A DNA stretch of 64,000 nt from the NCBI RefSeq assembly GCF_029855045.1, contig NZ_CP123228.1, positions 4,588,001-4,652,000 on the forward strand, given 5' to 3'. The notes below the pieces were generated by a model. That model was not told the DNA's origin, searched no databases, and saw only the letters and a list, made by a program, of their open reading frames with translations. Shown here piece after piece: positions 1-64,000 of the stretch (the stretch's first letter is position 1; each line of letters begins with the position of its first letter). Origin of the DNA: Piscinibacter sp. XHJ-5 (lineage in GTDB: Bacteria; Pseudomonadota; Gammaproteobacteria; Burkholderiales; Burkholderiaceae_C). A program made the translations under genes and the position numbers.

Positions 1-2
1 CG

Positions 3-857
3 GCCGAAGCGCAGCAGGCCCTGCTGGAGCGCACCGCCGCGGCGGATCGGCGGTCGCTCGAGCTCACGCAGGCACGCCATGCCGCCGGCGTGGCCGACGG
101 CAGCGACGTGCTGCAGGCGCAGACCCAGCTGCTGGGCGTGCAGGCGCAGATCGAGGACGCGGGCCTGCAGCGGGCGCAGCTCGAGCACGCCATTGCCGTC
201 CTGATCGGACAGGCGCCCTCGGCCTTCACGCTCGCGCGCAGCGCGAGCCTGCCCCTGCTGCCCACGGTGCCCGAGTTCCTGCCCTCCACGCTGCTGGAGC
301 AGCGGCCCGACATCGCGGCCGCCGAACGCCGCGTCGCCGCGGCCTATGCCCAGATCGGCGTTGCCGACGCCGCCTTCTTTCCCAGCGTGACGCTCTCGGC
401 CAGCGCAGGGTTTCGGGGCACCGCGCTCGCCGGTCTGCTGTCGGCGCCGCACTCGCTGTGGTCGCTGGGCCCGGCACTTGCGGCAGCGATCCTCGACGGG
501 GGCGCGCGGCGCCAGGCCAGCGAGCAGGCACGCGCCGCGGCCGAGCAGGCCGGATCCAGCTACCGGCAGACCGTGCTCACGGCGCTGCAGGAAGTCGAAG
601 ACAACCTGGCTGCACTGGAGCGCATCGGTGCCGAGCTGACGCTGCAGCAGGCCGCGCTGCAGGCGGCGCAGCGCAACCAGCAGATCGTGCAGGACCAGTA
701 CCAGGCCGGTACGGTGAGCTACCTCAACGTGGCGAGCGCGCAGACCGCGACGCTGACGGCGGAGGCCAGCGTGCTGTCGCTGCGCAATCGCCGGCTGGCG
801 GCGGCGAACGTGCTGTTGAAGAACATCGGGGGGAAGGGCCCGCCATTCCATCCGTAA
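3..857 (+). CDS. outer-membrane efflux protein, TolC/OprM/NodT type (5' end outside window)
   Basis: The reading frame is open from base 3 with no start in the window, so this is the last 284 residues of a longer protein. These proteins are trimeric outer-membrane channels that complete tripartite drug or metal efflux pumps. The family signature is visible: an RPDI motif followed by AAERRVAAAYAQIGVADAAF, then a SVTLSASAGFRG-like strand, and long Ala/Gln/Glu-rich helices typical of the periplasmic alpha-barrel. A GTG at base 90 could be called as a start, but the open frame and the alpha-helical sequence upstream argue against it. The membrane-fusion and inner-membrane partners are presumably upstream. 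The family is clear; the substrate is not. Confidence 0.9.
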   Translation, partial: AEAQQALLERTAAADRRSLELTQARHAAGVADGSDVLQAQTQLLGVQAQIEDAGLQRAQLEHAIAVLIGQAPSAFTLARSASLPLLPTVPEFLPSTLLEQRPDIAAAERRVAAAYAQIGVADAAFFPSVTLSASAGFRGTALAGLLSAPHSLWSLGPALAAAILDGGARRQASEQARAAAEQAGSSYRQTVLTALQEVEDNLAALERIGAELTLQQAALQAAQRNQQIVQDQYQAGTVSYLNVASAQTATLTAEASVLSLRNRRLAAANVLLKNIGGKGPPFHP

Positions 858-916
858 CACACCCGCCCGCATCCCGGCAACGCGAGAGCAACCCGCGACG
901 GCGAAGGTCGCAGCCC

Positions 917-1342
917 ATGCCCACCACCATCGCCTGCGCGGCAGCGCTGCTTCTGCTCACCACCCTCATCCACTACGAGGCGCTGCGCGCGCTCGACCGC
1001 ATCGTGCCTTTGCTGCGATGGCCGGGGCGCTCGCACATCGTGCTGGTGATCGTGGCGCTGTTCTGCGCCCACGTCGTCGAGATCGTGCTCTACGCCGCGA
1101 CGTACTTCCTGCTTCTGCGTCACGCAGCCCTCGGATCGATCGGCCGGTCGGCGACGCTGTCGATCAACCACGCGCTGTATTTCTCCTTCGAGACCTTCTC
1201 CACCCTCGGCTACGGCGACATCGCGCCGGCCGGCGCGATCCGGCTCCTGGCCGGGACCGAATCGCTCAACGGCTTGCTGCTGATCGGCTGGTCGTCTTCC
1301 TATGCTCACATTGCCATGCAACGTGCCGCGGGCGAGCGTTGA
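917..1342 (+). CDS. small potassium-channel-like membrane protein
   Basis: A 141-residue membrane protein with a hydrophobic N-terminal helix, a second long helix near residues 35-65, and a pore-loop segment. The loop contains TLGYGDI, the canonical K+ selectivity filter (TxGYGD) of the Ion_trans_2 family. A third helix follows the filter. No cytoplasmic RCK/TrkA domain is attached, so gating is not evident. It lies 60 bp after the efflux channel and just before an ABC exporter on the same strand, possibly one transcript. Ion selectivity is inferred from the filter alone. Confidence 0.75.
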   Translation: MPTTIACAAALLLLTTLIHYEALRALDRIVPLLRWPGRSHIVLVIVALFCAHVVEIVLYAATYFLLLRHAALGSIGRSATLSINHALYFSFETFSTLGYGDIAPAGAIRLLAGTESLNGLLLIGWSSSYAHIAMQRAAGER

Positions 1343-1349
1343 GCGCCCC

Positions 1350-3140
1350 GTGAACCCGGACCGCGCCGGCCTTCGCGAGGCTTGGGCCCTGGCCGTTCCC
1401 TTCTGGCGCGACCGCGGCGAGCGAAGCGCCTGGGCGCTGCTCGCCGCGGTGGTGTCGCTGACGCTCGCCGGCGTGGGGCTCAACGTCCAATTCAGCGACT
1501 GGAACAACCGCTTCTACGACACGCTGCAGAACCACGACCTGGCCGGCTTCTGGAGGCAGCTCGGCGTGTTCGCGCTGCTCGCCGCCTGCTTCATCGTGGC
1601 GGCGGTGTACCGCCAGTACCTGCAGCAGCGGCTGCTGATGCGCTGGCGCACGCGCCTGACGCAGGACCTGCTGCGGCGCTGGCTGCAGCCGGGTGGGCCG
1701 TACCGCCTCGCACACGAGGCGGCGCCGGCGCTCGACAACCCCGACCAGCGCATCGCCGAGGACGCGGGCCGCTTCGTCGGCGCCAGCCTGGACCTTTCGC
1801 TCGGCCTGCTGAATGCGGGTGTGACGCTGGTGTCCTTCGTCGGCATCCTGTGGCGCCTTTCCGGCTCGCTGGCGCTGCCGGCGGGGCACGGCGGCATCAC
1901 CATGCCGGGCTACATGGTGTGGGTGGCGATCGCCTATGCCGGCCTGGGCAGCTGGATCACGCAGCGGCTGGGCCTGCCGCTGGTGCGCCTGAACGTGCAG
2001 CAGCAACGCGTGGAGGCCGACTTCCGCTACGCGCTGGTGCAGCTGCGCGACCATGCCGAAGCGGTGGCGCTGGCCGCCGGCGAAGTGCGGGAGCGTCATC
2101 GCATGGCCCACGTGTTCGAGGCCGTGCGAACCAACTGGGACCTGCTCATCCGGACCACCAAGCGGCTCACCTGGTTCTCCGCCGGCTATGGCCAGCTCGC
2201 CAACGTCTTTCCCTTGCTGGCCGCCGCGCCGCGCTACTTCGCGGGCTCGCTGCAGCTGGGCGGCCTGATGCAGACGGCGCAGGCCTTCGGCCAGGTGCAG
2301 GGGTCGCTGAGCTGGTTCATCGATGCCTACGCCACGCTCGCCGATTGGCGCGCGACGGTGGAGCGCCTGTCGCGGTTCTCCGTCCACGCCGAGGCGGCGG
2401 GCGCAGCGCCGCCCTCCGACGGCATCGTGCGCCGCGAGGAGCCGGGCGCGGCCATCGAGCTCACGGCACTGCGCATCGACACGCCGGATGGGCGCCGGCG
2501 CATCGATGTCCCGGCGCGGCGATTGGCGCCCGGCGAGCATCTGCTGATCCGCGGTCCCTCGGGTCGCGGCAAGACCTCCCTGCTGCGCGCGATCGCCGGC
2601 GTGTGGCGCCGCGGCGACGGGCGCATCGCCTTGCCGCGGGGCGCCTGGCTGATGTTCGTGCCGCAGCGGCCCTATCTGCCGAGCGGCACGCTGGCCGAAG
2701 CGCTCGCGTGGCCGCAGCCCGGCGAGGACTTCGATGCCTTGGCGATGATTCAGGCCCTGGCCACGGTCGGCCTCGGCGACCGACGCCTCGACCTGAACGA
2801 GCGGCGCGAGTGGGGCAGCGTGCTGTCGCCCGGCGAGCAGCAGCGGCTGCAATTCGCGCGCGTGCTGCTGCACCGGCCCGACTGGGTGTTCCTGGACGAA
2901 TCGACGTCCGCGCTGGACGAGCCCTCGCAGGTGCTGCTGTACCGGCGCCTGCGCGCCGCGCTGCCCTCGACGACCGTCGTCAGCATCGGGCACCGGGAGA
3001 GCCTGCAAGCGCTGCACGACGCGCAGTGGTCGTTGGGGGAGATGCCAGCGGTCGACAGCCCTGGAAGTCCGTATGCTTGCCCGGCCAGGACTGAAGACGG
3101 GTGCACGGCATGCCTACCCAGCGTATCGAAACCATCGTGA
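1350..3140 (+). CDS. SbmA/YddA-type ABC transporter, fused permease and ATPase
   Basis: About 596 residues in the half-transporter layout of the SbmA/BacA-like ABC_membrane_2 family: an N-terminal membrane domain carrying the family-typical NVQFSDWNNRFYDTLQ stretch, then a nucleotide-binding domain. Walker A (GPSGRGKTS), an LSPGEQQRLQFAR signature, Walker B (WVFLDESTSALDE) and the switch histidine (SIGHRES) are all present. Relatives move peptides, vitamin B12-like molecules or unknown solutes. GTG at 1350 is preferred because it lies 8 nt after the preceding stop. An in-frame ATG at 1302 would overlap that gene. The last 30 or so residues look degenerate and overlap the next gene. Confidence 0.85.
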   Translation: MNPDRAGLREAWALAVPFWRDRGERSAWALLAAVVSLTLAGVGLNVQFSDWNNRFYDTLQNHDLAGFWRQLGVFALLAACFIVAAVYRQYLQQRLLMRWRTRLTQDLLRRWLQPGGPYRLAHEAAPALDNPDQRIAEDAGRFVGASLDLSLGLLNAGVTLVSFVGILWRLSGSLALPAGHGGITMPGYMVWVAIAYAGLGSWITQRLGLPLVRLNVQQQRVEADFRYALVQLRDHAEAVALAAGEVRERHRMAHVFEAVRTNWDLLIRTTKRLTWFSAGYGQLANVFPLLAAAPRYFAGSLQLGGLMQTAQAFGQVQGSLSWFIDAYATLADWRATVERLSRFSVHAEAAGAAPPSDGIVRREEPGAAIELTALRIDTPDGRRRIDVPARRLAPGEHLLIRGPSGRGKTSLLRAIAGVWRRGDGRIALPRGAWLMFVPQRPYLPSGTLAEALAWPQPGEDFDALAMIQALATVGLGDRRLDLNERREWGSVLSPGEQQRLQFARVLLHRPDWVFLDESTSALDEPSQVLLYRRLRAALPSTTVVSIGHRESLQALHDAQWSLGEMPAVDSPGSPYACPARTEDGCTACLPSVSKPS

Positions 3141-4357
3141 TCGGCGCCGGGCAAGCCGGCCTGGCGATCAGCCATCACCTGAGCCGGCTGGGTGCCGAGC
3201 ACCTCGTGCTAGAGCGCGGGCAGGTCGCCGAGCGTTGGCGCACCGAGCGCTGGGATTCGCTGTGCTTCCAGTCGCCGAACTGGAACATGAACCTCCCGGG
3301 CTGGAGTCGCACGACCGCCGACCCGCACGTCGATCCCGATGCGTTCTCGCCGCTGCGCGAGGTCACCGACTACATCGAGCGCTACGCGGCCGTCGTCCGT
3401 GCACCGCTGCGGACCGGCTGCACGGCACGGTCCATCGGACCAGGGCAGCGGCCCGGGCGGTTGCAGGTGCAAACCGACGACATCCTCTACGAGGCGCACA
3501 ACGTCGTCGTCGCCACGGGCCCCTACCACGTGCCGCGTCCGTCGATCCCGCTGGGCAGTCCGGTGCTGGAGTTGAACTCGACCCAGTACCGCAACCCGGC
3601 GCAGCTGCCCCCCGGCGCCGTGCTGGTCGTCGGCGCGGGAAACTCGGGCGTGCAGATCGCCGAGGAGCTGTGCCGCGCCGCGCGCCGGGTGTTCCTGTCC
3701 GTGGGCTCGCACGAACGGATCCAGCGTCGCTACCGGGGGAAGGATTGCATCTGGTGGCTGATCGCGACCGGCTCCGCCGATGCGAGGCTTCACGAGTGGA
3801 AAGGCGCGCGCCTCTCGCGCTTGATGACGGGCGTGGACGGGGGGCACGACATCGATCTGCGCCGGCTGGCTGCCGAAGGGGTGGTGCTGCTCGGGCGCAT
3901 GACAGGTGCCGACAACGGCAGGCTCGCCATCGCGGATGACCTGCGTTCCACCATTGCGCACGGCGACGACTCGCTGAAGGCGTTCAATCGTCGCTGCGAC
4001 GACGTGGCTCGCGATCGGCAACTGGACCTCCCCCCGGCCGAACCTGCGGGGGATCCATGGCCCGATCCACCGCAGCTGCTCACGCCGATTCGCACCCTGG
4101 ACCTCCCCCGCGAGGGAATCCACTCGGTGATCTGGGCCAACGGCGCGCTCACGGACTTCAGCTGGATCGATCTCCCGGTCTTCGGCCCATCCGGATCCCG
4201 GCGGACGCCCTTGCACGAGCGCGGCGTGACCTCCGAGCCGGGCCTGTACTTCCTGGGCCTGCCGTGGCTGCACAAGTGGAAGTCGGCCTTCCTGTTCGGG
4301 GCCGACGAGGACGCGGCCTACCTGGCGCAGCACATCGCCTCTCGCGCGAGCCACTGA
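3110..4357 (+). CDS. FAD-dependent monooxygenase-like oxidoreductase (CzcO/FMO family)
   Basis: A soluble two-dinucleotide-fold flavoprotein of about 415 residues. The N-terminal FAD motif VIGAGQAGLAISHHL starts near residue 8. A second GxGxxG motif, VVGAGNSGVQIAEEL, near residue 175 would bind NAD(P)H, and an ATG-type linker (VVVATGPYHVPRP) precedes it. The C-terminal LPWLHKWKSAFLFG segment is typical of CzcO-like proteins. Substrates vary in the family (Baeyer-Villiger, N-hydroxylation, unknown), so none is assigned. ATG 3110 places the FAD motif at the usual distance; GTG 3101 is an in-frame alternative. The start overlaps the end of the ABC gene by about 30 nt. Confidence 0.85.
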   Translation: MPTQRIETIVIGAGQAGLAISHHLSRLGAEHLVLERGQVAERWRTERWDSLCFQSPNWNMNLPGWSRTTADPHVDPDAFSPLREVTDYIERYAAVVRAPLRTGCTARSIGPGQRPGRLQVQTDDILYEAHNVVVATGPYHVPRPSIPLGSPVLELNSTQYRNPAQLPPGAVLVVGAGNSGVQIAEELCRAARRVFLSVGSHERIQRRYRGKDCIWWLIATGSADARLHEWKGARLSRLMTGVDGGHDIDLRRLAAEGVVLLGRMTGADNGRLAIADDLRSTIAHGDDSLKAFNRRCDDVARDRQLDLPPAEPAGDPWPDPPQLLTPIRTLDLPREGIHSVIWANGALTDFSWIDLPVFGPSGSRRTPLHERGVTSEPGLYFLGLPWLHKWKSAFLFGADEDAAYLAQHIASRASH

Positions 4358-4386
4358 CGCGTTCTGCGCATCGCGTGCAAGCGGCG

Positions 4387-4863
4387 TCATGGCCCAGCCT
4401 TCGCCCGCAGCAACTCGATCAATTCATCGATCTTCCGCTCCGCGCGCAGATTGGTCTCGTAGTCGCGCGCCGCGGCAATGCGGTCGCGTGCCGCCTGCCG
4501 GTTCTGCGACATCATGATGATCGGCGCCTGGATCGCGGCCAGCATCGACAGCAGCAGGTTCAGGAACACGTAGGGATACGGGTCGAACGCCGATGCGCCG
4601 AGCACGTCGGTGTTCAGCAGCGCCCAGCCGACCAGCACGGCCATGAACAGGACGATGAAGGTCCAGGAGCCGCCGAACTCGGCGACGCGGTCGGCGAGGC
4701 GTTCACCGAGCGTGGGAACGAGGGTCTCGTCGGGCCGGTCGCGGCGCCGGTCGCCCAGTCGCACCAGCAGCCGCTCCAGCGTCTGCCGGTCGCGCCGGTT
4801 CAGGCTGCCCACGCCGGTGAGCATCAGGTGTTCGGCGAGGTAGCGGATGTCTTGTTCTTTCAT
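4387..4863 (-). CDS. DUF1003 membrane protein
   Basis: A 158-residue protein with two adjacent hydrophobic helices (about residues 66-85 and 97-118) and a charged C-terminal helix. The layout and the motifs GSWTFIVLF, DPYPYVFLNLLLS and MMSQNRQA identify DUF1003, a widespread bacterial membrane family without an assigned function. The gene is alone on the minus strand and convergent with the flavoprotein gene, with 29 bp between the stops. Confidence 0.9.
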   Translation of the reverse strand: MKEQDIRYLAEHLMLTGVGSLNRRDRQTLERLLVRLGDRRRDRPDETLVPTLGERLADRVAEFGGSWTFIVLFMAVLVGWALLNTDVLGASAFDPYPYVFLNLLLSMLAAIQAPIIMMSQNRQAARDRIAAARDYETNLRAERKIDELIELLRAKAGP

Positions 4864-5028
4864 GGGCAGCTCCTGGCAACAGTGGCCGCAGCATGGGCAG
4901 CCTCGATGACCGGGCTCTGACCGGCCCGGTTACGTCGGTAGCCTGGGTTGCCACCCGCGACAACGCATCGGCAACCGAACGGGAGGAGTCTGCATGCAGC
5001 GCTTGCCAATGAAGCGCAGGAGCCTCGC

Positions 5029-5220
5029 ATGAAGACCTTCCGTTCCCTCGCCCTTTCGCATGAACACGGTGCGGGCAACCGCCTGGCCGGACGCATCGGC
5101 GCCCAAGTCGCCGCGGTGCTGCTGGCCGTGCTGGTCACGCCGTCGACGCTTCCCACGCGCGACACCCATCCCGACACCGCGGCCCTCGAGCGCGGCACGA
5201 CACCCCGCGCACGCGGCTGA
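5029..5220 (+). CDS. small hypothetical protein with one hydrophobic segment
   Basis: A 63-residue open frame with an AGGAG ribosome-binding site seven bases before the ATG. The middle carries a short hydrophobic stretch (AQVAAVLLAVLV) that could be a membrane anchor. The tail is polar and Thr/Arg-rich. It ends 17 bp before the protease gene on the same strand, so the two are probably co-transcribed. No family is recognised. The good ribosome-binding site and tight spacing support a real gene, but coding is not proven. Confidence 0.45.
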   Translation: MKTFRSLALSHEHGAGNRLAGRIGAQVAAVLLAVLVTPSTLPTRDTHPDTAALERGTTPRARG

Positions 5221-5237
5221 CGGTGAGGACCAGGCCG

Positions 5238-6683
5238 ATGAGACATCTCCTTCGTTCACCGCGGACCCATGCGATCGGCGTCGCCACGGTCGCCTCTGTG
5301 CTCGCCCTGGCCGGATGCACGCACCGGATGGTCAGCGCGGCCCCGGTCGCCGCCGCCGCCACGAGCGCACCTTCGCCCGCGCCCGCCGGGCTGCCGGACT
5401 TCGCCACCATCACCGAGCGGGCCGGACCTGCGGTCGTCAACGTGCGGGTCAGTGGCGTGCGCGAAGTGACCGCCGATGACGACGACGAGGGTTCCGCGCA
5501 GGCGCTGCTCGATCTGCTGCGCAGGCGCTTCGGCAGCGCGGTGCCGCCCATCCGGGTGCCGGTGCGCGGCGAGGGGTCCGGCTTCATCGTCTCGCACGAC
5601 GGCATCGTGCTCACCAACGCGCACGTGGTGCAGGGTGCGAAGGAAGTCGTGGTTCGCCTGACCGACCGGCGCGAATTCAATGCACGCGTGCTGGGCAGCG
5701 ATGCCAGGACCGATATCGCAGTGCTGAAGATCGACGCGCACCAGCTGCCCGTGCTGCCGCTGGGCGACGCCAGCCGCCTGCGCGCAGGCGACTGGGTGCT
5801 GGCCATCGGCTCGCCCTTCGGCTTCGAGAACACCGTCACCGCGGGCGTGGTGAGCGCGCTGGGCCGCTCGCTGCCCGACGACGGCGCGGTGCGCTTCATC
5901 CAGACCGACGTGGCGATCAATCCGGGCAACTCGGGCGGGCCGCTGTTCAATGCGCGCGGCGAAGTGGTGGGCATCAATTCGCAGATCTACAGCCGCTCCG
6001 GCGGCTACGAGGGCGTGTCCTTCGCGATTCCGATCGACGTCGCCAGGCGCGTCGAGCAGCAGATCGTCGCCACGGGCCATGCCTCGCACGCCCGCCTCGG
6101 CACGACGGTGCAGGACGTCGACGCACGGCTGGCCGCCTCGTTCAAGCTCGCCAAGCCGCAGGGCGCGCTGGTCGCCGAGGTGCAGCCGGGCAGCCCGGCC
6201 GCCGGCGCCGGCCTCGAAGCGGGCGACGTGGTGCTGCGCATCGACGGCGAGCCCATCGTCGCTTCGGGCGATCTGTCGGCCACCGTGGCCATGCACGCGC
6301 CGGGCGACAAGGTCGCGCTGGAGGTGTGGCGCGCCGGCGCACCGCGTGAGATCCGGGTCGCCCTCGGCGACGCCAAGGAGGGTGCCGCCGCGCCGCAGAC
6401 TGCGGCCCATGCAGCGCCCGTCGCCGCCGGCTCTCTGGGCCTGGCACTGCGCCCGCTGGAGCCTGAGGAGCAGCGTCAGGCCGGCGCGCACGGCGGGCTG
6501 CTGATCGAGGACGTGAGCGGGCGCGCGGCGATGGCAGGCCTGCAGCCCGGCGACCTGCTGCTCGGCATCAACGGCAAGCCGGTGGAGTCGATGGGCGCAC
6601 TGCGCGACGCGCTCGCCGGCGCAGGACACGCCATCGCGCTGCTCGTGCAGCGCGGACAGGAAAGGCTCTATGTCCCGCTCTGA
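5238..6683 (+). CDS. degQ: DegQ/DegP-family periplasmic serine protease with lipoprotein signal
   Basis: About 481 residues. A trypsin-like domain carries the HtrA triad: His129 (TNAHVV), Asp159 (RTDIAVLKID) and Ser232 (GNSGGPLFN). Two PDZ domains follow, near residues 285-375 and 400-480. Members degrade or refold damaged envelope proteins. The N-terminus ends in LALAGC, a lipobox, so the mature protein should begin with a lipidated Cys and be membrane-tethered. E. coli DegP and DegQ are soluble after ordinary signal-peptide cleavage. ATG 5238 gives a proper signal peptide; GTG 5223 is an in-frame alternative. Pfam-level identity is secure. The exact orthologue (DegQ, DegP or MucD) is uncertain. 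Confidence 0.9.
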   Translation: MRHLLRSPRTHAIGVATVASVLALAGCTHRMVSAAPVAAAATSAPSPAPAGLPDFATITERAGPAVVNVRVSGVREVTADDDDEGSAQALLDLLRRRFGSAVPPIRVPVRGEGSGFIVSHDGIVLTNAHVVQGAKEVVVRLTDRREFNARVLGSDARTDIAVLKIDAHQLPVLPLGDASRLRAGDWVLAIGSPFGFENTVTAGVVSALGRSLPDDGAVRFIQTDVAINPGNSGGPLFNARGEVVGINSQIYSRSGGYEGVSFAIPIDVARRVEQQIVATGHASHARLGTTVQDVDARLAASFKLAKPQGALVAEVQPGSPAAGAGLEAGDVVLRIDGEPIVASGDLSATVAMHAPGDKVALEVWRAGAPREIRVALGDAKEGAAAPQTAAHAAPVAAGSLGLALRPLEPEEQRQAGAHGGLLIEDVSGRAAMAGLQPGDLLLGINGKPVESMGALRDALAGAGHAIALLVQRGQERLYVPL

Positions 6684-6819
6684 TGACAAGAGAGTTCCCC
6701 ACTTGCACGGTTGCGTCGGTCATCTTCCATGGCACAGCGGGTAGCCCGACCGAAACGCCCCGATCCAACGATGCCTTCACTGCACTGGTCGTGCAGCACC
6801 TTCATCCAAGGAGTGATCC

Positions 6820-7338
6820 ATGAAATTGTCGAAACCCCTGCTCGCCGTGCTGCTGGCGGCCGGCGCGGCGGCCGCTCATGCCGAAGGGCTCTATGCGGGC
6901 GCCAGCCTCGGCGCCCCCTTCTGGAACAGCACCGTCGACGGCGTCGACGGCAACGGCCGCGGCGTCGCCGGCAAGCTCTACGGCGGCTACGGCTTCAGCC
7001 CGAACTTCGCGCTCGAGGCCGGCGCCATGCACCTGGGCGAGTCGCGCGACATCAGCGGCAAGGTCAAGGCCGATGGCGCCTATCTGGACGCGGTCGGAAC
7101 GCTGCCGCTGAGCAAGGACTGGTCGCTGCTCGGCCGCATCGGAGCGGCCCACGCCCGCTTCAACGGACCGGGCGGCGACAGTTCGGACACCGGCCTCAAG
7201 CTCGGTGCCGGCGCGCAGTACCAGCTGAGTTCCACCATGGCGTTGCGCGCCGAATACGAGCAGTACCGGTTCCACGACGTATTCGACGCCAAGGCGAACG
7301 TCGGGCAGGTCACCGGTGGCCTGGTGGTGAACTTCTGA
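6820..7338 (+). CDS. small outer-membrane beta-barrel protein, OmpA-like
   Basis: A 172-residue protein with a cleavable signal peptide ending in AAAAHA-E. The body has alternating hydrophobic and aromatic strands and a terminal Phe (GGLVVNF), the usual BAM recognition ending. The pattern (LYAGASLG at the start, GGYGFSPNFALEAGA in the middle) fits the eight-stranded OmpA-like barrel family without the peptidoglycan-binding domain. AAGGAG lies upstream of the ATG. The gene stands alone, 136 bp after the protease gene, and no terminator is obvious. Its role is probably structural or as a minor porin. Confidence 0.8.
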   Translation: MKLSKPLLAVLLAAGAAAAHAEGLYAGASLGAPFWNSTVDGVDGNGRGVAGKLYGGYGFSPNFALEAGAMHLGESRDISGKVKADGAYLDAVGTLPLSKDWSLLGRIGAAHARFNGPGGDSSDTGLKLGAGAQYQLSSTMALRAEYEQYRFHDVFDAKANVGQVTGGLVVNF

Positions 7339-7498
7339 AGCATGCGGGTCGGGTTGCGTGGTGCCCTGTTGCTCGGCCACTCGGCAAGCGCAGGGCGATC
7401 GCGGGCAGACATCCACGGTTCGGGCTGAGGTATCGAAGCGTGCTGCGCGTGTGGCGGGACTTCGATGCCTGAGTCCCCATGCCTGCCCAGGCATCCGT

Positions 7499-7816
7499 TC
7501 ACCCGATGCGCACGAGCACCCGCGAGCCTTCGACCTTCACCGGGTAGCTGCGCAGCGGCTCGCTGGCCGGCTCGCAGGTCGGCTTGCCGTCGCGCACGTC
7601 GAACCTCCCCTGATGCAGCGGGCATTCGATTTCGTGGCCGTCGAGGAAACCGTCGCACAGGCGCGCGTGGCCGTGGGTGCACACGTTGTCGGTGGCGAAG
7701 ACCTCGCCACCGACGGTGTACAGCGCGATGTCGTGGCCGTCGATCGCGACGCCGAGGACGTCGTCGGTCGGCAGCTCGTCGGCGGCAAGCGCGTCGATCC
7801 AGGTCTGCTCGCTCAT
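7499..7816 (-). CDS. nagAb: Rieske [2Fe-2S] ferredoxin of the ring hydroxylase
   Basis: A 105-residue Rieske ferredoxin with both ligand pairs: Cys46-x-His48 (VCTHGHARLCDG) and Cys65-x2-His68 (ECPLHQGRF). It would carry electrons from the reductase encoded at 11361-12347 to the terminal hydroxylase. Its ATG overlaps the stop of the small-subunit gene in an ATGA, indicating translational coupling at the end of the six-gene minus-strand operon. The symbol follows the Ralstonia U2 nag system by context. The protein alone could serve other ring hydroxylases. Confidence 0.85.
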   Translation of the reverse strand: MSEQTWIDALAADELPTDDVLGVAIDGHDIALYTVGGEVFATDNVCTHGHARLCDGFLDGHEIECPLHQGRFDVRDGKPTCEPASEPLRSYPVKVEGSRVLVRIG

Positions 7817-8283
7817 ATGGGGTAGATGATGGAGTTGGGGATCATCTCGCTGTCGTAGATGCACTGGCGTGACGCGAACTTGAGGCCCTCGCCGGTGCGC
7901 ACGACCACGTCGATGTAGCGACCGACGTTGAACACCGTGGACGTGTCCGACAGCTTGGTGCGGAACACCGCGTAGTTCGCCTCGCACTCGAAGCGGCCGG
8001 CCTCGCAGCGGCGCACCACCGGGCTGCCGACGACGTGCCGCTGGTAGTACGGGTCGTGGAACAGCGTCTCGCGGATGCCGTACACGCGGTCCTTCAGCAT
8101 GCCCTTGCTGGTGAACGACAGGGTCGCCAGCGGGAAGCCGCGCTCGAAGTTCTCGCGCGGCTGCAGCCGGTACACGCAGTCGTCGGTGAAGAACTCGGGC
8201 CACAGGTCCCACTGGCCGGAGTCCACCGCGATCGCATAGTCGGCATAAAGCTGGCTCAGGGCCAGGTAGTCCTCGAAGTTCAT
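7813..8283 (-). CDS. nagH: salicylate 5-hydroxylase-type small (beta) subunit
   Basis: A 156-residue protein of the ring-hydroxylating dioxygenase beta-subunit family (SnoaL/NTF2-like fold). The family features are the acidic N-terminal DYLALSQLYADYAIAVD helix, FFTDDCVYRL, and a C-terminal Ile/Pro ending. It is structural and packs against the alpha subunit. It lies 4 bp after the large-subunit gene and overlaps the ferredoxin start. Assignment to salicylate 5-hydroxylase rests on the gentisate genes and the NagR-like regulator in the same cluster. Confidence 0.85.
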   Translation of the reverse strand: MNFEDYLALSQLYADYAIAVDSGQWDLWPEFFTDDCVYRLQPRENFERGFPLATLSFTSKGMLKDRVYGIRETLFHDPYYQRHVVGSPVVRRCEAGRFECEANYAVFRTKLSDTSTVFNVGRYIDVVVRTGEGLKFASRQCIYDSEMIPNSIIYPI

Positions 8284-8287
8284 GCGG

Positions 8288-9556
8288 TCATGCCTCCATC
8301 ACGTCGCGCCAGTAGCGGTACATGCCGCGGATCAGCGTTTCGGTGACCATGTGCTCGGTGTCTTCGACCCCGCGCCCGCCCAGCTCCGCCAGCGTGCGAT
8401 GGAACGGCTTGCTCTCGAAGGCCTGCTGCGAGAACTCGATCACCTCGCCGTCGTCGGCCGACACGAAGCCGGCAGGGCCGAAGAGATTGGCCTGGCGCAG
8501 GCGGCGTTGCGCCATCGCCTCGTCGTCGTCCTCGAAGCCGAAGTGCGTCCAGACGAAATCGAACTGGCCATGGCCGGTGGGCTGGATGTGCCGCGTGGAG
8601 ACGCTGTTGACCTGCTGCTGCAGGATCACGCTGGGGAAGATGGTGGTCATCACCGCCGTGGGGCCTTCCCACCACGGCTCGGGCACGATGTCGAGAAAGC
8701 TCGGGTCGTGCAGCTTCATGCTCTCCTTGAAGCTGGCCACCTGCGTCACCTGCTCCGACTTGCCCGCCGCGCCGCGGGTGGAGATCATGGCCGCGTGGCG
8801 GTGCCTGTCGTCCATGCGCAGCTGCGACTTGTTGTCGGCACGCCAGAGGCCGAAGGTCACGAACCAGGTGTGCAGCAGGCCCGGGTGGTACGGGTCCTTG
8901 ATGTTCTCCTGCATCAGCTTCCAGTTGCCCGGGATGCGCTGGCGGTTGTAGCCGAGCACCTTCAGCTTGCGGCCGTTGAACAGCCGGTCGAAGTAGCGCA
9001 GGATCGTCGGGCCGAGGTAGTCTTCGAAGGGCTCCACCTCGGCGTCGAAGGAGGCGAACACCACCCCGCCGCGCGTGGCGACCTTCAGCTTCGTCAGGCC
9101 GTTCTCCTCCAGCTTGAAGTCGGCCGGCATGCCCCCCAGCATCTCGCCCTCCTGGCGCACGCCACGCCGGAACGGCACGCCGCGCAGGTCACCCTCGATG
9201 CTGTAGTTCCACTGGTGATACGGGCACGTGAAGCCGGTCTTGCGCACGTTGCCGTGGCGCTCGCGGCAGAAGCGCATGCCGCGGTGCGCGCACACGTTCT
9301 CGACGACGTGGATGCGGCCGTCGAGTCCGCGCGTGAGGATCACCGAGCGCTCGCCGATCACCGTGCGCTTGAAGTCGCCCGGCTCGGGGATCTCGGCCTC
9401 CAGGCCCACGTAGCACCAGTGGCCCTTGTAGAAGAAGCGCTCGAGCTCGCGCTGGTAGAGCTCGTCGCTGGTGTAGGCGAGGAACGGAATCTGGTGAGTG
9501 CTCTCGCCCTGCCATTGCGGCTCGCGCGGGAACACGGTGATGGGCTGGCTGCTCAT
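8288..9556 (-). CDS. nagG: salicylate 5-hydroxylase-type large (alpha) subunit
   Basis: A 422-residue Rieske non-heme iron oxygenase. The Rieske ligands are Cys89-x-His91 and Cys111-x2-His114. The catalytic motif Asp221-x2-His224-x4-His229 (DPYHPGLLH) supplies the bridging Asp and two ligands of the mononuclear iron. The likely reaction is NADH- and O2-dependent 5-hydroxylation of salicylate to gentisate, because gentisate dioxygenase and fumarylpyruvate hydrolase genes sit directly upstream in the same operon. Anthranilate or another substituted benzoate cannot be excluded from sequence. An AGGAG precedes ATG 9556. The start overlaps the stop of the hydrolase gene in an ATGA. Confidence 0.87.
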   Translation of the reverse strand: MSSQPITVFPREPQWQGESTHQIPFLAYTSDELYQRELERFFYKGHWCYVGLEAEIPEPGDFKRTVIGERSVILTRGLDGRIHVVENVCAHRGMRFCRERHGNVRKTGFTCPYHQWNYSIEGDLRGVPFRRGVRQEGEMLGGMPADFKLEENGLTKLKVATRGGVVFASFDAEVEPFEDYLGPTILRYFDRLFNGRKLKVLGYNRQRIPGNWKLMQENIKDPYHPGLLHTWFVTFGLWRADNKSQLRMDDRHRHAAMISTRGAAGKSEQVTQVASFKESMKLHDPSFLDIVPEPWWEGPTAVMTTIFPSVILQQQVNSVSTRHIQPTGHGQFDFVWTHFGFEDDDEAMAQRRLRQANLFGPAGFVSADDGEVIEFSQQAFESKPFHRTLAELGGRGVEDTEHMVTETLIRGMYRYWRDVMEA

Positions 9557-10278
9557 GCGGGTCTCCTGGGTTCTTCGACGTGGCCCTGGCTCACCACGAC
9601 CCGGATTCCATCCAGGCCGTCGATGGCGCCCTGCATCACGTCGCCCGGCAGCACCGCATTCACGCCTTCGGGCGTGCCGGTCATGATCAAGTCTCCGGGC
9701 TCGAGCTCTTCGTATGCCGACAGGTACGCGATGCACTCGGAAACCGACCAGATCAGCTTGGAGATGTCCGACGATTGCCGCGCCTGTCCGTTCACCGTCA
9801 GCGTGATCGCGCCGTTGGCGGGATGACCGATATCGCAAGCGCGCCGCAGCGGGCCGATCGGCGCCGAATGCGCGAACGACTTGCCGAACTCCCATGGCCG
9901 GCCCTTGTCGCGCGCCTCCAGTTGCAGGTCGCGCCGCGTCATGTCGAGCCCCACCGCGTAGCCGTACACGTGCTCCAGCGCATCGGCCACCGCGATGTCG
10001 CGGCCTCCGTCTGCGATGGCGACCACCAGCTCGATCTCGTGGTGGTAATTGGCCGTCTTGCGCGGATACGGCACCGCGGGATCGCGCGACGCGTCGATCA
10101 CCGCGCCGGACGGCTTCATGAAGAAGAACGGCGGCTCGCGGTCCGGGTCCTTGCCCATCTCTCGCGCATGTGCGGCGTAGTTGCGGCCGACGCAGAAGAC
10201 GCGGTTGACGGGAAAGCGCTCGTGGCGTCCGGCGACAGTGAGCGTGTGCAGCGGTGGAACCGCAACGGCATGGTCCAT
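9553..10278 (-). CDS. nagK: fumarylpyruvate hydrolase-like FAH-family enzyme
   Basis: A 241-residue fumarylacetoacetate-hydrolase-family enzyme. The metal-site motifs are present: HHEIELVVAI (two Glu ligands), the VGLDMTRRDLQ stretch and the C-terminal MTGTPEGVNAV. In gentisate catabolism this enzyme (NagK) splits fumarylpyruvate into fumarate and pyruvate. The N-terminal CVGRNYAAHAREMG motif matches the short FAH subgroup. ATG 10278 gives the usual family length. The gene lies between gentisate dioxygenase and the hydroxylase subunits. Confidence 0.85.
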   Translation of the reverse strand: MDHAVAVPPLHTLTVAGRHERFPVNRVFCVGRNYAAHAREMGKDPDREPPFFFMKPSGAVIDASRDPAVPYPRKTANYHHEIELVVAIADGGRDIAVADALEHVYGYAVGLDMTRRDLQLEARDKGRPWEFGKSFAHSAPIGPLRRACDIGHPANGAITLTVNGQARQSSDISKLIWSVSECIAYLSAYEELEPGDLIMTGTPEGVNAVLPGDVMQGAIDGLDGIRVVVSQGHVEEPRRPA

Positions 10279-10309
10279 GGCAAGTCGTGTCCGGTTGAAG
10301 GAGAAGCGG

Positions 10310-11356
10310 TCAGAGCCTTTGCTCGCGCCACAGGCCGAGCGCCTGCTGCACGGGGCGGTCGGAATAGCTGAAGAGCAGCGTGTCGCGTCCGGCATGCAGG
10401 CGCAGCGTGTGCCACGAAGGGACGACGAGCACATCGTTCTCGGCGAAGCGCAGCACCTGTTCGCCGACGATGGCCTCGCCTTCGCCTTCGAGGCAGACGT
10501 AGACGGTGCCGTCGGTGCTGCGGTACGGCTGCGTGTCGAAGCCCGAGGGAAGCCACTGTGCAAAGGCGCCCATGGTAGGCATGGGCGACGCGCCGGTGGC
10601 GGGGTTGACGAAGCGCTGCTTGAAGCCGAGGTGCGGATCCGGCGTGCCGCCGGCGATGGCCCTCAGCGCGGCCCGCGTGCGCTCGTACGGATACACGAAC
10701 ACCCGCGTGGGCTCTTGCGGCGCGGGATGGAAATCCACCGGCACCATGTTCGAGCCATAGCGCGCCAGTGCATCGCCTTCGGGGCGCAGCGGCTGCTGCA
10801 CCGCCTGCTCGGTCTTCTCGGCGAAGCCCGCGTCGAGGAAGCGCACCAGCGGAATGTCCAGCCCGTCCAGCCACACCACCGGCTGCTCGCCCGGATTGCC
10901 GTGGTCGTGCCAGGTCCATGCCGGCGTGATGATGAAGTCGCCGCGGCGCATCGTCGTGCGCTCGCCATCGACGGCGGTGTAGGCGCCTTCGCCGTCGAGC
11001 ACCAGCCGCAGCGCGGATTGCGCGTGGCGGTGCGCCGGCGCCACCTCGCCGGGCAGGATGAGCTGCAGCCCGGCATACAGCGACTGCGTGATGCAGGACT
11101 GGCCGCGCAGCGCCGGGTTCTCCAGGACGAGCACGCGGCGCTCGGCCTCCTCGGCACTGATCAGGCGTCCCGCCTCCATCACCTGGTCGCGCACTTCGGC
11201 ATAACGCCACAGCGCCGGTGCAGCCGGAGAGCGCGGCGCCGGAGGCACCAGCGCGCCCAGAACCTCCCACAGCGGCGTCATGCTGTGGCGGCCTATGCGG
11301 TCGTAGTAGTCGCGGCGCTCGCGCGCGGCGTCCGGCGAAAGAACGGCAGCGGCCAT
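10310..11356 (-). CDS. nagI: gentisate 1,2-dioxygenase
   Basis: A 348-residue bicupin ring-cleavage dioxygenase. The first cupin carries the iron ligands in APAHRHAQSA (His109 and His111), with a third His near residue 150 in TPAWTWHDHGNP. The second cupin (near residue 280, TDGTVYVCLEGEG, and VPSWHTLRLHAG) has lost most ligands, as is usual in the family. It oxidatively opens gentisate to maleylpyruvate. The start at 11356 is 5 bp after the reductase stop, with more open frame upstream that belongs to that gene's antisense. It is the key enzyme identifying the pathway. Confidence 0.9.
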   Translation of the reverse strand: MAAAVLSPDAARERRDYYDRIGRHSMTPLWEVLGALVPPAPRSPAAPALWRYAEVRDQVMEAGRLISAEEAERRVLVLENPALRGQSCITQSLYAGLQLILPGEVAPAHRHAQSALRLVLDGEGAYTAVDGERTTMRRGDFIITPAWTWHDHGNPGEQPVVWLDGLDIPLVRFLDAGFAEKTEQAVQQPLRPEGDALARYGSNMVPVDFHPAPQEPTRVFVYPYERTRAALRAIAGGTPDPHLGFKQRFVNPATGASPMPTMGAFAQWLPSGFDTQPYRSTDGTVYVCLEGEGEAIVGEQVLRFAENDVLVVPSWHTLRLHAGRDTLLFSYSDRPVQQALGLWREQRL

Positions 11357-11360
11357 GGCT

Positions 11361-12347
11361 TCAGGTTCCCTGGGTGTAGAAGGCGTCGGCATGGATGCGC
11401 TCGGGCGCGATCCCCTTTCGCTTGGCAAGCAGCGTGGCGGCTTCGACCATGGGCGGCGAGCCGCAGAGGTAGGCGCGCCAGCCGTCGAGCGCGGGCAGGT
11501 CGGCATCGATCGCGTCGGTGACCAGTCCGGTGCGATGCCCGCCCGCGTCGCCGCCGGCGGTCACCACCACATGCAGGTGCAGGCAGGGATGGCGATGCTG
11601 CAGCTCATGCAGCCAGGACAGCCCGTAGATGTCGCGCGGCGAGCGCACGCCGAAGTACAGATGGATCGGGTTGGCCATTCCCTCGACCAGCGCGCCGCGA
11701 AGGATGGACAGGATGGGCGCGAGCCCGGTGCCGCCGGCCACGCACAGCATGGGACCATCGTGCTGCCGCCTCAGGTAGGCCGAGCCCAGGGGTCCGCTGA
11801 CGCGCACCGCGTCCCCGGGCTTCAACGTCTCGGCGATGTAGCCGCTGACCCGCCCGCCTGGCACCCGCCGCACGTGGAACTCGAGCGTGCCGTCGCCCGC
11901 GAGCCCGGCCATCGAATAGGGCCGCACATGCTCGGGCGTCAACTGCAGCTGCGCGTACTGCCCCGGCGAGAACGCCAGCGGCTTCGCCGGCTCGAGCACC
12001 AGCCGCCGGATGTCGTGCGTCATGTCTTCCAGGCGGGCCACCCTCGCCTTCACGATGCGCGCCGGGTGCACGACGATCTCGTCGGGCTCGGGAATCTCGA
12101 TCGCGCACGGCTCGGTGAGATAGGTCTGGCACGCGAGCACGAAGCGCGCCTCGGCGTCCAGCGGACGCTGCAGCTCCTGGCCGCCGTCGAGCACGTCGCC
12201 TGCGATCACCTTGCAGCGGCAAGTGCCGCAGCGGCCGGCCATGCAGCTGTACGACATCGGCACTTGGTGCTCGCGCAGCGCCTCCAGCAGGTTCACGCCG
12301 GGCTGCACGTGAAGCACGCGCTGCAGGGGATGGATGGTGACTTCCAT
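11361..12347 (-). CDS. nagAa: NAD(P)H:ferredoxin reductase with N-terminal plant-type [2Fe-2S] domain
   Basis: A 328-residue electron-transfer protein and the first gene of the minus-strand operon. The [2Fe-2S] cluster ligands are Cys35, Cys40, Cys43 and Cys73. An FAD motif (RPYSMAG, about residue 145) and an NAD-binding [13 protein letters not shown] loop follow, with a C-terminal [10 protein letters not shown]. This matches the NagAa/NdoR reductase class that takes electrons from NAD(P)H and passes them to a Rieske ferredoxin. It starts 73 bp from the divergent LysR gene. Confidence 0.88.
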
Positions 12348-12419
12348 GGAGAGTCATCATCGGCATCGGCGCCCGATCAGCCAATAGAATCAGTTGAATA
12401 CAGCACATCACCAAATGAA
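12348..12419. promoter_or_regulatory. divergent promoter/operator between nagAa and nagR
   Basis: This 72-bp gap separates the reductase and LysR genes and is noticeably AT-richer than its surroundings. Two similar motifs lie about 18 bp apart: ATCAGTTGAATA (12389-12400) and ATCACCAAATGAA (12407-12419). On the minus strand these read TATTCAACTGAT and TTCATTTGGTGAT, resembling the ATTCA...TGAT pattern reported for NahR/NagR sites. The site would serve both the catabolic operon and autoregulation of the LysR gene. No confident -10/-35 pair was assigned. Confidence 0.5.
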
Positions 12420-13343
12420 ATGGAGGCGTCGGTGCAGCTGCAGGACATCGACCTCAACCTGCTGGTGCTGTTCAACCAGCTGCTCGTCGAGCGGCGCGTC
12501 TCCAAGGTCGCCGAGAACCTGGGCCTCACGCAGCCGGCGGTCAGCAACTCATTGGCGCGCCTGCGCAAGCTGCTCGGCGACGAGCTGTTCCTGCGCACGC
12601 CCACGGGCATGCAACCCACGCCCTTTGCCGAGCAGCTGGCCGAGCCGGTCGCCTACGCGCTAGGCATGATCCACAGCGCGCTCAACCAGCGCAGCACCTT
12701 CGATCCGGCGAGCAGCACCCGCTCGTTCACCATCGGCATGACCGACATCGGCGAGATCTACTTCCTGCCCGCGCTGATGGACAGCCTGCGCCGGCAGGCG
12801 CCAGGCGTCTCGCTGAGCACCGTGCGCAACACGGCGGTGAACCTGAAGGACGAGATGGAGGCCGGCAAGGTCGACCTGGCGATCGGGCTGCTGCCGCAGC
12901 TCAAGGCCGGCTTCTTCCAGCGGCGGCTGTTCCGCCAGCGCTACGTGTGCCTGTTCCGCCAGGGACACCGGCTCGACAGGAAGAAGATGTCGCTGGCCGA
13001 GTTCTCGGCGGCGGAGCACCTGGTGGTCGTGTCCCCGGGAACCGGTCACGGCAAGGTCGACGAGCTGCTCGAGCGCAGCGGCATCGAGCGCCGCGTGCGC
13101 CTGACGGTGCCGCACTTCGTCGCCATCGGCCACATCCTGCAGGCCACCGACCTGGTGGCGACGGTGCCCGAACGCCTCGCGCAGCGAATGACCGCGCCCT
13201 TCGGCCTGACCTACGTGGCGCACCCGGCCAAGCTGCCGGAGGTGGCGATCAACGTGTTCTGGCACGCCAAGTTCCACCGCACGCCGGACAGCCAGTGGCT
13301 GCGCACGCTGGTATTCGACACCTTCGTCGACGACGCGCGGTGA
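12420..13343 (+). CDS. nagR: LysR-family regulator, NagR/NahR/DntR-like
   Basis: A 307-residue LysR protein. The N-terminal helix-turn-helix (DIDLNLLVLFNQLL, LTQPAVSNSLARLR) is followed by a ligand domain. The sequence resembles NagR/NahR/DntR closely, including SFTIGMTDIGEIYFLPAL, GLLPQLKAGFFQRRLFRQRYVC and the ending HPAKLPEVAINVFWHAK. Those regulators activate naphthalene and salicylate genes with salicylate as inducer. The gene is divergent from the salicylate/gentisate operon, the usual arrangement. ATG 12420 is chosen; GTG 12432 is possible. Salicylate as effector is inferred from family and context. Confidence 0.9.
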   Translation: MEASVQLQDIDLNLLVLFNQLLVERRVSKVAENLGLTQPAVSNSLARLRKLLGDELFLRTPTGMQPTPFAEQLAEPVAYALGMIHSALNQRSTFDPASSTRSFTIGMTDIGEIYFLPALMDSLRRQAPGVSLSTVRNTAVNLKDEMEAGKVDLAIGLLPQLKAGFFQRRLFRQRYVCLFRQGHRLDRKKMSLAEFSAAEHLVVVSPGTGHGKVDELLERSGIERRVRLTVPHFVAIGHILQATDLVATVPERLAQRMTAPFGLTYVAHPAKLPEVAINVFWHAKFHRTPDSQWLRTLVFDTFVDDAR

Positions 13344-13358
13344 AGCGCGTCCGCGGCA

Positions 13359-14594
13359 TCACCGCGGCATGCGAGTCCGCGCCCGCTTGGCGAGCTCGAT
13401 CTTCGCGATCGCGTTGCGATGCACCTCGTCGGGGCCGTCGACGATGCGCACGGTGCGCTGGTGGGCGTAGGCCTCGGCAAGCCAGAAGTCCTGGCTGACG
13501 CCCGCGGCGCCGTGAGCCTGGATCGCCCAGTCGACCACCTTGCACGACACGTTGGGCGCGACGACCTTGATCATCGCGATCTCCGCCTTCGCGGCCTTGT
13601 TGCCCACGGTGTCCATCATGTGCGCGGCATTGAGCGTGAGAAGCCGCGCCTGGTCGATCAGGCAGCGAGACTCGGCGATGCGCTCGTGCCAGATGGACTG
13701 CTCGGCCAGCGGCCGGCCGAAGGCGATGCGCTGCTGCAGGCGGTCGACCATCATCTCGAGCGCGCGCTCGGCCGCGCCGATGGAGCGCATGCAGTGGTGG
13801 ATGCGTCCCGGCCCCAGCCGTCCCTGCGCGATCTCGAAACCGCGGCCCTCGCCGAGCAGGATGTTCGAGAGCGGCACGCGCACGTTGTCGAGCACTACTT
13901 CCATGTGGCCGTGCGGCGCGTCGTCGTAGTTGAACACCGTCAGCGGCCGCACCACGGTCACGCCCGGCGTGTCGCGCGGCACCAGCACCATCGACTGCTG
14001 CTGGTGCCGCGGCGCATCCGGCTCGGTCTTGCCCATCACGATGAAGATGGCGCAGCGCGGGTTGCCGGCGCCGGAGCTGAACCACTTGCGGCCGTTGATG
14101 ACGTACTCGTCGCCGTCACGGCGGATGCTGCACTGGATGTTGGTGGCGTCCGACGATGCGACCGCCGGCTCGGTCATCAGGAAGGCGGATCGGATCTCGC
14201 CGGCCAGCAGCGGTTCGAGCCACCGCTGCTTCTGCGCGTCGGTGGCGTAGCGCTCCAGCGTCTCCATGTTGCCGGTGTCGGGCGCCGAGCAGTTGAACAC
14301 CTCGCTGGACCAGGTGACGCGCCCCATCAGCTCGCACAGCGGGGCGTAGTCGAGGTTGGAGATGCCGCCGTGGCCCTTGTACGGATGCGGCAGGAACATG
14401 TTCCACAGCCCGGCGCCCCGTGCGACGACCTTCAGCTCGTCGACCACCGGCACCGGCTGCCACGGGTTCCCGGCGCGCCGCAGCGCGTCCATCTCGCGCG
14501 CGTGGCGCTCTTCATTGGGATAGATGTGCTGCTCGAAGAACGCGTTCAGGCGGTCGAGCAGCTCGCGGGTCTTGCTGGAGTGTTCGGTCAGCAT
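13359..14594 (-). CDS. acyl-CoA dehydrogenase family protein
   Basis: A 411-residue FAD flavoenzyme that would introduce an alpha-beta double bond in an acyl-CoA. The N-terminal helical domain, the middle beta domain ([27 protein letters not shown]) and the C-terminal four-helix domain ([31 protein letters not shown]) are all present. The length and the [13 protein letters not shown] ending fit the ACAD10/11-like bacterial subgroup. The chain length of the substrate cannot be told. The gene is convergent with the LysR gene, with 15 bp between stops, and is not obviously part of the gentisate operon. Confidence 0.87.
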
Positions 14595-14702
14595 CGTGTC
14601 TCTCCGTCGGGTGAGGCACGATTGAACCACCGCGAGCCGCGTTGCGCGGTCGCCTAGGCGACGATGCCTTCTCAGGAGCGCGCGACGAAACCCTCACCCC
14701 GA

Positions 14703-14777
14703 CCCTCTCCCGCGAGCGGGAGAGGGAGAGCATCAGTTCCGGGGCAACACGTCGGATCTCTCCCGCGGGCGGGAGAG
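14703..14777. repeat. pair of CTCTCCCGC-type intergenic palindromes
   Basis: Two related hairpin-forming palindromes lie in the 200-bp gap between the SDR and acyl-CoA dehydrogenase genes. The first (14703-14726) has perfect 11-bp arms, CCCTCTCCCGC and GCGGGAGAGGG, around a GA centre. The second (14758-14777) has 9-bp arms, CTCTCCCGC and GCGGGAGAG, around GG. Similar units occur at 21457-21484 and 28189-28214. They behave like REP-type extragenic repeats and may also act as transcription terminators or mRNA 3'-end stabilisers. No T-tract follows, so a classical intrinsic terminator is doubtful. Confidence 0.75.
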
Positions 14778-14794
14778 GGAACGCAAGCCTTGCC

Positions 14795-15856
14795 TCACTG
14801 CCGGGACTTCCCCGGCGGTGACGGGTCTTGCTCGCGCGCGCTGTCGCGCGGCTCGGTGCCCGCGCCCTCGGTCCCGATGTCTTCTTCCGCGGCGGGGGAT
14901 CCTCCGGTGACGCCCGCGGACGAGCGGTCGGGCGGCACTTGCTTGGTCGAATCGTCGTTGCGCCTTTCGGCGTCGTCGCGAGGCTGGGTCGGATTCATGA
15001 TGCGCTCCGGTTGCGACAGTGGTGCAGCAAACGACGCGCCCGATCCCGTGGCACCTTGAGGGCCCGCCTCGGCCAGGCGCCGGCGCAGCGTCGGCAGCCC
15101 GACACCCGTCGCCTCGAAGCCGCCGTCGACCGCCACCACCTGGCCGTTGATGAAGCTGGCGGCGTCGCTGCACAGGAAGCCGACGGTTTCGGCCATTTCT
15201 TCCACCGTGCCGTAGCGGCCCTGGGGAATCGCGTCGTGGTAGTCGGAACGGATGGCCACGCTGTGCACGAGCTTGGCCATCTCGGTCTCGACGGGTCCCG
15301 GCGCGACGACATTGACGCGCACCCCGACGTTGCCGAGCTCCACGGCGTACTGCTTCGACATCTGGATGAGCGCGGCCTTGCTGGTGCCGTACGCGACCCG
15401 CAGCGTGCTGGCCCGCAAGCCGGAGATCGACGCGATGTTGACGATCGCTCCGCCCCGGCCGGCCATCAAGGCGCCGAACGCTTGCGTGCACAGGAACGCC
15501 CCGTCGAGGTTGGTGGCCATGACCTCGCGCCATTCCGCGAAAGAGGTCTCCAGCGCCGGCTTGAAGACCGCCACGCCGGCGTTGTTGACCAGCGCATCGA
15601 CGCGGCCGAACCTCGCCATCACTTCCGAGGCGGCCCTCGCGACCTGCGTCGGGTCGGACACATCGCCATGCACGCCGATGAGGTCATCGGGCCTGGCCAG
15701 CTCGCGGACCGCACGGTCGAGCGTGGGCTGATCCCTGTCCAGCAGCACGACCCGGTGGCCATGGCGCAGGAACCACTCGCCGATCGCCCGGCCGATGCCG
15801 CGGGCGCCTCCCGTCACGACGGCGACTCGACCAGGGGAAGCAGTGTTCGTGGTCAT
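14795..15856 (-). CDS. short-chain dehydrogenase/reductase with a polar C-terminal extension
   Basis: A 353-residue frame. The first 260 or so residues are a classical SDR: the NAD(P) motif TGGARGIGRAI, NNAG, and the catalytic Ser-Tyr-Lys set (ASISGL... VAYGTSKAA). The fold ends with NGQVVAVDGGFEATG. The remaining 95 or so residues are polar, Pro/Asp/Glu-rich and unlike SDRs. An internal ATG at 14998 with a good GGAG site could start a separate 67-residue protein in the same frame. The substrate is unknown. The gene probably does not belong to the acyl-CoA dehydrogenase transcription unit because the palindromes lie between them. Confidence 0.85.
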   Translation of the reverse strand: MTTNTASPGRVAVVTGGARGIGRAIGEWFLRHGHRVVLLDRDQPTLDRAVRELARPDDLIGVHGDVSDPTQVARAASEVMARFGRVDALVNNAGVAVFKPALETSFAEWREVMATNLDGAFLCTQAFGALMAGRGGAIVNIASISGLRASTLRVAYGTSKAALIQMSKQYAVELGNVGVRVNVVAPGPVETEMAKLVHSVAIRSDYHDAIPQGRYGTVEEMAETVGFLCSDAASFINGQVVAVDGGFEATGVGLPTLRRRLAEAGPQGATGSGASFAAPLSQPERIMNPTQPRDDAERRNDDSTKQVPPDRSSAGVTGGSPAAEEDIGTEGAGTEPRDSAREQDPSPPGKSRQ

Positions 15857-15917
15857 CCGATGAAGTCCTCCGAGCCGCGAGCCCATTCCGGCGGGCTCCT
15901 GTCGCGCAGGCCGATGC

Positions 15918-16550
15918 TCACAGCGACATCGACGGACGCTGCGCCATCAGCGCACGCCAGCGCAGCACATGCGGGTGCTGCTCGCCCGGCTTGACCCTCA
16001 CCACGCGCGCGAAGTCGACCGCCACCACCGCGGTGATGTCCGCCACGCTGAAACCATCGGCGGCGACGAAGTCGCGGCCGGCAAGACGCTCGTTCAGCGT
16101 GATGAAGAACTGCTGCAGCCTCGCGAGGCCGCGCTGCGCCAGCTCGGGGATCTGCCGGTAGTCGTCGGGCCCCGGCAAGGCCCGGTTCGCCATGGCCGGA
16201 GAGCTGTTGCGCATCGCCTCGGCAATGGCCATCAGCCCTTCGAATTCGATGCGCCAGTTCCAGCTCGCGATCTCCGCCTTCTGCTGCGGCGTGTCCCCCA
16301 GCAGCGTCGGCTGCGGATAGCGTGCCTCGAGGTACGCCGTGATGGCCGCGTTGTCGGTCAGCAGCAGGCCTTCGTCCGTGCGCAGCGCCGGCACCGTGCA
16401 TTGCGGGTTCACCTGGCGATAGGCGTCGCCCAGCTGCTCGCCGCTTCTCAGGTCGACCTGGATCGTCTCGTGGACGACGCCCTTCTCGGCCAGCAGGATG
16501 CGGGCACGCCGCGGGCTCGGCGCGGTGGCGCAGTCGTAGAGGGTGATCAT
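15918..16550 (-). CDS. glutathione S-transferase family protein
   Basis: A 210-residue protein with an N-terminal thioredoxin-like domain (MITLYDCATAPSPRRARILL, then the glutathione-binding TVPAL cis-Pro and LTDNAAITAYLE) and an all-helical C-terminal domain. It starts with an ATGA overlap on the stop of the yghU-like gene, so the two are translationally coupled. The zeta-class SSCxxR motif expected of a maleylpyruvate isomerase is not present. Use in the nearby gentisate pathway is therefore not supported. Detoxification or thiol transfer is more likely. Confidence 0.82.
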   Translation of the reverse strand: MITLYDCATAPSPRRARILLAEKGVVHETIQVDLRSGEQLGDAYRQVNPQCTVPALRTDEGLLLTDNAAITAYLEARYPQPTLLGDTPQQKAEIASWNWRIEFEGLMAIAEAMRNSSPAMANRALPGPDDYRQIPELAQRGLARLQQFFITLNERLAGRDFVAADGFSVADITAVVAVDFARVVRVKPGEQHPHVLRWRALMAQRPSMSL

Positions 16551-17422
16551 GGCCGCGGATCCAGCTTGTCCTGGGTCCGCGTCTCGAAGTCGCCCGCGTC
16601 GTGACGCTCGTGCAGCTGACTGCCAGGCTGACCCCAGGTGCGATTGACCATGCGGCCGCGCTTGACGGCCGGGCGTCGGGCAATCTCGTCGGTCCAGCGC
16701 AGGACATTGGCATACGCCTGCACCTGCAGGAACTCGCCCGCGTCGTAGAGCTGGCCCTTGACCAGCGTGCCGTACCAGGGCCACACCGCCATGTCGGCGA
16801 TGGTGTAGTCGTCGCCCGCCAGGAACGGACTTTCGGCCAGGCGGCGGTCGAGCACGTCGAGCTGCCGCTTGACTTCCATCGCGTAGCGGTCGATCGCGTA
16901 TTCGATCCTGGCCGGCGCGTACGCATAGAAGTGGCCGAACCCACCGCCGAGAAAAGGCGCACTGCCCATCTGCCAGAACAGCCACGACAGGCACTCCGCG
17001 CGCTGCTCGGGACCGGTCGGGACAAAGGCGCCGAACTTCTCGGCCAGGTACAGCAGGATCGCCCCGGACTCGAACACCCTCACCGGCGTCGGCCCGCTGC
17101 GGTCCAGCAGCGCCGGAATCTTGGAGTTCGGGTTGACGGCGACGAAGCCGCTGGCGAACTGCTCGCCTTCGTTGATGCGGACGAGCCAGGCGTCGTACTC
17201 GGCGCCGGCGTGGCCCAGCGCCAGCAGTTCCTCCAGCATCACCGTGACCTTGACGCCATTGGGCGTGGCCAGCGAGTAGAGCTGCAGCGGATGGCGGCCC
17301 ACCGGCAGCGCCTTCTCGTGCGTCGCACCGGCGGTCGGGCGGTTGATGTTGGAGAAGCGGCCGCCGTTGTCCTTGTTCCAGGTCCAGATGGCCGGCGGCG
17401 TGTAGCCGGATGAATCGTCCAT
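16547..17422 (-). CDS. yghU: YghU-type glutathione S-transferase / disulfide oxidoreductase
   Basis: A 291-residue protein that follows E. coli YghU closely along its length. Shared motifs include WTWNKDNGGRFSNINRP, THEKALPVGRHPLQLYSLAT, NGVKVTVMLEELLALG, VNPNSKIPAL, APFLGGGFGHFY and the ending QLHERHDAGDFETRTQDK. The family binds two glutathiones and shows disulfide-bond reductase activity with little classical transferase activity. ATG 17422 gives the same N-terminus as YghU. It is the first gene of a two-gene unit with the GST downstream. Confidence 0.92.
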   Translation of the reverse strand: MDDSSGYTPPAIWTWNKDNGGRFSNINRPTAGATHEKALPVGRHPLQLYSLATPNGVKVTVMLEELLALGHAGAEYDAWLVRINEGEQFASGFVAVNPNSKIPALLDRSGPTPVRVFESGAILLYLAEKFGAFVPTGPEQRAECLSWLFWQMGSAPFLGGGFGHFYAYAPARIEYAIDRYAMEVKRQLDVLDRRLAESPFLAGDDYTIADMAVWPWYGTLVKGQLYDAGEFLQVQAYANVLRWTDEIARRPAVKRGRMVNRTWGQPGSQLHERHDAGDFETRTQDKLDPRP

Positions 17423-17517
17423 GCAGCGATCTCCAAGCGGGGACGGGTCTGCACAGCACCTGTGCGACCGCTTGGCGGCCACTGTACGGCAGGAGCCTCA
17501 GCGGGTCCGCGTCCCGC

Positions 17518-17820
17518 TCACCACTGCACGCGCAGGGCCTCGCTCTTGGCCGCCTTGGCCATGTCGGCGTCGGGCACCAGCAGCGAGGTGACGACCGTCG
17601 AGGGCAGGCGCTTCATGTCGGCGGCTTCCACCTTGCCCGCGAACTTCCAGCCCGCAGGCAGCTTGACGAACACGAATCCGGTCGGCGGATCGACGAACAC
17701 GGTGTAGTCGGCGGCCGGCAGCGCACGAGCTTCGGTCTCGGCGTGCGCGGGCGCGGCGGTGATGACGAGGGTGGCGGCGAGCGCGGCGATCAGCGCGGCG
17801 GCGGTCAGCGTGGGACGCAT
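17518..17820 (-). CDS. small secreted hypothetical protein
   Basis: A 100-residue protein with a clear Sec signal peptide (hydrophobic to about residue 27, ending AAPAHA-E). The mature part is about 73 residues, without Cys, and includes DPPTGFVFVKLPAGWKFAGKVEAADM. No known family is recognised. It is the second gene of a short minus-strand pair, four bases after the 76-residue gene, and the pair is divergent from the large regulator at 18174. A periplasmic location is likely. The role is unknown. Confidence 0.6.
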   Translation of the reverse strand: MRPTLTAAALIAALAATLVITAAPAHAETEARALPAADYTVFVDPPTGFVFVKLPAGWKFAGKVEAADMKRLPSTVVTSLLVPDADMAKAAKSEALRVQW

Positions 17821-17824
17821 GGTT

Positions 17825-18055
17825 TCACTCCTGGGGTTGACGGGTTTCGGAATCGGAGGCGGGCAGGCGGCTCAACATCTCCTCGAGCCGGCGCTGCAGC
17901 TCGAGCAGGTTGGCGAACTCCGCACGCCAGCCGCTGATCAGATGCTCGACGCTGCCGCACAGGCCGCGCCCGGGCTGCTGGCTGTCCTGGTGCAGCCGCA
18001 GCACGAAGGCCAGCTTCAGCGGCATGGGCAGGTGGTCTTGCAGGGGTCGGTTCAT
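17825..18055 (-). CDS. small hypothetical helical protein
   Basis: A 76-residue protein. The C-terminal half (EFANLLELQRRLEEMLSRL) looks like an amphipathic coiled-coil helix. The N-terminal part contains a LKLAFVLRLHQDS segment and one Cys. It has no signal peptide and no recognised family. Four bases separate it from the secreted small protein downstream, so they are probably co-transcribed. Divergence from the adjacent winged-helix/ATPase regulator suggests, but does not show, control by it. Confidence 0.5.
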   Translation of the reverse strand: MNRPLQDHLPMPLKLAFVLRLHQDSQQPGRGLCGSVEHLISGWRAEFANLLELQRRLEEMLSRLPASDSETRQPQE

Positions 18056-18173
18056 CGGTGTGGGTGGGTTCGGCCTGGCATGGGTGCTACTCTAGAAACG
18101 GCCGGCACGGATGTCGTCTCGGAACGGTGTTGTTTCGGTGGCGATTCGGGTCGTGCCTTCGATGGGAAGGTCG

Positions 18174-21100
18174 ATGACCCACGAGATCCGGACCGCGGCG
18201 CCGGCCGCATTGCGCTTCGGGCCCTACCAGCTGGAGCCGGCCAACGCCCTGCTGCTGCGCGGCCAGGCGCGCCTCGACCTGCCGCCGAAGGCGTTCGCGG
18301 TGTTGTGCCACCTGGCCGCCCGGCCCGGACAGCTGGTGTCCAAGGAAGAGCTTCTCGACGCGGTGTGGGGTCGCCGCTTCGTCAGCGAATCGGTGATCAA
18401 GAGCGCCGTGAACACCATCCGCGACGTGCTGGGCGACGACCCGCGCGCGCCGCGCTACGTGGAGACCGTGGCGCGCCGCGGCTACCGCTTCGTCGTGCCC
18501 GCGTCAGCCGCGCCGGCGATCGCCACTGCTGCCGCTGCACCCGCTGCCCCCGAGCCGGCGGCCCAGGCGGGCACGCTGGTCGGTCGCGACGCGCCGCTCG
18601 CCCAGCTGGTCGCCGCGCTCGCGGGTGTCCAGGCCGGTGCGTCGACGCTGGTGTGGGTGGGCGGCGAGGCCGGCGTCGGCAAGACCGCGCTCATCGAGCG
18701 CTTTCGCGGGCTGGCGCGGCAATCCGGCGCCTGGCTGGCGAGCGGACAGTGCATCGAGCAGTCCGGCGGCGGCGAGCCGCTGCTGCCCTTGCTCGATGCG
18801 CTGGCCGAGCTGACCCGCGGGCCCGACGGCTCCGCCTGGGTCGCCGCGCTGCGCCAGCGTGCGCCCAGCTGGCTGGCGGCGCTGCCATGGCTGGCCGGCG
18901 CGACGCCCGAATCCGCCGGCTCGGCCGCCGAGTCGTCGGGCGCGGCGCCGGAACGCATGCTGCGCGAGCTCGGCATCCTGCTCGATGCCATGACGGCGGC
19001 CCGGCCGCTGGTGCTCGTCGTCGAGGACCTGCACTGGAGCGACCACGCGACGGTGAGCCTGCTCGGCTACCTCGCGCGCCGCCGCGGTCCGGCCCGCTGG
19101 CTGGCCGTGGCGACCTTCCGCCACACCGAGGCCGCGCTCGGCGAGCATCCGCTGCAGGCGCTGCGGCTGGAGCTGCGCGCCCAGCGCCTGTGCCAGGAGC
19201 TTGCGCTCGACAGCTTCAGCGAGGTCGAGGTCGACCGCTACCTCGGGCACCGCTTCGCGCCCGCCGCGGTCCAGGAGCGCAGCGACCTGGCGCAGGCGCT
19301 GCATGCGCACACCGAGGGCCTGCCGCTGTTCGTCGTCAGCGTCGTCGACGAGCTGGTCGCCAACCGGCAGCTCCAGCCGGGCGACCACGGCTGGCGGCTG
19401 TCCGCGCACGCCTGGTCGACGCTGCAGGTGCCCGACACCATCACCGGCGTCGTCGAGCGTCAGATCGCCAAGCTGCCCGGGCCGCTGCGCGCGCTGCTCG
19501 AAGCGGCGAGCGTGCTCGGCTTCGAGTTTGCGCACGACCTCCTGGCCGCGCTGACCGGCGAGGCGCCGGAGGCACTGCGTGCCCGCTGCGACGGCCTCGC
19601 CCGGCGCGGCGAATGGCTGGTGTCCGCCGGCATGGTCGAGCGCGGCGACGGCGCGCTCGCATTCCGCTATGCCTTTCGCCATGTGCTCTACCAGCGCGTG
19701 CTGTACGAGCGCGCCGCGCCGGCGCAACGGCTGCAGCAGCACCTCGCCGCGGCGCAGGCCCTGGCGTCGGGCACGCTGCCGGAGCGGCATGCGGCCGAGC
19801 TCGCCCATCACCACGAGAGGGCCTGCGACATCGCGCTGGCGGGCGGCGCGAGACCGGCAGGCATGGTGGAAGAGGCGCGGCGCTGGCGGCTGGCGGCGGC
19901 GCGGGCGGCCCGGGCGCTGCACGCACTGGACGACGCGATCGCGCACTACACCCGGGCGCTGGAGCTCGACCCGCCGCCGCAGGAGCAGGCGCGCGTGCTC
20001 GGCGAGCGCAGCGAACTGCTGCGCCTGGCCGGCGACGGTCCGGCGGCGCTGCGCGACAGCGCACGGGCCTGGCAGCTCGCGCGCGGCGCCGGCGACGCCG
20101 CGCTGTGCGACACGCTGCAGCTCACGCATGCACGCGTGTGCATGTTCTGCGATGAGGTGAAGACGGCGATCGAGCTGGCCGACGAGCTGCTCGCACGGCG
20201 GCTGCCGGACGCGCAGCGCATCGACGCCCTGCTGGTCAAGGCCCGCAGCCACCGGCTGCTGGGGCAGCCGGAACCGGCCGGCGCCACCCTGGACACTGCG
20301 CTCGCGGCGGCGCCGCAGGACCACATCGCGCAGCGCGCCGCGATCGCGGAGGAGATGGTGCACACGCTGTTCGAGCGGGGCGCGCACACCGAGGGCCTGC
20401 GGGTCGCCGAGCAGGCCCAGGCCCTGTTCGAGCGATGCGGCGACCGGGCGGGCGCTGCGCGCGCGCTCATTCGCATCGGGGTGCTCTCGCTGAATCTGCA
20501 TCGGCGCGCGCAGGCCCAGGCGGCGCTCGAGGAGGCGCGGCAGCGCCTGGGCGCCCTCGGCGACGTCGACGGGCAGCGCTCGGCGCTGCTCAACCTCGTC
20601 AAGCTGCATTCCGACCATGGCGACGCCGACACCGCGCTGGCGCTTCTCGAGGAAGGTTGGAACCTCTCGCCGCAGTTCGAGAGCCCGGTGGCCGAATGCG
20701 CCTTCCTCAACGGCTTCTACTACTGCAATTACCTGCGCGGCGACCTCGGAGCGGCCTGCCGGGATGCGGAGCGCGTGCTGGCCCTCGCCGCGCAGCTCAG
20801 CTCGATCTACTGGCGCGTCGGCTCCGCCGTGCTGGTGACCGACCTGTTCATCTTCCTCGGCGACTGGACGCAGGCCCGCCGGCTCACCGACGAGGCGCTC
20901 GCGCTGCTGGAGACGCGCGGCGAGCAGGCGCTGCGCGCGCGCGTGGCGGCCCGCAGCGCCTGGCTGGACACGCTGCAGGGTCGATCCGAAGCGGCACTGG
21001 ACCGGCTGGATGCATTGGGGACCGTCGAGACGGCCGAAGACCGGGCCGTGATGGACCGGGTGCGCGCACAGGCTCGATTCGACCTCGGCGATGCGTCCGG

Positions 21101-21437
21101 CGCGCTCGATGTGCTCGCGGCCTACGACCATGCGCCGACGCTGGAGGCCTGGACACAGATGCTGGCGCTGCGACTGCAGGCGCAGGTGACGCTGGATCGC
21201 ATCGACGAACGCGACCTTCAGCGCGCCGAGGCGGACCTGAAGGATCCCTGCCTGCCGGCACTCGAGGGCCTGTGGCTGCGGCGCGTCTTCGCGCACGCAC
21301 TGGCCGTCGCCGGTCGCGCCGATGCGGCCCGCGACCACGGCGAACGCTACGGCCGCGAGCGCGCGCGGTTGGCGGAGTCGCTGCGCGACTGGCCGGCTCT
21401 GCGGGCGTCGTTCCTCGCGCGATCGGCACCGCTGTAG
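18174..21437 (+). CDS. winged-helix / AAA-type ATPase / TPR regulatory protein
   Basis: About 1087 residues in three parts. Residues 12-108 form an OmpR/CadC-type winged helix (FGPYQLEPANALLL, KEELLDAVWG, VETVARRGYRFVV). Residues 130-480 form a signal-transduction ATPase with Walker A GGEAGVGKT (163-171) and Walker B VLVVEDLHWSD. The rest is Ala-rich helical repeats typical of TPRs. No transmembrane helix or adenylate cyclase domain is seen. Such proteins act as ATP-dependent transcription activators controlled by an unknown signal. ATG 18174 is preferred because the winged helix follows directly; ATG 18162 is also in frame. The gene is divergent from the two small genes. Confidence 0.82.
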   Translation: MTHEIRTAAPAALRFGPYQLEPANALLLRGQARLDLPPKAFAVLCHLAARPGQLVSKEELLDAVWGRRFVSESVIKSAVNTIRDVLGDDPRAPRYVETVARRGYRFVVPASAAPAIATAAAAPAAPEPAAQAGTLVGRDAPLAQLVAALAGVQAGASTLVWVGGEAGVGKTALIERFRGLARQSGAWLASGQCIEQSGGGEPLLPLLDALAELTRGPDGSAWVAALRQRAPSWLAALPWLAGATPESAGSAAESSGAAPERMLRELGILLDAMTAARPLVLVVEDLHWSDHATVSLLGYLARRRGPARWLAVATFRHTEAALGEHPLQALRLELRAQRLCQELALDSFSEVEVDRYLGHRFAPAAVQERSDLAQALHAHTEGLPLFVVSVVDELVANRQLQPGDHGWRLSAHAWSTLQVPDTITGVVERQIAKLPGPLRALLEAASVLGFEFAHDLLAALTGEAPEALRARCDGLARRGEWLVSAGMVERGDGALAFRYAFRHVLYQRVLYERAAPAQRLQQHLAAAQALASGTLPERHAAELAHHHERACDIALAGGARPAGMVEEARRWRLAAARAARALHALDDAIAHYTRALELDPPPQEQARVLGERSELLRLAGDGPAALRDSARAWQLARGAGDAALCDTLQLTHARVCMFCDEVKTAIELADELLARRLPDAQRIDALLVKARSHRLLGQPEPAGATLDTALAAAPQDHIAQRAAIAEEMVHTLFERGAHTEGLRVAEQAQALFERCGDRAGAARALIRIGVLSLNLHRRAQAQAALEEARQRLGALGDVDGQRSALLNLVKLHSDHGDADTALALLEEGWNLSPQFESPVAECAFLNGFYYCNYLRGDLGAACRDAERVLALAAQLSSIYWRVGSAVLVTDLFIFLGDWTQARRLTDEALALLETRGEQALRARVAARSAWLDTLQGRSEAALDRLDALGTVETAEDRAVMDRVRAQARFDLGDASGALDVLAAYDHAPTLEAWTQMLALRLQAQVTLDRIDERDLQRAEADLKDPCLPALEGLWLRRVFAHALAVAGRADAARDHGERYGRERARLAESLRDWPALRASFLARSAPL

Positions 21438-21456
21438 ACGCACGGATATCCGACTA

Positions 21457-21484
21457 CCTCTCCCGCGAGCGGGAGTGGGAGAGG
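21457..21484. repeat. CTCTCCCGC-type palindrome
   Basis: A core palindrome CTCCCGC-GA-GCGGGAG (21460-21475) lies in the 72-bp gap between the convergent regulator and chemoreceptor genes. It is followed by TGGGAGAGG, an imperfect continuation. It belongs to the same family as 14703-14777 and 28189-28214. Its position between two stop codons fits a bidirectional terminator or REP-like element. Confidence 0.65.
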
Positions 21485-21509
21485 ACGTCGCGGCCTCGAC
21501 GCCGCCCGC

Positions 21510-22625
21510 TCAGGCCGCCAGCCGGAAGGACCCCATGGCGCCGCTGAGCCGACCCGCCTGCCCCTTCAGCGACAGGGCCGCTGCGGCCACCTGCTCGACG
21601 AGGGCTGCGTTCTGATGCGTCACGGTGTCCATCTGCGCGATCGCCTGGTGCATGCGGCCGATGCCTTCGCTCTGCGCCTGGCCCGCACGCGCGATCTCGT
21701 CCATCAGCGCGGACACGCGCTTGACGCTGTCCAGGATGTCGCCCATGGTGCTGCCGGCCTGGTCGACCAGCTTGGAGCCCGCGCTGACCTTGTCGGTCGA
21801 ATCCACGATCAGCGCCTTGATCTCGCGCGCGGCCATGGAGCTGCGCTGGGCCAGCGCCCGCACCTCCGACGCCACCACCGCGAAACCGCGGCCGTGCTCG
21901 CCGGCGCGGGCCGACTCCACCGCCGCATTGAGCGCGAGGATGTTGGTCTGGAACGCAATGCCGTCGATCACGCCGATGATCTCGGAGATGCGGCCCGCGC
22001 TCTGGTTGATCTGCTCCATGCGCTCGATCACGTCCTGCATGATGCGGGCGCCTCGCTGGGCCACTTCGCTGGACACGGACACCACGTCGCGCGCCTCGCC
22101 GGTGTTCTTCGCATTGCTGCGAACGGTCTCGGCCAGCTGGTGCATCGAGCTGCTGGTCTGCTCGAGCGCGCTGGCCTGGCTCTCGGTGCGGCGCGACAGG
22201 TCGGTGTTGCCTCGCGCGATCTCCTCGGACGCGCTGTTGACCGCGTCGACCGTCGTGCGCACCTCGAGCACGGCGGTGCGCAGCTTCTTGCGCATCGAGT
22301 TCAGCTCGTGGCGCAGCCACGAGATCTCGTCCTTCCCGGGCGATTCGATCCTGGTCTCCAGATCGCCGCCGGCGACGCGGATCACTGCCTGCACCGTGTC
22401 TTCGACAGGCGCCTTGATGCTGTGCGAGATGGCCCACCCGGACACGAGCGCGAACACGCAGGCCGAGGCGCCCGCGACGCCCATCGCCCAGGCGGCTGAT
22501 TGAAGGCCGGCTTGCGCCTGCAGCAGCCACGCGGCCGAGCCGCCGAGCGCGGCCGTGATGATGGCCATCAGCGCGAAGCCGATCCTGACCCGATTGCACT
22601 GACTGACGCGACGAATCCAGTTCAC
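21510..22625 (-). CDS. methyl-accepting chemotaxis protein without a sensory domain
   Basis: About 371 residues. Two hydrophobic helices near the N-terminus ([20 protein letters not shown] and [20 protein letters not shown]) are separated by only a few residues, so there is no periplasmic ligand domain. A HAMP-like region follows. The signalling domain contains the highly conserved hairpin tip around [20 protein letters not shown] and [24 protein letters not shown]. No CheW-binding or CheR pentapeptide tail is seen. GTG 22625 is preferred because GGAG lies about seven bases upstream; GTG 22631 is also possible. The signal may be membrane or cytoplasmic. Confidence 0.82.
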
Positions 22626-22828
22626 AGCCACTCTCCACTGCCGCCACGGCGCCCCACCGCGGATGTGAGTGGATATCGGACGGCGGCGGCCGGCACTGAA
22701 GCGTGAAAATGCAACAGCTTCCCGGGTCGCACGCCGACGAAGAGGCCCGCATGGGGGCCACCCCGGTTCGAGACGGGACATTGCGCCGCATGGCAAGCTC
22801 GCTGCCGTCTCGTCCGTGGAGCTGGCGC

Positions 22829-23848
22829 ATGGGAATCGACGAACGACTGGCCGAATGGCGCACGCTGGCGCTGCGCGTGGAGGACGAAGTCGCCAAGGCG
22901 GTGATCGGCCAGCCCGAGACGATCCGCCTGATCAACGTGGCGCTGTTCGCACGCGGCCATGTGCTGCTCGAGGGCGACGTGGGCGTCGGCAAGACCACCG
23001 TGCTTCGGGCCTTCGCGCGCGCGATCGGCGGGGACTTCGAGCGCGTCGAGGGCACGATCGACCTGATGCCCGGCGACCTGATCTATCACACCCATGTCGA
23101 CGCCGAAGGCAGGCCGCGCATCGACCCGGGACCGCTGCTGCGCCACGGCGAGCGCCTGACCACGTTCTTCTTCAACGAGATCAACCGTGCGCGACCGCAG
23201 GTGCAGTCGCTGCTGCTGCGCGCGATGGCCGAGCGCTCGGTGTCGGCGTTCAACCGCGACTACCGCTTTCCGCAGATGACGGTGTTCGCCGACCGCAACA
23301 AGGTCGAGAAGGAAGAGACCTTCGAGCTTGCATCGGCCGCACGCGACCGCTTCATGTTGGAGCTCAACATGGGCAGGCCCACCGATCGCGCCATACGCCG
23401 CTCGCTGGTGTTCGACACCGCGTTCCACGACACCGAAGCGCTGCTCGAACGGGTCGCGCCGGGGCTGCTGCCATGGGACCAGCTGAACAGCATCGGCGCA
23501 CTCGTGCAGAGCAGCGTGCGCAGCAGCGAGACGATAGAGCGCTACGTGCTCGACCTGTGGGAGGCGAGCGAGGCGCCGCAGCGCCTGGGCATCCGGCTCG
23601 AGGGCGTCGACATGGACCGGCTGGTCCTGGCCGGCGCCAGCCCGCGAGGCATGAGCGCCCTTCTGCGGGCGGCGCGTGTGGTCGCCTGGCTCGCGGGGCG
23701 TCCCCATGTGACACCCGAGGACGTGCGGGCGGTCCTGCCGCCGGTGCTCGGGCATCGCATCTTCTTCACGCCGGTCTACGAGCTGCGACGCGCCGAGATC
23801 GCGAGCGCGCTGATCGATCGCATCATGGACAGCGTGAGCGTGCCGTGA
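22829..23848 (+). CDS. mxaR: MoxR/MxaR-type AAA ATPase
   Basis: A 339-residue AAA+ ATPase and the first gene of the six-gene unit. Walker A is GDVGVGKT (residues 49-56). The Walker B region reads [12 protein letters not shown], with Asn where most MoxR proteins have Asp. A sensor-1 region and arginine finger (AARDRF) follow. MoxR proteins remodel or chaperone partners together with VWA proteins. Here four such partners follow. In methylotrophs MxaR works with MxaS, A, C, K and L in maturing methanol dehydrogenase. A GTGGAG site precedes ATG 22829, although the frame stays open to 22703. Its stop overlaps the next start (TGATG). Confidence 0.83.
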
Positions 23849-24723
23849 TGAGCCCTTCCCTCGCCGAGGTGCAGGAGTTTCACTACCGGCTGCGCGCCCG
23901 CGTGCCCGGTCTGCGGCCGGGCGGGCACCATGGCGCCAGCCTGGGCAACGGCCAGCAGTTCGCCGCGCATCGGCGATTGTTCGACCAGCCGGACCCGCGC
24001 CGGCTCGATCTGCGCGCCAGCCTGCGCGACCCGCGAGGCGACTGGCTGGTGCGTATCCAGCGCCAGCGCACCGCGGTGCCGGTGCATGCAGTGGTCGACG
24101 TGTCGGCCTCCATGCACTTTGGCTCGTCGCGCACCAAGCTGGAAGTCGCGGCGGATTTCGTCGAAGCCCTGGGCCGCAGCGTCTCCCGCGCCGGCGACGC
24201 GCTCGGGCTGCTGGCCTTCGACGCGGTCGAGCGGGACGATCTCTGCATGCCGCCGCGCCAGAGCCGCGGCCTTGGCGGCGTGATGGCCGGGATGCTGCGC
24301 GCATGCCGGCCGCAGGAGGCCGGGGCGAGCTCCATCGACGGACTGCGGCGCTGCCTCGCACGGCTCGCCGGACGGCCGGGGCTGGTGTTCATCGTCTCCG
24401 ATTTCCACTGGCCGACGGACACGCTGGGCACCGTGCTCGACATGCTGGCGCCGGCCTGCGTCGTGCCGATGATCGCCTGGGATCCCGGCGAGACCGAGCC
24501 GCCGGCGGCGACGGCCATGCTGGCGGTGAGCGATGCCGAGAGCGGGATGCGCCGCACGCTGTGGCTGCGCGAAGCCGTGCGCGTGCGCTGGCGAGAGGCC
24601 GTCGCGGCGCGCCGCGCCGAGCTGCACGCGCTGTTCGAGGCGCACGGCATGGCGGCCTTCCACCTGCACGGCCGCTTCGACGCCGAGGCGCTGTCGCGCC
24701 ACTTCCTGGAATCGGTGGCATGA
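23848..24723 (+). CDS. mxaS: DUF58 protein with VWA-like fold, MxaS type
   Basis: A 291-residue soluble protein. The N-terminal region has the DUF58 pattern (FDQPDPRRLDLRAS, near-strand VRIQRQRTAVPVHAVVDVSASM). A metal-ion-dependent adhesion site DVSAS lies at about residue 86, with LVFIVSDFHWP as a further VWA strand. The position directly after the MoxR ATPase, with a one-base stop/start overlap, is the mxaR-mxaS order of methanol oxidation clusters. In that system mxaS mutants make inactive dehydrogenase. The same pair also occurs in unrelated MoxR systems, but the following genes favour the mxa assignment. Confidence 0.75.
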   Translation: MSPSLAEVQEFHYRLRARVPGLRPGGHHGASLGNGQQFAAHRRLFDQPDPRRLDLRASLRDPRGDWLVRIQRQRTAVPVHAVVDVSASMHFGSSRTKLEVAADFVEALGRSVSRAGDALGLLAFDAVERDDLCMPPRQSRGLGGVMAGMLRACRPQEAGASSIDGLRRCLARLAGRPGLVFIVSDFHWPTDTLGTVLDMLAPACVVPMIAWDPGETEPPAATAMLAVSDAESGMRRTLWLREAVRVRWREAVAARRAELHALFEAHGMAAFHLHGRFDAEALSRHFLESVA

Positions 24724-25553
24724 CGGCGCGCCGCTGCCTCGCGACGCTGCTGCTGGCGCTGGCCGCGGGGGCGGCCCCGGCCGCGACGGTGGAGCAGCCT
24801 CGGCCTTTCGGGCACGTCATCGGCGACGTGCTGACGCAGCGCGTGCTGCTGCACGACGATGGCCACGAGGTCACGGCGACCGCGCCGCCGGCCGGACGCG
24901 TGGGCCCGTGGCTGGAGCGGCGGCCGGCCCGCGTGGAGCGCGACAGCGCGGGCCGGCGCTGGCTGGTCCTCGACTACCAGGTCATCAACGCCCCGCGCGA
25001 CGTGAGCGTGGTGTCGCTGCCGGCACTGACGATCGCCACGCAGGCCGGTGCGCCCCTGTCGCTGCCCGCCTGGCCCGTCAGCATCGGACCGCTGACGCGC
25101 CCCGGCGCGCTGGACCCCATGCGGCCCGACCGTCCGCCGGCGCCGCGTCCGACCGAGACCCTGGAGCGGCAGCTGGCGCTGGCCATCGGGGCCCTGGCGT
25201 TCGTGCTGCTCGCATGGCTCGGCTGGTGGGCTGCGCGGCAGTGGCGTGACGCCCGGGCCTTGCCGTTTGCGCGCGCCTGGCGGGCGCTGCGCCGCCTCGA
25301 TCCGGCCGGCGGCGAGGCGTGGCTCGTGCTGCACCGGGCGATCGATGCCAGCGCCGGACGCGTGGTGCAGAGCGCCACGCTGTCGCGCCTGTTCGTCGAT
25401 GCACCGCAGCTCGCCGCGCTGCGGACACGGATCGAGGACTTCTATCGGCGCTCGGACCAGCGCTTCTTCGCGGATGAGCGCGCCGGGCCGCCGTATCCCC
25501 TGCTGGACCTGTGTCGCGCCCTGCGCGAGGTCGAGAAGCGCCATCACGGCTGA
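24720..25553 (+). CDS. mxaA: MxaA-like membrane-anchored periplasmic protein
   Basis: A 277-residue protein with a signal peptide (cleavage likely after AAGAAPA-A). A periplasmic beta-rich domain runs to about residue 150. One transmembrane helix (LALAIGALAFVLLAWLGWWAA, near residue 165) and a cytoplasmic region with FARAWRALRRLDP follow. This is the MxaA layout: a membrane protein needed to give methanol dehydrogenase its calcium in Methylobacterium. The gene overlaps mxaS by four bases (ATGA) and ends 4 bp before the VWA gene. The assignment is by gene order and topology more than by sequence. Confidence 0.62.
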   Translation: MTARRCLATLLLALAAGAAPAATVEQPRPFGHVIGDVLTQRVLLHDDGHEVTATAPPAGRVGPWLERRPARVERDSAGRRWLVLDYQVINAPRDVSVVSLPALTIATQAGAPLSLPAWPVSIGPLTRPGALDPMRPDRPPAPRPTETLERQLALAIGALAFVLLAWLGWWAARQWRDARALPFARAWRALRRLDPAGGEAWLVLHRAIDASAGRVVQSATLSRLFVDAPQLAALRTRIEDFYRRSDQRFFADERAGPPYPLLDLCRALREVEKRHHG

Positions 25554-25557
25554 CGAC

Positions 25558-26553
25558 ATGCCCATCGACTTCACCCAACCGTCGCTGCTGCTGCTGCTGC
25601 CGCTTGCCCTGCTGCCGCTGCTGCGCCGGCGCTCCGACACGCTCGTCTTCCCGTTCGTCGCCTGGCTGCCGGCCGACCCGGTCGGACGGCTGCTGGGTGT
25701 GCTGTGGCGCGCGCTCGCGGTGGCGGCGATGGCATGCATCGTCGTCGGAGTCGCCGGGCCGGGGCAATCGGGAGCCCAGGTGCTGCACATCGGCCGCGGC
25801 GCCGAGGTGCTGATCCTCATGGACCGCAGCAGCAGCATGGACAACGTCGCGCACCTCAACGGCATCGACGACGGTGGTCGCTTCTCGGTGCGGGAGTCGA
25901 AGAACCAGATCGTGCGCGAGCTGCTGAGCCGCTTCGTCGCTCAACGCCCGCACGACCGCTTCGCGTTCATGACCTTCAGCACCAGCACGCAGCGCATCGT
26001 TCCCTTCACCGAGCGCGGCGACATGGTGCAGGCCGCGCTCGCCGCCACGGCGATTGGTCGCGGGCTGCCCGAGACGCGCATGGGCGGGGCGCTGCTCGCC
26101 GCGATCGGCGAGTTCACGGGCCGCCGCTACGCCGGCAGCCGCGTGATCCTCGTCGTGTCGGACGGCGGCGCGCAGCTCGACGAGACCACACGCGAACGCA
26201 TCCGCGCGGGCCTGGCGCGCGAGAAGCTCGCGCTGTACTGGGTGTACATCCGCAGCGGGCCGAATTCACCCGACCTGACGGCCGAGACGAGCACGGCGTA
26301 CGGGTCGGCCGAAGAGCGTGCGCTGCACGATTTCTTCCGCACGCTGGAGACGCCGTACCGCCTGTACCAGACCGACAACTCCAAGGCCATGGCCGCGGCC
26401 ATGGCGGAGATCGACCGGCAGCAGACCCTTCCCCTGTCGTTTCACGAGCGCGTGCCGCGCCGCGACTTCTCCCCGGCGTTCCACCTCGCCGCGCTGCTGT
26501 GCTGCGCCGGCCTGCTCGCGTGCCGTGCGCTGCAGCTGCGGAGCTGGACATGA
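25558..26553 (+). CDS. mxaC: VWA-domain membrane protein, MxaC type
   Basis: A 331-residue protein. Hydrophobic helices occur near residues 8-22 and 47-65 and at the C-terminus (FHLAALLCCAGLLACRAL). A von Willebrand A domain lies between them, with a complete MIDAS motif Asp89-x-Ser91-x-Ser93 (LMDRSSSM) and a conserved second metal-loop (RMGGALLAAI). BatA/BatB-like proteins of this kind bind metal through the MIDAS and partner with MoxR ATPases. In the mxa system MxaC is required for calcium insertion in methanol dehydrogenase. It overlaps the next gene by four bases. Confidence 0.7.
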   Translation: MPIDFTQPSLLLLLPLALLPLLRRRSDTLVFPFVAWLPADPVGRLLGVLWRALAVAAMACIVVGVAGPGQSGAQVLHIGRGAEVLILMDRSSSMDNVAHLNGIDDGGRFSVRESKNQIVRELLSRFVAQRPHDRFAFMTFSTSTQRIVPFTERGDMVQAALAATAIGRGLPETRMGGALLAAIGEFTGRRYAGSRVILVVSDGGAQLDETTRERIRAGLAREKLALYWVYIRSGPNSPDLTAETSTAYGSAEERALHDFFRTLETPYRLYQTDNSKAMAAAMAEIDRQQTLPLSFHERVPRRDFSPAFHLAALLCCAGLLACRALQLRSWT

Positions 26554-27107
26554 GGCGGCGAACCTGCCACCTGCTGTTCGGTGCGGCCGCGCTGGCCTGT
26601 GGCCTCGCGGTGCTGGTGAACGGCTTGCGGCTTCAGCAGGCGAGGCAGACCAATCGCGCGATCGCCGCCGCGGCGCGGCAGCCCGTGGGGCAGGACCCTG
26701 CTCCCGCACCGAGCGCGGCGCCGCGCGAGGTCCGCCTCGCACGAGCCATCGCGCTGGCCGAGGCCGGTGCCTACGACGCCGCCTTCAAGGCCTATGGCGG
26801 ACTCATCCAGCAAGGCCCGCCCGACGCTGTCGCGCGGCAGGCGCTGTTCAACCTCGGCAACATGCACCTGCGGCAAGGCGCTGCGCCCGATGCGTCCGTC
26901 CCGGCCATGACCATGGTCGAGCTGGCCAAGCAGCGCTATCGCGACCTGCTGCGCATCGACCCCGGCGACTGGGATGCGCGCTACAACCTCGAGCGGGCCC
27001 TGCGCCTGGCGCCCGAAGAGCAGGCGCCGCAGGCCGAACAGGACATCGAGCCGGTCGAGCGCCGGCGCGTGCGCGCGCACGACTTCCCCGCCGGCGACCT
27101 GCCATGA
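26550..27107 (+). CDS. mxaK: MxaK-like membrane-anchored TPR protein
   Basis: A 185-residue protein. One N-terminal hydrophobic helix (CHLLFGAAALACGLAVLVNGL) anchors or exports it. The rest has TPR-like helices: RAIALAEAGAYDAAFKAYGG, then ARQALFNLGNMHLRQ, then VELAKQRYRDLLRIDPGDWDARYNLERAL. The motif NLGNMHLRQ and the length agree with MxaK proteins. It overlaps both neighbours (ATGA at each end), so it is translationally coupled. The role in methanol dehydrogenase maturation is inferred from the family and order. Confidence 0.65.
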   Translation: MRRRTCHLLFGAAALACGLAVLVNGLRLQQARQTNRAIAAAARQPVGQDPAPAPSAAPREVRLARAIALAEAGAYDAAFKAYGGLIQQGPPDAVARQALFNLGNMHLRQGAAPDASVPAMTMVELAKQRYRDLLRIDPGDWDARYNLERALRLAPEEQAPQAEQDIEPVERRRVRAHDFPAGDLP

Positions 27108-27997
27108 CGCTGCGTGCGGACCTTGCCATCGCCGGGGCGCTGCTGCTGCTCGCCGCCGCGGTGTGGATGCCGCCGGTGACCTTGCAGCGCCCCGTGTTCA
27201 GCTACATGGTCACCTTCGACATCACGCAGAGCATGGACGTCGAGGATGTGGAGCATGCGGGCGCGCCGGTCAGCCGGCTGGCGCTCGCCCGCCTCGCGAT
27301 GCGCGACGCCCTGCGCCGGCTGCCGTGCGGCTCGCGGATCGGCTGGAGCATCTTCGCCGACTATCGCGCGCTGCCGCTGATGATGCCGGTGGAGGTCTGC
27401 GGCCACTACGAGGAGCTGCTGGCCTCGCTGGACGCCATCGACGGACGCATGCGCTGGGCCAACGCCAGCAACGTCGGCAAGGGCGTGACCTGGACGGTTC
27501 GCAGCGCCAAGCTCATCGGGTCCGGCGTCAGCGTGGTCTTCATCACCGACGGGCACGAGTCGCCGCCGCTGCGCGGCGATGCCGCGCCGCCCATGGCCGG
27601 CATCACGCCGGGCGACGTCGGCGGCTGGCTGATCGGCGTCGGCGGCGCGCTGCCGGCGCCCATTCCCAAGACCGATCGCGACGGCAACCGCGCCGGCTTC
27701 TGGCAGGCCGGTGATGTCGTGCAGCGCGACGACATGCCGAGCCATGAGCACCTGTCGGAGCTGCGAGAGGCTCACCTGCAATCGCTGGCGCGCGTCATGG
27801 GCTTGGGCTACCGGCGCCTCGTGGAGGCGGACGCGCTCGCGAAGGCGCTGCTCGATGCGCGGCTCGCGCGAAGCGCTCCGGTGCAGACCGACGTCTCGCA
27901 GGTGCCGGCGCTGCTGGCCCTGCTGCTGCTGGCGTGGCGATTCAGGCCGGGCCTCAGCCTGACCCGCTCCCGCCGGCGGGACAGGGAATCCCCTTAG
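27104..27997 (+). CDS. mxaL: VWA-domain membrane protein, MxaL type
   Basis: A 297-residue protein with an N-terminal membrane helix and a VWA domain. The MIDAS is Asp39-I-Thr41-Q-Ser43, with Thr at the usual first Ser position. The domain includes GWSIFADYRALPLM and VVFITDGHES. A second hydrophobic helix (VPALLALLLLAWRF) lies near the C-terminus. The layout and last position after mxaK match MxaL. The final 12 or so codons run into a palindromic CGCCGGCGGG repeat and give an Arg-rich tail (TRSRRRDRESP). The TAG stop lies at the left end of the miniature element. No mxaD follows. Confidence 0.68.
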   Translation: MTLRADLAIAGALLLLAAAVWMPPVTLQRPVFSYMVTFDITQSMDVEDVEHAGAPVSRLALARLAMRDALRRLPCGSRIGWSIFADYRALPLMMPVEVCGHYEELLASLDAIDGRMRWANASNVGKGVTWTVRSAKLIGSGVSVVFITDGHESPPLRGDAAPPMAGITPGDVGGWLIGVGGALPAPIPKTDRDGNRAGFWQAGDVVQRDDMPSHEHLSELREAHLQSLARVMGLGYRRLVEADALAKALLDARLARSAPVQTDVSQVPALLALLLLAWRFRPGLSLTRSRRRDRESP

Positions 27998-28168
27998 GGC
28001 CTGTTAACGCTATGGGAGGCCTCGCGTGACTCAGCAAAGCGGCGCCCGCAAGGCGCGAAGCGCAGCCGTAGCGGTGTCTACGGCGAGCATTCGCAACGCG
28101 GCGGGCGCCGCTTTGCTGAGATCACCCGCAGGGCCGGTGCCTGGCCTCCCATAGCGTTAACAGGCCCT
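27996..28168. mobile_element. 173-bp palindromic miniature element, copy 1 (complete)
   Basis: The element is bounded by perfect 25-bp inverted repeats, 27996-28020 and 28144-28168, which begin AGGGCCTGTTAACGCTATGG. Inside is a perfect 19-bp inverted pair, TCAGCAAAGCGGCGCCCGC at 28031-28049 and its complement at 28101-28119. An apical hairpin follows, GCCGTAG (28065-28071) and CTACGGC (28078-28084). The whole element can therefore fold as one long rod. A second copy about 98% identical over the interior lies at 56344. It has no coding capacity. This looks like a MITE or a repeat mobilised in trans. The left end overlaps the mxaL stop. Confidence 0.8.
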
Positions 28169-28188
28169 TAGTCGCGGAAGCAGCACAT

Positions 28189-28214
28189 CCCCTCTTCCGC
28201 ATGCGGGAGAGGGG
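28189..28214. repeat. CCCCTCTTCCGC-type palindrome
   Basis: Two 12-base arms, CCCCTCTTCCGC and GCGGGAGAGGGG, differ at one position and surround an AT centre. CAGGGGTGAGGG follows. This belongs to the same family as the palindromes at 14703-14777 and 21457-21484. It lies 20 bp after the miniature element and 73 bp before the binding-protein gene. Confidence 0.65.
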
Positions 28215-28286
28215 CAGGGGTGAGGGCCCGGTGCAATACTTCATCTTCGACGTGGACCGGCAGCGATGCCGTCCGGGAGTCGCCCG

Positions 28287-29402
28287 ATGCAACGGCGAAC
28301 GCTCTTGCGCACATGCGTCCAGGCAGGTGTCCTGGCGGTGGGCCGGCCGTTGCGAGCGCAGCCGCGCCCGGCCCGCGTGGTCTTCCTCAATCCGGGCGAG
28401 AGTGTCGAGCGCGGCACCGGTCCGCTGTGGCGCTCGCTCGGCCGCTTCATGACGCTTGCGGCGCGTGCCCTCGACCTGGAGCTCGAGGTGGTGTATGCCG
28501 AACGCGATCACCTGCTGATGCTGCGCCAGGCCGAAGAGGTGGCGCGACGCGCCGCCGCACCCGACTACGTGGTGATCGTCAACGAGAAGATGGCCGCGCG
28601 GCAGATGCTGGAATCGCTGTCGCGCTCCCCCGCCAAGGTGCTGGTAATCCACAACGACCTCACCGCCGAGCAGCGGCGACAGATCGGCAACGAGCGGCAG
28701 CAGTTCGGGCGTTGGATCGGCACGGCGGTGGCGGACAACGCGCGCGGCGGCTGGCGCCTGATGGAGGAGCTGTACCGACAGGTGGGGCAAAGCGAGCCGC
28801 GCATCATCGGCATCACCGGCGACCCGAACACGCCGGTGTCGATCGAGCGGGCGCAAGGGGTGCAGCAATACGTCGACCGGGCGGGCCGCGGCCGGATCCT
28901 CCAGCTCGCCCATGGCGACTGGAGCTACGCCGACGGCGAGCAGAAGGGCCGGGTGCTGCTCGCGCGCTATCCGGACGCCAACATCATCTGGGCCGCCAAC
29001 GATTCGATGGCGCTGGGCGCGTTGCGCGCCGTCAGGGAGCACGCCAGCGGCGTGCGCGTGGGCGGCATGGGAGGCTGGCCGGACGCGCTGGAGAGCATCG
29101 CCGCCGGTGGACAGGCGGCCACCGCCGCCGGCCACAACCTCATCGGCGCCTGGGCGATGGTGCTGCTGCACGACTATCACCACGGCCACGACTTCGCCGA
29201 GCACGGCGGCCCGGCGCAGAAGCTGGACTACCTGTTCGTGGTCCATCGCGGCAACGTCGCCCGCTACGAGGAGCTCCTGTTCCGCCAGGCCGAGACCCTG
29301 GACTTCAGGCGCTATTCCAAGGTGGCCCAGGCCGGGCGCTCGCGTTCGGGGCGCTACGACTTCACGATCGAGCGACTCGTCTCCAAGGCCCGCGGCTCGT
29401 GA
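28287..29402 (+). CDS. periplasmic sugar-binding-like protein (Peripla_BP_4 type)
   Basis: A 371-residue protein. The N-terminus (MQRRTLLRTCVQAGVLAVG) is a signal peptide with an Arg-Arg pair, possibly Tat-dependent. The body resembles the two-lobed substrate-binding proteins of sugar ABC systems: repeated Rossmann-like strands (VVFLNPG, YVVIVNEKM, IIGITGDPNTPVSIER, IIWAANDSMALGAL). No ABC permease or ATPase gene is nearby. The next gene, 13 bp downstream, encodes a hybrid kinase with a periplasmic region. The protein may therefore present a ligand to that kinase rather than feed a transporter. GGGAG precedes ATG 28287; ATG 28266 is also in frame. Confidence 0.78.
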   Translation: MQRRTLLRTCVQAGVLAVGRPLRAQPRPARVVFLNPGESVERGTGPLWRSLGRFMTLAARALDLELEVVYAERDHLLMLRQAEEVARRAAAPDYVVIVNEKMAARQMLESLSRSPAKVLVIHNDLTAEQRRQIGNERQQFGRWIGTAVADNARGGWRLMEELYRQVGQSEPRIIGITGDPNTPVSIERAQGVQQYVDRAGRGRILQLAHGDWSYADGEQKGRVLLARYPDANIIWAANDSMALGALRAVREHASGVRVGGMGGWPDALESIAAGGQAATAAGHNLIGAWAMVLLHDYHHGHDFAEHGGPAQKLDYLFVVHRGNVARYEELLFRQAETLDFRRYSKVAQAGRSRSGRYDFTIERLVSKARGS

Positions 29403-29415
29403 CGGCGGCTTGCGA

Positions 29416-32007
<2,592 letters not shown>

Positions 32008-32040
32008 GGTCGGCGGCGAGCCGATCCTGAGGTCCCGTGC

Positions 32041-32838
32041 TCACCGAACGATCTTGTCCACGTTCTCCGCGCGATCCAGCCCCTTCGCTTCCGCGAAGCC
32101 CTTGACACCCCGGAAGATCGTTCCGCTCAGGTCGGCCTCGGTGAAGTCCGTGCCGGTGATGTCGGCATCGCTCAGGTCGGCGCCGGCGAGCTTGACCCGA
32201 AAGAAGCTGGCGCCACGCAGGTTGCTTCCCCGGAGATCGCAGAAGGCCATCATCGAACGGCTGAAGTCGGCGTCCGCCAGGGTGGCGCCCGCCAGCCTGG
32301 CGCCGGAGAGGTCGGTGCGCATCTGCCCCATGCCCTGGTTCTTGATGTCGACGCCCACCTTGGCGCGGCTGAAATCCGCGCCGGCAAGGTCCGCGCCCGG
32401 CAGGTCGGCGATCATCCGCACGCCGGTCATGCTCGCGCCCTTGAAGACGGGCATCTTCTTCACCTCGCCCCCCAGCACCACCACCGACAGCAGGCTGGCG
32501 CGATCCAGCCGGGCACCGGTGAAGTCGGTGCCCATCAACCACGCGCCGTTCAGATTGGCGCCTTGCAGGTTGGCATCGCGGAAGTCGGCCTGCACCAGCT
32601 TGCTGCCGAACAGGTTCGCGCCGCGCAGGTTGGCCCCGCGAAAGTCGAGCTTCGAGAGGTCCAGGTCCGACAGATCCTTGCCGGCAAGATCGGCCGGCCT
32701 GGTGGGAGATGCGTCTCGCAGCGCGGCGCGGACCTGATCCAGCGACAGGTCGCTCGCCATGACGGTCCGGCCCAGGCAGAGCAGCAGTGCCGCCACCGCG
32801 AGGATGGCGACACCGGGGGCGCGCGCCATCACGCTCAC
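32041..32838 (-). CDS. secreted pentapeptide-repeat protein
   Basis: A 265-residue protein with a signal peptide (hydrophobic to about residue 24, cleavage near TVMAS). A right-handed quadrilateral beta-helix made of A(D/N)LxX repeats follows. One block runs from ADLAGKDLSDLDLSKLDFRG to about residue 120, and a second from ADLPGADLAGADFSRAK to about 255. The block between them (LLSVVVLGGEVKKMPVFKG) is less regular. Cytoplasmic pentapeptide proteins can mimic DNA; a periplasmic one cannot, so the role is unknown. GTG 32838 overlaps the stop of the DUF6494-like gene (GTGA), suggesting coupling; ATG 32829 is an alternative. Confidence 0.85.
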   Translation of the reverse strand: MSVMARAPGVAILAVAALLLCLGRTVMASDLSLDQVRAALRDASPTRPADLAGKDLSDLDLSKLDFRGANLRGANLFGSKLVQADFRDANLQGANLNGAWLMGTDFTGARLDRASLLSVVVLGGEVKKMPVFKGASMTGVRMIADLPGADLAGADFSRAKVGVDIKNQGMGQMRTDLSGARLAGATLADADFSRSMMAFCDLRGSNLRGASFFRVKLAGADLSDADITGTDFTEADLSGTIFRGVKGFAEAKGLDRAENVDKIVR

Positions 32839-33041
32839 TCGAGGTGGATCTCGCCGTCGAACTCGACCTCGAGACGCAGTGCGCCGATGCGCAGCGTCAT
32901 CGACGCCGCCAGGGTGTCGGCACCGGCGATCGTTCCGGCCGCGACCGCCTTGGCCACGGCCTGCTCGATCTCGCGCTGCGAATTCACGCCGACCATCTTC
33001 AGGAACTTGCGGATGCTGAGGTTGAAGGTCTCTTCATTCAT
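32835..33041 (-). CDS. DUF6494-like small protein
   Basis: A 68-residue protein, MNEETFNLSIRKFLKMVG at the start, then NSQREIEQAVAKAVAAGTI, then a beta hairpin (MTLRIGALRLEVEFDGEIHLE). The pattern fits the DUF6494 family of small cytoplasmic proteins of unknown function. A GAGA-type site lies upstream of ATG 33041. The stop overlaps the start of the pentapeptide-repeat gene by four bases, so both are probably made from one minus-strand transcript. The name is from memory of the family pattern and should be checked. Confidence 0.65.
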   Translation of the reverse strand: MNEETFNLSIRKFLKMVGVNSQREIEQAVAKAVAAGTIAGADTLAASMTLRIGALRLEVEFDGEIHLE

Positions 33042-33214
33042 GAACGTCTCTCCACGCGGGCAAAGGGGCGAAGGCAGATCGAAGTCTGCGCCCCGGCGAG
33101 CCGCGGCGCCATAGCGGCGCCTCATTGCCGGCGCCTCCATTCATTGATGGATTGCGCCAACCGGCCAATTCGGTCATCGTGGCGGTGCAACCCGACAAGG
33201 TCAGGGGGAACACC

Positions 33215-36004
33215 ATGGCGATGCACGGCAAAGAGGTCGCGCTGGTGGCGGTCCACGGGGTCGCCGACCAGGGCCCGGGAGAGACGGCCAAGTCGATTGT
33301 CGACTTGCTGGTGTCGTCCGCTCCCGACGGAGTTCAATACCGGGCAACCGACTCCACCCGGCTGACGCTGTCCGTGGATCCGCTCCAGCCGCGTCCGCCT
33401 GCGCAGCGCCGGCCATCGGCCTCGCCCTCGTCGAGCGAGCGGGGCATGTGGAAATCCCTGCGGCAGTCGATGCTGTCGGACATCCACCGTCCCGCCCAGG
33501 CGTGCGGCGACGACGCGGTGTCGCTGCCGGCCCTGGCGAGCGACGCCCTGAGGATCCGGCCGCTTCCCGCGGACCACGACGTGGGCATCGCCGTGACCGA
33601 CTACCTGATGCGCAAGCACATCGACAACGGCGCCGAGCCGGAGGCGTACGAGACCGAGCAGTCGACGCTGGAATGGAAGGACGAAGCCTCGGGGACCACC
33701 GGCCGGGTGGACGTGTTCGAGCTGTACTGGGCCGACCTCTCGCGGCTGTCGGGACAGCTGCCGCGCATCCTGACCGAGGCCGCGACGTTGATGTTCCGGC
33801 TGTGCCGGCTCGGGCGCGACACCGTCGACCTGGCCGCGGCACAGCTGGCGGAGCGCGAAGGTCGCGCCAGACGCCACGTGGTCGCGTGGTGGATCACCGC
33901 CACGTTCCAGCGGCTGCTGGACTGGGTCTTCGTCCACGTGATGGTCCTGCTCATGGCGCAACTGGCCATGCTGGGCATCCTCGTGCTCCTGCTGGGACTG
34001 ATGCGCGCCTACCCTGGCCTGGCCCTGGTCGCCGAAAGAGGCCTGGTCGGGGTGGCCGCGCTGGGGCTGCTTCTGTACGGCTGGTACCTCCTGCCGACGA
34101 GGAAGCGACGAGCGGCGGCGCTCGTCGCGGCCGCCGTCCTGACCGGCCTGGCCCTGTCCTCCTGGGTCGCGACGGCCTGGCTCGCGATGTGCATCCTCGG
34201 CGCGCTGCTCACCCTCGCCTACGACCGCGGCCTTGCCATCGCCGACGATCGCTTCCCGCTGGTCCAGGCGGTGGGGCGGCTGATGTGGGGCGTCGTTCTC
34301 TGCAGCATCGCCGTCTGGACCGTCGCGCTGATCCCGCGCCAGGGCGTCGCGGCCGATGCGAGTCCGCTGCTGATGGGCGTGCTGACACCGCGCGCCTGGG
34401 TAGAGCCCGAGTGGAACCTGCTGATCCGCGGTGCGCTGGCCAGCACCGAGCTCGTGCTGGCGGCGGTGAAGTACACCTGGGTCGTGATGGGCTTCATGCT
34501 GGTGCCGTGGCTGCTCGCCGGCTTCGTCGCCGCTCGCGAATCCCAGTCCCTGTCGCGCGCCAGCGTCGCCACCGGGCGGCTCGGCTTCGGCGTTTCGGCG
34601 GGTGGCTTCTTCGCGCTGGTGATGACCCTCTGGGCCTTCTTCCATGTGCCGCTCGCGGCGGCGGTGGGTGACCTGCGCTACGACCCGTGGCTGTTCGACA
34701 TCGAATTCGTCACCCGCGCCAGCGAACTTCTGGAACGTCGCTACCAGGCCAGCACCGCAGCCTTTTCCGCGGTCGTGGTGGTGCTGGTGGTCTTCGCGGT
34801 GTATGTCGTGCTGGCCGTGGTGCCGAGCCTGCTCGCAGAGCTCAAGGTGCTGGTGAACCGCCGCCTGGATCGCTTCCGGCGCAACGTTCCGGCGGCACGG
34901 GAGAAGGCGGCCCGCGCCGCGCAGAACCGCACCACCGAACTGGGCAGCTGGCTCACGTGGTGGTACCGCCACCTGGACCGTTGGATGTCGGTCGTGGTGA
35001 CGATCGGCGTGATCGCCGGCGTGGTGGTCGCGCTGACCTACATCTTCGAGGCCTGGCCCGGCCCGCTGCTCGGGTTGCAGCGCGACATGGAAGATGCCGC
35101 CCGTGCGTTCTCGCAGAAAGGGCTGCGCCCGCTGGCATTCGGGGCCACCGGCATCACCGCCTCGCTGGTGGTGTTCGGCAACCTGCTGTCGCGCGCGTTG
35201 CCGGCGCTGCGTGCACCGCTGGACGTGGCGCTCGATGTCGACAACCACTTCCGCGAGTTCCCCCGCACCGCGATTCCGCGGGCCCGCATCTTCTCGCGCT
35301 ACGCGGCACTGCTCGAGCACCTGCAGCGCGAGGGATACCGGCACATCGTCATCGTCGCGCACAGCCAGGGGACGGTGATCACCGCTGACCTGCTGCGCTT
35401 CCTGCGCACGGACAGGAACGGCAAGTTGGCCGAAAGTCCATCCAGGCCGTGGATCTCGGAGGTGTCCGAGCCGCTGCCGGACCTCCAGCTCCTCACGGTG
35501 GGCTCGCCGCTGCGTCAGCTGTACGCCGCGCGGTTTCCCTTCCTCTACCGATGGAGCATCGCGAAACCGAAGCACAGGAGCGGCCCTGCGCCCGCGGACA
35601 TCGGCGTGAGGCGATGGCTCAATGCCTTCTGCAGCGGCGACTATGTCGGCCGCTGGCTGTGGGCCGATCACGCGCCCGACGTCACCGGCGATGTCGGTGA
35701 ACCGATGGACGGCACCGTGGCCGAACCTCAGCTGGGCCGGTGCTCGACCTACGAAAGCTTCAGTCCGCTGCCGCCGGATTTCGCGAAGCTCGGCGAGTTG
35801 ACGCAGGTGGAAGCCTGCCTCGGGCTGGGGGCGCACACGCACTACTTCGAACCAGGCGAACGGCTGGTGGCAGCGCTCGTGCATCACCTCGTCGCCGAGG
35901 CTTCCGTTCCCCGCAAGGACGCCCGTTCCTCCATGGATCGGCGTCCGGCGGATGTCGAATGGCAGGCAAGCGGCGAAGAGGCTTGCGCGGAAGATGGAGG
36001 GTGA
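33215..36004 (+). CDS. large membrane-embedded alpha/beta-hydrolase-like protein
   Basis: A 929-residue protein, unusual in layout. The N-terminus looks like the first strand of an alpha/beta hydrolase (EVALVAVHGVADQGPGETA, with His14-Gly15 as an oxyanion-hole motif). From about residue 225 to 680 there are many hydrophobic helices, roughly ten or more. Near the C-terminus comes a lipase-type nucleophile elbow, HIVIVAHSQGTVITADLL, with Ser717. Candidate acid and base residues are the Asp in CSGDYVGR and the His in GAHTHYFEPG. It could act on a lipid or peptide inside the membrane. AGGGGGA precedes ATG 33215. No characterised homologue is recognised. Confidence 0.75.
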   Translation: MAMHGKEVALVAVHGVADQGPGETAKSIVDLLVSSAPDGVQYRATDSTRLTLSVDPLQPRPPAQRRPSASPSSSERGMWKSLRQSMLSDIHRPAQACGDDAVSLPALASDALRIRPLPADHDVGIAVTDYLMRKHIDNGAEPEAYETEQSTLEWKDEASGTTGRVDVFELYWADLSRLSGQLPRILTEAATLMFRLCRLGRDTVDLAAAQLAEREGRARRHVVAWWITATFQRLLDWVFVHVMVLLMAQLAMLGILVLLLGLMRAYPGLALVAERGLVGVAALGLLLYGWYLLPTRKRRAAALVAAAVLTGLALSSWVATAWLAMCILGALLTLAYDRGLAIADDRFPLVQAVGRLMWGVVLCSIAVWTVALIPRQGVAADASPLLMGVLTPRAWVEPEWNLLIRGALASTELVLAAVKYTWVVMGFMLVPWLLAGFVAARESQSLSRASVATGRLGFGVSAGGFFALVMTLWAFFHVPLAAAVGDLRYDPWLFDIEFVTRASELLERRYQASTAAFSAVVVVLVVFAVYVVLAVVPSLLAELKVLVNRRLDRFRRNVPAAREKAARAAQNRTTELGSWLTWWYRHLDRWMSVVVTIGVIAGVVVALTYIFEAWPGPLLGLQRDMEDAARAFSQKGLRPLAFGATGITASLVVFGNLLSRALPALRAPLDVALDVDNHFREFPRTAIPRARIFSRYAALLEHLQREGYRHIVIVAHSQGTVITADLLRFLRTDRNGKLAESPSRPWISEVSEPLPDLQLLTVGSPLRQLYAARFPFLYRWSIAKPKHRSGPAPADIGVRRWLNAFCSGDYVGRWLWADHAPDVTGDVGEPMDGTVAEPQLGRCSTYESFSPLPPDFAKLGELTQVEACLGLGAHTHYFEPGERLVAALVHHLVAEASVPRKDARSSMDRRPADVEWQASGEEACAEDGG

Positions 36005-36052
36005 GCCCGCCCGGCTGACGCACGTCGGGCTGCATGGCCATGACAGTGCCGG

Positions 36053-36469
36053 CTATGACCTGGGCGGCATCCTGTCGAACTTCGGCAAGGCGGGATCGAG
36101 ATGATCCCAGGCGTGTCCGCGCACGGCATAGGTCACCACCTGGGGCTTGTACCGGCCCGGGTCATCGAGGCTCGCGGCGTGCACGGTGAAGACGTCGGGC
36201 GCGTCGGAGAAGGTCATGTAGACCGGCGACCCGCAGGTGGGGCAGAAGGCGCGTGTCTTCACGTTGCCGCTGTCGCTGACGATGTCCCAGTGGGTCGCTT
36301 CGCCGGTCTGTTCGACGCCCTGGCGCGGGAAGGACAGGTACGACCCGTGCCCCGTGCCGCTCTTGCGCTGACAGTCGCGACACTGGCAGTCGTTCTGGAA
36401 CAGGGGTTCGGCGGCGATGTGAAAGCGGATGGCGCCGCAGGCGCATCCGCCGGTGTAGGCCGGACTCAT
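36053..36469 (-). CDS. GFA-family zinc-binding protein
   Basis: A 138-residue protein of the glutathione-dependent formaldehyde-activating (GFA/CENP-V) fold. Zinc-ligand cysteines appear in GGCACGAIRFH, CQCRDCQRKSG and FCPTCGSPVY, the family-typical three clusters. Members bind glutathione or related thiol adducts. Most are not true formaldehyde-activating enzymes, so no reaction is assigned. GGAG precedes ATG 36469. The gene is just upstream of the next minus-strand pair's stop in the same direction and may share its transcript. A second GFA gene lies at 37421 on the other strand. Confidence 0.85.
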   Translation of the reverse strand: MSPAYTGGCACGAIRFHIAAEPLFQNDCQCRDCQRKSGTGHGSYLSFPRQGVEQTGEATHWDIVSDSGNVKTRAFCPTCGSPVYMTFSDAPDVFTVHAASLDDPGRYKPQVVTYAVRGHAWDHLDPALPKFDRMPPRS

Positions 36470-36510
36470 GACGGTTCTCCTGAAGAGTGACTGCGTGGGG
36501 CGCGATCGAG

Positions 36511-36975
36511 TCAGTGCGGCTCGCCGGCCACCGTGCCGAGCGTGCGGACGACCTTGGTCCAGCCGACGCTCATGGTCTTGAAGGCGGTGTCGTTCGTCGG
36601 CGTGATGAAGCCGGCATGAACGAGGCGAAGCCGCGTGCCGCCTGCGACGCGGGACAGGGTCCACGTGACGACGGTGTCGAGTGGCGCGCCGTACCCGACA
36701 TTCGCCTCGTGCCCGCCCTTCCAGGCATAGGCGAGGCGCTCGTTCGCAATCACCTCCAGCACCTGGCAGTGGATGACGCCGTCCCAGGCGCCCGCGGGCG
36801 TCGTCTGGAAGGTGAAGCGCGTGCCTTCGACCGGCTCGAACCCGGTCGGCACCATGATCCAGCGGCCGATCAGCTCGCCGTTCGTCAGCGCCTTCCAGAT
36901 CTTCTCGGGCGCATGCGGGAAGACTTCGTCCACCACGATCTGTTGCGTATCGGTCTTCAAGGCGGCGTCGTTCAC
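36511..36975 (-). CDS. SRPBCC / AHSA1-family protein
   Basis: A 154-residue protein with the START-like SRPBCC fold of the AHSA1 group: EVFPHAPEKIWKALTNGELIGRWI at the start, EGTRFTFQT, and a C-terminal helix with GWTKVV. Such proteins bind hydrophobic ligands in a helix-grip pocket. The ligand is unknown. It starts inside the stop of the ArsR gene (ATGA overlap), a very common ArsR-AHSA1 operon arrangement in proteobacteria and actinobacteria. Confidence 0.85.
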   Translation of the reverse strand: MNDAALKTDTQQIVVDEVFPHAPEKIWKALTNGELIGRWIMVPTGFEPVEGTRFTFQTTPAGAWDGVIHCQVLEVIANERLAYAWKGGHEANVGYGAPLDTVVTWTLSRVAGGTRLRLVHAGFITPTNDTAFKTMSVGWTKVVRTLGTVAGEPH

Positions 36976-37310
36976 GGATCGATTTCCTTCAGCAGGTTTC
37001 GCAGCTGGGCGAAGCGGTCACGCCAGAAGACGCCGTAGTGGCTCATCCAGTCGACCAGCGGCGCGAGCCCCTTCTTCTCGGGGCGGTAGAAGACGTTGCG
37101 GCCCTGCGCGCGATCGGCCACCAGGCCGGCCTGCTTCAGCGAGCGCAGGTGCTGGGAGATGGCCGACTGCGTCACGCCGCTGCCGTGCGTGAGCTCGGCG
37201 ACGCTGATTTCGCCGGACCGGATGATCCGCTCGAAGACGGCCCGCCGGGTGGGGTCGGCGAGCGTGCGCATGACGGCGTCGAGGGGTGCGGCTCGGGGCA
37301 TGGGTTTCAT
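36972..37310 (-). CDS. ArsR-family winged-helix regulator
   Basis: A 112-residue ArsR/SmtB-type repressor. The motifs are LADPTRRAVFERI, the recognition helix GVTQSAISQHLRSLKQAGLV and the wing (RAQGRNVFYRPEKKGL). No Cys pair of the metal-sensing type is present, so it probably senses something else. ATG 37310 is chosen so that the palindrome at 37321-37334 stays upstream as an operator; ATG 37301 is also possible. It is coupled to the SRPBCC gene. Confidence 0.85.
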   Translation of the reverse strand: MKPMPRAAPLDAVMRTLADPTRRAVFERIIRSGEISVAELTHGSGVTQSAISQHLRSLKQAGLVADRAQGRNVFYRPEKKGLAPLVDWMSHYGVFWRDRFAQLRNLLKEIDP

Positions 37311-37346
37311 ATTAGCGACCACTAATTCATTAGTCAACACTAATTT
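37311..37346. promoter_or_regulatory. probable ArsR operator and promoter region
   Basis: A short AT-rich block in otherwise GC-rich sequence lies between the ArsR gene and the plus-strand GFA gene. It contains the palindrome ACTAAT-TC-ATTAGT (37321-37334). A related half-site ACTAAT follows at 37339. ArsR repressors bind such 12-2-12-type or shorter dyads over their own promoter. The position is right for autorepression and for control of the divergent GFA gene. Confidence 0.5.
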
Positions 37347-37420
37347 GTCATGCGCCTGGCAAGTAACATCGACCGCTACGGTTTGGCAAGGCGTGCAGGC
37401 ACGCCAGCGAGGACGTGGAC

Positions 37421-37810
37421 ATGCTCAATGGTTCTTGCAACTGCGGGTCCGTTCGTTGGACGTTCGACGGATTGCCGGAGTCCGCGACCGCCTGCAACTG
37501 CACGGCGTGCCGCCGGTACGGCGTGCTGTGGGCGTATGGCCACGAGGGCGAAGGCGTCGATGTCTCGGGCACGACCAAGGCCTACGTTCGCGGCGGCTCC
37601 CTTGGCTTTCACTTCTGCCCGGAGTGCGGCTGTGTCGCGTACTGGCGCGCACTGGAGCCGGATCGACAGGGTCGCCGCCGAATCGCGGTCAACTTGCGCC
37701 TGACGGAGCCCGACCCCATCGCCCACATCCCCATCGACCACTTCGACGGACTCGACAAGTGGGAAGACCTGCCGCGCGACGGTCGGTGCATACGAGACCT
37801 ATGGTTCTAG
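37421..37810 (+). CDS. GFA-family zinc-binding protein, second copy
   Basis: A 129-residue GFA-fold protein with the three cysteine clusters GSCNCGSVRW, ACNCTACRRYG and FCPECGCVAYW. It is only distantly similar to the GFA protein at 36053. AGGA lies eight bases before ATG 37421; GTG 37415 is in frame. It is divergent from the ArsR gene and 15 bp upstream of the VOC gene, so probably in one transcript with it. The substrate is unknown. Confidence 0.85.
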   Translation: MLNGSCNCGSVRWTFDGLPESATACNCTACRRYGVLWAYGHEGEGVDVSGTTKAYVRGGSLGFHFCPECGCVAYWRALEPDRQGRRRIAVNLRLTEPDPIAHIPIDHFDGLDKWEDLPRDGRCIRDLWF

Positions 37811-37825
37811 TGGAGCGGAGCACCC

Positions 37826-38227
37826 GTGCTTTCACACATCTTCATCGGGGTCAGCGACTTCGACCGCGCGCTCGCCTTCTACAACCCGCTGATGTCGGCC
37901 CTGGGAATCACGGCCCGCTTCTGTGAGCGAGAGCGTCCCTGGGCAGGCTGGCAGTCGACCCCTGGGCCACGCCCGCTGTTGCTCATCGGCACGCCTTACG
38001 ACGGACAGCCCCACGAGCGCGGCAACGGTCAGATGGTGGCCTTCCTCGCGGCCAGCAGGCCGCTGGTCGACAAGGCTTACGCCGTGGCACTGGCCAACGG
38101 CGGCACGTGCGAGGGGGCGCCTGGCATGAGGCCCGAGTACCACGAGAACTACTATGGCGCGTACTTCCGGGATCCGGACGGAAACAAGCTCTGTGTGGCA
38201 TGTCACTCCGCCGAGGGCGCGCCCTGA
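37826..38227 (+). CDS. VOC-family (glyoxalase-like) protein
   Basis: A 133-residue vicinal-oxygen-chelate protein: HIFIGVSDFDRALAFYNPLM at the start and YGAYFRDPDGNKLCVACH at the end, the two beta-alpha-beta modules of the fold. Metal ligands are plausible (His4, Glu near YHENYY). Members include glyoxalases, dioxygenases and resistance proteins, so the reaction is open. A GTG start follows the GFA stop by 15 bp. Its stop overlaps the next ATG (TGATG-type). Confidence 0.82.
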   Translation: MLSHIFIGVSDFDRALAFYNPLMSALGITARFCERERPWAGWQSTPGPRPLLLIGTPYDGQPHERGNGQMVAFLAASRPLVDKAYAVALANGGTCEGAPGMRPEYHENYYGAYFRDPDGNKLCVACHSAEGAP

Positions 38228-38811
38228 TGATCGCCCCCGGGTTCATTCCTGCGCATCGGGGCGGAAGTGCCGTGAGCCGGGTGATTCGCGTGGGTGGCAT
38301 GGCCAAGGCGGAGCTGCTGGAGAAGCTCCGGGACGCCGGGGTCCAGCTCAACGAGGCTGCCCGAACGCTGTTCGCGGATGAGCGGTTCACGACCTCCGAG
38401 GTCTCTGCGCTCATCGAGACGGTAGAGCTCTCCGTCGCGGATCTCGGCTGCGGCAGCGGGGCCACCTTGCCGCAGATCATCGAGCGGGCAGCCGGCGCTG
38501 GCCTTTCACTTTGCCCGCTCGAACTGGCCCCGCATCTGCGGCTCCAGTTCATGGACCAACCGGAAGGATTCCTCGGTCACCCGCCGTCGCAGAACCGCGC
38601 GCCGCCCGGCGCCATCACCGTGGCATCCGAGCCAGTGGCACAAGACGATGAGACGCCGAAGGGCTTCTACCTGCGGCGCATCGAAGGCGTGCTCTGGCTG
38701 AGAGGCTACCGGTCGTGGCCGGGGCACGTGTGGAGCCCCGAAGACCGCTTCGTCTTCGCTCAACTTCTTCCGCGAGCGGCACGCGGCTCGCGCGCCTGTC
38801 CTACGGCGTGA
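38227..38811 (+). CDS. conserved hypothetical protein
   Basis: A frame of 194 residues from ATG 38227, which overlaps the VOC stop by one base. ATG 38299 (MAKAELLEKLRDAGVQLNEA) is an equally likely start and probably the conserved core. The C-terminal part has TPKGFYLRRIEGVLWLRGY and SWPGHVWSPEDRFVFAQ. A family of uncharacterised bacterial proteins shows this pattern; some are labelled helicase without support. No catalytic motif is evident. The protein is cytoplasmic. Confidence 0.6.
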   Translation: MIAPGFIPAHRGGSAVSRVIRVGGMAKAELLEKLRDAGVQLNEAARTLFADERFTTSEVSALIETVELSVADLGCGSGATLPQIIERAAGAGLSLCPLELAPHLRLQFMDQPEGFLGHPPSQNRAPPGAITVASEPVAQDDETPKGFYLRRIEGVLWLRGYRSWPGHVWSPEDRFVFAQLLPRAARGSRACPTA

Positions 38812-38881
38812 CCCTGTACAAGACGCGGGCGGTGGATGGAGCGCTGCGCGCGACGGTGACGGATGAGCGAGCTGCGCCGCC

Positions 38882-39796
38882 TCACAGCGACATCCTCTCG
38901 AACACGCGCAGCCACAACACCGCGGAGACCATGCCCAGCGGAATGCCGACGCCGAGCATGACGGACACGAGCGGCGCATCGAGCCTGGCCTGTGCGGCCA
39001 CGACGCCGGCGCCGATCATGGGCGGCATGGCGGCCTCGATGACGCTCACGCGGCTCACCATCGCCGGTGCGGCGTCCTGCAGCCACAGCACGACCACCAC
39101 GATGGCGGGGCAGACCATCAGCTTGTAGCCCAGCCCCAGGCCGAGCAGGCGCAGGTTCTGCCGCAGCGCATCGAAGCGCAGCTGCAGGCCGACCGAGATC
39201 AGCGCCAGCGGCGCCACCGTCTCGCCCAGGCGCGCAAGCGCGGCGTCCACCGCCGGCGGAAAGTGAACCGGCGCCAGCAGCAAGGCCGCCACCATCGCGA
39301 TGAACGGCGGAAAAGTGGCGACCTTGTGCAGCATGGTCGACGGCGAGACGCGGCGCTCGCTGGCATAGAACGCCGCCGCGAGAACACCCAGCGTGCTCAA
39401 CACCAGGTAGGAGCCGAGCTGGTCGATGAGCAGCCCGAGACCGAGCCCGTCGCGCCCGTGGAGCGTCTCGATCATCGGCAGTCCGATGAACGAGGTATTG
39501 CCCAATCCGCCCACCAGGGTCAACGCCCCCACGCTCGCGCGCGGCAGCCGCATCGCGCGCCCTGCGGCGTGAAACAGCAAGGCGCCGAAGGCGAAGAACG
39601 CCCACGGCATGACCACCGGCAGCAGATGGCTCGCACCGATGTCGAAGCCATGCAGGTAGCGCAGCGTCACGGCCGGCAACGACACGTGGATGATCACCGC
39701 GTTGAGGGCAAGATGGCCGTTGTCGGGCGCCCGGTTCCAAAGGCGCAGCGCCATGCCCGCAAGCAGGCAGGCCAGGAGCAGGAGGAGGTTCGACAT
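38882..39796 (-). CDS. AEC-family (auxin efflux carrier-like) permease
   Basis: A 304-residue membrane protein with about ten transmembrane helices in two inverted halves. Conserved features of the AEC family are NTSFIGLPMIETLHG in the first half and the APLALISVGLQLRF and EAAMPPMIGAGVVA regions in the second. Bacterial members export malate, malonate or other organic acids. No enzyme neighbour narrows the substrate. GAGG precedes ATG 39796. It is divergent from the ECF sigma gene, with 217 bp between them in which no motif stands out. Confidence 0.85.
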   Translation of the reverse strand: MSNLLLLLACLLAGMALRLWNRAPDNGHLALNAVIIHVSLPAVTLRYLHGFDIGASHLLPVVMPWAFFAFGALLFHAAGRAMRLPRASVGALTLVGGLGNTSFIGLPMIETLHGRDGLGLGLLIDQLGSYLVLSTLGVLAAAFYASERRVSPSTMLHKVATFPPFIAMVAALLLAPVHFPPAVDAALARLGETVAPLALISVGLQLRFDALRQNLRLLGLGLGYKLMVCPAIVVVVLWLQDAAPAMVSRVSVIEAAMPPMIGAGVVAAQARLDAPLVSVMLGVGIPLGMVSAVLWLRVFERMSL

Positions 39797-40013
39797 GGTG
39801 CAGGTCCTCGGTTCGGCGGCTCGGAAAAGCGCGCCTGCCCCAGGTACGTGGGCGTCGCGAAAAACCGGACACGCTGGAACCGGATGCTTTCCCCCGACGC
39901 CCGCTTCGAGGTGTTCCGCCGAAGGGATTCGTGCCGCAGACGCCGTGCCGCCCAGGGTCATCGGGCGCTACCATTTCCGCGACCCGCTGAACCGGCGGGA
40001 CGCGGAGGGGCCG

Positions 40014-40568
40014 ATGGGCGACATCACGCAGCTGCTGGCGCGTGCCCGCGAGGGCGACCGGCAGGCCTTCGACGCCTTGTTCCAGGCGCTCTACCCCGAC
40101 CTGCGCCGCATCGCCCGCGCGCGACTCGCGCCGCATGTGCGCGGCACGCTGCTCGACACTTCCGCCCTGGTGCACGAGGCCTACCTCAAGTTCGAGCAGG
40201 GGCAGCGCCTGACACCCGAGGACCGCACGCACTTCCTTGCATACGCCTCGCATGTGATGCGCTCGATCATCGTCGACGCCGCGCGCGCCAGCCGGCGGGA
40301 GCGGCGCGGCGGCGATGCCGTCCATGTGCCGCTGGATACCGGCGTCGCCGATGCGGTGGCCGCGGGCGAGGAGGAGATCCTCGACGTGCACGAGGCGCTC
40401 GAGCGGCTGGGCGCGGCGGACGCCCGCCTCGCGCGAGTGGTGGAGATGCGCTATTTCGGCGGCATGAAGGAGTCGGAGATCGGGGAAGCGCTGGGCATCA
40501 CCGAGCGCACCGTGCGACGCGATTGGGAGAAGGCCCGGCTGCTGCTGGCCGACCATCTGCGAGCCTGA
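40014..40568 (+). CDS. ECF-type RNA polymerase sigma factor (kinase-linked subfamily)
   Basis: A 184-residue sigma factor with region 2 (AFDALFQALYPDLRRIARARL...ALVHEAYLKF) and region 4 (VVEMRYFGGMKESEIGEALGITERTVRRDWEKAR). It belongs to the ECF group that lies next to Ser/Thr kinases. The usual acidic DAED-like segment of region 2.2 is replaced by LLDTSALVHEAY, with Thr49 and Ser50. No anti-sigma gene is nearby. A kinase gene follows by 6 bp. Activation by phosphorylation instead of anti-sigma release is plausible. Confidence 0.85.
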   Translation: MGDITQLLARAREGDRQAFDALFQALYPDLRRIARARLAPHVRGTLLDTSALVHEAYLKFEQGQRLTPEDRTHFLAYASHVMRSIIVDAARASRRERRGGDAVHVPLDTGVADAVAAGEEEILDVHEALERLGAADARLARVVEMRYFGGMKESEIGEALGITERTVRRDWEKARLLLADHLRA

Positions 40569-40574
40569 TCCGCC

Positions 40575-43424
40575 GTGAACGACGCACTCCGCCTCATCGC
40601 CGCCGAGCAATGGCCGGAAATCGACCAACTGCTCGACGACGCCCTCGACCTCGACGCCACCGAGCGCGCTGCCTGGCTCGCGTCGCTGCCCGACACGCCG
40701 GCCAAGGCCGTCCTGGCACGGCTGCTGGCCCAGCAGGCCCGCGTCGAGTCGGCGAACTTCCTCGGCACGCTGCCGCGCCTGTCGGCCGAAGCCTTGGCGC
40801 ATCTGGATGACGTGACCGCGGCGCTCGCCCCCCAGCCCGGTGACCTGGTCGGCCCCTGGCGCCTGCTCGGCGAGCTGGGCCAGGGCGGCATGGGCGCGGT
40901 GTGGCTCGCCGAACGTGCCGACGGCAGCCTGAAGCGCCAGGTGGCGCTGAAGCTGCCCAACCGCAGCTGGGATGCGGCACTGGCCGAGCGCATGCTGCGC
41001 GAGCGGGACATCCTCGCGACGCTCACGCATCCGCACATCGCCCGCCTGTACGACGCCGGCTTCGACGAACAGGGGCGGCCCTTCCTGGCGCTGGAGTATG
41101 TCGACGGCCGTCCGATCGACGAGCATGTGCGGGGGCAGCAGCTTCCCGTGAAGGCCATCATCGGCCTGCTGCTGCAGGTGGCCGCGGCGGTGGCGCACGC
41201 GCACAGCCGGCTCGTCATCCACCGCGACCTCAAGCCAAGCAACATCCTGGTCGACGCACAGGGGGAGGTGCGACTGCTCGACTTCGGCATCGCCAAGCTG
41301 ATGGAGGGCGAGCGCACCGAGGACACGGCGCTCACGCGTGCGGCCGGACGTGCGCTGACGCTGGAATACGCGAGCCCGGAGCAGGTGCGCGGGGAGCCGC
41401 TGTCGACCGCCAGCGATGTCTACAGCCTCGGCGTCGTGGCCTACGAGCTCCTGGCCGGATGCCGGCCGTATCGACTGCGGCGCGGCACGCCGGCCGAGCT
41501 GGAAGACGCGATCGCGAGCGTCGACCCGCCGCGCGCGAGCGAAGCCGCCACCGATCGAGTCGTGCGCAGGGCGCTGCGCGGCGACCTCGACGCGATCCTG
41601 AACAAGGCGCTCAAGAAGCGGGCCGATGCGCGCTACGCCACGGTCACGGCGCTGGCCGAGGACCTGCAGCGCCACCTCGACGGGCACGCCGTGCTGGCGC
41701 GCCCCGACAGCCGCTGGTACGTCGCCCGCAAGTTCGTGGCCCGGCACCGGGTGCCCGTCGCGGCGGTGGCGGGCATGTTCGCCGCGCTGGCCATCGGCAT
41801 GACCGTGGCGTTGTGGCAAACCGCCACCGCGCGCGAGAACCTGCGTCGCGCGACCATGGCGCTGGAGCGCGAGGACGGCGTGCGCACCCTGCTGGTGGAG
41901 ACGCTGGCGGGGGTCGCGGCCTGGGACGCGAAGACGTTCGCCGAACCCGGATCGGTCTCGCGCATGCTTCAGCGCAAGCTCGTCGAGCTCGAGGAGCGCT
42001 ACCGCGACCAGCCGTACCAGCGGCTGTCGCTGTTGAACACGATCGGGACGCAGCTGCCCTACTTCGGCGACTACGAGGGCTCGCTCGCCGTCTGGCAGCG
42101 CTACCTGCCGCTGGTGAAGGCCCAGCGCGGCGACGCGCAGCAGCTGCTCGAGGGCCACATCGGCGCCGCCAAGGCGCTCGTCGGACTGCGGCGCTGGCCC
42201 GAGCTGGAGGCCACGGCGCGCGAAGGACTGGCAGTGTCGGCCTCGGCGGCCGACGTGACCGGCACCCGCGCCGAGCTCGCCTACCACCTGGTCCTCGCGC
42301 TGCTGCAGCGCGGCGCACGGTCCGAAGCGCGGGCGCTGCTCCAGGAGCACGCACGCGCGGTCGCCGCCGGCGAGCAACCAGGGCACAAGGTGCGCTGGGA
42401 CATCCTGATGGCACTGGCGCGCATGGACCTCGGTTACGACGATGTCGCGGCGCTGCAGTCCGCCCAGCAGGCGCACGCGGGCTATGCGGCGCACCCCGAC
42501 GCATCGGTGTCGCAGCTCGGCCTCAGCGCCATGTACGCCGGGATGGCGCATCTCGCAGTGGGCCAGCGGGAACAGGCCGAGACCGCGCTGAGGACCTGCC
42601 TGCAGCACTACGACAAGGTGTTCGGCCGCGAAGACAGCGATGCGGTGCTCGCGCTGGCCCGGCTTTCGCATGTCGTCGCCGCGCAGGGACGCTACGACGA
42701 GGCCCGCCGGCTCCTCGAGGAGCGGCGCCGCGATGTCGAGGCCCGGTCCTCGCAACCCGGACCCGATGCCGCGCTGGCCCGGCGTGCGCTGCTCACGCGC
42801 CAGCTCGAGCTGGCGGTGATGCACGGCGATCTCGAGGCCGCCGCACGCCTGGTCGAGCCGGTGCGGGCCACCTATGCGGCGGCTCTCGACGACCGCGACA
42901 GCAGCCTGGGCATCGTCAGCGAAGCGCGCTGGCTCATGCTGTCGGGTCGCGCCGAGGAGGCCAGGCGGGCCGTCGATGCATGGCTCGAGAAGCTTCCTTC
43001 CGCGCGCTCGGCCCTGCCGCAGGCGCTGCGCGCACGCTTGATGGCCGCCGAGGCCGAGGTGGCGCTGGGCCGCCCCGAGCGGGCCGGCCCGCTGGTGGAC
43101 GACGTGCTGCGCGACCTGCGCCGCATCGGAGCCACACGCAACTGGACCTTCAGGCAGGCGGCGGAGCTGGCCGCCGTCGTGCGCGCCGCGCAGGGCGGCG
43201 CCGACGAGGCGTGGGCCACGCTGGAACAGGCCGATCGCGAACCCGATGCGGTCGCAGCGCCCACGCAGGTCGATCTCGCCGAATCGCTGATGCGGCGCGC
43301 CGCCGTGCTGCGCGCGGCCGGCCGAAGTGCAGACGCCGCCGCGCTGCAGGCGCGCCTGCGCGACGCACTCGGCGGTCAGCACGCGGCGAGCCCGCGACTC
43401 GCCTGGGCCGCGGACAAGGCGTGA
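40575..43424 (+). CDS. Ser/Thr protein kinase with membrane helix and TPR-like tail
   Basis: A 949-residue kinase. After an N-terminal extension, the kinase domain spans about residues 93-370: glycine loop GQGGMGAV (102-109), Lys126, catalytic HRDLKPSN with Asp218, DFG 236-238, and the APE-like YASPEQVRG. One transmembrane helix follows (VPVAAVAGMFAALAIGMTVALW, about residue 400). The rest is helical, Ala-rich and TPR-like and would be periplasmic. The GTG start is 6 bp after the sigma factor stop. The layout suggests that an envelope signal sensed by the tail controls the kinase, which acts on the sigma factor. Confidence 0.88.
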   Translation: MNDALRLIAAEQWPEIDQLLDDALDLDATERAAWLASLPDTPAKAVLARLLAQQARVESANFLGTLPRLSAEALAHLDDVTAALAPQPGDLVGPWRLLGELGQGGMGAVWLAERADGSLKRQVALKLPNRSWDAALAERMLRERDILATLTHPHIARLYDAGFDEQGRPFLALEYVDGRPIDEHVRGQQLPVKAIIGLLLQVAAAVAHAHSRLVIHRDLKPSNILVDAQGEVRLLDFGIAKLMEGERTEDTALTRAAGRALTLEYASPEQVRGEPLSTASDVYSLGVVAYELLAGCRPYRLRRGTPAELEDAIASVDPPRASEAATDRVVRRALRGDLDAILNKALKKRADARYATVTALAEDLQRHLDGHAVLARPDSRWYVARKFVARHRVPVAAVAGMFAALAIGMTVALWQTATARENLRRATMALEREDGVRTLLVETLAGVAAWDAKTFAEPGSVSRMLQRKLVELEERYRDQPYQRLSLLNTIGTQLPYFGDYEGSLAVWQRYLPLVKAQRGDAQQLLEGHIGAAKALVGLRRWPELEATAREGLAVSASAADVTGTRAELAYHLVLALLQRGARSEARALLQEHARAVAAGEQPGHKVRWDILMALARMDLGYDDVAALQSAQQAHAGYAAHPDASVSQLGLSAMYAGMAHLAVGQREQAETALRTCLQHYDKVFGREDSDAVLALARLSHVVAAQGRYDEARRLLEERRRDVEARSSQPGPDAALARRALLTRQLELAVMHGDLEAAARLVEPVRATYAAALDDRDSSLGIVSEARWLMLSGRAEEARRAVDAWLEKLPSARSALPQALRARLMAAEAEVALGRPERAGPLVDDVLRDLRRIGATRNWTFRQAAELAAVVRAAQGGADEAWATLEQADREPDAVAAPTQVDLAESLMRRAAVLRAAGRSADAAALQARLRDALGGQHAASPRLAWAADKA

Positions 43425-43643
43425 CATGCCGCGGGCCACGCGGTCCGCGCATCCCCCCAGAACGAGGTCCCGGCCGCCGACGGCATGTCCGCTCGTGGCG
43501 AGCCGCGTCGTAAAGAGGCAGACGCACCGCCTCGGTTCGTCGTCACCCTGCCCGGAGACTTCCATGCAACCTTCGACCGCCCGGCGCCACGCCGCGCCGC
43601 TTGCCTCGGCCCTGATCCCGTCCCGCGTCTGGCGGGTCGTGCC

Positions 43644-44000
43644 GTGAAGGCCGCTGCGTGTGCAGCACCTGCGCCAGACGCCGTGACCCACGCGACGCCG
43701 ACAGCGAGCCGGCAGCCTTCGCCCTACGTGCGGCTGCTGGCATGGTCGTTCGCCATCTTCAATGCGGTGCGCGTGCTGACCTATCTGCCGACCATATGGG
43801 CCATCCACGAGAGCGCCCGCTCGGACCAGCATTCGCTGCTCACGTGGATCTCGTGGACCGGCGCCAACCTGACTATGGCGCTGTGGCTGCACGAGCAATC
43901 GCAGCGCCGGCTGAATCGCGTGACGGCGGTCAACTTCGGCAATGCGGCGATGTGCCTGCTGACGTGCGGCGTGATCGTGTGGTATCGGATCGGCGGCTGA
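43644..44000 (+). CDS. small three-helix membrane protein, PQ-loop/SemiSWEET-like
   Basis: About 118 residues with three hydrophobic helices: VRLLAWSFAIFNAVRVLTYL, SLLTWISWTGANLTMALWL and the C-terminal NAAMCLLTCGVIVWY. YLPTIWAIHES followed by HSLLTWISWTGAN resembles the PQ-loop pattern of SemiSWEET half-transporters, with PT instead of PQ. A paralogue lies at 53202. The frame is open from ATG 43485, but the added residues are Arg/Ala-rich and absent from the paralogue, so GTG 43644 is preferred. It is 219 bp after the kinase gene. Confidence 0.6.
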   Translation: MKAAACAAPAPDAVTHATPTASRQPSPYVRLLAWSFAIFNAVRVLTYLPTIWAIHESARSDQHSLLTWISWTGANLTMALWLHEQSQRRLNRVTAVNFGNAAMCLLTCGVIVWYRIGG

Positions 44001-44103
44001 GCCCACCGCGCCTGCGCAAACGCGATATCGATCCTCGATCTTGTTCGTTTGCCCGCGTGCGCTTGCTGCCTATCGTGCGGTCGTTGCCCCCAGGACCTCA
44101 CCG

Positions 44104-44643
44104 ATGCACATCGTCAGCATTTCAGGCAGTCCGGCGTTCCGCTCGCGATCGGCGTGGCTGCTGCAGTTCGTGCAGACGCGGCTCGCGCCCGCGGCGCAGA
44201 GCCATCACACCATCGTCGTGCGCGAGCTTCCGGCCGACGCGCTCATCGCCGCCGACGCGAAGAACGCGGCAGTGCGCGACGCGGTGGAGCGCGCCGCGGC
44301 GGCCCAGCTGCTCGTCGTGGCCACACCCATCTACAAGGCCGCCTACAGCGGGCTGCTCAAGCTCTTCCTCGACCTGCTGCCGCAGGACGCGCTGCGCGGC
44401 AAGGCGGTCCTGGCGATCGCCACCGGCGGCAGCCTCGGTCATCTGCTGGCAGTCGACTATGCGCTGAAGCCGGTGCTCTCGGCGCTGGGCGCGCGCGACA
44501 TCCTGGACAGCGTGTTCGCCACCGACGCGCAGCTCACGCCGGGCGCTGCCGGCGGCTTCGTGCCCGACGACGCACTCGTCGAGCGGGTCGACCGCGTGCT
44601 GCGGCCGCTGCTGCGCGACGTGCAGGCCGAAGCGCGATGTTGA
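44104..44643 (+). CDS. ssuE: NADPH-dependent FMN reductase, SsuE type
   Basis: A 179-residue flavodoxin-like FMN reductase. The N-terminal VSISGSPAFRSRSAWLL phosphate-binding loop and the ATPIYKAAYSGLLKLFLDLL segment identify the SsuE group. It supplies FMNH2 to the SsuD monooxygenase for desulfonation of alkanesulfonates. It is the first gene of the six-gene ssu unit; ssuA follows after 115 bp. A CysB/Cbl-type activator would be expected to control it, but no site was assigned. Confidence 0.87.
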   Translation: MHIVSISGSPAFRSRSAWLLQFVQTRLAPAAQSHHTIVVRELPADALIAADAKNAAVRDAVERAAAAQLLVVATPIYKAAYSGLLKLFLDLLPQDALRGKAVLAIATGGSLGHLLAVDYALKPVLSALGARDILDSVFATDAQLTPGAAGGFVPDDALVERVDRVLRPLLRDVQAEARC

Positions 44644-44758
44644 GACGCTGACGCGCGACGCGCCGCGAGATCTCCTGTCTCCTCGTCCCACCCGGGGCGA
44701 TTTGCACCTCGGCCCCCGGGCCGGGGTGCCTCTTTCCGCTCATCTCGAAGGACTCACG

Positions 44759-45748
44759 ATGACACCGAACCCCCTCCACCCCCGCAGCTGGCTGTCGCGC
44801 AGCGTTGCGGCGCTGTCCCTGATCGGCGCGCTGCTTGCCGCCGGCGGTGCGCAGGCGCAGGCGCAGCCGAAGGAGCTGCGCATCGGCTTTCAGAAGTACG
44901 GCACTCTCACGCTGCTGAAGGCGCGCGGCGATCTCGAGCAGCGCCTCGCGCCACAGGGCATCGCCGTCAAGTGGACCGAGTTTCCGGCCGGCCCGCAATT
45001 GCTCGAAGGGCTGAACGTCGGATCGATCGATTTCGGCACCGTCGGCGAGGCGCCGCCGATCTTCGCGCAAGCCGCCGGCGCCGACCTCGTGTACGTGGCG
45101 AACCAGCCTCCCGGCCCTGCCGGCGAGGCCATCGTCGTGCTCAAGGACTCGCCGCTGAAGTCGGTGGCCGACCTCAAGGGCAGGAAAGTCGCGCTGAACA
45201 AGGGCTCCAACGTGCACTACCTGCTCGTGAAGGCGCTCGAGAAGGCCGGCCTGCGCTACGCCGACGTCCAGCCGGTGTTCCTGCCGCCGGCCGACGCGCG
45301 GGCAGCCTTCGAGCGCGGTTCGGTCGATGCGTGGGTCATCTGGGATCCCTTCCTCGCGGCGGCCGAGCGCCAGATCGGCGCCCGCCAGCTGACCGACGGA
45401 CGAGGGCTGGTGGCCAACCACCAGTTCTATCTGGCGGCGCGGCCGTACGCCGAGAAGCACCCGCAGGTCATCCAGGCGATCGTCGACGAGCTGGCCAAGC
45501 TCGATCGCTGGGCCGCGGCCGACCCGAAGGCGGTGGCCACGCTGCTCGCGCCGCAGATCGGGCTGGACGCGCCGATCACGGAGCTCGCGGCCAGCCGCTT
45601 CGCCTACGGCATCCAGCCGATCACGCCGCAGGTCGCCGCGGAGCAGCAAAAGATCGCCGACACCTTCCACGAGCTGAAGCTGATCCCCAAGCCGGTCCGC
45701 ATCCACGATGCGCTGCCGCGGCCGGCGGCCACCACCGCGGCACGTTGA
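44759..45748 (+). CDS. ssuA: alkanesulfonate-binding periplasmic protein, SsuA type, copy 1
   Basis: A 329-residue periplasmic binding protein with a Sec signal peptide ending GGAQAQA. The body has [52 protein letters not shown] and [16 protein letters not shown], the SsuA/NrtA-like sulfonate-binding pattern. AAGGA lies six bases before the ATG. It lies between ssuE and a second ssuA-like gene, 11 bp upstream of the latter. Confidence 0.88.
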
Positions 45749-45759
45749 AGGGAGTGCCC

Positions 45760-46737
45760 ATGTCATCGCCAACGACAGACACCCGGCGCACGGCGCTGAA
45801 GATCCTGGCCGCCACGGCCGCCAGCTGGTGGTACGGCGCCCGCGCCGCCGAGCCGCTGCGCATCGGCTTCCAGAAGGGCTCGCTCAACCTCGCCTTGCTC
45901 AAGAGCCTGGGCCTGCTGGAGAAGCGGCTCGCGAGTTCGACCGTGAGCTGGGTGGAGTTCCCCGCCGGCCCGCAACTGCTCGAAGCACTGGCGGTGGGCA
46001 GCGTCGACTTCGGCGCGACGGGCGACTCGCCGCCGGTCTTCGCGCAGGCGGCAGGCAAGGAGCTGTTCTACGTCGGCGCCGAGCCGTCGAAGCCCGACGG
46101 CTCGGCCGTGCTCGTCAAGCCCGAGGCGCCGCTGAAGGCGCTGACCGACCTCAAGGGGCGGCGCATCGCGCTGCAGAAGGGCTCGAGCGCGCACTTCCTG
46201 CTGGTGCAGGCGCTGCGGCAGGCGCGGCTGCAATGGACCGACATCCAGCCGGTGTACCTGCCGCCCGCCGACGCGCGCGCCGCGTTCGAGCGCGGGGCAG
46301 TGGATGCCTGGGTCATCTGGGACCCGTACTACGCGGCCGCGGAAGTCGACGGCCAGGTGCGCGTGCTCGCGACCAGCCGCGGGCTCACCGGCAACAACAC
46401 CTTCTACCTCGCGTCGCGCCGCCTGGCGCACGACGCAGCGACGCTGCGGGTGCTGTTCGGCGCGCTCACCGACACCGACGCGTGGGTGCAGGCGCATCGC
46501 AAGGAGACGGCCCAGCGCTTCGCCGAGTTCTCGGGGCTCGGCCTGGCCACGGTGCACCGCTTCCTCGAGCGGCGCCAGCCGTCGCCGGTGGCCCCGCTGA
46601 CGCCGGCACTCGTGGCCGAGCAGCAGAAGGTGGCCGATGCGTTCGCGCAGCTCGGCCTCATCCCGAAGCCCATTCGCGTGGCCGACATCGTTCGGCATCC
46701 CGAGCAGGCGCTCGCACAGAACGAAAGCAAGCGATGA
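45760..46737 (+). CDS. ssuA2: alkanesulfonate-binding periplasmic protein, SsuA type, copy 2
   Basis: A 325-residue paralogue of the preceding protein with the same landmarks ([56 protein letters not shown]). The signal peptide starts [15 protein letters not shown], a twin-arginine type, unlike the Sec-type signal of copy 1. Its stop overlaps the ssuD start (ATGA). The two receptors could present different sulfonates or taurine-like compounds to the one permease. The symbol is a convenience label. Confidence 0.85.
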
Positions 46738-47903
46738 AGATCCTCTGGTTCATTCCCACCCACGGCGATGCGCGCTATCTCGGCACGGCCAAGGGCGCTC
46801 GCGCGGCGAGCTTCGGCTACTTCAAGCAGGTGGCGATCGCCGCCGACAGCCTCGGCTACGAAGGCGTGCTGATCCCGACCGGCCGCTCGTGCGAGGACTC
46901 GTGGGTGCTCGCGGCCAGCCTGATCGACGCGACGCGCGACCTCAAGTTCCTGGTCGCGCTGCGGCCCGGACTGGTGCAGCCCTCGCAGTCGGCCCGCATG
47001 GCGGCCACGCTCGACCGGCTCTCCGGCGGCCGGCTGCTGGTCAACCTGGTCACCGGCGGCGATGCCGAAGAGCTGGCCGGCGATGGCCAGTTCCTCGACC
47101 ATGCGCAGCGCTATGCGCAGTCGGCCGAGTTCATCCGCATCTGGCGCGAGGTGCTCGCGCGCAGCCACGACGGCGGCGCCTTCGACCACGACGGCCGGCA
47201 CCTGCAGGTGCAGGGCGCCAAGCTGCTCTACCCGCCGGTGAGCCGGCCCTATCCGCCGGTGTTCTTCGGCGGCTCGTCCGACGCCGCGCACGCACTGGCC
47301 GCCGAGCAGGTCGATACCTACCTGACCTGGGGCGAGCCGCCGGCGGACGTGGCGGCCAAGGTGGCCGACGTGCGCGAGCGCGCGGCGCGACACGGGCGCA
47401 CGCTGCAGTTCGGCATCCGCCTGCACGTGATCGTGCGCGAGACCGAGGACGAGGCCTGGCACGCCGCGCGCGAGCTCGTCTCGCAGCTCGACCCCGACAC
47501 CGTCGCCGCCGCGCAGGCCAGGTTCGCGCGCATGGATTCGGTCGGCCAGCGCCGCATGGCCGAGCTGCACGGCGGTCGCTTCGACAAGGCCAACGTGCGC
47601 GAAGGCCTGGAGATCGCGCCCAACCTGTGGGCCGGCGTGGGCCTGGTGCGCGGCGGCGCCGGCACGGCGCTGGTGGGAAGCCCCGAGCAGGTGGCCGCGC
47701 GCATCCTCGAGTACGCAGAGCTGGGCCTGGAGTACTTCATCCTGTCGGGCTATCCGCACCTGGAGGAGGCGCACCGCTTCGCCGAGCTGGTGTTCCCGCT
47801 GTTGCCGCTGCGCTTGCGCGAGCGCCTGGGCGGGTCCACGTTGACGGGCCCGTTCGGGGAGATCGTTGCCAATGCCATCGTGCCGCAGGCGGCGCGGAGC
47901 TGA
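46734..47903 (+). CDS. ssuD: FMNH2-dependent alkanesulfonate monooxygenase
   Basis: A 389-residue luciferase-like TIM-barrel monooxygenase. The N-terminal [26 protein letters not shown], the [17 protein letters not shown] segment and [14 protein letters not shown] match SsuD closely. It oxidises alkanesulfonates to aldehyde and sulfite with FMNH2 from SsuE. The start overlaps the second ssuA gene, and the stop is 4 bp before ssuC. This is the catalytic core of the operon. Confidence 0.93.
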
Positions 47904-47907
47904 CGCC

Positions 47908-48705
47908 ATGGCCCGCAACCGACACCCCGAGCCGGTGCCGTGGCGGCAGCGCGCGCTGCCGTGGCTGGTGCCGGTGCTCGTCCTCGCCGGCTGGGAGCTC
48001 GCGTCGCGCAGCGGCTGGCTGTCGACGCGCGTGCTGCCCGAGCCTGCGTCCGTGCTGACGGCATTCTGGTCGCTGCTCGCCTCGGGCGAGCTGTGGCACC
48101 ACGTCGCGGTGAGCAGCGGCCGCGCGCTCGCCGGGCTCGCCGTCGGAGGCGGCCTCGGCTTGCTGCTCGGCCTCGTGACCGGCACCTTCCGCATCGCCGA
48201 GACGCTGCTGGACACCACGCTGCAGATGGTGCGCAACATCCCGGCGCTGGCGCTCATTCCGCTCGTCATCCTCTGGTTCGGCATCGACGAGAGCGCCAAG
48301 CTGTTTCTCGTCTCGGTGGGCGTCTTCTTCCCGATCTACCTCAACACCTTCCATGGCATCCGCTCGGTGGATGCGGGGCTGATCGAGATGGCGCGCAGCT
48401 ACGGCCTCGACGGCTGGGCGCTGTACCGCCACGTCGTGCTGCCCGGCGCGCTGCCGTCCATCCTCGTCGGGCTGCGTTTCTCGCTGGGGCTGATGTGGGT
48501 GCTGCTGATCGTCGCCGAGACGATCTCCGCGCAGGCCGGGATCGGCTACCTGACGATGAACGCACGCGAGTTCCTGCAGACCGACGTCGTGCTGGTCGGC
48601 ATCGGCCTGTATGCGCTGCTCGGCAAGCTGGCCGACGTGCTGGCCAAGGGCCTGGAGCAGTGGTGGCTGCGCTGGCACCCGGGGTACCGGGTCAAGGAGG
48701 CGTGA
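47908..48705 (+). CDS. ssuC: sulfonate ABC transporter permease
   Basis: A 265-residue inner-membrane permease with about six transmembrane helices and the EAA-type loop ([26 protein letters not shown]) that contacts the ATPase. The signature fits SsuC/TauC (binding-protein-dependent transport family). The start is 4 bp after ssuD, and the stop overlaps the ssuB ATG (TGATG). Confidence 0.92.
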
Positions 48706-49607
48706 TGTTCGTGAGCGAGATCGAGAGCGCCGCGCTGGCGGCTTTGGAAGGAACGGCGGCGCGGCAGAGGCTTCGCCCGCGCGACGAGGGCGCGGTTCGC
48801 CGGACGACGGTGCCGGCGCACGGCCTGGGCGTCAGCGTGCGCGACGTGCGCAAGGCCTATGGCGAGCGCCAGGTGCTCGAGGGAGTCGACCTCGCGCTCG
48901 CGCCCGGCGAGTTCGTCGCCATCGTCGGCCGCAGCGGCTGCGGCAAGAGCACGCTGTTGCGCCTGGTGGCGGGGCTCGAAACCGCGCAGGCCGGCACGCT
49001 CGCGCTGGACGGCGAGTCGCAGTCCGCCCACCGCGAGGACGTGCGCATCATGTTCCAGGACGCGCGGCTGCTGCCCTGGAAGCGCGTCCTCGACAACGTC
49101 GCGCTCGGGCTGCCGGGCCGCGATGCGCACGCGCGAGCCCTCGAAGCGCTGGCGCAGGTGGGTCTGGCGGACCGCGCGCGCGAATGGCCCGCCGTGCTGT
49201 CCGGCGGGCAGCGGCAGCGCGTGGCGTTGGCACGCGCACTGGTGAACCGGCCGCGCCTGCTGCTGCTGGACGAGCCGCTCGGCGCGCTGGACGCGCTCAC
49301 CCGCATCGAGATGCAGGCACTGATCGAGCGGCTGTGGAAGGCGCACGGCTTCACCGCGCTGCTCGTGACGCACGACATCGCCGAGGCCGTCGCGTTGGCC
49401 GACCGCGTGGTGCTGATCGAGGACCATCGCATCGCGCTCGACGAGCGCATCGCGCTGCCGCGCCCGCGCTCGCGAGGCCACCCGCAATTCGCGGCCAGCG
49501 AGGACAGGCTGCTGCAGCGCGTGCTGCAGCGGCCGGGTGTGGAGGACGTCGCCGCGGATTCAGCGGCGCAGGGCGTGGGATTCACGGCCTGGCGTTTCGC
49601 GCTTTGA
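48705..49607 (+). CDS. ssuB: sulfonate ABC transporter ATP-binding protein
   Basis: A 300-residue ABC ATPase: Walker [11 protein letters not shown]-loop [10 protein letters not shown], signature [15 protein letters not shown], Walker [13 protein letters not shown] and the switch His in [11 protein letters not shown]. The 45-residue N-terminal extension is variable in SsuB. It ends the ssu unit and runs 48 nt into the end of the convergent AraC gene. Confidence 0.92.
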
Positions 49608-50588
49608 GGGCGCATGTCGCGCCTCCCTCGGCGGGTGCCCGATGATTCGCTTGAACGCGCGGCTGAACGATGCCTCCGAGTCGTACCCGAGCCGATCGGC
49701 CGCCACCGAGATGCGCATGCCGTGGGCCGAGATCCAGCGCCTGGCCTGGAACATCTTGATCTTTCCCACGTACCGGGCGGGCGTCTCGCCCACCGTGCGG
49801 GTGAACGCTTCGGCGAAGTTCGATCGCGAGACGCCCATCAGCTCCGCCAGGGCCGGCACGCTCCAGTTGCGCTCGGGCTCGGCATGGATCGCCGCGAGCA
49901 CCTTGCCGATCTTCGGGCAGCGCATCGCCGCGATCCAGCCGGTCGCGTCGCTGCAGGCGCACTCGACCCACGCGCGGATGATGCTGGCGGCGACCACGTC
50001 GGCCAGCCGCGCAAGAATGCCGCACCCGCCGATCCGGTCGAGGGCGACCTCGCGTTCCATGGCCTCGAGCAGTGCCGGCACGGTGGGATCGCGCTGAGCG
50101 AGTCCGTCGGCCCGCATGACGTCCGGCATCATCGCGATGAGCGGATGCAGCGGGTCGAGGTTGAAGCGCAGCGCCCCGCAGAACATCACGTCGCTCGCGC
50201 CCTGCCCGAGGTGCCCCGGACCGTTGCCGTGTACCTGGTAGATGTTGTCGGACACGGCGACCCGCTCGAGCGAGTCGATGTCCACCACCGGAACGTCCGG
50301 CGCGCTCGCCAGCACGTGATGGACCCCGCGCGGCAGGAGCACCGCATCGCCGGGATTCAGGCGAACCCAGTCCGCGTTGTTCGTGCGCAGCCAGCAGCCT
50401 CCATGCGAGACGAAGTGAAAGCGCGCGGAAGCTTGCGCGGGGAACGCGACCGCCCACGGCCTGTCGAGCGTGCAGCGGCCGTACTCCACGCCGTCCAGGC
50501 GCAGGCCCAGCAGGATCTCGGTGAGCGAGTCGCGCGACGATGCGTCGGGACCCGGCGGGCGAGCCGGATTGGACAAACGGTCAAGCAA
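49560..50588 (-). CDS. AraC-family regulator with N-terminal cupin
   Basis: About 342 residues. A cupin_6-type N-terminal domain ([31 protein letters not shown]) is followed by a C-terminal AraC/XylS double helix-turn-helix ([33 protein letters not shown], then [25 protein letters not shown]). TTG 50588, six to seven bases after AGGAAA, is proposed as the start. In-frame ATGs at 50675 or 50717 would overlap the divergent MFS gene. The usual target of such regulators is the divergent transporter gene. Confidence 0.8.
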
Positions 50589-50667
50589 TTTGGCTTTCCT
50601 GGCATGGAAAGGCCGGGAGCTTATTTCTAAGCTCGGCGCCTCGACCTCATCGATCCGAATTCCCACA

Positions 50668-51918
50668 ATGGCCATCAGCCCCTGCGCCGATCCCTGCTGC
50701 GAAATCACGGCCGCCAAGGCCGCGTCCGCGCCGTGCGCCCCTCGAGCCGTGAGCGAGCCACCCCGTTGGGCCGCGATCGGCTCGCTCTCGCTGGGCGTCT
50801 TCGCCCTCGTGACGGCGGAGTTCCTGCCCGCGAGCCTGCTGACGGCGATGGCTGCGGACCTCGGCGTCTCCGACGGCGCCGCCGGTCAGGCCGTCACCGC
50901 CACCGCGCTGGTCGGCGCCATGGCCGCCCCTTCGATTCCGCTGCTCACCCGGCGCCTGGATCGCAAGGCGGTGATGCTCGCGCTGACGACGCTGCTGGTG
51001 CTGTCCAACGCCATCGCCGCGACAGCGGGCAGCCTGGCGATGCTGCTCGTCGCGCGCGTGATGCTCGGCATTGCGCTGGGCGGCTTCTGGTCGATGGCCG
51101 CCGCCCTCTCGATGCGACTGGTTCCCGACAGCCTCTTCGCCCGCGCGATGTCGGTGATCCTGACCGGCGTGTCGATCGCCACCGTCTGCGCGGCGCCGAT
51201 CGGCGCATGGATGGGCGAGCTGTGGGGGTGGCGCAGCGCCTTCGTCGCCGCCGGCGCCATCAGCGCGCTGGCGTTCGCCGCGCAGCTCGCGACCCTGCCC
51301 GCGCTGCCGCCGCGCGACAGCCCCGACCTGCGCGTGCTGGGCGAGCTGCTGCGCCGCCCGAGCGTCCGTGTCGCGCTGGTCGCCGTGCTGCTCGTGATCT
51401 CGGGCCATTTCGCGGGCTTCACCTACATCCGTCCGCTGATGGAAGACGTGACCCGGCTGCCGGTCGGTGCGATTTCGGCCATCCTGCTCGGCTACGGCAT
51501 CGGCGGCTTCTTCGGCAACTTCGCGGGCGGCCTGCTGGCCGAGCGCAGCGAGCGTCGCGCCATCGTGCTCGGCGGCGCACTGATCGCCGCACTGGCGACG
51601 ACGCTGCTGATCGCCGGCAGCTCGGCTGCCGTCACCGCGGTCGCGGTCTCGCTGTGGGGCTTCGCGTTCGGCGCGTTCCCGGTGGGCTTCCAGACCTGGA
51701 TCGTGCGCGCCGCACCGGACCAGGCCGAAGGCGCCGGCGGCCTGCTCGTCGCCGCGTTCCAGATCGCGATCGCGAGCGGGGCCATCGGCGGCGGCGTGCT
51801 GGTCGACCACGTCGGCGCCCTGGGCGGCCCCTTGTTCGCGGTGGTCACCCTCACGTTCGGCACGCTGCTGACGCTGCGCCACGGCCCGCGGCCCAGCGCG
51901 ACCGGGAGCCGCCCATGA
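50668..51918 (+). CDS. MFS efflux transporter (DHA1 type)
   Basis: A 416-residue permease with about 12 transmembrane helices. The family motif between helices 2 and 3 is present (LLTRRLDRKAVML), and motif C-like GIALGGFWSMAA is seen. It resembles the sugar/drug efflux proteins (AraJ/YdeA-like) often divergent from AraC-cupin regulators. ATG 50668 is 80 bp from the proposed AraC start, leaving room for both promoters. It overlaps the following oxidoreductase gene by four bases. Confidence 0.87.
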   Translation: MAISPCADPCCEITAAKAASAPCAPRAVSEPPRWAAIGSLSLGVFALVTAEFLPASLLTAMAADLGVSDGAAGQAVTATALVGAMAAPSIPLLTRRLDRKAVMLALTTLLVLSNAIAATAGSLAMLLVARVMLGIALGGFWSMAAALSMRLVPDSLFARAMSVILTGVSIATVCAAPIGAWMGELWGWRSAFVAAGAISALAFAAQLATLPALPPRDSPDLRVLGELLRRPSVRVALVAVLLVISGHFAGFTYIRPLMEDVTRLPVGAISAILLGYGIGGFFGNFAGGLLAERSERRAIVLGGALIAALATTLLIAGSSAAVTAVAVSLWGFAFGAFPVGFQTWIVRAAPDQAEGAGGLLVAAFQIAIASGAIGGGVLVDHVGALGGPLFAVVTLTFGTLLTLRHGPRPSATGSRP

Positions 51919-52928
51919 CCGTCAATCGCCGCATCGTGCTTGCCGAACGCCCGCATGGCCTGCCCACCGTGGGGCATTTCCGCCTCGAGGAGGTCGCCGT
52001 CCCGCAACCCGCCGACGGGCAGGTGCTGCTGCGCACGCTGTACCTCTCGCTCGACCCGTACATGCGCCAGCTGATGGACGAGATTCCTCCGGCATACGCA
52101 CCGTCGGTCCCGCTCGGGGAACCGATGGCCGGCGGCACGGTGAGCCGTGTCGTGGCCAGCCGCCACCCGGGCTTTCGCGTCGGCGACGTCGTGCTCGCCC
52201 GTGCCGGCTGGCAGGAGTACGCGGTGTCCGACGGCGACGACTTGAGCCCCGTCCCCGAGACGGAGCGGCCGTCGCTGGCGCTCGGCGGACTCGGGATGAC
52301 GGCGTTCACCGCGTACGTCGGCCTGCTCGACATCGGCCAGCCGACACCCGGCGAGACCGTCGTCGTCGCCGCCGCGACCGGTGGGGTCGGCGCCATGGTG
52401 GGACAGATCGCCAGGCTCAAGGGCGCGCGGGTGGTCGGCATCGCCGGTGGCGCCGCGAAGTGCCGCTTCGCCGTCGAGGAGCTCGGCTTCGACATCTGCC
52501 TCGATCGCCACGACACCCGGCTCGCCGAACGCCTCGCCGCCGCATGCCCCCACGGCATCGACGTGTATGTCGAGAACGTCGGCGGACCGGTGTTCGACGC
52601 GGTGTTCCCGCTGCTGAACCTGGGTGCGCGCATCCCGGTGATCGGCACCATCGCGCACTACAACGACGCCGCGCCGCCCACAGGGCCCGACCGCCTGCCG
52701 CACGTGATGACGATGGTGCTGCAGAAGCGCCTGCGAATGCAGGGCCTCGTGATCCTCGACCACTACGAAGACCGCTTCGAGGCGTTCCGCAGCGACATGC
52801 AGGCGTGGATCGCCCAGGGTCGCGTCAAGCCGATCGAGCACGTCGTCGATGGACTGCAGAACGCGCCGAGCGCGTTCATCGGGCTGCTGGAGGGACGCAA
52901 CCTCGGCAAGGTGGTCGTGCGCTTCTAG
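51915..52928 (+). CDS. NADP-dependent medium-chain oxidoreductase (CurA-like)
   Basis: A 337-residue zinc-free MDR enzyme of the leukotriene B4 12-hydroxydehydrogenase / CurA group. The evidence is LSLDPYMRQLM at the N-terminus, the nucleotide motif AATGGVGAMVGQIARLKGARVVGIAGG, and YVENVGGPVFDAVFPLLN. These reduce double bonds of enones such as curcumin. It is coupled to the MFS gene (ATGA), suggesting joint handling of an unsaturated toxic compound. Its TAG stop is provided by the left end of the palindromic element at 52925. Confidence 0.87.
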   Translation: MTVNRRIVLAERPHGLPTVGHFRLEEVAVPQPADGQVLLRTLYLSLDPYMRQLMDEIPPAYAPSVPLGEPMAGGTVSRVVASRHPGFRVGDVVLARAGWQEYAVSDGDDLSPVPETERPSLALGGLGMTAFTAYVGLLDIGQPTPGETVVVAAATGGVGAMVGQIARLKGARVVGIAGGAAKCRFAVEELGFDICLDRHDTRLAERLAAACPHGIDVYVENVGGPVFDAVFPLLNLGARIPVIGTIAHYNDAAPPTGPDRLPHVMTMVLQKRLRMQGLVILDHYEDRFEAFRSDMQAWIAQGRVKPIEHVVDGLQNAPSAFIGLLEGRNLGKVVVRF

Positions 52929-53196
52929 TGTCGTGAGTTGGAAATACGTGGCGTTTCGATTCGACCAGATGGTGATGATCGGGCGGCTGCGCGAAGGGGC
53001 CAATACTGGACGTATTGGCCCCTTCGCGCAGGCGACCGAGGGCGCCATCTGGTCGAACCGAAGGCGGGCCCAAACGGGGCGATCGCCGCGTTGCAGAGTC
53101 GGGTCCATACCCCCGGTATGGACCCGACTCCGCGCCTTGCGCTCATCCCCGTTTGGGCCCGTCGAAACGCCACGTATTTCCAACTCACGACACTAG
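52925..53196. mobile_element. 272-bp multi-hairpin palindromic element with 35-bp terminal inverted repeats
   Basis: The ends are perfect 35-bp inverted repeats (52925-52959 and 53162-53196), beginning CTAGTGTCGTGAGTTGG. Inside are two arms. Arm 1 is a perfect 13-bp stem (TTCGACCAGATGG at 52960-52972 with 53045-53057) enclosing a 19-bp hairpin (52988-53006 with 53012-53030, loop TGGAC). Arm 2 is a 14-bp stem (GGGCCCAAACGGGG at 53066-53079 with 53147-53160) enclosing a 16-bp hairpin (53096-53111 with 53115-53130). The whole could form a three-way junction. It encodes nothing convincing. It lies between convergent genes and may be a non-autonomous element and terminator. Confidence 0.8.
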
Positions 53197-53201
53197 CCGT
53201 G

Positions 53202-53546
53202 TCACCTGCGAAGCGAGAGGATCAGCACGAGCGTCGCCAGGCACATGACCGCGTTGCATGCATTGACCGCCACCGCGCGTGTCAGGCGTCGCGAGTTCTG
53301 TTCGTACAGCCACGCGGCCATCGTCGCGTTGGCGCCGGTCCAGGTCAGCCAGGTGAGCCAGGAATGCTGCTGCGACTCGCCGCTGGCATGGATCGCCCAG
53401 ATCGTCGGCAGGTAGGCCAGCACGCGCACCGAGTTGAAGAACGCGAACGACCACGTCAGGACGTGGACGTAGAGGCTGGGCTGCGGCATCTGGGGCGGTG
53501 GGCGGGTCGCGTCTTGGCTGGCGACCAGGGCGTCGGGGTTCATCAT
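53202..53546 (-). CDS. small three-helix membrane protein, PQ-loop/SemiSWEET-like, second copy
   Basis: A 114-residue paralogue of the protein at 43644. The shared stretches are YLPTIWAIHAS, LTWTGANATMAAWLYEQ and the TM1 segment LTWSFAFFNSVRVLAYLPT. Three transmembrane helices are predicted, with a PQ-loop-like first turn. Two ATGs (53546 and 53543) follow AGGAG. Its stop lies 6 bp from the end of the palindromic element. The gene lies 110 bp after the regulator gene at 53656 on the same strand and may share its transcript. A transport role is inference only. Confidence 0.65.
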   Translation of the reverse strand: MMNPDALVASQDATRPPPQMPQPSLYVHVLTWSFAFFNSVRVLAYLPTIWAIHASGESQQHSWLTWLTWTGANATMAAWLYEQNSRRLTRAVAVNACNAVMCLATLVLILSLRR

Positions 53547-53655
53547 CTGTGCGGGCTCCTGGGAAGGTCTCCGGACCGGCCATCGATCCGGTGGCTCCAC
53601 TTTCGGTGCCCGCCGCCGCGGCGTCATGAAGCCGCGCTCAAACGTTCTCAAACCG

Positions 53656-56184
53656 TCACGGCGCGGCGTCGCGCTCGGCGAACCCGAGCGTGGGGATGTC
53701 CGAATCGCGCAGGGCGGCTCCTTCGGCGCTCAGGCGCTCGAACTCGGCCGCCGGCAGGGATTGGCGGGCCAGCTGCTCGGCGCGCTGCACCGTGATGCCT
53801 TCGGCGACCTGGCGCGTGTTCTGCGTGGCTGCATACCGGGCGTCGGCATAGCCTCGCAGCAGCGCGCTGGCGCGCGGCCGCTGCTCCATCGCCGCCAGCA
53901 GGGCCAGGCTGTCGGCCCACGAGGCCTGGCGCGCATAGGCCGCCGCCTCGGGCCAGCCGATGAGCGCCAGCGCGCGCGCCTGCGCCGGCTCGTCGTTGGC
54001 CAGCCAGGCTTCGACCAGGTTGACCCGCGCCATGTTCAGCCGCCCGCGGTGCCGCGTGCCCTCGAGCCGCCTCACGAGCTCCAGCCCGGTGCGCAAGGCC
54101 TCGGCCGCGTGCTCCAGCTCCAGCTCGATGTCGACGACGCACAGCAGGCCGTGCAGGGTGCTCGAGCCCGCCTCGCGCTCCAGCGCGATCAGGCGGTACG
54201 AAAACGCCAGGCCACGCTGTGGGTCGAGGAACCACGACGCGCACGCCTGCTCCGCACCGGCGCCGCAGAGCAGCCGGGCAGCGGGCCAGCTGGCCAGCTC
54301 CAGCGTGCGCATCTCCGCCAGTGCCCGCTCGGCCGCCGGCGCGTCTTCGGGCGCCGCCAAACGGGCCAGCCGCGCCAGCGCGCGATAGAGCATGAAGCGG
54401 TCCCCCGACGCACGAAACCGCTCCACCGCCTCCGAGGCATGCTGCCTCGCCTGCCGGTGCCGCACGCCGGCGAACCTGTCGGCCGCTTCCATCAGGACAT
54501 GTGCGTGCAGGTCCGAGGGAATGTCCCGGGCGAGCAGCGGCTCGGTGGCCTCCCAGAGGGCCTGGCGCTCGCTCTGCTGCGACTCGGGCAGCACGGCGAG
54601 GAGGCCGGCACACAGCGCGACGGCGCAGGCGGGATCGTGTTCGCGCGCCCACGCGAACGCCTCACGGGCGTTGTCGACGTCCGCCTGCGCGTCCTCCAAC
54701 CAGGCGTCCTGGCCGACCCGCCCGCTCCAGCGCTCCTCTCGTGCAAGGTCGAACCGCTCGCGCACCGCTGCGGCATGGCGTGCACGCACCGCGTCCCTCT
54801 CGCCGGAGGCGTCCAGGTGTTCGAGCGCGAGAGCTCGCGGCGAGTCGAGCAGTCGGTAACGCGGCGAGTCCTCCGCATCGGCGCTGACCGCCAGGAGCGA
54901 CCGATCGACCAGCCCGCCCATGGCGTCGAGCACGCCCCAGGCATCGAGGGACGCGTCGGTCGCCACCTGCTGGGCCATCTGGAGCGAGGCGCCGCCGACG
55001 AACACGGCGAGCCGCCGCAGCACGGCCTGCTCGTCCGGCGTGAGCAGGCCGTGGCTCCATTCGAGCGCGGCGCGCAAGGTCCTCTGGCGCGCCGGCGCGC
55101 CCGCCGCGCCGACGGTGAGCAGCCGCAGCCGCTGGTCCAGCGCGGCCGCCAGCGCCGGCAGTCCGAGCAGGGGCAGCCGCGTCGCGGCGAGCTCGATGGC
55201 GAGCGGCAAGCCGTCGAGTGCGCGGCACAGCGACACGACCGTGTGGACGTTCGCGTCGTCCAGCGTGAAGCGCCGATCGAGCGCTCGGGCCCGGTTGACG
55301 AAGAGCGCCACTGCGCCATGCGCCATCGCGCTGGCGGCATCGACCTGCCCCTCGGGCCATCCGAGCGAGCCCAGCCGGTAAAGGTGCTCGCCGCGCGCGC
55401 GCAACGGTGTCTGGCTGGTGACCAGCAGGCGCACGCGAGGCGCTGCCTCGCGCAAGGCCTCGACGACCGTCGCCACCGCGGCCGGCAGATGCTCTGCGTT
55501 GTCGAGCGCCAGGATCATGTCCAGCGACGCCACCGCGGCGGCCAGGGCGGCGAGCGTGTCGCCACCGGCCAGGCGCACACCCAGCGCGGTCGCGATCGTG
55601 GCCGGAAGCATGGTGGGCAACGCGTCCGCGGCCGACAGCGGCGCCAGCTCGACCCAGCACACGCCATGGGCACGCCGGACGCGCTGCTCCTGCAGCAGGG
55701 CGCGCACCAGTGACGACTTGCCGATGCCGCCGGCGCCCACGACCGTCACCAGACCGTGATGCTGGAGCAGTTCACGCAGTGCGCTCAGGTCGTCGTCGCG
55801 GCCGATGAGCTCGGCGGGCTCGTCGCCCAAGTTGCTGCGCAGGGCGGGCGGCCCTGTGACCGGCGCCGCCGTCGGGGCCGGCTCCAGCAGCGCGGCCGTG
55901 AAGCGATAGCCCCGCCCGGGAATCGTGGCGATGATCTCCCCGCCCAGCACCTTGCGCAGGTTGCTCACCTGGGTGGCGAGGTTGTTCTCCTCGACCACCA
56001 GCCCGGGCCAGACGAGGTCGAGCAAGTCGTGCTTGCTCACCAGCTGGCCGGCACGCCCGGCGAGCGCCAGCAGCACGTCGAAGGCACGCGCGCCGAGCGG
56101 CACGGGCTCTCCAGCCGCGAGCAGCCGCCGCTCCTGCGGCTGCAGCTCGAAGTGGGCGAAACGCATGCTGGAGGCCGGCTGCAT
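53656..56184 (-). CDS. winged-helix / NTPase / TPR regulatory protein
   Basis: An 842-residue regulator in the same style as the protein at 18174 but of a different ATPase branch. An N-terminal OmpR-type winged helix (FDVLLALAGRAGQLVSKHDLLDLVW, ATIPGRGYRFTA; about residues 8-97) is followed by an ATPase with Walker A GAGGIGKS (150-157), Walker B MILALDNAEHL and a sensor motif LLVTSQTPL. This is the NB-ARC/LuxR-like predicted ATPase pattern. The C-terminal 400 or so residues are helical and TPR-like. ATG 56184 is used; ATG 56166 is also in frame. The signal and targets are unknown. Confidence 0.82.
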   Translation of the reverse strand: MQPASSMRFAHFELQPQERRLLAAGEPVPLGARAFDVLLALAGRAGQLVSKHDLLDLVWPGLVVEENNLATQVSNLRKVLGGEIIATIPGRGYRFTAALLEPAPTAAPVTGPPALRSNLGDEPAELIGRDDDLSALRELLQHHGLVTVVGAGGIGKSSLVRALLQEQRVRRAHGVCWVELAPLSAADALPTMLPATIATALGVRLAGGDTLAALAAAVASLDMILALDNAEHLPAAVATVVEALREAAPRVRLLVTSQTPLRARGEHLYRLGSLGWPEGQVDAASAMAHGAVALFVNRARALDRRFTLDDANVHTVVSLCRALDGLPLAIELAATRLPLLGLPALAAALDQRLRLLTVGAAGAPARQRTLRAALEWSHGLLTPDEQAVLRRLAVFVGGASLQMAQQVATDASLDAWGVLDAMGGLVDRSLLAVSADAEDSPRYRLLDSPRALALEHLDASGERDAVRARHAAAVRERFDLAREERWSGRVGQDAWLEDAQADVDNAREAFAWAREHDPACAVALCAGLLAVLPESQQSERQALWEATEPLLARDIPSDLHAHVLMEAADRFAGVRHRQARQHASEAVERFRASGDRFMLYRALARLARLAAPEDAPAAERALAEMRTLELASWPAARLLCGAGAEQACASWFLDPQRGLAFSYRLIALEREAGSSTLHGLLCVVDIELELEHAAEALRTGLELVRRLEGTRHRGRLNMARVNLVEAWLANDEPAQARALALIGWPEAAAYARQASWADSLALLAAMEQRPRASALLRGYADARYAATQNTRQVAEGITVQRAEQLARQSLPAAEFERLSAEGAALRDSDIPTLGFAERDAAP

Positions 56185-56498
56185 CACAGACGGGACCCCG
56201 AATTCGAACCCTTGGCGATGACGAGAGCGTCCATGGTGTCTTTCCTGATCGGTCAAGGCGTGCCAGCCCCGATCTTGCACTCGATGCGCGGATTTGCGCG
56301 GACTCCCGGGACGCCGCCTCGCGCTCTTCGCGCGGCGCGGGCTAGGGCCTGTCAACGCCATGGGAGGCCTCGCGTGATTCAGCAAAGCGGCGCCCGCAAG
56401 GCGCGAAGCGCAGCCGTAGCGGTGTCTACGGCGAGCATTCGCAACGCGGCGGGCACCGCTTTGCTGAGATCACCCGCAGGGCCGGTGCCTGGCAGGCT
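56185..56498. other. 314-bp intergenic region between regulator and Bug gene
   Basis: From 56185 to 56343 there is GC-rich sequence upstream of the minus-strand regulator gene, presumably holding its promoter. No clear -10/-35 pair was found. From 56344 the truncated copy of the miniature element fills the rest up to the end of the Bug-type receptor gene. Confidence 0.6.
56344..56493. mobile_element. palindromic miniature element, copy 2 (right end missing)
   Basis: The left terminus AGGGCCTGTCAACGCCATGG (56344 on) differs from copy 1 at two positions of 25. The interior up to 56493 differs from copy 1 at only two of about 123 positions (one in the first inverted arm region and GCGCC versus GCACC in the second). 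After GTGCCTGGC the two copies diverge: copy 1 continues into the 25-bp right repeat, and copy 2 continues into the coding end of the Bug-type gene. This copy has therefore lost its right repeat and is probably immobile. Confidence 0.78.
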
Positions 56499-57422
56499 CT
56501 AGCGGTCCAGGCGCAGCCCGCTGCGTCGGGCCGAGGCGACGAAGCGACCGTACTGCCGGCGAAAGAAGTCGTCGAAATCCTCCGGCGGCAGCGCATGGGG
56601 CTCGAACCGCTGCGTTGCAAGACTTCGCCGCAGCACGGGGTCGTGCAGGCTCGTCGACACCGCCTGCGCGATCGCGGCGCGGCTGGTCAGCGACAGTCCC
56701 GCCGGGCCGAAAAGACCGAGCCAGGGCGTCACGTCGACGTCGAGCCCGCCGCCCGCCGCGGTGGTGCCGAGCCGGCGAAGGCGCCCGTCGGCGACGTAGG
56801 GGTCCGCGGCAGCGCCGGTGGCGAACATGAGCTGCACGCGCCCGGCGACCAGGTCGAGCAGCGCCGGTGCGTCGCCGCGGTAGGGCACGCCGAGCACGCG
56901 CCGCCGGCCGACGAGCTGGGCCATCGCGAGCTCGGCGGTGCTGTTGCTCGAGGCGGCCGCGAGCTGGCCAGGCCGGCGTTCGATCAGCTGCAGGAGCTCC
57001 GCGACGCTGCGCACGGGCAATGCCGCATGCACCAGCAGCTGCATCGAGAACCATCCCAGTCCGCTGACGGGGGAAAACGCGGTGAACGGGTCGTAGGGCG
57101 CGGACTCGCGCAGTGCCGGCACGGCGACCAGCGCGGTGTTCGATCCGAGCAGCAGCGTCGCAGCGTCGGGCGCCGCGGAAGCGACCGCCTGTGCCGCGAC
57201 GACGCCGTCGGCACCGGGCCGCTGCTCGACGAACACCGGGCGGCCCAGCGGCTCCTGCATCGCCGTGGCGAAGGAGCGCGCGACCGCGTCGGACGCACCG
57301 CCGGGCGCGAAGCCCACCACGATGCGCAGCGGCGCCGCCGCCGCGCGAGCGGGCGCCGCGATCATCGCGATCACGGCTGCCATCCAGGCACGGCGATGGG
57401 GGCGCAGCGGCAAGGGGATCAC
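56499..57422 (-). CDS. Bug/TctC-type extracytoplasmic receptor
   Basis: A 307-residue periplasmic receptor of the tripartite tricarboxylate family. The signal peptide is Ala-rich with PHRR in its N-region and probable cleavage near ARAAAA. The mature protein starts with the conserved IVVGFAPGGASDAVARSFA, with VEQRPGADG and YRGDAPALLDLVAGRVQLMFA further on. No TctA/TctB transporter genes are nearby, as is usual for the many orphan Bug proteins of Burkholderiales. GTG 57422 gives a full signal peptide; ATG 57383 is an alternative. Its TAG stop lies at the broken right end of the miniature element. Confidence 0.82.
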   Translation of the reverse strand: MIPLPLRPHRRAWMAAVIAMIAAPARAAAAPLRIVVGFAPGGASDAVARSFATAMQEPLGRPVFVEQRPGADGVVAAQAVASAAPDAATLLLGSNTALVAVPALRESAPYDPFTAFSPVSGLGWFSMQLLVHAALPVRSVAELLQLIERRPGQLAAASSNSTAELAMAQLVGRRRVLGVPYRGDAPALLDLVAGRVQLMFATGAAADPYVADGRLRRLGTTAAGGGLDVDVTPWLGLFGPAGLSLTSRAAIAQAVSTSLHDPVLRRSLATQRFEPHALPPEDFDDFFRRQYGRFVASARRSGLRLDR

Positions 57423-57501
57423 CTTCGACCGGCATTGTCGACCACGCTTCGTCCAGTGGCCATCCCGGTCGGCTTGCCCTTCCTGCCGCCGGGCAGGGCT
57501 G

Positions 57502-58185
57502 TCAGCTTCGCTTCGCGCTGCGCGCCGGGGAACGCGCGACGCAGGCTTCGACCCCGGCGGCGATGGTCTCGACAGCGCACGCCCGCAGCGCGTCAAAGTC
57601 GCTCCACGGGTAGCGGGTGTTGACGATGCGCGCATGCAGGTAGCCCACCATCAGCGACATGCGCAGGTCGCGCGCGACCAGCGCACGGTCTTTCCGGCCG
57701 CCGATCTCCGCGACGAGCTCGTCGATCAGCGGTCCGGCCAGGTCGACGGCGCTGACGTAAGCCTCGCTGCCCGTCAACGGCGCGCCCTGCGCCCGGTCCT
57801 CCATGGTCTCGGGGGTCATGTAGACGAGCCGGAAGTGCGCCGGATGCGATTCCCAGTACCGCAGGAAGGACTCGATGCTCGCCCGCAGGCGAGCACGCGC
57901 CGTCTTCTGCGTCGCGACCGCGGCCTTCACGCTGGCCTGCGCGTCGCTCAGCACCACTTCCCACATCGCGCGCAGCAGGTCCGCCTTGCTCGGGTAGTAG
58001 CGGTACAGCGCCATGGGCGAGACGCCCATCTCGGCGGCCAGCGCGCGCATCGACAGTGCCGAAACGCCTTCGCGCTCGTGGATCGCGAAGGCAGCCGCGA
58101 CGATCTGCTGGCGCAGCTGGTCGTGGTCTTCGGCAGATCCGCGGCGGACGCGCCGGTGCGTCGGGACAGACGTTTCACTTGCCAT
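57502..58185 (-). CDS. TetR-family transcriptional regulator
   Basis: A 227-residue repressor. The N-terminal helix-turn-helix reads IVAAAFAIHEREGVSALSMRALAAEMGVSPMALYRYYPSKADLLRAMW. The C-terminal ligand domain is helical and divergent, so the effector is unknown. It is divergent from the chemoreceptor/kinase pair across a 150-bp gap with a clear palindrome, and upstream of the Bug-type gene on the same strand (79 bp). It probably represses itself and perhaps the divergent genes. Confidence 0.87.
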   Translation of the reverse strand: MASETSVPTHRRVRRGSAEDHDQLRQQIVAAAFAIHEREGVSALSMRALAAEMGVSPMALYRYYPSKADLLRAMWEVVLSDAQASVKAAVATQKTARARLRASIESFLRYWESHPAHFRLVYMTPETMEDRAQGAPLTGSEAYVSAVDLAGPLIDELVAEIGGRKDRALVARDLRMSLMVGYLHARIVNTRYPWSDFDALRACAVETIAAGVEACVARSPARSAKRS

Positions 58186-58335
58186 GTTTACGGTGTACGC
58201 GTATAGTGTACATATACGTTGTCAACGAATTGCGATTGTGCACGCTTTTCGGCGCCCTGCCGGAGCTTGTCGCATCGATGGCCGTGTTCGCAGCGCCCGC
58301 GCCGGGCGCACAAACCGCAACGACCGGGGACGGAA
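58186..58335. promoter_or_regulatory. TetR operator and promoter region
   Basis: A marked AT-rich island contains the dyad CGTATAGTGTACATATACG (58200-58218): CGTATA and TATACG arms around GTGTACA. GTGTAC occurs again at 58193-58198. On the minus strand TTGACA (58220-58225) lies beside the dyad and could be a -35 for the TetR gene, so that repressor binding would overlap the promoter. No good -10 was assigned. The remaining bases towards 58335 show nothing further. Confidence 0.55.
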
Positions 58336-59982
58336 ATGTTGGTGAACTTGAAGATCGGCCAGCGCTTGGCCGTGGTGCTGGCCTGCGTGCTGGTGATCTC
58401 GGCGGCGATCGCCGGTGCAGGTTGGTGGGGCGTCGATTCGCTGCACACGGCGGCGAGTCGCGCGCTGGTCCACGACGTGAAGCTGGCGCAGGAGGCCAGC
58501 GACATCCAGATGCTGGTGCTGCTCGAACGCCGCTACGAAAAGGACGCATTGATCAACCTGGGCGACGCCGAAAAGCTCACCGAGTACACGGGCAAGTGGC
58601 AGGACGTCCGCACGCGCCTCACGAAGGCCATCGAGCACACACGGGCGCTCGAGCTGGGCCCCGAGGACGCCCAGGCGATTGCCCAGCTGGGCGATCACTT
58701 CGGCCACTACGCCCGGGGTTTCGAATCGACGCTCTCGGCCATCGCGGCCGGGCAGATCAAGACCACGGCCGACGCGAACGCCGACCTGGGCAAGGTGAAG
58801 GCGGCGGTGCGCGGCATGGAAGCCATCAGCGACGCGGTCGCCGACCGCGCGATGCAACGCGCCGGCAAGGTGCAGGCGACGATGGACGCGGTGCGCGCGC
58901 GCGCCGTCACGCTGCTGCTCGTGCTGTCGGCGCTCGGCCTGGCCGCGGCGGCGCTGCTGAGCTGGCTGCTCGCGCGCTCGATCACGCTGCCGATCCGCGA
59001 GGCGGTGCGCATCGCCGAGACCGTCGCCGCCGGCGACCTGAGCTCGCGCATCCACGTCGGGAGCCGCGACGAGGTCGGCCAGCTGCTCGCGGCGCTGGGG
59101 TGCATGAACGAGAACCTGACGAAGCTCGTCGGCAAGGTACGCGACGGGTCGGACTCGATCGCGACCGGGACGGCCCAGATCGCCACCGGCAATGCCGACC
59201 TCAGTCAGCGCACCGAGGAGCAGGCGAGCAACCTCCAGCAGACCGCCGCGTCGATGGAGCAGCTCACCGCGACGGTGAGGCAGAACGCCGAGGCGGCCCG
59301 CGAAGCCACCCGCCTGGCGGGCAGCGCCACCGCGGTGGCGACCCGCGGCGGCGAGGTCGTCGGCCAGGTCGTCGCGACGATGGGCGACATCGCGGCGTCG
59401 TCGCATCGCATCGCCGAGATCATCGGCGTGGTCGACGGCATCGCCTTCCAGACCAACATCCTCGCGCTGAACGCCGCCGTCGAGGCGGCGCGCGCCGGCG
59501 AGCAGGGACGCGGCTTCGCCGTCGTCGCCGGCGAGGTGCGCAGTCTCGCGCAGCGCAGTGCGCATGCCGCCCGGGAGATCAAGACCCTGATCGGCGAGAG
59601 CGTGCAGCGCGTCGAGTCCGGCGGCCAGCTGGTGCACGAGGCCGGCGAGACCATGAACGAGATCGTGGTGCAGGTGCGTCGCGTCAACGATCTCATCGCC
59701 GAGATCGGCTCGGCGAGCGCCCAGCAGAGCAGCGGCATCGAGCAGATCGGAGAAGCCGTCTCGCAGCTCGATCAGGTGACGCAGCAGAACGCCGCGCTCG
59801 TCGAGGAGAGCGCGGCCGCGGCGGAGAGCCTGAAAGCGCAGGCGGTTCAACTCGCCGAGATCGTGGCGGTGTTCAAGCTCGCGGTCGAGCCCGCAGCCGC
59901 CGCGGCGACATCCGTCGCGGACACGCCGGTCATGGCCGCGGCAGCGCAGCCGGCCCGGGACACGTCATGCACAACGGCCTGA
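58336..59982 (+). CDS. methyl-accepting chemotaxis protein
   Basis: A 548-residue chemoreceptor. A first helix ([22 protein letters not shown]) and a second near residue 195 ([21 protein letters not shown]) bracket a periplasmic four-helix-type domain of about 160 residues. HAMP follows. The signalling tip contains [20 protein letters not shown] and [24 protein letters not shown]. The Ala-rich tail ends with TSCTTA, without a CheR-binding pentapeptide. GGGGA precedes ATG 58336. It overlaps the next gene by 16 nt and so is coupled to a kinase gene. Confidence 0.87.
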
Positions 59983-62231
59983 GGCGCTGGCTGAGGAACG
60001 GCTGCGGCATTCCCGGCGGGCGTCCGAACGACCGCCGCGACGCGTGGCCGAGCGCCGCCGAGCTCGAACGGACGACGCAGCGCCGCTACCTCGCCCTGCT
60101 GCTGGCCTTCGCACTCACGTTCACCAGCGGCTTCGCGATCGCGTTCACGGTCCAGCAAGCCTGGGAAGAGGCGATCGCCAACGCCGCGATGGCTGCCGTC
60201 AGCCTGGCCTGCGCCGCCTGGGCCTGGCGCACGAGCCGCCCCGAGTGGCCGATGCGCGTGCTGTCGGCGGCGCTGATCGCCATGCTGGCCTGGAAGACCG
60301 TCGAGCAAGGCGCGCCGCTGCCCGCCGCCGGCTGGTGGCTGTCCATCATGCCTTTCATCCTCGCCGGGGCCGGGCTCTACGCGATGGCAGTCGGCGGGGT
60401 CACGCTCTTCGTCACGGTCGTCACCTGGCTCTACTTCGGTCCTCACGCAGGCACCGCAGCCCTCGGTGAATACGCCGGGATCGGACCGACGCGGCAGTAC
60501 ATCGCCATCGTCGGCTCGGAAGCGATCGCCCTCGTGATGATCCTCGCGGCCATCCGCGGCCGGCGAGAGACGGCACGGGCGATCGAAGCGACCCGTGGCG
60601 CGGCCATCGAGGCAATGGGCGTCAAGGCGCGCTTCCTTGCCAACATGAGCCACGAGATCCGCACACCGCTGAACGGCGTCATCGGAACGGCCGAGCTGCT
60701 GCGCGCAAAGCACATCGACGAGGCACAGCGCGCGCGGCTGACCGGGCTGCTCGAGCAGAGCGCGGGCACGCTGCTGGCCATCGTCAACGACGTGCTGGAC
60801 TGGACCAAGCTCGATGCCGGCAAGGTGGTCCTCGAGGCGCGGCCGGTGCACCTGCGGCGCCTCGTCTTCGAAGCCAACGAGCTGTTCGCGGTTCAGGCGT
60901 ACAACAAGGGCATCGAGCTGACGTCGAGCTGCAACCCGGACGTGCCGCGCGTCTTCATCGGCGACCCGACCCGGCTTCGCCAGATCATCGACAACCTCGT
61001 CGGCAACGCCGTCAAGTTCACGTCCAGCGGCGGCGTGCACATGCACCTCTCGCTCGAGGCCGAAGCGACGTCCGCGGCAAGCTCCGCGCAGCCGCGCCAT
61101 TGCGTGCGCATCGAGGTCGCCGACTCGGGCATCGGCATCGACCAGCAGCGCCTGTCCTCGCTGTTCAAGGCGTTCACGCAGGCGGACGAGTCGGTGACGC
61201 GGCGCTTCGGCGGCACGGGCCTCGGGCTGGCGATCAGCCTGGAGCTCGCGCGGCTGATGGGCGGCCGCATCGACGTCGTGAGCGCCCTGGGCCGCGGCAG
61301 CACCTTCGCGCTGACGGTGCCGCTGGAGCCCTGGACGCAGCCGGGCGCGCTGCCTGCCGCCAAGCCGCGCAGCGACCTGCTTCTCGCCTCGGCCAGCCGT
61401 GGCGTCCAGCGCCACGTGAAGACCATCCTGCACGACCTCGGCATCGAGCCGCGGATCGTGCGCGAGCTGCCGATGGACGACTGCGGCGAGGGCTACCGCC
61501 TGTTGCTGGTCGACGCGCCATTGCTCGCCTCGCTGCCCGATTCGCGCGCATGGCTGCAGCGCCAGGCCCAGGCGCGGCGGCGCATCGCCGTCATCGCGCC
61601 GCTGGGCGCCGATTTCGCCGGCCTGCTCCCCGATGACGTGCTGCTGCTGTACAAGCCGATACGCCGCGGCTCGCTGAAGGCCGTGCTGGCCGCGCTCGAG
61701 CGCACGACTGCCGACGAGGCCGTTTCACGCGAATCCCTTCCGTCGCCGCCGCCGCTCGGCCCGCACGTGCTGGTGGCCGAAGACGACACGGTCAACCAGC
61801 TGGTCGTCCAGGCCATGCTGACCGATCTGGGCGCCACCTGCGTCCTCGCGGCGAATGGCCGCGAGGCGCTCGAGTGCCTGGCCGCCGAAAGCTTCGACCT
61901 CGTGCTGATGGACATGCAGATGCCCGAGCTCGACGGCGTCTGCGCGACGCGTGCGCTGCGGGCCATCGAATCCGGCAGCGCCGCGCGCCGCGTGCCGGTC
62001 GTCGCGATGACGGCAAGCGCCGCAGGTGAGGACCTCAGCGCCTGCCGGCAGGCCGGCATGGACGACGTCCTCCCCAAGCCCTTCGGCATTGCCGGCATTC
62101 GTTCGGTGCTGCGCACGCATTGCCCCGCGCCCACGGCACGCGAAGCGGGAGATGCGTCGCCTTCCTCCACGGACGTCGGGATGGCAGCTCAACCCTGGTC
62201 AGGCACCGCGCGGGGCGCCGGACCGTCGTAG
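59967..62231 (+). CDS. hybrid sensor histidine kinase with membrane domain and two receiver-like domains
   Basis: A 754-residue kinase. The N-terminal third has about six hydrophobic helices without a periplasmic domain. HisKA (phospho-His in [11 protein letters not shown], about residue 230) and HATPase ([11 protein letters not shown]) follow. A segment near residues 470-590 has the receiver pattern ([46 protein letters not shown]) without a clear DD...D...K set. A true receiver follows ([18 protein letters not shown], Asp in [14 protein letters not shown]). This matches BarA/RpfC-like multi-domain kinases. No Hpt domain is seen. Confidence 0.83.
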
Positions 62232-62475
62232 GTCCAGGTGTTCTCGAACGTCGAGATCATTCCGCGCCCGGCGATCTGCGGATGAGAGCTCGGGTGAGGG
62301 ACTTGCCTCGCGAGAAACTGAGCCCGCCATCCGGGACTTTTCGCCGCTATCGAAGAGCGCTGTGTATCCGAGTGTGTCGATTGACCCCTTCAGGTGGTTG
62401 GAGACACATGCGGGGCGGCACACTTCGCGACCTCGCATCCGAAACAGCCCTCAACCTGCATGGAGCAAAGACCAA
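62232..62475. other. 244-bp gap before the ParM-like gene
   Basis: This gap shows no convincing gene and no regular iterons. ATCCG occurs three times (about 62328, 62365 and 62436), too few and unevenly spaced to call a partition site. A parC-type centromere would be expected here or further right, so the region is worth a targeted check. Confidence 0.4.
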
Positions 62476-63591
62476 ATGGCGAATTCATCGAAGCTGCGTG
62501 AAGTAGTTTCCGTCGACACCGCTGCCGCGGCAACGCCGGTGGTGCGGGCCATCGACGTGGGCTTCGGTCTCGTCAAGTGCAGCCTGCCCGGCAGCGGCTT
62601 CATGAGCTTTCCCTCGATGGCCATCCCGGCGGACGGGAGCGCGGTGCGCACCCTCAGCACGCGCCGCCGCGACACCTTCGACGTGCCGGTCAACGGCGCG
62701 ACGTACGAAGTCGGTCGCGATGTCGGTCTCGCCCAGGCCGGCGGCAGCTTCGGCCGCGACGTGACCGACGAGTTCTACCGCGGCAGCATCTACGAGGCGC
62801 TTGCCAAGGGCGCGTTGCGCTACATGGCCGAGGCCGGCGATGCGGAGATCGACCTGCTGGTGCTGGGCCTGCCGGTGAACCAGTACAACGACGCCAAGCG
62901 CCGCGACTATCTGCGCGAAGTCTACGAAGGGGCCATCGACCTCGGCGACGGCAAGACCATGAGCGTGCGCAAGGTGGTGGTGCAGGCGCAGCCCATGGGA
63001 GGCTATGCGGCGCTCGACAGCCACCTGGAAGACCTGAACCAGACCATCGTCGCCACCGGCGGCGCGCTGCAGCCGCTTTCCAGCGGCGAAGAACTGGACG
63101 ACCTGTCGGTGCTGATGGTCGACGCCGGAGAGCACACGCTCGACTGGCTGCTCATCCAGCAAGGCGCGATCAACCCGCGTGCAAGCGGCGCCGCCTCCGA
63201 CGCCGGGCGGCACCGCGTGGTGCGCGCGGTGCTCGACTCGCTGGCCTCGGACATCGGCCGCCCGCTGGGCCCGGCGGTGCTGCCGCGCATCAACGAGGCC
63301 CTGCGCTTGAAGAAGGAGGTCAAGCTCTCGGGCGTGGCCTACGACCTGACGCGCTATGAGCCGGTCATCATGAGCGTGGTGGAGGATTCCATCAACCGCA
63401 TGGTCGACGGCTTGCGCGACGCGCACGAGATCATCGATCTCATGGTGCTGGTGGGCGGGCAGCCCGAGCGCTACCGCGACGTGCTGGCGCGGCGCTTCCC
63501 GGCGATTCCGGTCTTCATCATGCCCGAGCCGCTGTCCGCGAACGTGCGCGGCTTCCAGCTGATCGGCGAGGCCCTGGCCGAGGAAGGCTGA
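62476..63591 (+). CDS. actin-like ParM/StbA-type ATPase
   Basis: A 371-residue actin-like ATPase of the ParM/StbA group, most like the PRTRC/plasmid-segregation type. Phosphate-1 is VRAIDVGFGLVKCSL. A connecting region VLGLPVNQYNDAKR and phosphate-2 VLMVDAGEHTLDWLLI follow. The adenosine motif is MVLVGGQPERYRDVLARRF. It would form filaments that push apart DNA bound by a partner such as the small protein that follows. It is followed after 25 bp by a candidate ParR/StbB partner. Confidence 0.78.
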   Translation: MANSSKLREVVSVDTAAAATPVVRAIDVGFGLVKCSLPGSGFMSFPSMAIPADGSAVRTLSTRRRDTFDVPVNGATYEVGRDVGLAQAGGSFGRDVTDEFYRGSIYEALAKGALRYMAEAGDAEIDLLVLGLPVNQYNDAKRRDYLREVYEGAIDLGDGKTMSVRKVVVQAQPMGGYAALDSHLEDLNQTIVATGGALQPLSSGEELDDLSVLMVDAGEHTLDWLLIQQGAINPRASGAASDAGRHRVVRAVLDSLASDIGRPLGPAVLPRINEALRLKKEVKLSGVAYDLTRYEPVIMSVVEDSINRMVDGLRDAHEIIDLMVLVGGQPERYRDVLARRFPAIPVFIMPEPLSANVRGFQLIGEALAEEG

Positions 63592-63616
63592 GCGCCTCGC
63601 CGGGCGTCGCCGCACC

Positions 63617-64000
63617 ATGGCCAATCTCCGGCTCGAGCTGGACATCGACAGCGACGTCTATCCGGAGCTGTACGCCAAGCTGTTGACCATCGTCACGCCG
63701 GGCGGGCGCAGCGAACGCGTGCGCCAGCTCGCGGCCAGCGGGCTCGTGTGGGAAATGCTGCGCATCGAGGGCCATGCGCCGCCCATCGCTCGCCGCCCTG
63801 CCGGCACGCAGCCATCCGCCCGGCCGGCGGTGCCGGGCTTCGTCGATCTCGCCATCGATGCGCCTGCGCCGGCGGCGGATGCCGCGCAGGCCCGGCTTCC
63901 GGTGCTCACCGACGTCCTGGAGCCCATGGCGGTGACGCCGGCACGCGAAGGCGCCGAGGAATCCGACGATCCCCCCCTGCCCGAGACGCGCCACACGCAG
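63617..64000 (+). CDS. ParR/StbB-like adaptor protein (3' end outside window)
   Basis: A frame open from ATG 63617 to the end of the window, 128 residues so far. The first 60 residues (MANLRLELDIDSDVYPELYAKLL, then RSERVRQLAASGLVWEML) look like a ribbon-helix-helix-type DNA-binding segment as in StbB/ParR partners. The remainder is Pro/Ala/Asp-rich and probably disordered, as expected of a filament-binding tail. It begins 25 bp after the ParM-like stop. It has no stop in the window. The short length of the partner makes the assignment contextual. Confidence 0.55.
   Translation, partial: MANLRLELDIDSDVYPELYAKLLTIVTPGGRSERVRQLAASGLVWEMLRIEGHAPPIARRPAGTQPSARPAVPGFVDLAIDAPAPAADAAQARLPVLTDVLEPMAVTPAREGAEESDDPPLPETRHTQ

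Follow-up and report, generated by a model that had tools for sequence, protein, structure and literature searches.

What is the short, strongly folding element at the end of an oxidoreductase gene of Piscinibacter sp. XHJ-5, and does this gene owe its stop codon to it? The locus lies in a stretch of 64,000 nucleotides of contig NZ_CP123228.1, here called the window, which was analysed as a whole. A sequence-only reading had described a two-armed palindromic element of recent spread or selected structure, placed between convergent genes, and had proposed that it supplies the TAG of the oxidoreductase. The element is very probably a non-autonomous transposon (MITE) with IS630-type ends that encloses an inverted pair of arms of about 100 nt, members of a structured family. 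The features of the locus are the following.

51915..52928, + strand: oxidoreductase gene, zinc-type dehydrogenase, 337 aa (ADH_N_2, ADH_zinc_N), with its stop inside the CTAG of the element
52925..53196, no strand: whole element, 272 bp, bounded CTAG to CTAG, with seven full copies in the genome
52925..52928, + strand: CTAG, the likely target, with the oxidoreductase stop codon TAG at 52926-52928
52925..52959, + strand: left 35-bp terminal inverted repeat, CTAG followed by GTGTCGTGAG, with 18 of 21 positions as in an IS630-family end
53162..53196, - strand: right 35-bp terminal inverted repeat, perfectly complementary to the left one, CTAG last
52955..53062, - strand: arm A (model R1), in the orientation opposite to arm B; apical hairpin 52979-53039
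52955-52972/53045-53062: outer stem of arm A, 94% complementary
52979-53006/53012-53039: apical hairpin of arm A, 93% complementary
53063..53163, + strand: arm B (model R2); apical hairpin 53093-53133
53065-53079/53147-53161: outer stem of arm B, 100% complementary
53093-53111/53115-53133: apical hairpin of arm B, 95% complementary
53089..53094, + strand: CGTTGC, 5' side of an asymmetric internal loop that is conserved in arm B; all 33 aligned arms have CGTT unchanged
53132..53140, + strand: GCGCCTTGC, 3' side of the same loop; its CCT likewise unchanged in all 33

The anatomy first proposed, with its exact coordinates, perfect 35-bp repeats, two arms and two apical hairpins, is present as drawn, and the stems, said to be perfect or nearly so, reach 93-100% complementarity. 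The RNA fold energy of 52915-53206 is -230 kcal/mol (z -19.9) against a mean of -116.6 (sd 5.7) for shuffled controls, none of which was as low (0 of 200). The closing stem is formed by the pairing 35-bp transposon ends. Since the arms are oppositely oriented and the arm B model scores arm A at 61.5 bits, the element consists of two related hairpins in inverted orientation, enclosed by the closing stem. Inspection of the open reading frames of the 272 bp revealed no transposase frame, in agreement with the first description. The convergent placement of the flanking genes holds only if the minus-strand frame of 149 aa at 53202-53651, which has no Pfam match, is real.

The genome of 6.65 Mb (one contig) contains seven full copies of 270-275 bp with 98-100% identity, as expected from the recent spread that had been suggested. 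The element is not unique, as these copies and relatives in other genomes attest. Six further copies are deletion derivatives of 226, 179, 179, 151, 99 and 60 bp that retain both outer ends, in whole or in part, but lack arm sequence. The element has the general properties of a MITE, being short, without coding capacity, bounded by terminal inverted repeats and dispersed in several copies. Copies with target-site duplications and empty sites had both been suggested as checks: CTAG stands at both ends of 11 of the 13 copies, the exceptions having one end a single base off (CGAG in L006, CTGG in L037), but no empty orthologous site was found in 29 relatives for the seven of 13 sites that were fully tested.

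The position of the CTAG bears directly on the stop codon. The left repeat does hold the TAG of the oxidoreductase, at 52926-52928. At nine of the 13 sites in the genome, the TAG of a flanking CTAG is the stop of an open frame that matches Pfam. These frames code for the oxidoreductase (L001), a phosphopantetheine protein (L002; 21.0 bits, cut-off 20.8), an acyl-CoA dehydrogenase (L004), a protein kinase (L005), a hydrolase (L006), an FAD enzyme and an MFS protein on opposite strands (L007), a kinase regulator (L009), a protein of TetR type (L011; 22.9 bits, below the cut-off of 24) and a response regulator (L015); at L003, L008, L010 and L037 no Pfam-matched frame ends at the TAG of the flanking CTAG. 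An insertion into CTAG restores the TAG and is therefore harmless, so that the element need not have supplied the stop. With gene-ending TAGs at nine sites, the idea of a supplied stop codon is not supported in the form first proposed: judging from these flanks, the oxidoreductase stop most likely predates the insertion and was restored by the CTAG target. CTAG targeting thus probably explains a confusing annotation, in which the apparently supplied stop codon is a by-product. An enrichment at stop codons, scored with one automatic caller (seven of 13 sites against one of eight other CTAGs of the window and one of two flank CTAGs), was set aside as based on too few sites. CTAG is rare in the 64-kb window, with eight occurrences outside the element, of which two are the termini of the relative at 56342-56502.

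The ends relate the element to a family of transposases. A place with at most three mismatches to the 21-base end is found in 30 of 399 genomes of the taxonomic family, the own genome included. One of these genomes, G324, has three pairs of such ends about 1.16 kb apart, and the copy that was read is an intact insertion sequence of 1.16 kb with CTAGTGTCGTGAGTTAGAAGTTCG at both ends. Its transposase, of 360 aa, belongs to the IS630 family (NCBIfam NF033545, E 9.9e-77; also DDE_3). The ends of this insertion sequence are identical to the end of the element at 18 of 21 positions on each side; a control over 1400 plus-strand positions of its left flank gave 11 of 21 at best.

A full-length element with the same ends and a transposase had been suggested as a partner, and the insertion sequence of G324 comes close to it in its ends but belongs to another genus, and no autonomous element was found in the own genome. 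There, a 26-base end pattern with at most three mismatches matched 12 forward and 12 reverse places, all of them MITE ends; two short fragments are what is present of the G324-type transposase, and four weak matches to IS630 models lie below the cut-off. Two of these four matches lie in elements of about 1.05 kb, L097 (genome 4878057) and L098 (genome 3912340), which have CTAG at their ends and TGTGAAGCTTCAATAGG-like repeats. They were rejected as partners for having other ends (CTAG, then TGTGAAG-like imperfect repeats), of a type that we take to be that of IS481. The IS630-type mover of the element would accordingly be absent now or too diverged to be seen. An autonomous partner within one genome would help to identify an IS630-derived MITE but does not strictly define it. 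A preference of IS630 for the TA in CTAG is stated in the title of Tenzen and Ohtsubo (1991), as cited in PMC2170065.

Ends like those of an autonomous IS630 element and a CTAG/TA target are the properties of an IS630-derived MITE, and on these comparisons there is good support for classifying the element as a MITE whose ends are of IS630 type. Most likely, a transposase of the IS630 family inserted the element in trans into CTAG, which would have duplicated the TA; such mobilisation in trans is the ordinary inference, also made for RUP. Insertions into the CTAG of a TAG stop would be tolerated because the stop is restored, and the stop codons would be older than the insertions.

The relatives found through the ends show what accompanies them. 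The exact 23-base end is present in three MAGs, of a Rubrivivax sp., a Nevskiales bacterium and a Burkholderiaceae bacterium. The first and the last have the two-armed layout with other stems; the Nevskiales relative has one arm within the stretch examined. Genomes of the same order gave two short matches (L031 and L032, of 22 and 34 bases). Among the relatives found by the ends, 12 of 40 pairs of arm A (four rows) and 12 of 41 pairs of arm B (four rows, two of them own copies) are changed on both sides. These paired changes between species in both arms agree with the suggestion that the structure is kept. In addition, 29 loci of other genomes were found by the end alone (L063-L091), and seven of them have an inverted end pair less than 200 bp apart (L063, L077, L082, L084-L087). 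The arm, which had played no part in finding them, is present at 26-32 bits in five of these seven, the exceptions being L084 and L085, and in none of the other 22 loci. The arm therefore goes with the short elements of this end type.

The arm family is common in the taxonomic family of the window, which its named relatives place in Burkholderiales, and thin elsewhere in the class and the phylum. The arm B model matches 120 of the 399 family genomes at E <= 0.01 (101 of them at E <= 0.001), in 64 of 141 genera. An even sample of the class yielded matches in 11 of 369 genomes at E <= 0.001, two of them of the own family, and the phylum in seven of 398, three of them of the own family. The class-level loci L164-L173 are hairpins of distant genomes; their loop motif is identical or slightly altered, and several lack clear transposon ends within the stretch examined. 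Among 29 loci fetched by the arm (L102-L130), the inverted ends are 268-276 bp apart in 21 and 165-241 bp apart in five; none were found for L107, L112 and L126. A second arm in the opposite direction (either arm model, E <= 0.05) occurs in 14 of the 21 (L102, L106, L109-L111, L114, L116, L120-L122, L124, L125, L128 and L130), a weak second arm in the same direction in L123, and a second hairpin, visible only in the fold of the flanks, in the other six. Against plasmid records, L125 has one match on a Comamonas plasmid (98% of the element, 71% identity), L115 two short apical matches and L096 none. A relative of two-armed length, unannotated and between two genes, lies at 53951-54215 of the C. 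odontotermitis plasmid NZ_CP083452.1 (L163:2501-2765), a 373-kb plasmid typed as non-mobilizable.

Pairing is maintained in the family while the sequence changes. Over 31 arms, 92.8% of 1243 cells are paired (shuffled 62%, maximum 65%) and 347 cells are doubly changed; the 31 remain from 37 motif-bearing rows, among 78 aligned to the model, after removal of six (near-duplicates, one second arm and L082). All 78 rows give a covariation score of 0.715, against 0.184 for shuffled and about 0.1 for slid alignments, in an alignment that was fitted to the structure and includes both strands of many hairpins. The loop motif CGTT...CCT is invariant over 33 aligned arms, a conservation inflated by collecting the family with a model that contains the motif, and the E-values of the models are rough. 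Strand asymmetry was considered as proof of an RNA and rejected as too weak and aligner-helped (45 G.U against 27 A.C cells over the 31 arms). Structure rather than sequence would be what is kept: the arm family appears to retain its fold, its size (about 270 bp with two arms, about 165-190 bp with one) and its asymmetric internal loop, also between ends of IS5 type.

Two relatives with such IS5-type ends are found in the window itself, where the arm model also matches at 28028-28123 and 56374-56473.

27994-28171: one-armed relative, 178 bp with TTAG flanks; 26-bp perfect IS5-type ends AGGGCCTGTTAACGC... and a hairpin with the CGTTGC/GCGCCTTGC motif
56342-56502: one-armed relative with IS5-type ends, one end partly deleted

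The CTAG at 56499-56502 of the second relative holds the TAG stop of a minus-strand frame of 378 aa (56499-57635). In other genomes, the end type TAGGGYCTGTTCACRCT was searched with at most two mismatches in 13 genomes chosen for their arm matches. An inverted pair of this type, 268-271 bp apart, is present in 14 of 30 fetched loci, which represent 10 distinct places (L136 and L148 coincide with L115 and L129), and was not found in the other 16. The arm is present at each of the 10 places, with 26.8-59.9 bits. The genome G304 has two end pairs about 830 bp apart, and the one that was read (L161) encodes, in two overlapping frames, a transposase of the IS5 family; the second matches NF033580 at 135.9 bits, the first at 105.4 bits, below the cut-off of 110. 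The ends of L161 agree with the end of the two-armed L146 at 16 of 19 and 15 of 19 positions. Each MITE was assigned to a transposase by the similarity of its ends alone.

The own genome holds further copies of the IS5-ended kind. One of them (L209, genome 1346535-1346806) is two-armed and exactly 272 bp from CTAG to CTAG, has IS5-type ends and folds at -207.5 kcal/mol, and its arms match the arm B model in opposite directions at 37.7 and 32.4 bits. Its local alignment with the element scores 25, near the maximum of 26 for shuffled sequences (mean 16, n=100), and thus the two share length, layout, loop motif and CTAG, but not their ends, nor sequence clearly above chance. At genome 2257095-2257306 (L010/L223), a copy with IS630-type ends directly adjoins the right end of an element with IS5-type ends at a shared CTAG, forming a composite. 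Such a junction illustrates how elements of the two kinds could come to lie side by side through a common target.

The two-armed unit may, tentatively, itself be what is inherited, a module of structured RNA or single-stranded DNA whose size and loop motif are fixed and which has moved between the ends of the unrelated DDE transposons IS630 and IS5. A mobile module of this sort is compatible with the observations. What persists under this proposal, which is itself speculative, would be the architecture, the total length (272 bp in both types of the own genome) and the CGTTGC/GCGCCTTGC loop. If true, the unit would be a structure-defined genetic parasite, with its arms selected for a role in mobility or in the RNA of the host gene.

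It is also possible, though doubtful, that the elements are passive palindromes, self-corrected by template switching during replication, with a shape that is a frozen accident of a common ancestor. The near-perfect stems and the frequent arm deletions (six of the 13 own copies) would be expected of them, correction could yield paired changes without selection, and one position of arm B, where G is opposite G in the own copies L005 and L006, is paired in L001-L004, as correction would do. However, the CGTTGC/GCGCCT loop stays asymmetric and nearly unchanged as the stems turn over, although correction should erase such an asymmetry. Moreover, the two bases that precede CGTT and follow GCCT, respectively, are G/T in 23, T/A in nine and G/G in one of the 33 arms, and G.T is not a product of correction; the selection bias of the arm set weakens both of these arguments.

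A single, drifting family of ends, served by one kind of transposase, would make any crossing between transposons unnecessary. The ends GGGCCTGTT and GTGTCGTGAG would then be variants of each other, and intermediate-looking ends do exist (GTGTCCTGTCCC, GCAGCCTGTCGG and GGAGCCTGGG), many of them at CTAG-like sites. The insertion sequences of the two end types, however, code for transposases of IS630 and of IS5 (NF033580), which makes this explanation improbable.

Recruitment at gene ends, as a bidirectional terminator or as a hairpin that stabilises mRNA or is cleaved by RNase III, has precedents of the NEMIS type in the part of PMC2229807 consulted. The own copies lend it some support, with five of 13 in convergent, five in tandem and one in divergent context and two inside genes, according to a simple caller that missed the oxidoreductase beside L001. 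Other-genome loci are without such a bias (nine tandem, eight inside, three convergent, three divergent and three unclear, n=26, by a caller trained on the window only), and a bias of gene context was rejected for this disagreement. The CTAG target alone accounts for the gene ends. An ordinary rho-independent terminator, named at the outset as a refuting explanation, is not seen: the count of hairpins followed by a T tract is zero on both strands of 52700-53700. A role of this kind is unlikely. Searches with Rfam 15 gave six weak matches in 52800-53400 of the window, none at the gathering score, and none at that score in 6 + 20 more related loci. A phage or plasmid origin was rejected, as the element had no match in 50,697 phage or 72,556 plasmid records, from which records of the own genome may be excluded, and its exact 23-base end none in viral contigs.

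For the MITE with IS630-type ends and two structured arms, the interior is of general interest. Bacterial MITEs are usually viewed as leftovers of insertion sequences conserved at their ends alone, whereas here it is the interior that is conserved. Across many genera the size, the two inverted arms and the loop motif remain, and what changes are the stems and even the type of ends. Selection on MITE interiors, for mobility or for RNA function, thereby becomes testable.

No description of the two-armed layout was found in the literature covered; most subscription journals lie outside this coverage, and absence from print is unproven. The following comparisons refer to the parts of the cited papers that were available. 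RUP of Streptococcus pneumoniae, a MITE of IS630-Spn1, is likewise small, multi-copy and geneless, with IS630-like ends and TA termini, and its mobilisation in trans has also been proposed (PMC2229807, PMC3049150). RUP has 107 bp and a contiguous end pairing of 9 bp, in contrast to the 272 bp and perfect 35-bp ends found here; the present element is further set apart by its two inverted arms, its conserved loop motif and its IS5-ended relatives. MITEPsy1 of Pseudomonas syringae resembles the IS5-ended relatives, being listed as an 'IS5?' MITE that inserts after CTAG or YTAA, but it has 100 bp and no two-armed fold in its description (PMC3189936). The Correia/NEMIS elements of Neisseria are MITEs with a 24-bp end pairing, TA termini and folding transcripts (PMC2229807); unlike the present element, they have 107 or 155 bp and are armless. 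The REP/BIME/REPIN sequences are also inverted pairs of palindromes, but they consist of units of 20-40 bp with a GTAG or CGTC tag and are tied to RAYT genes (PMC3733652). The element does not have the anatomy of such a tagged palindrome; its arms of about 100 nt lie inside 35-bp transposon ends. According to the review PMC2229807, as far as consulted, bacterial repeats other than CIR are without arms. The CIR repeats of Caulobacter and Brucella do form two arms from two long inverted repeats (PMC2229807), but their arms stand on a linker with a GANTC motif and without end-to-end pairing, whereas the 35-bp ends of the element pair with each other.
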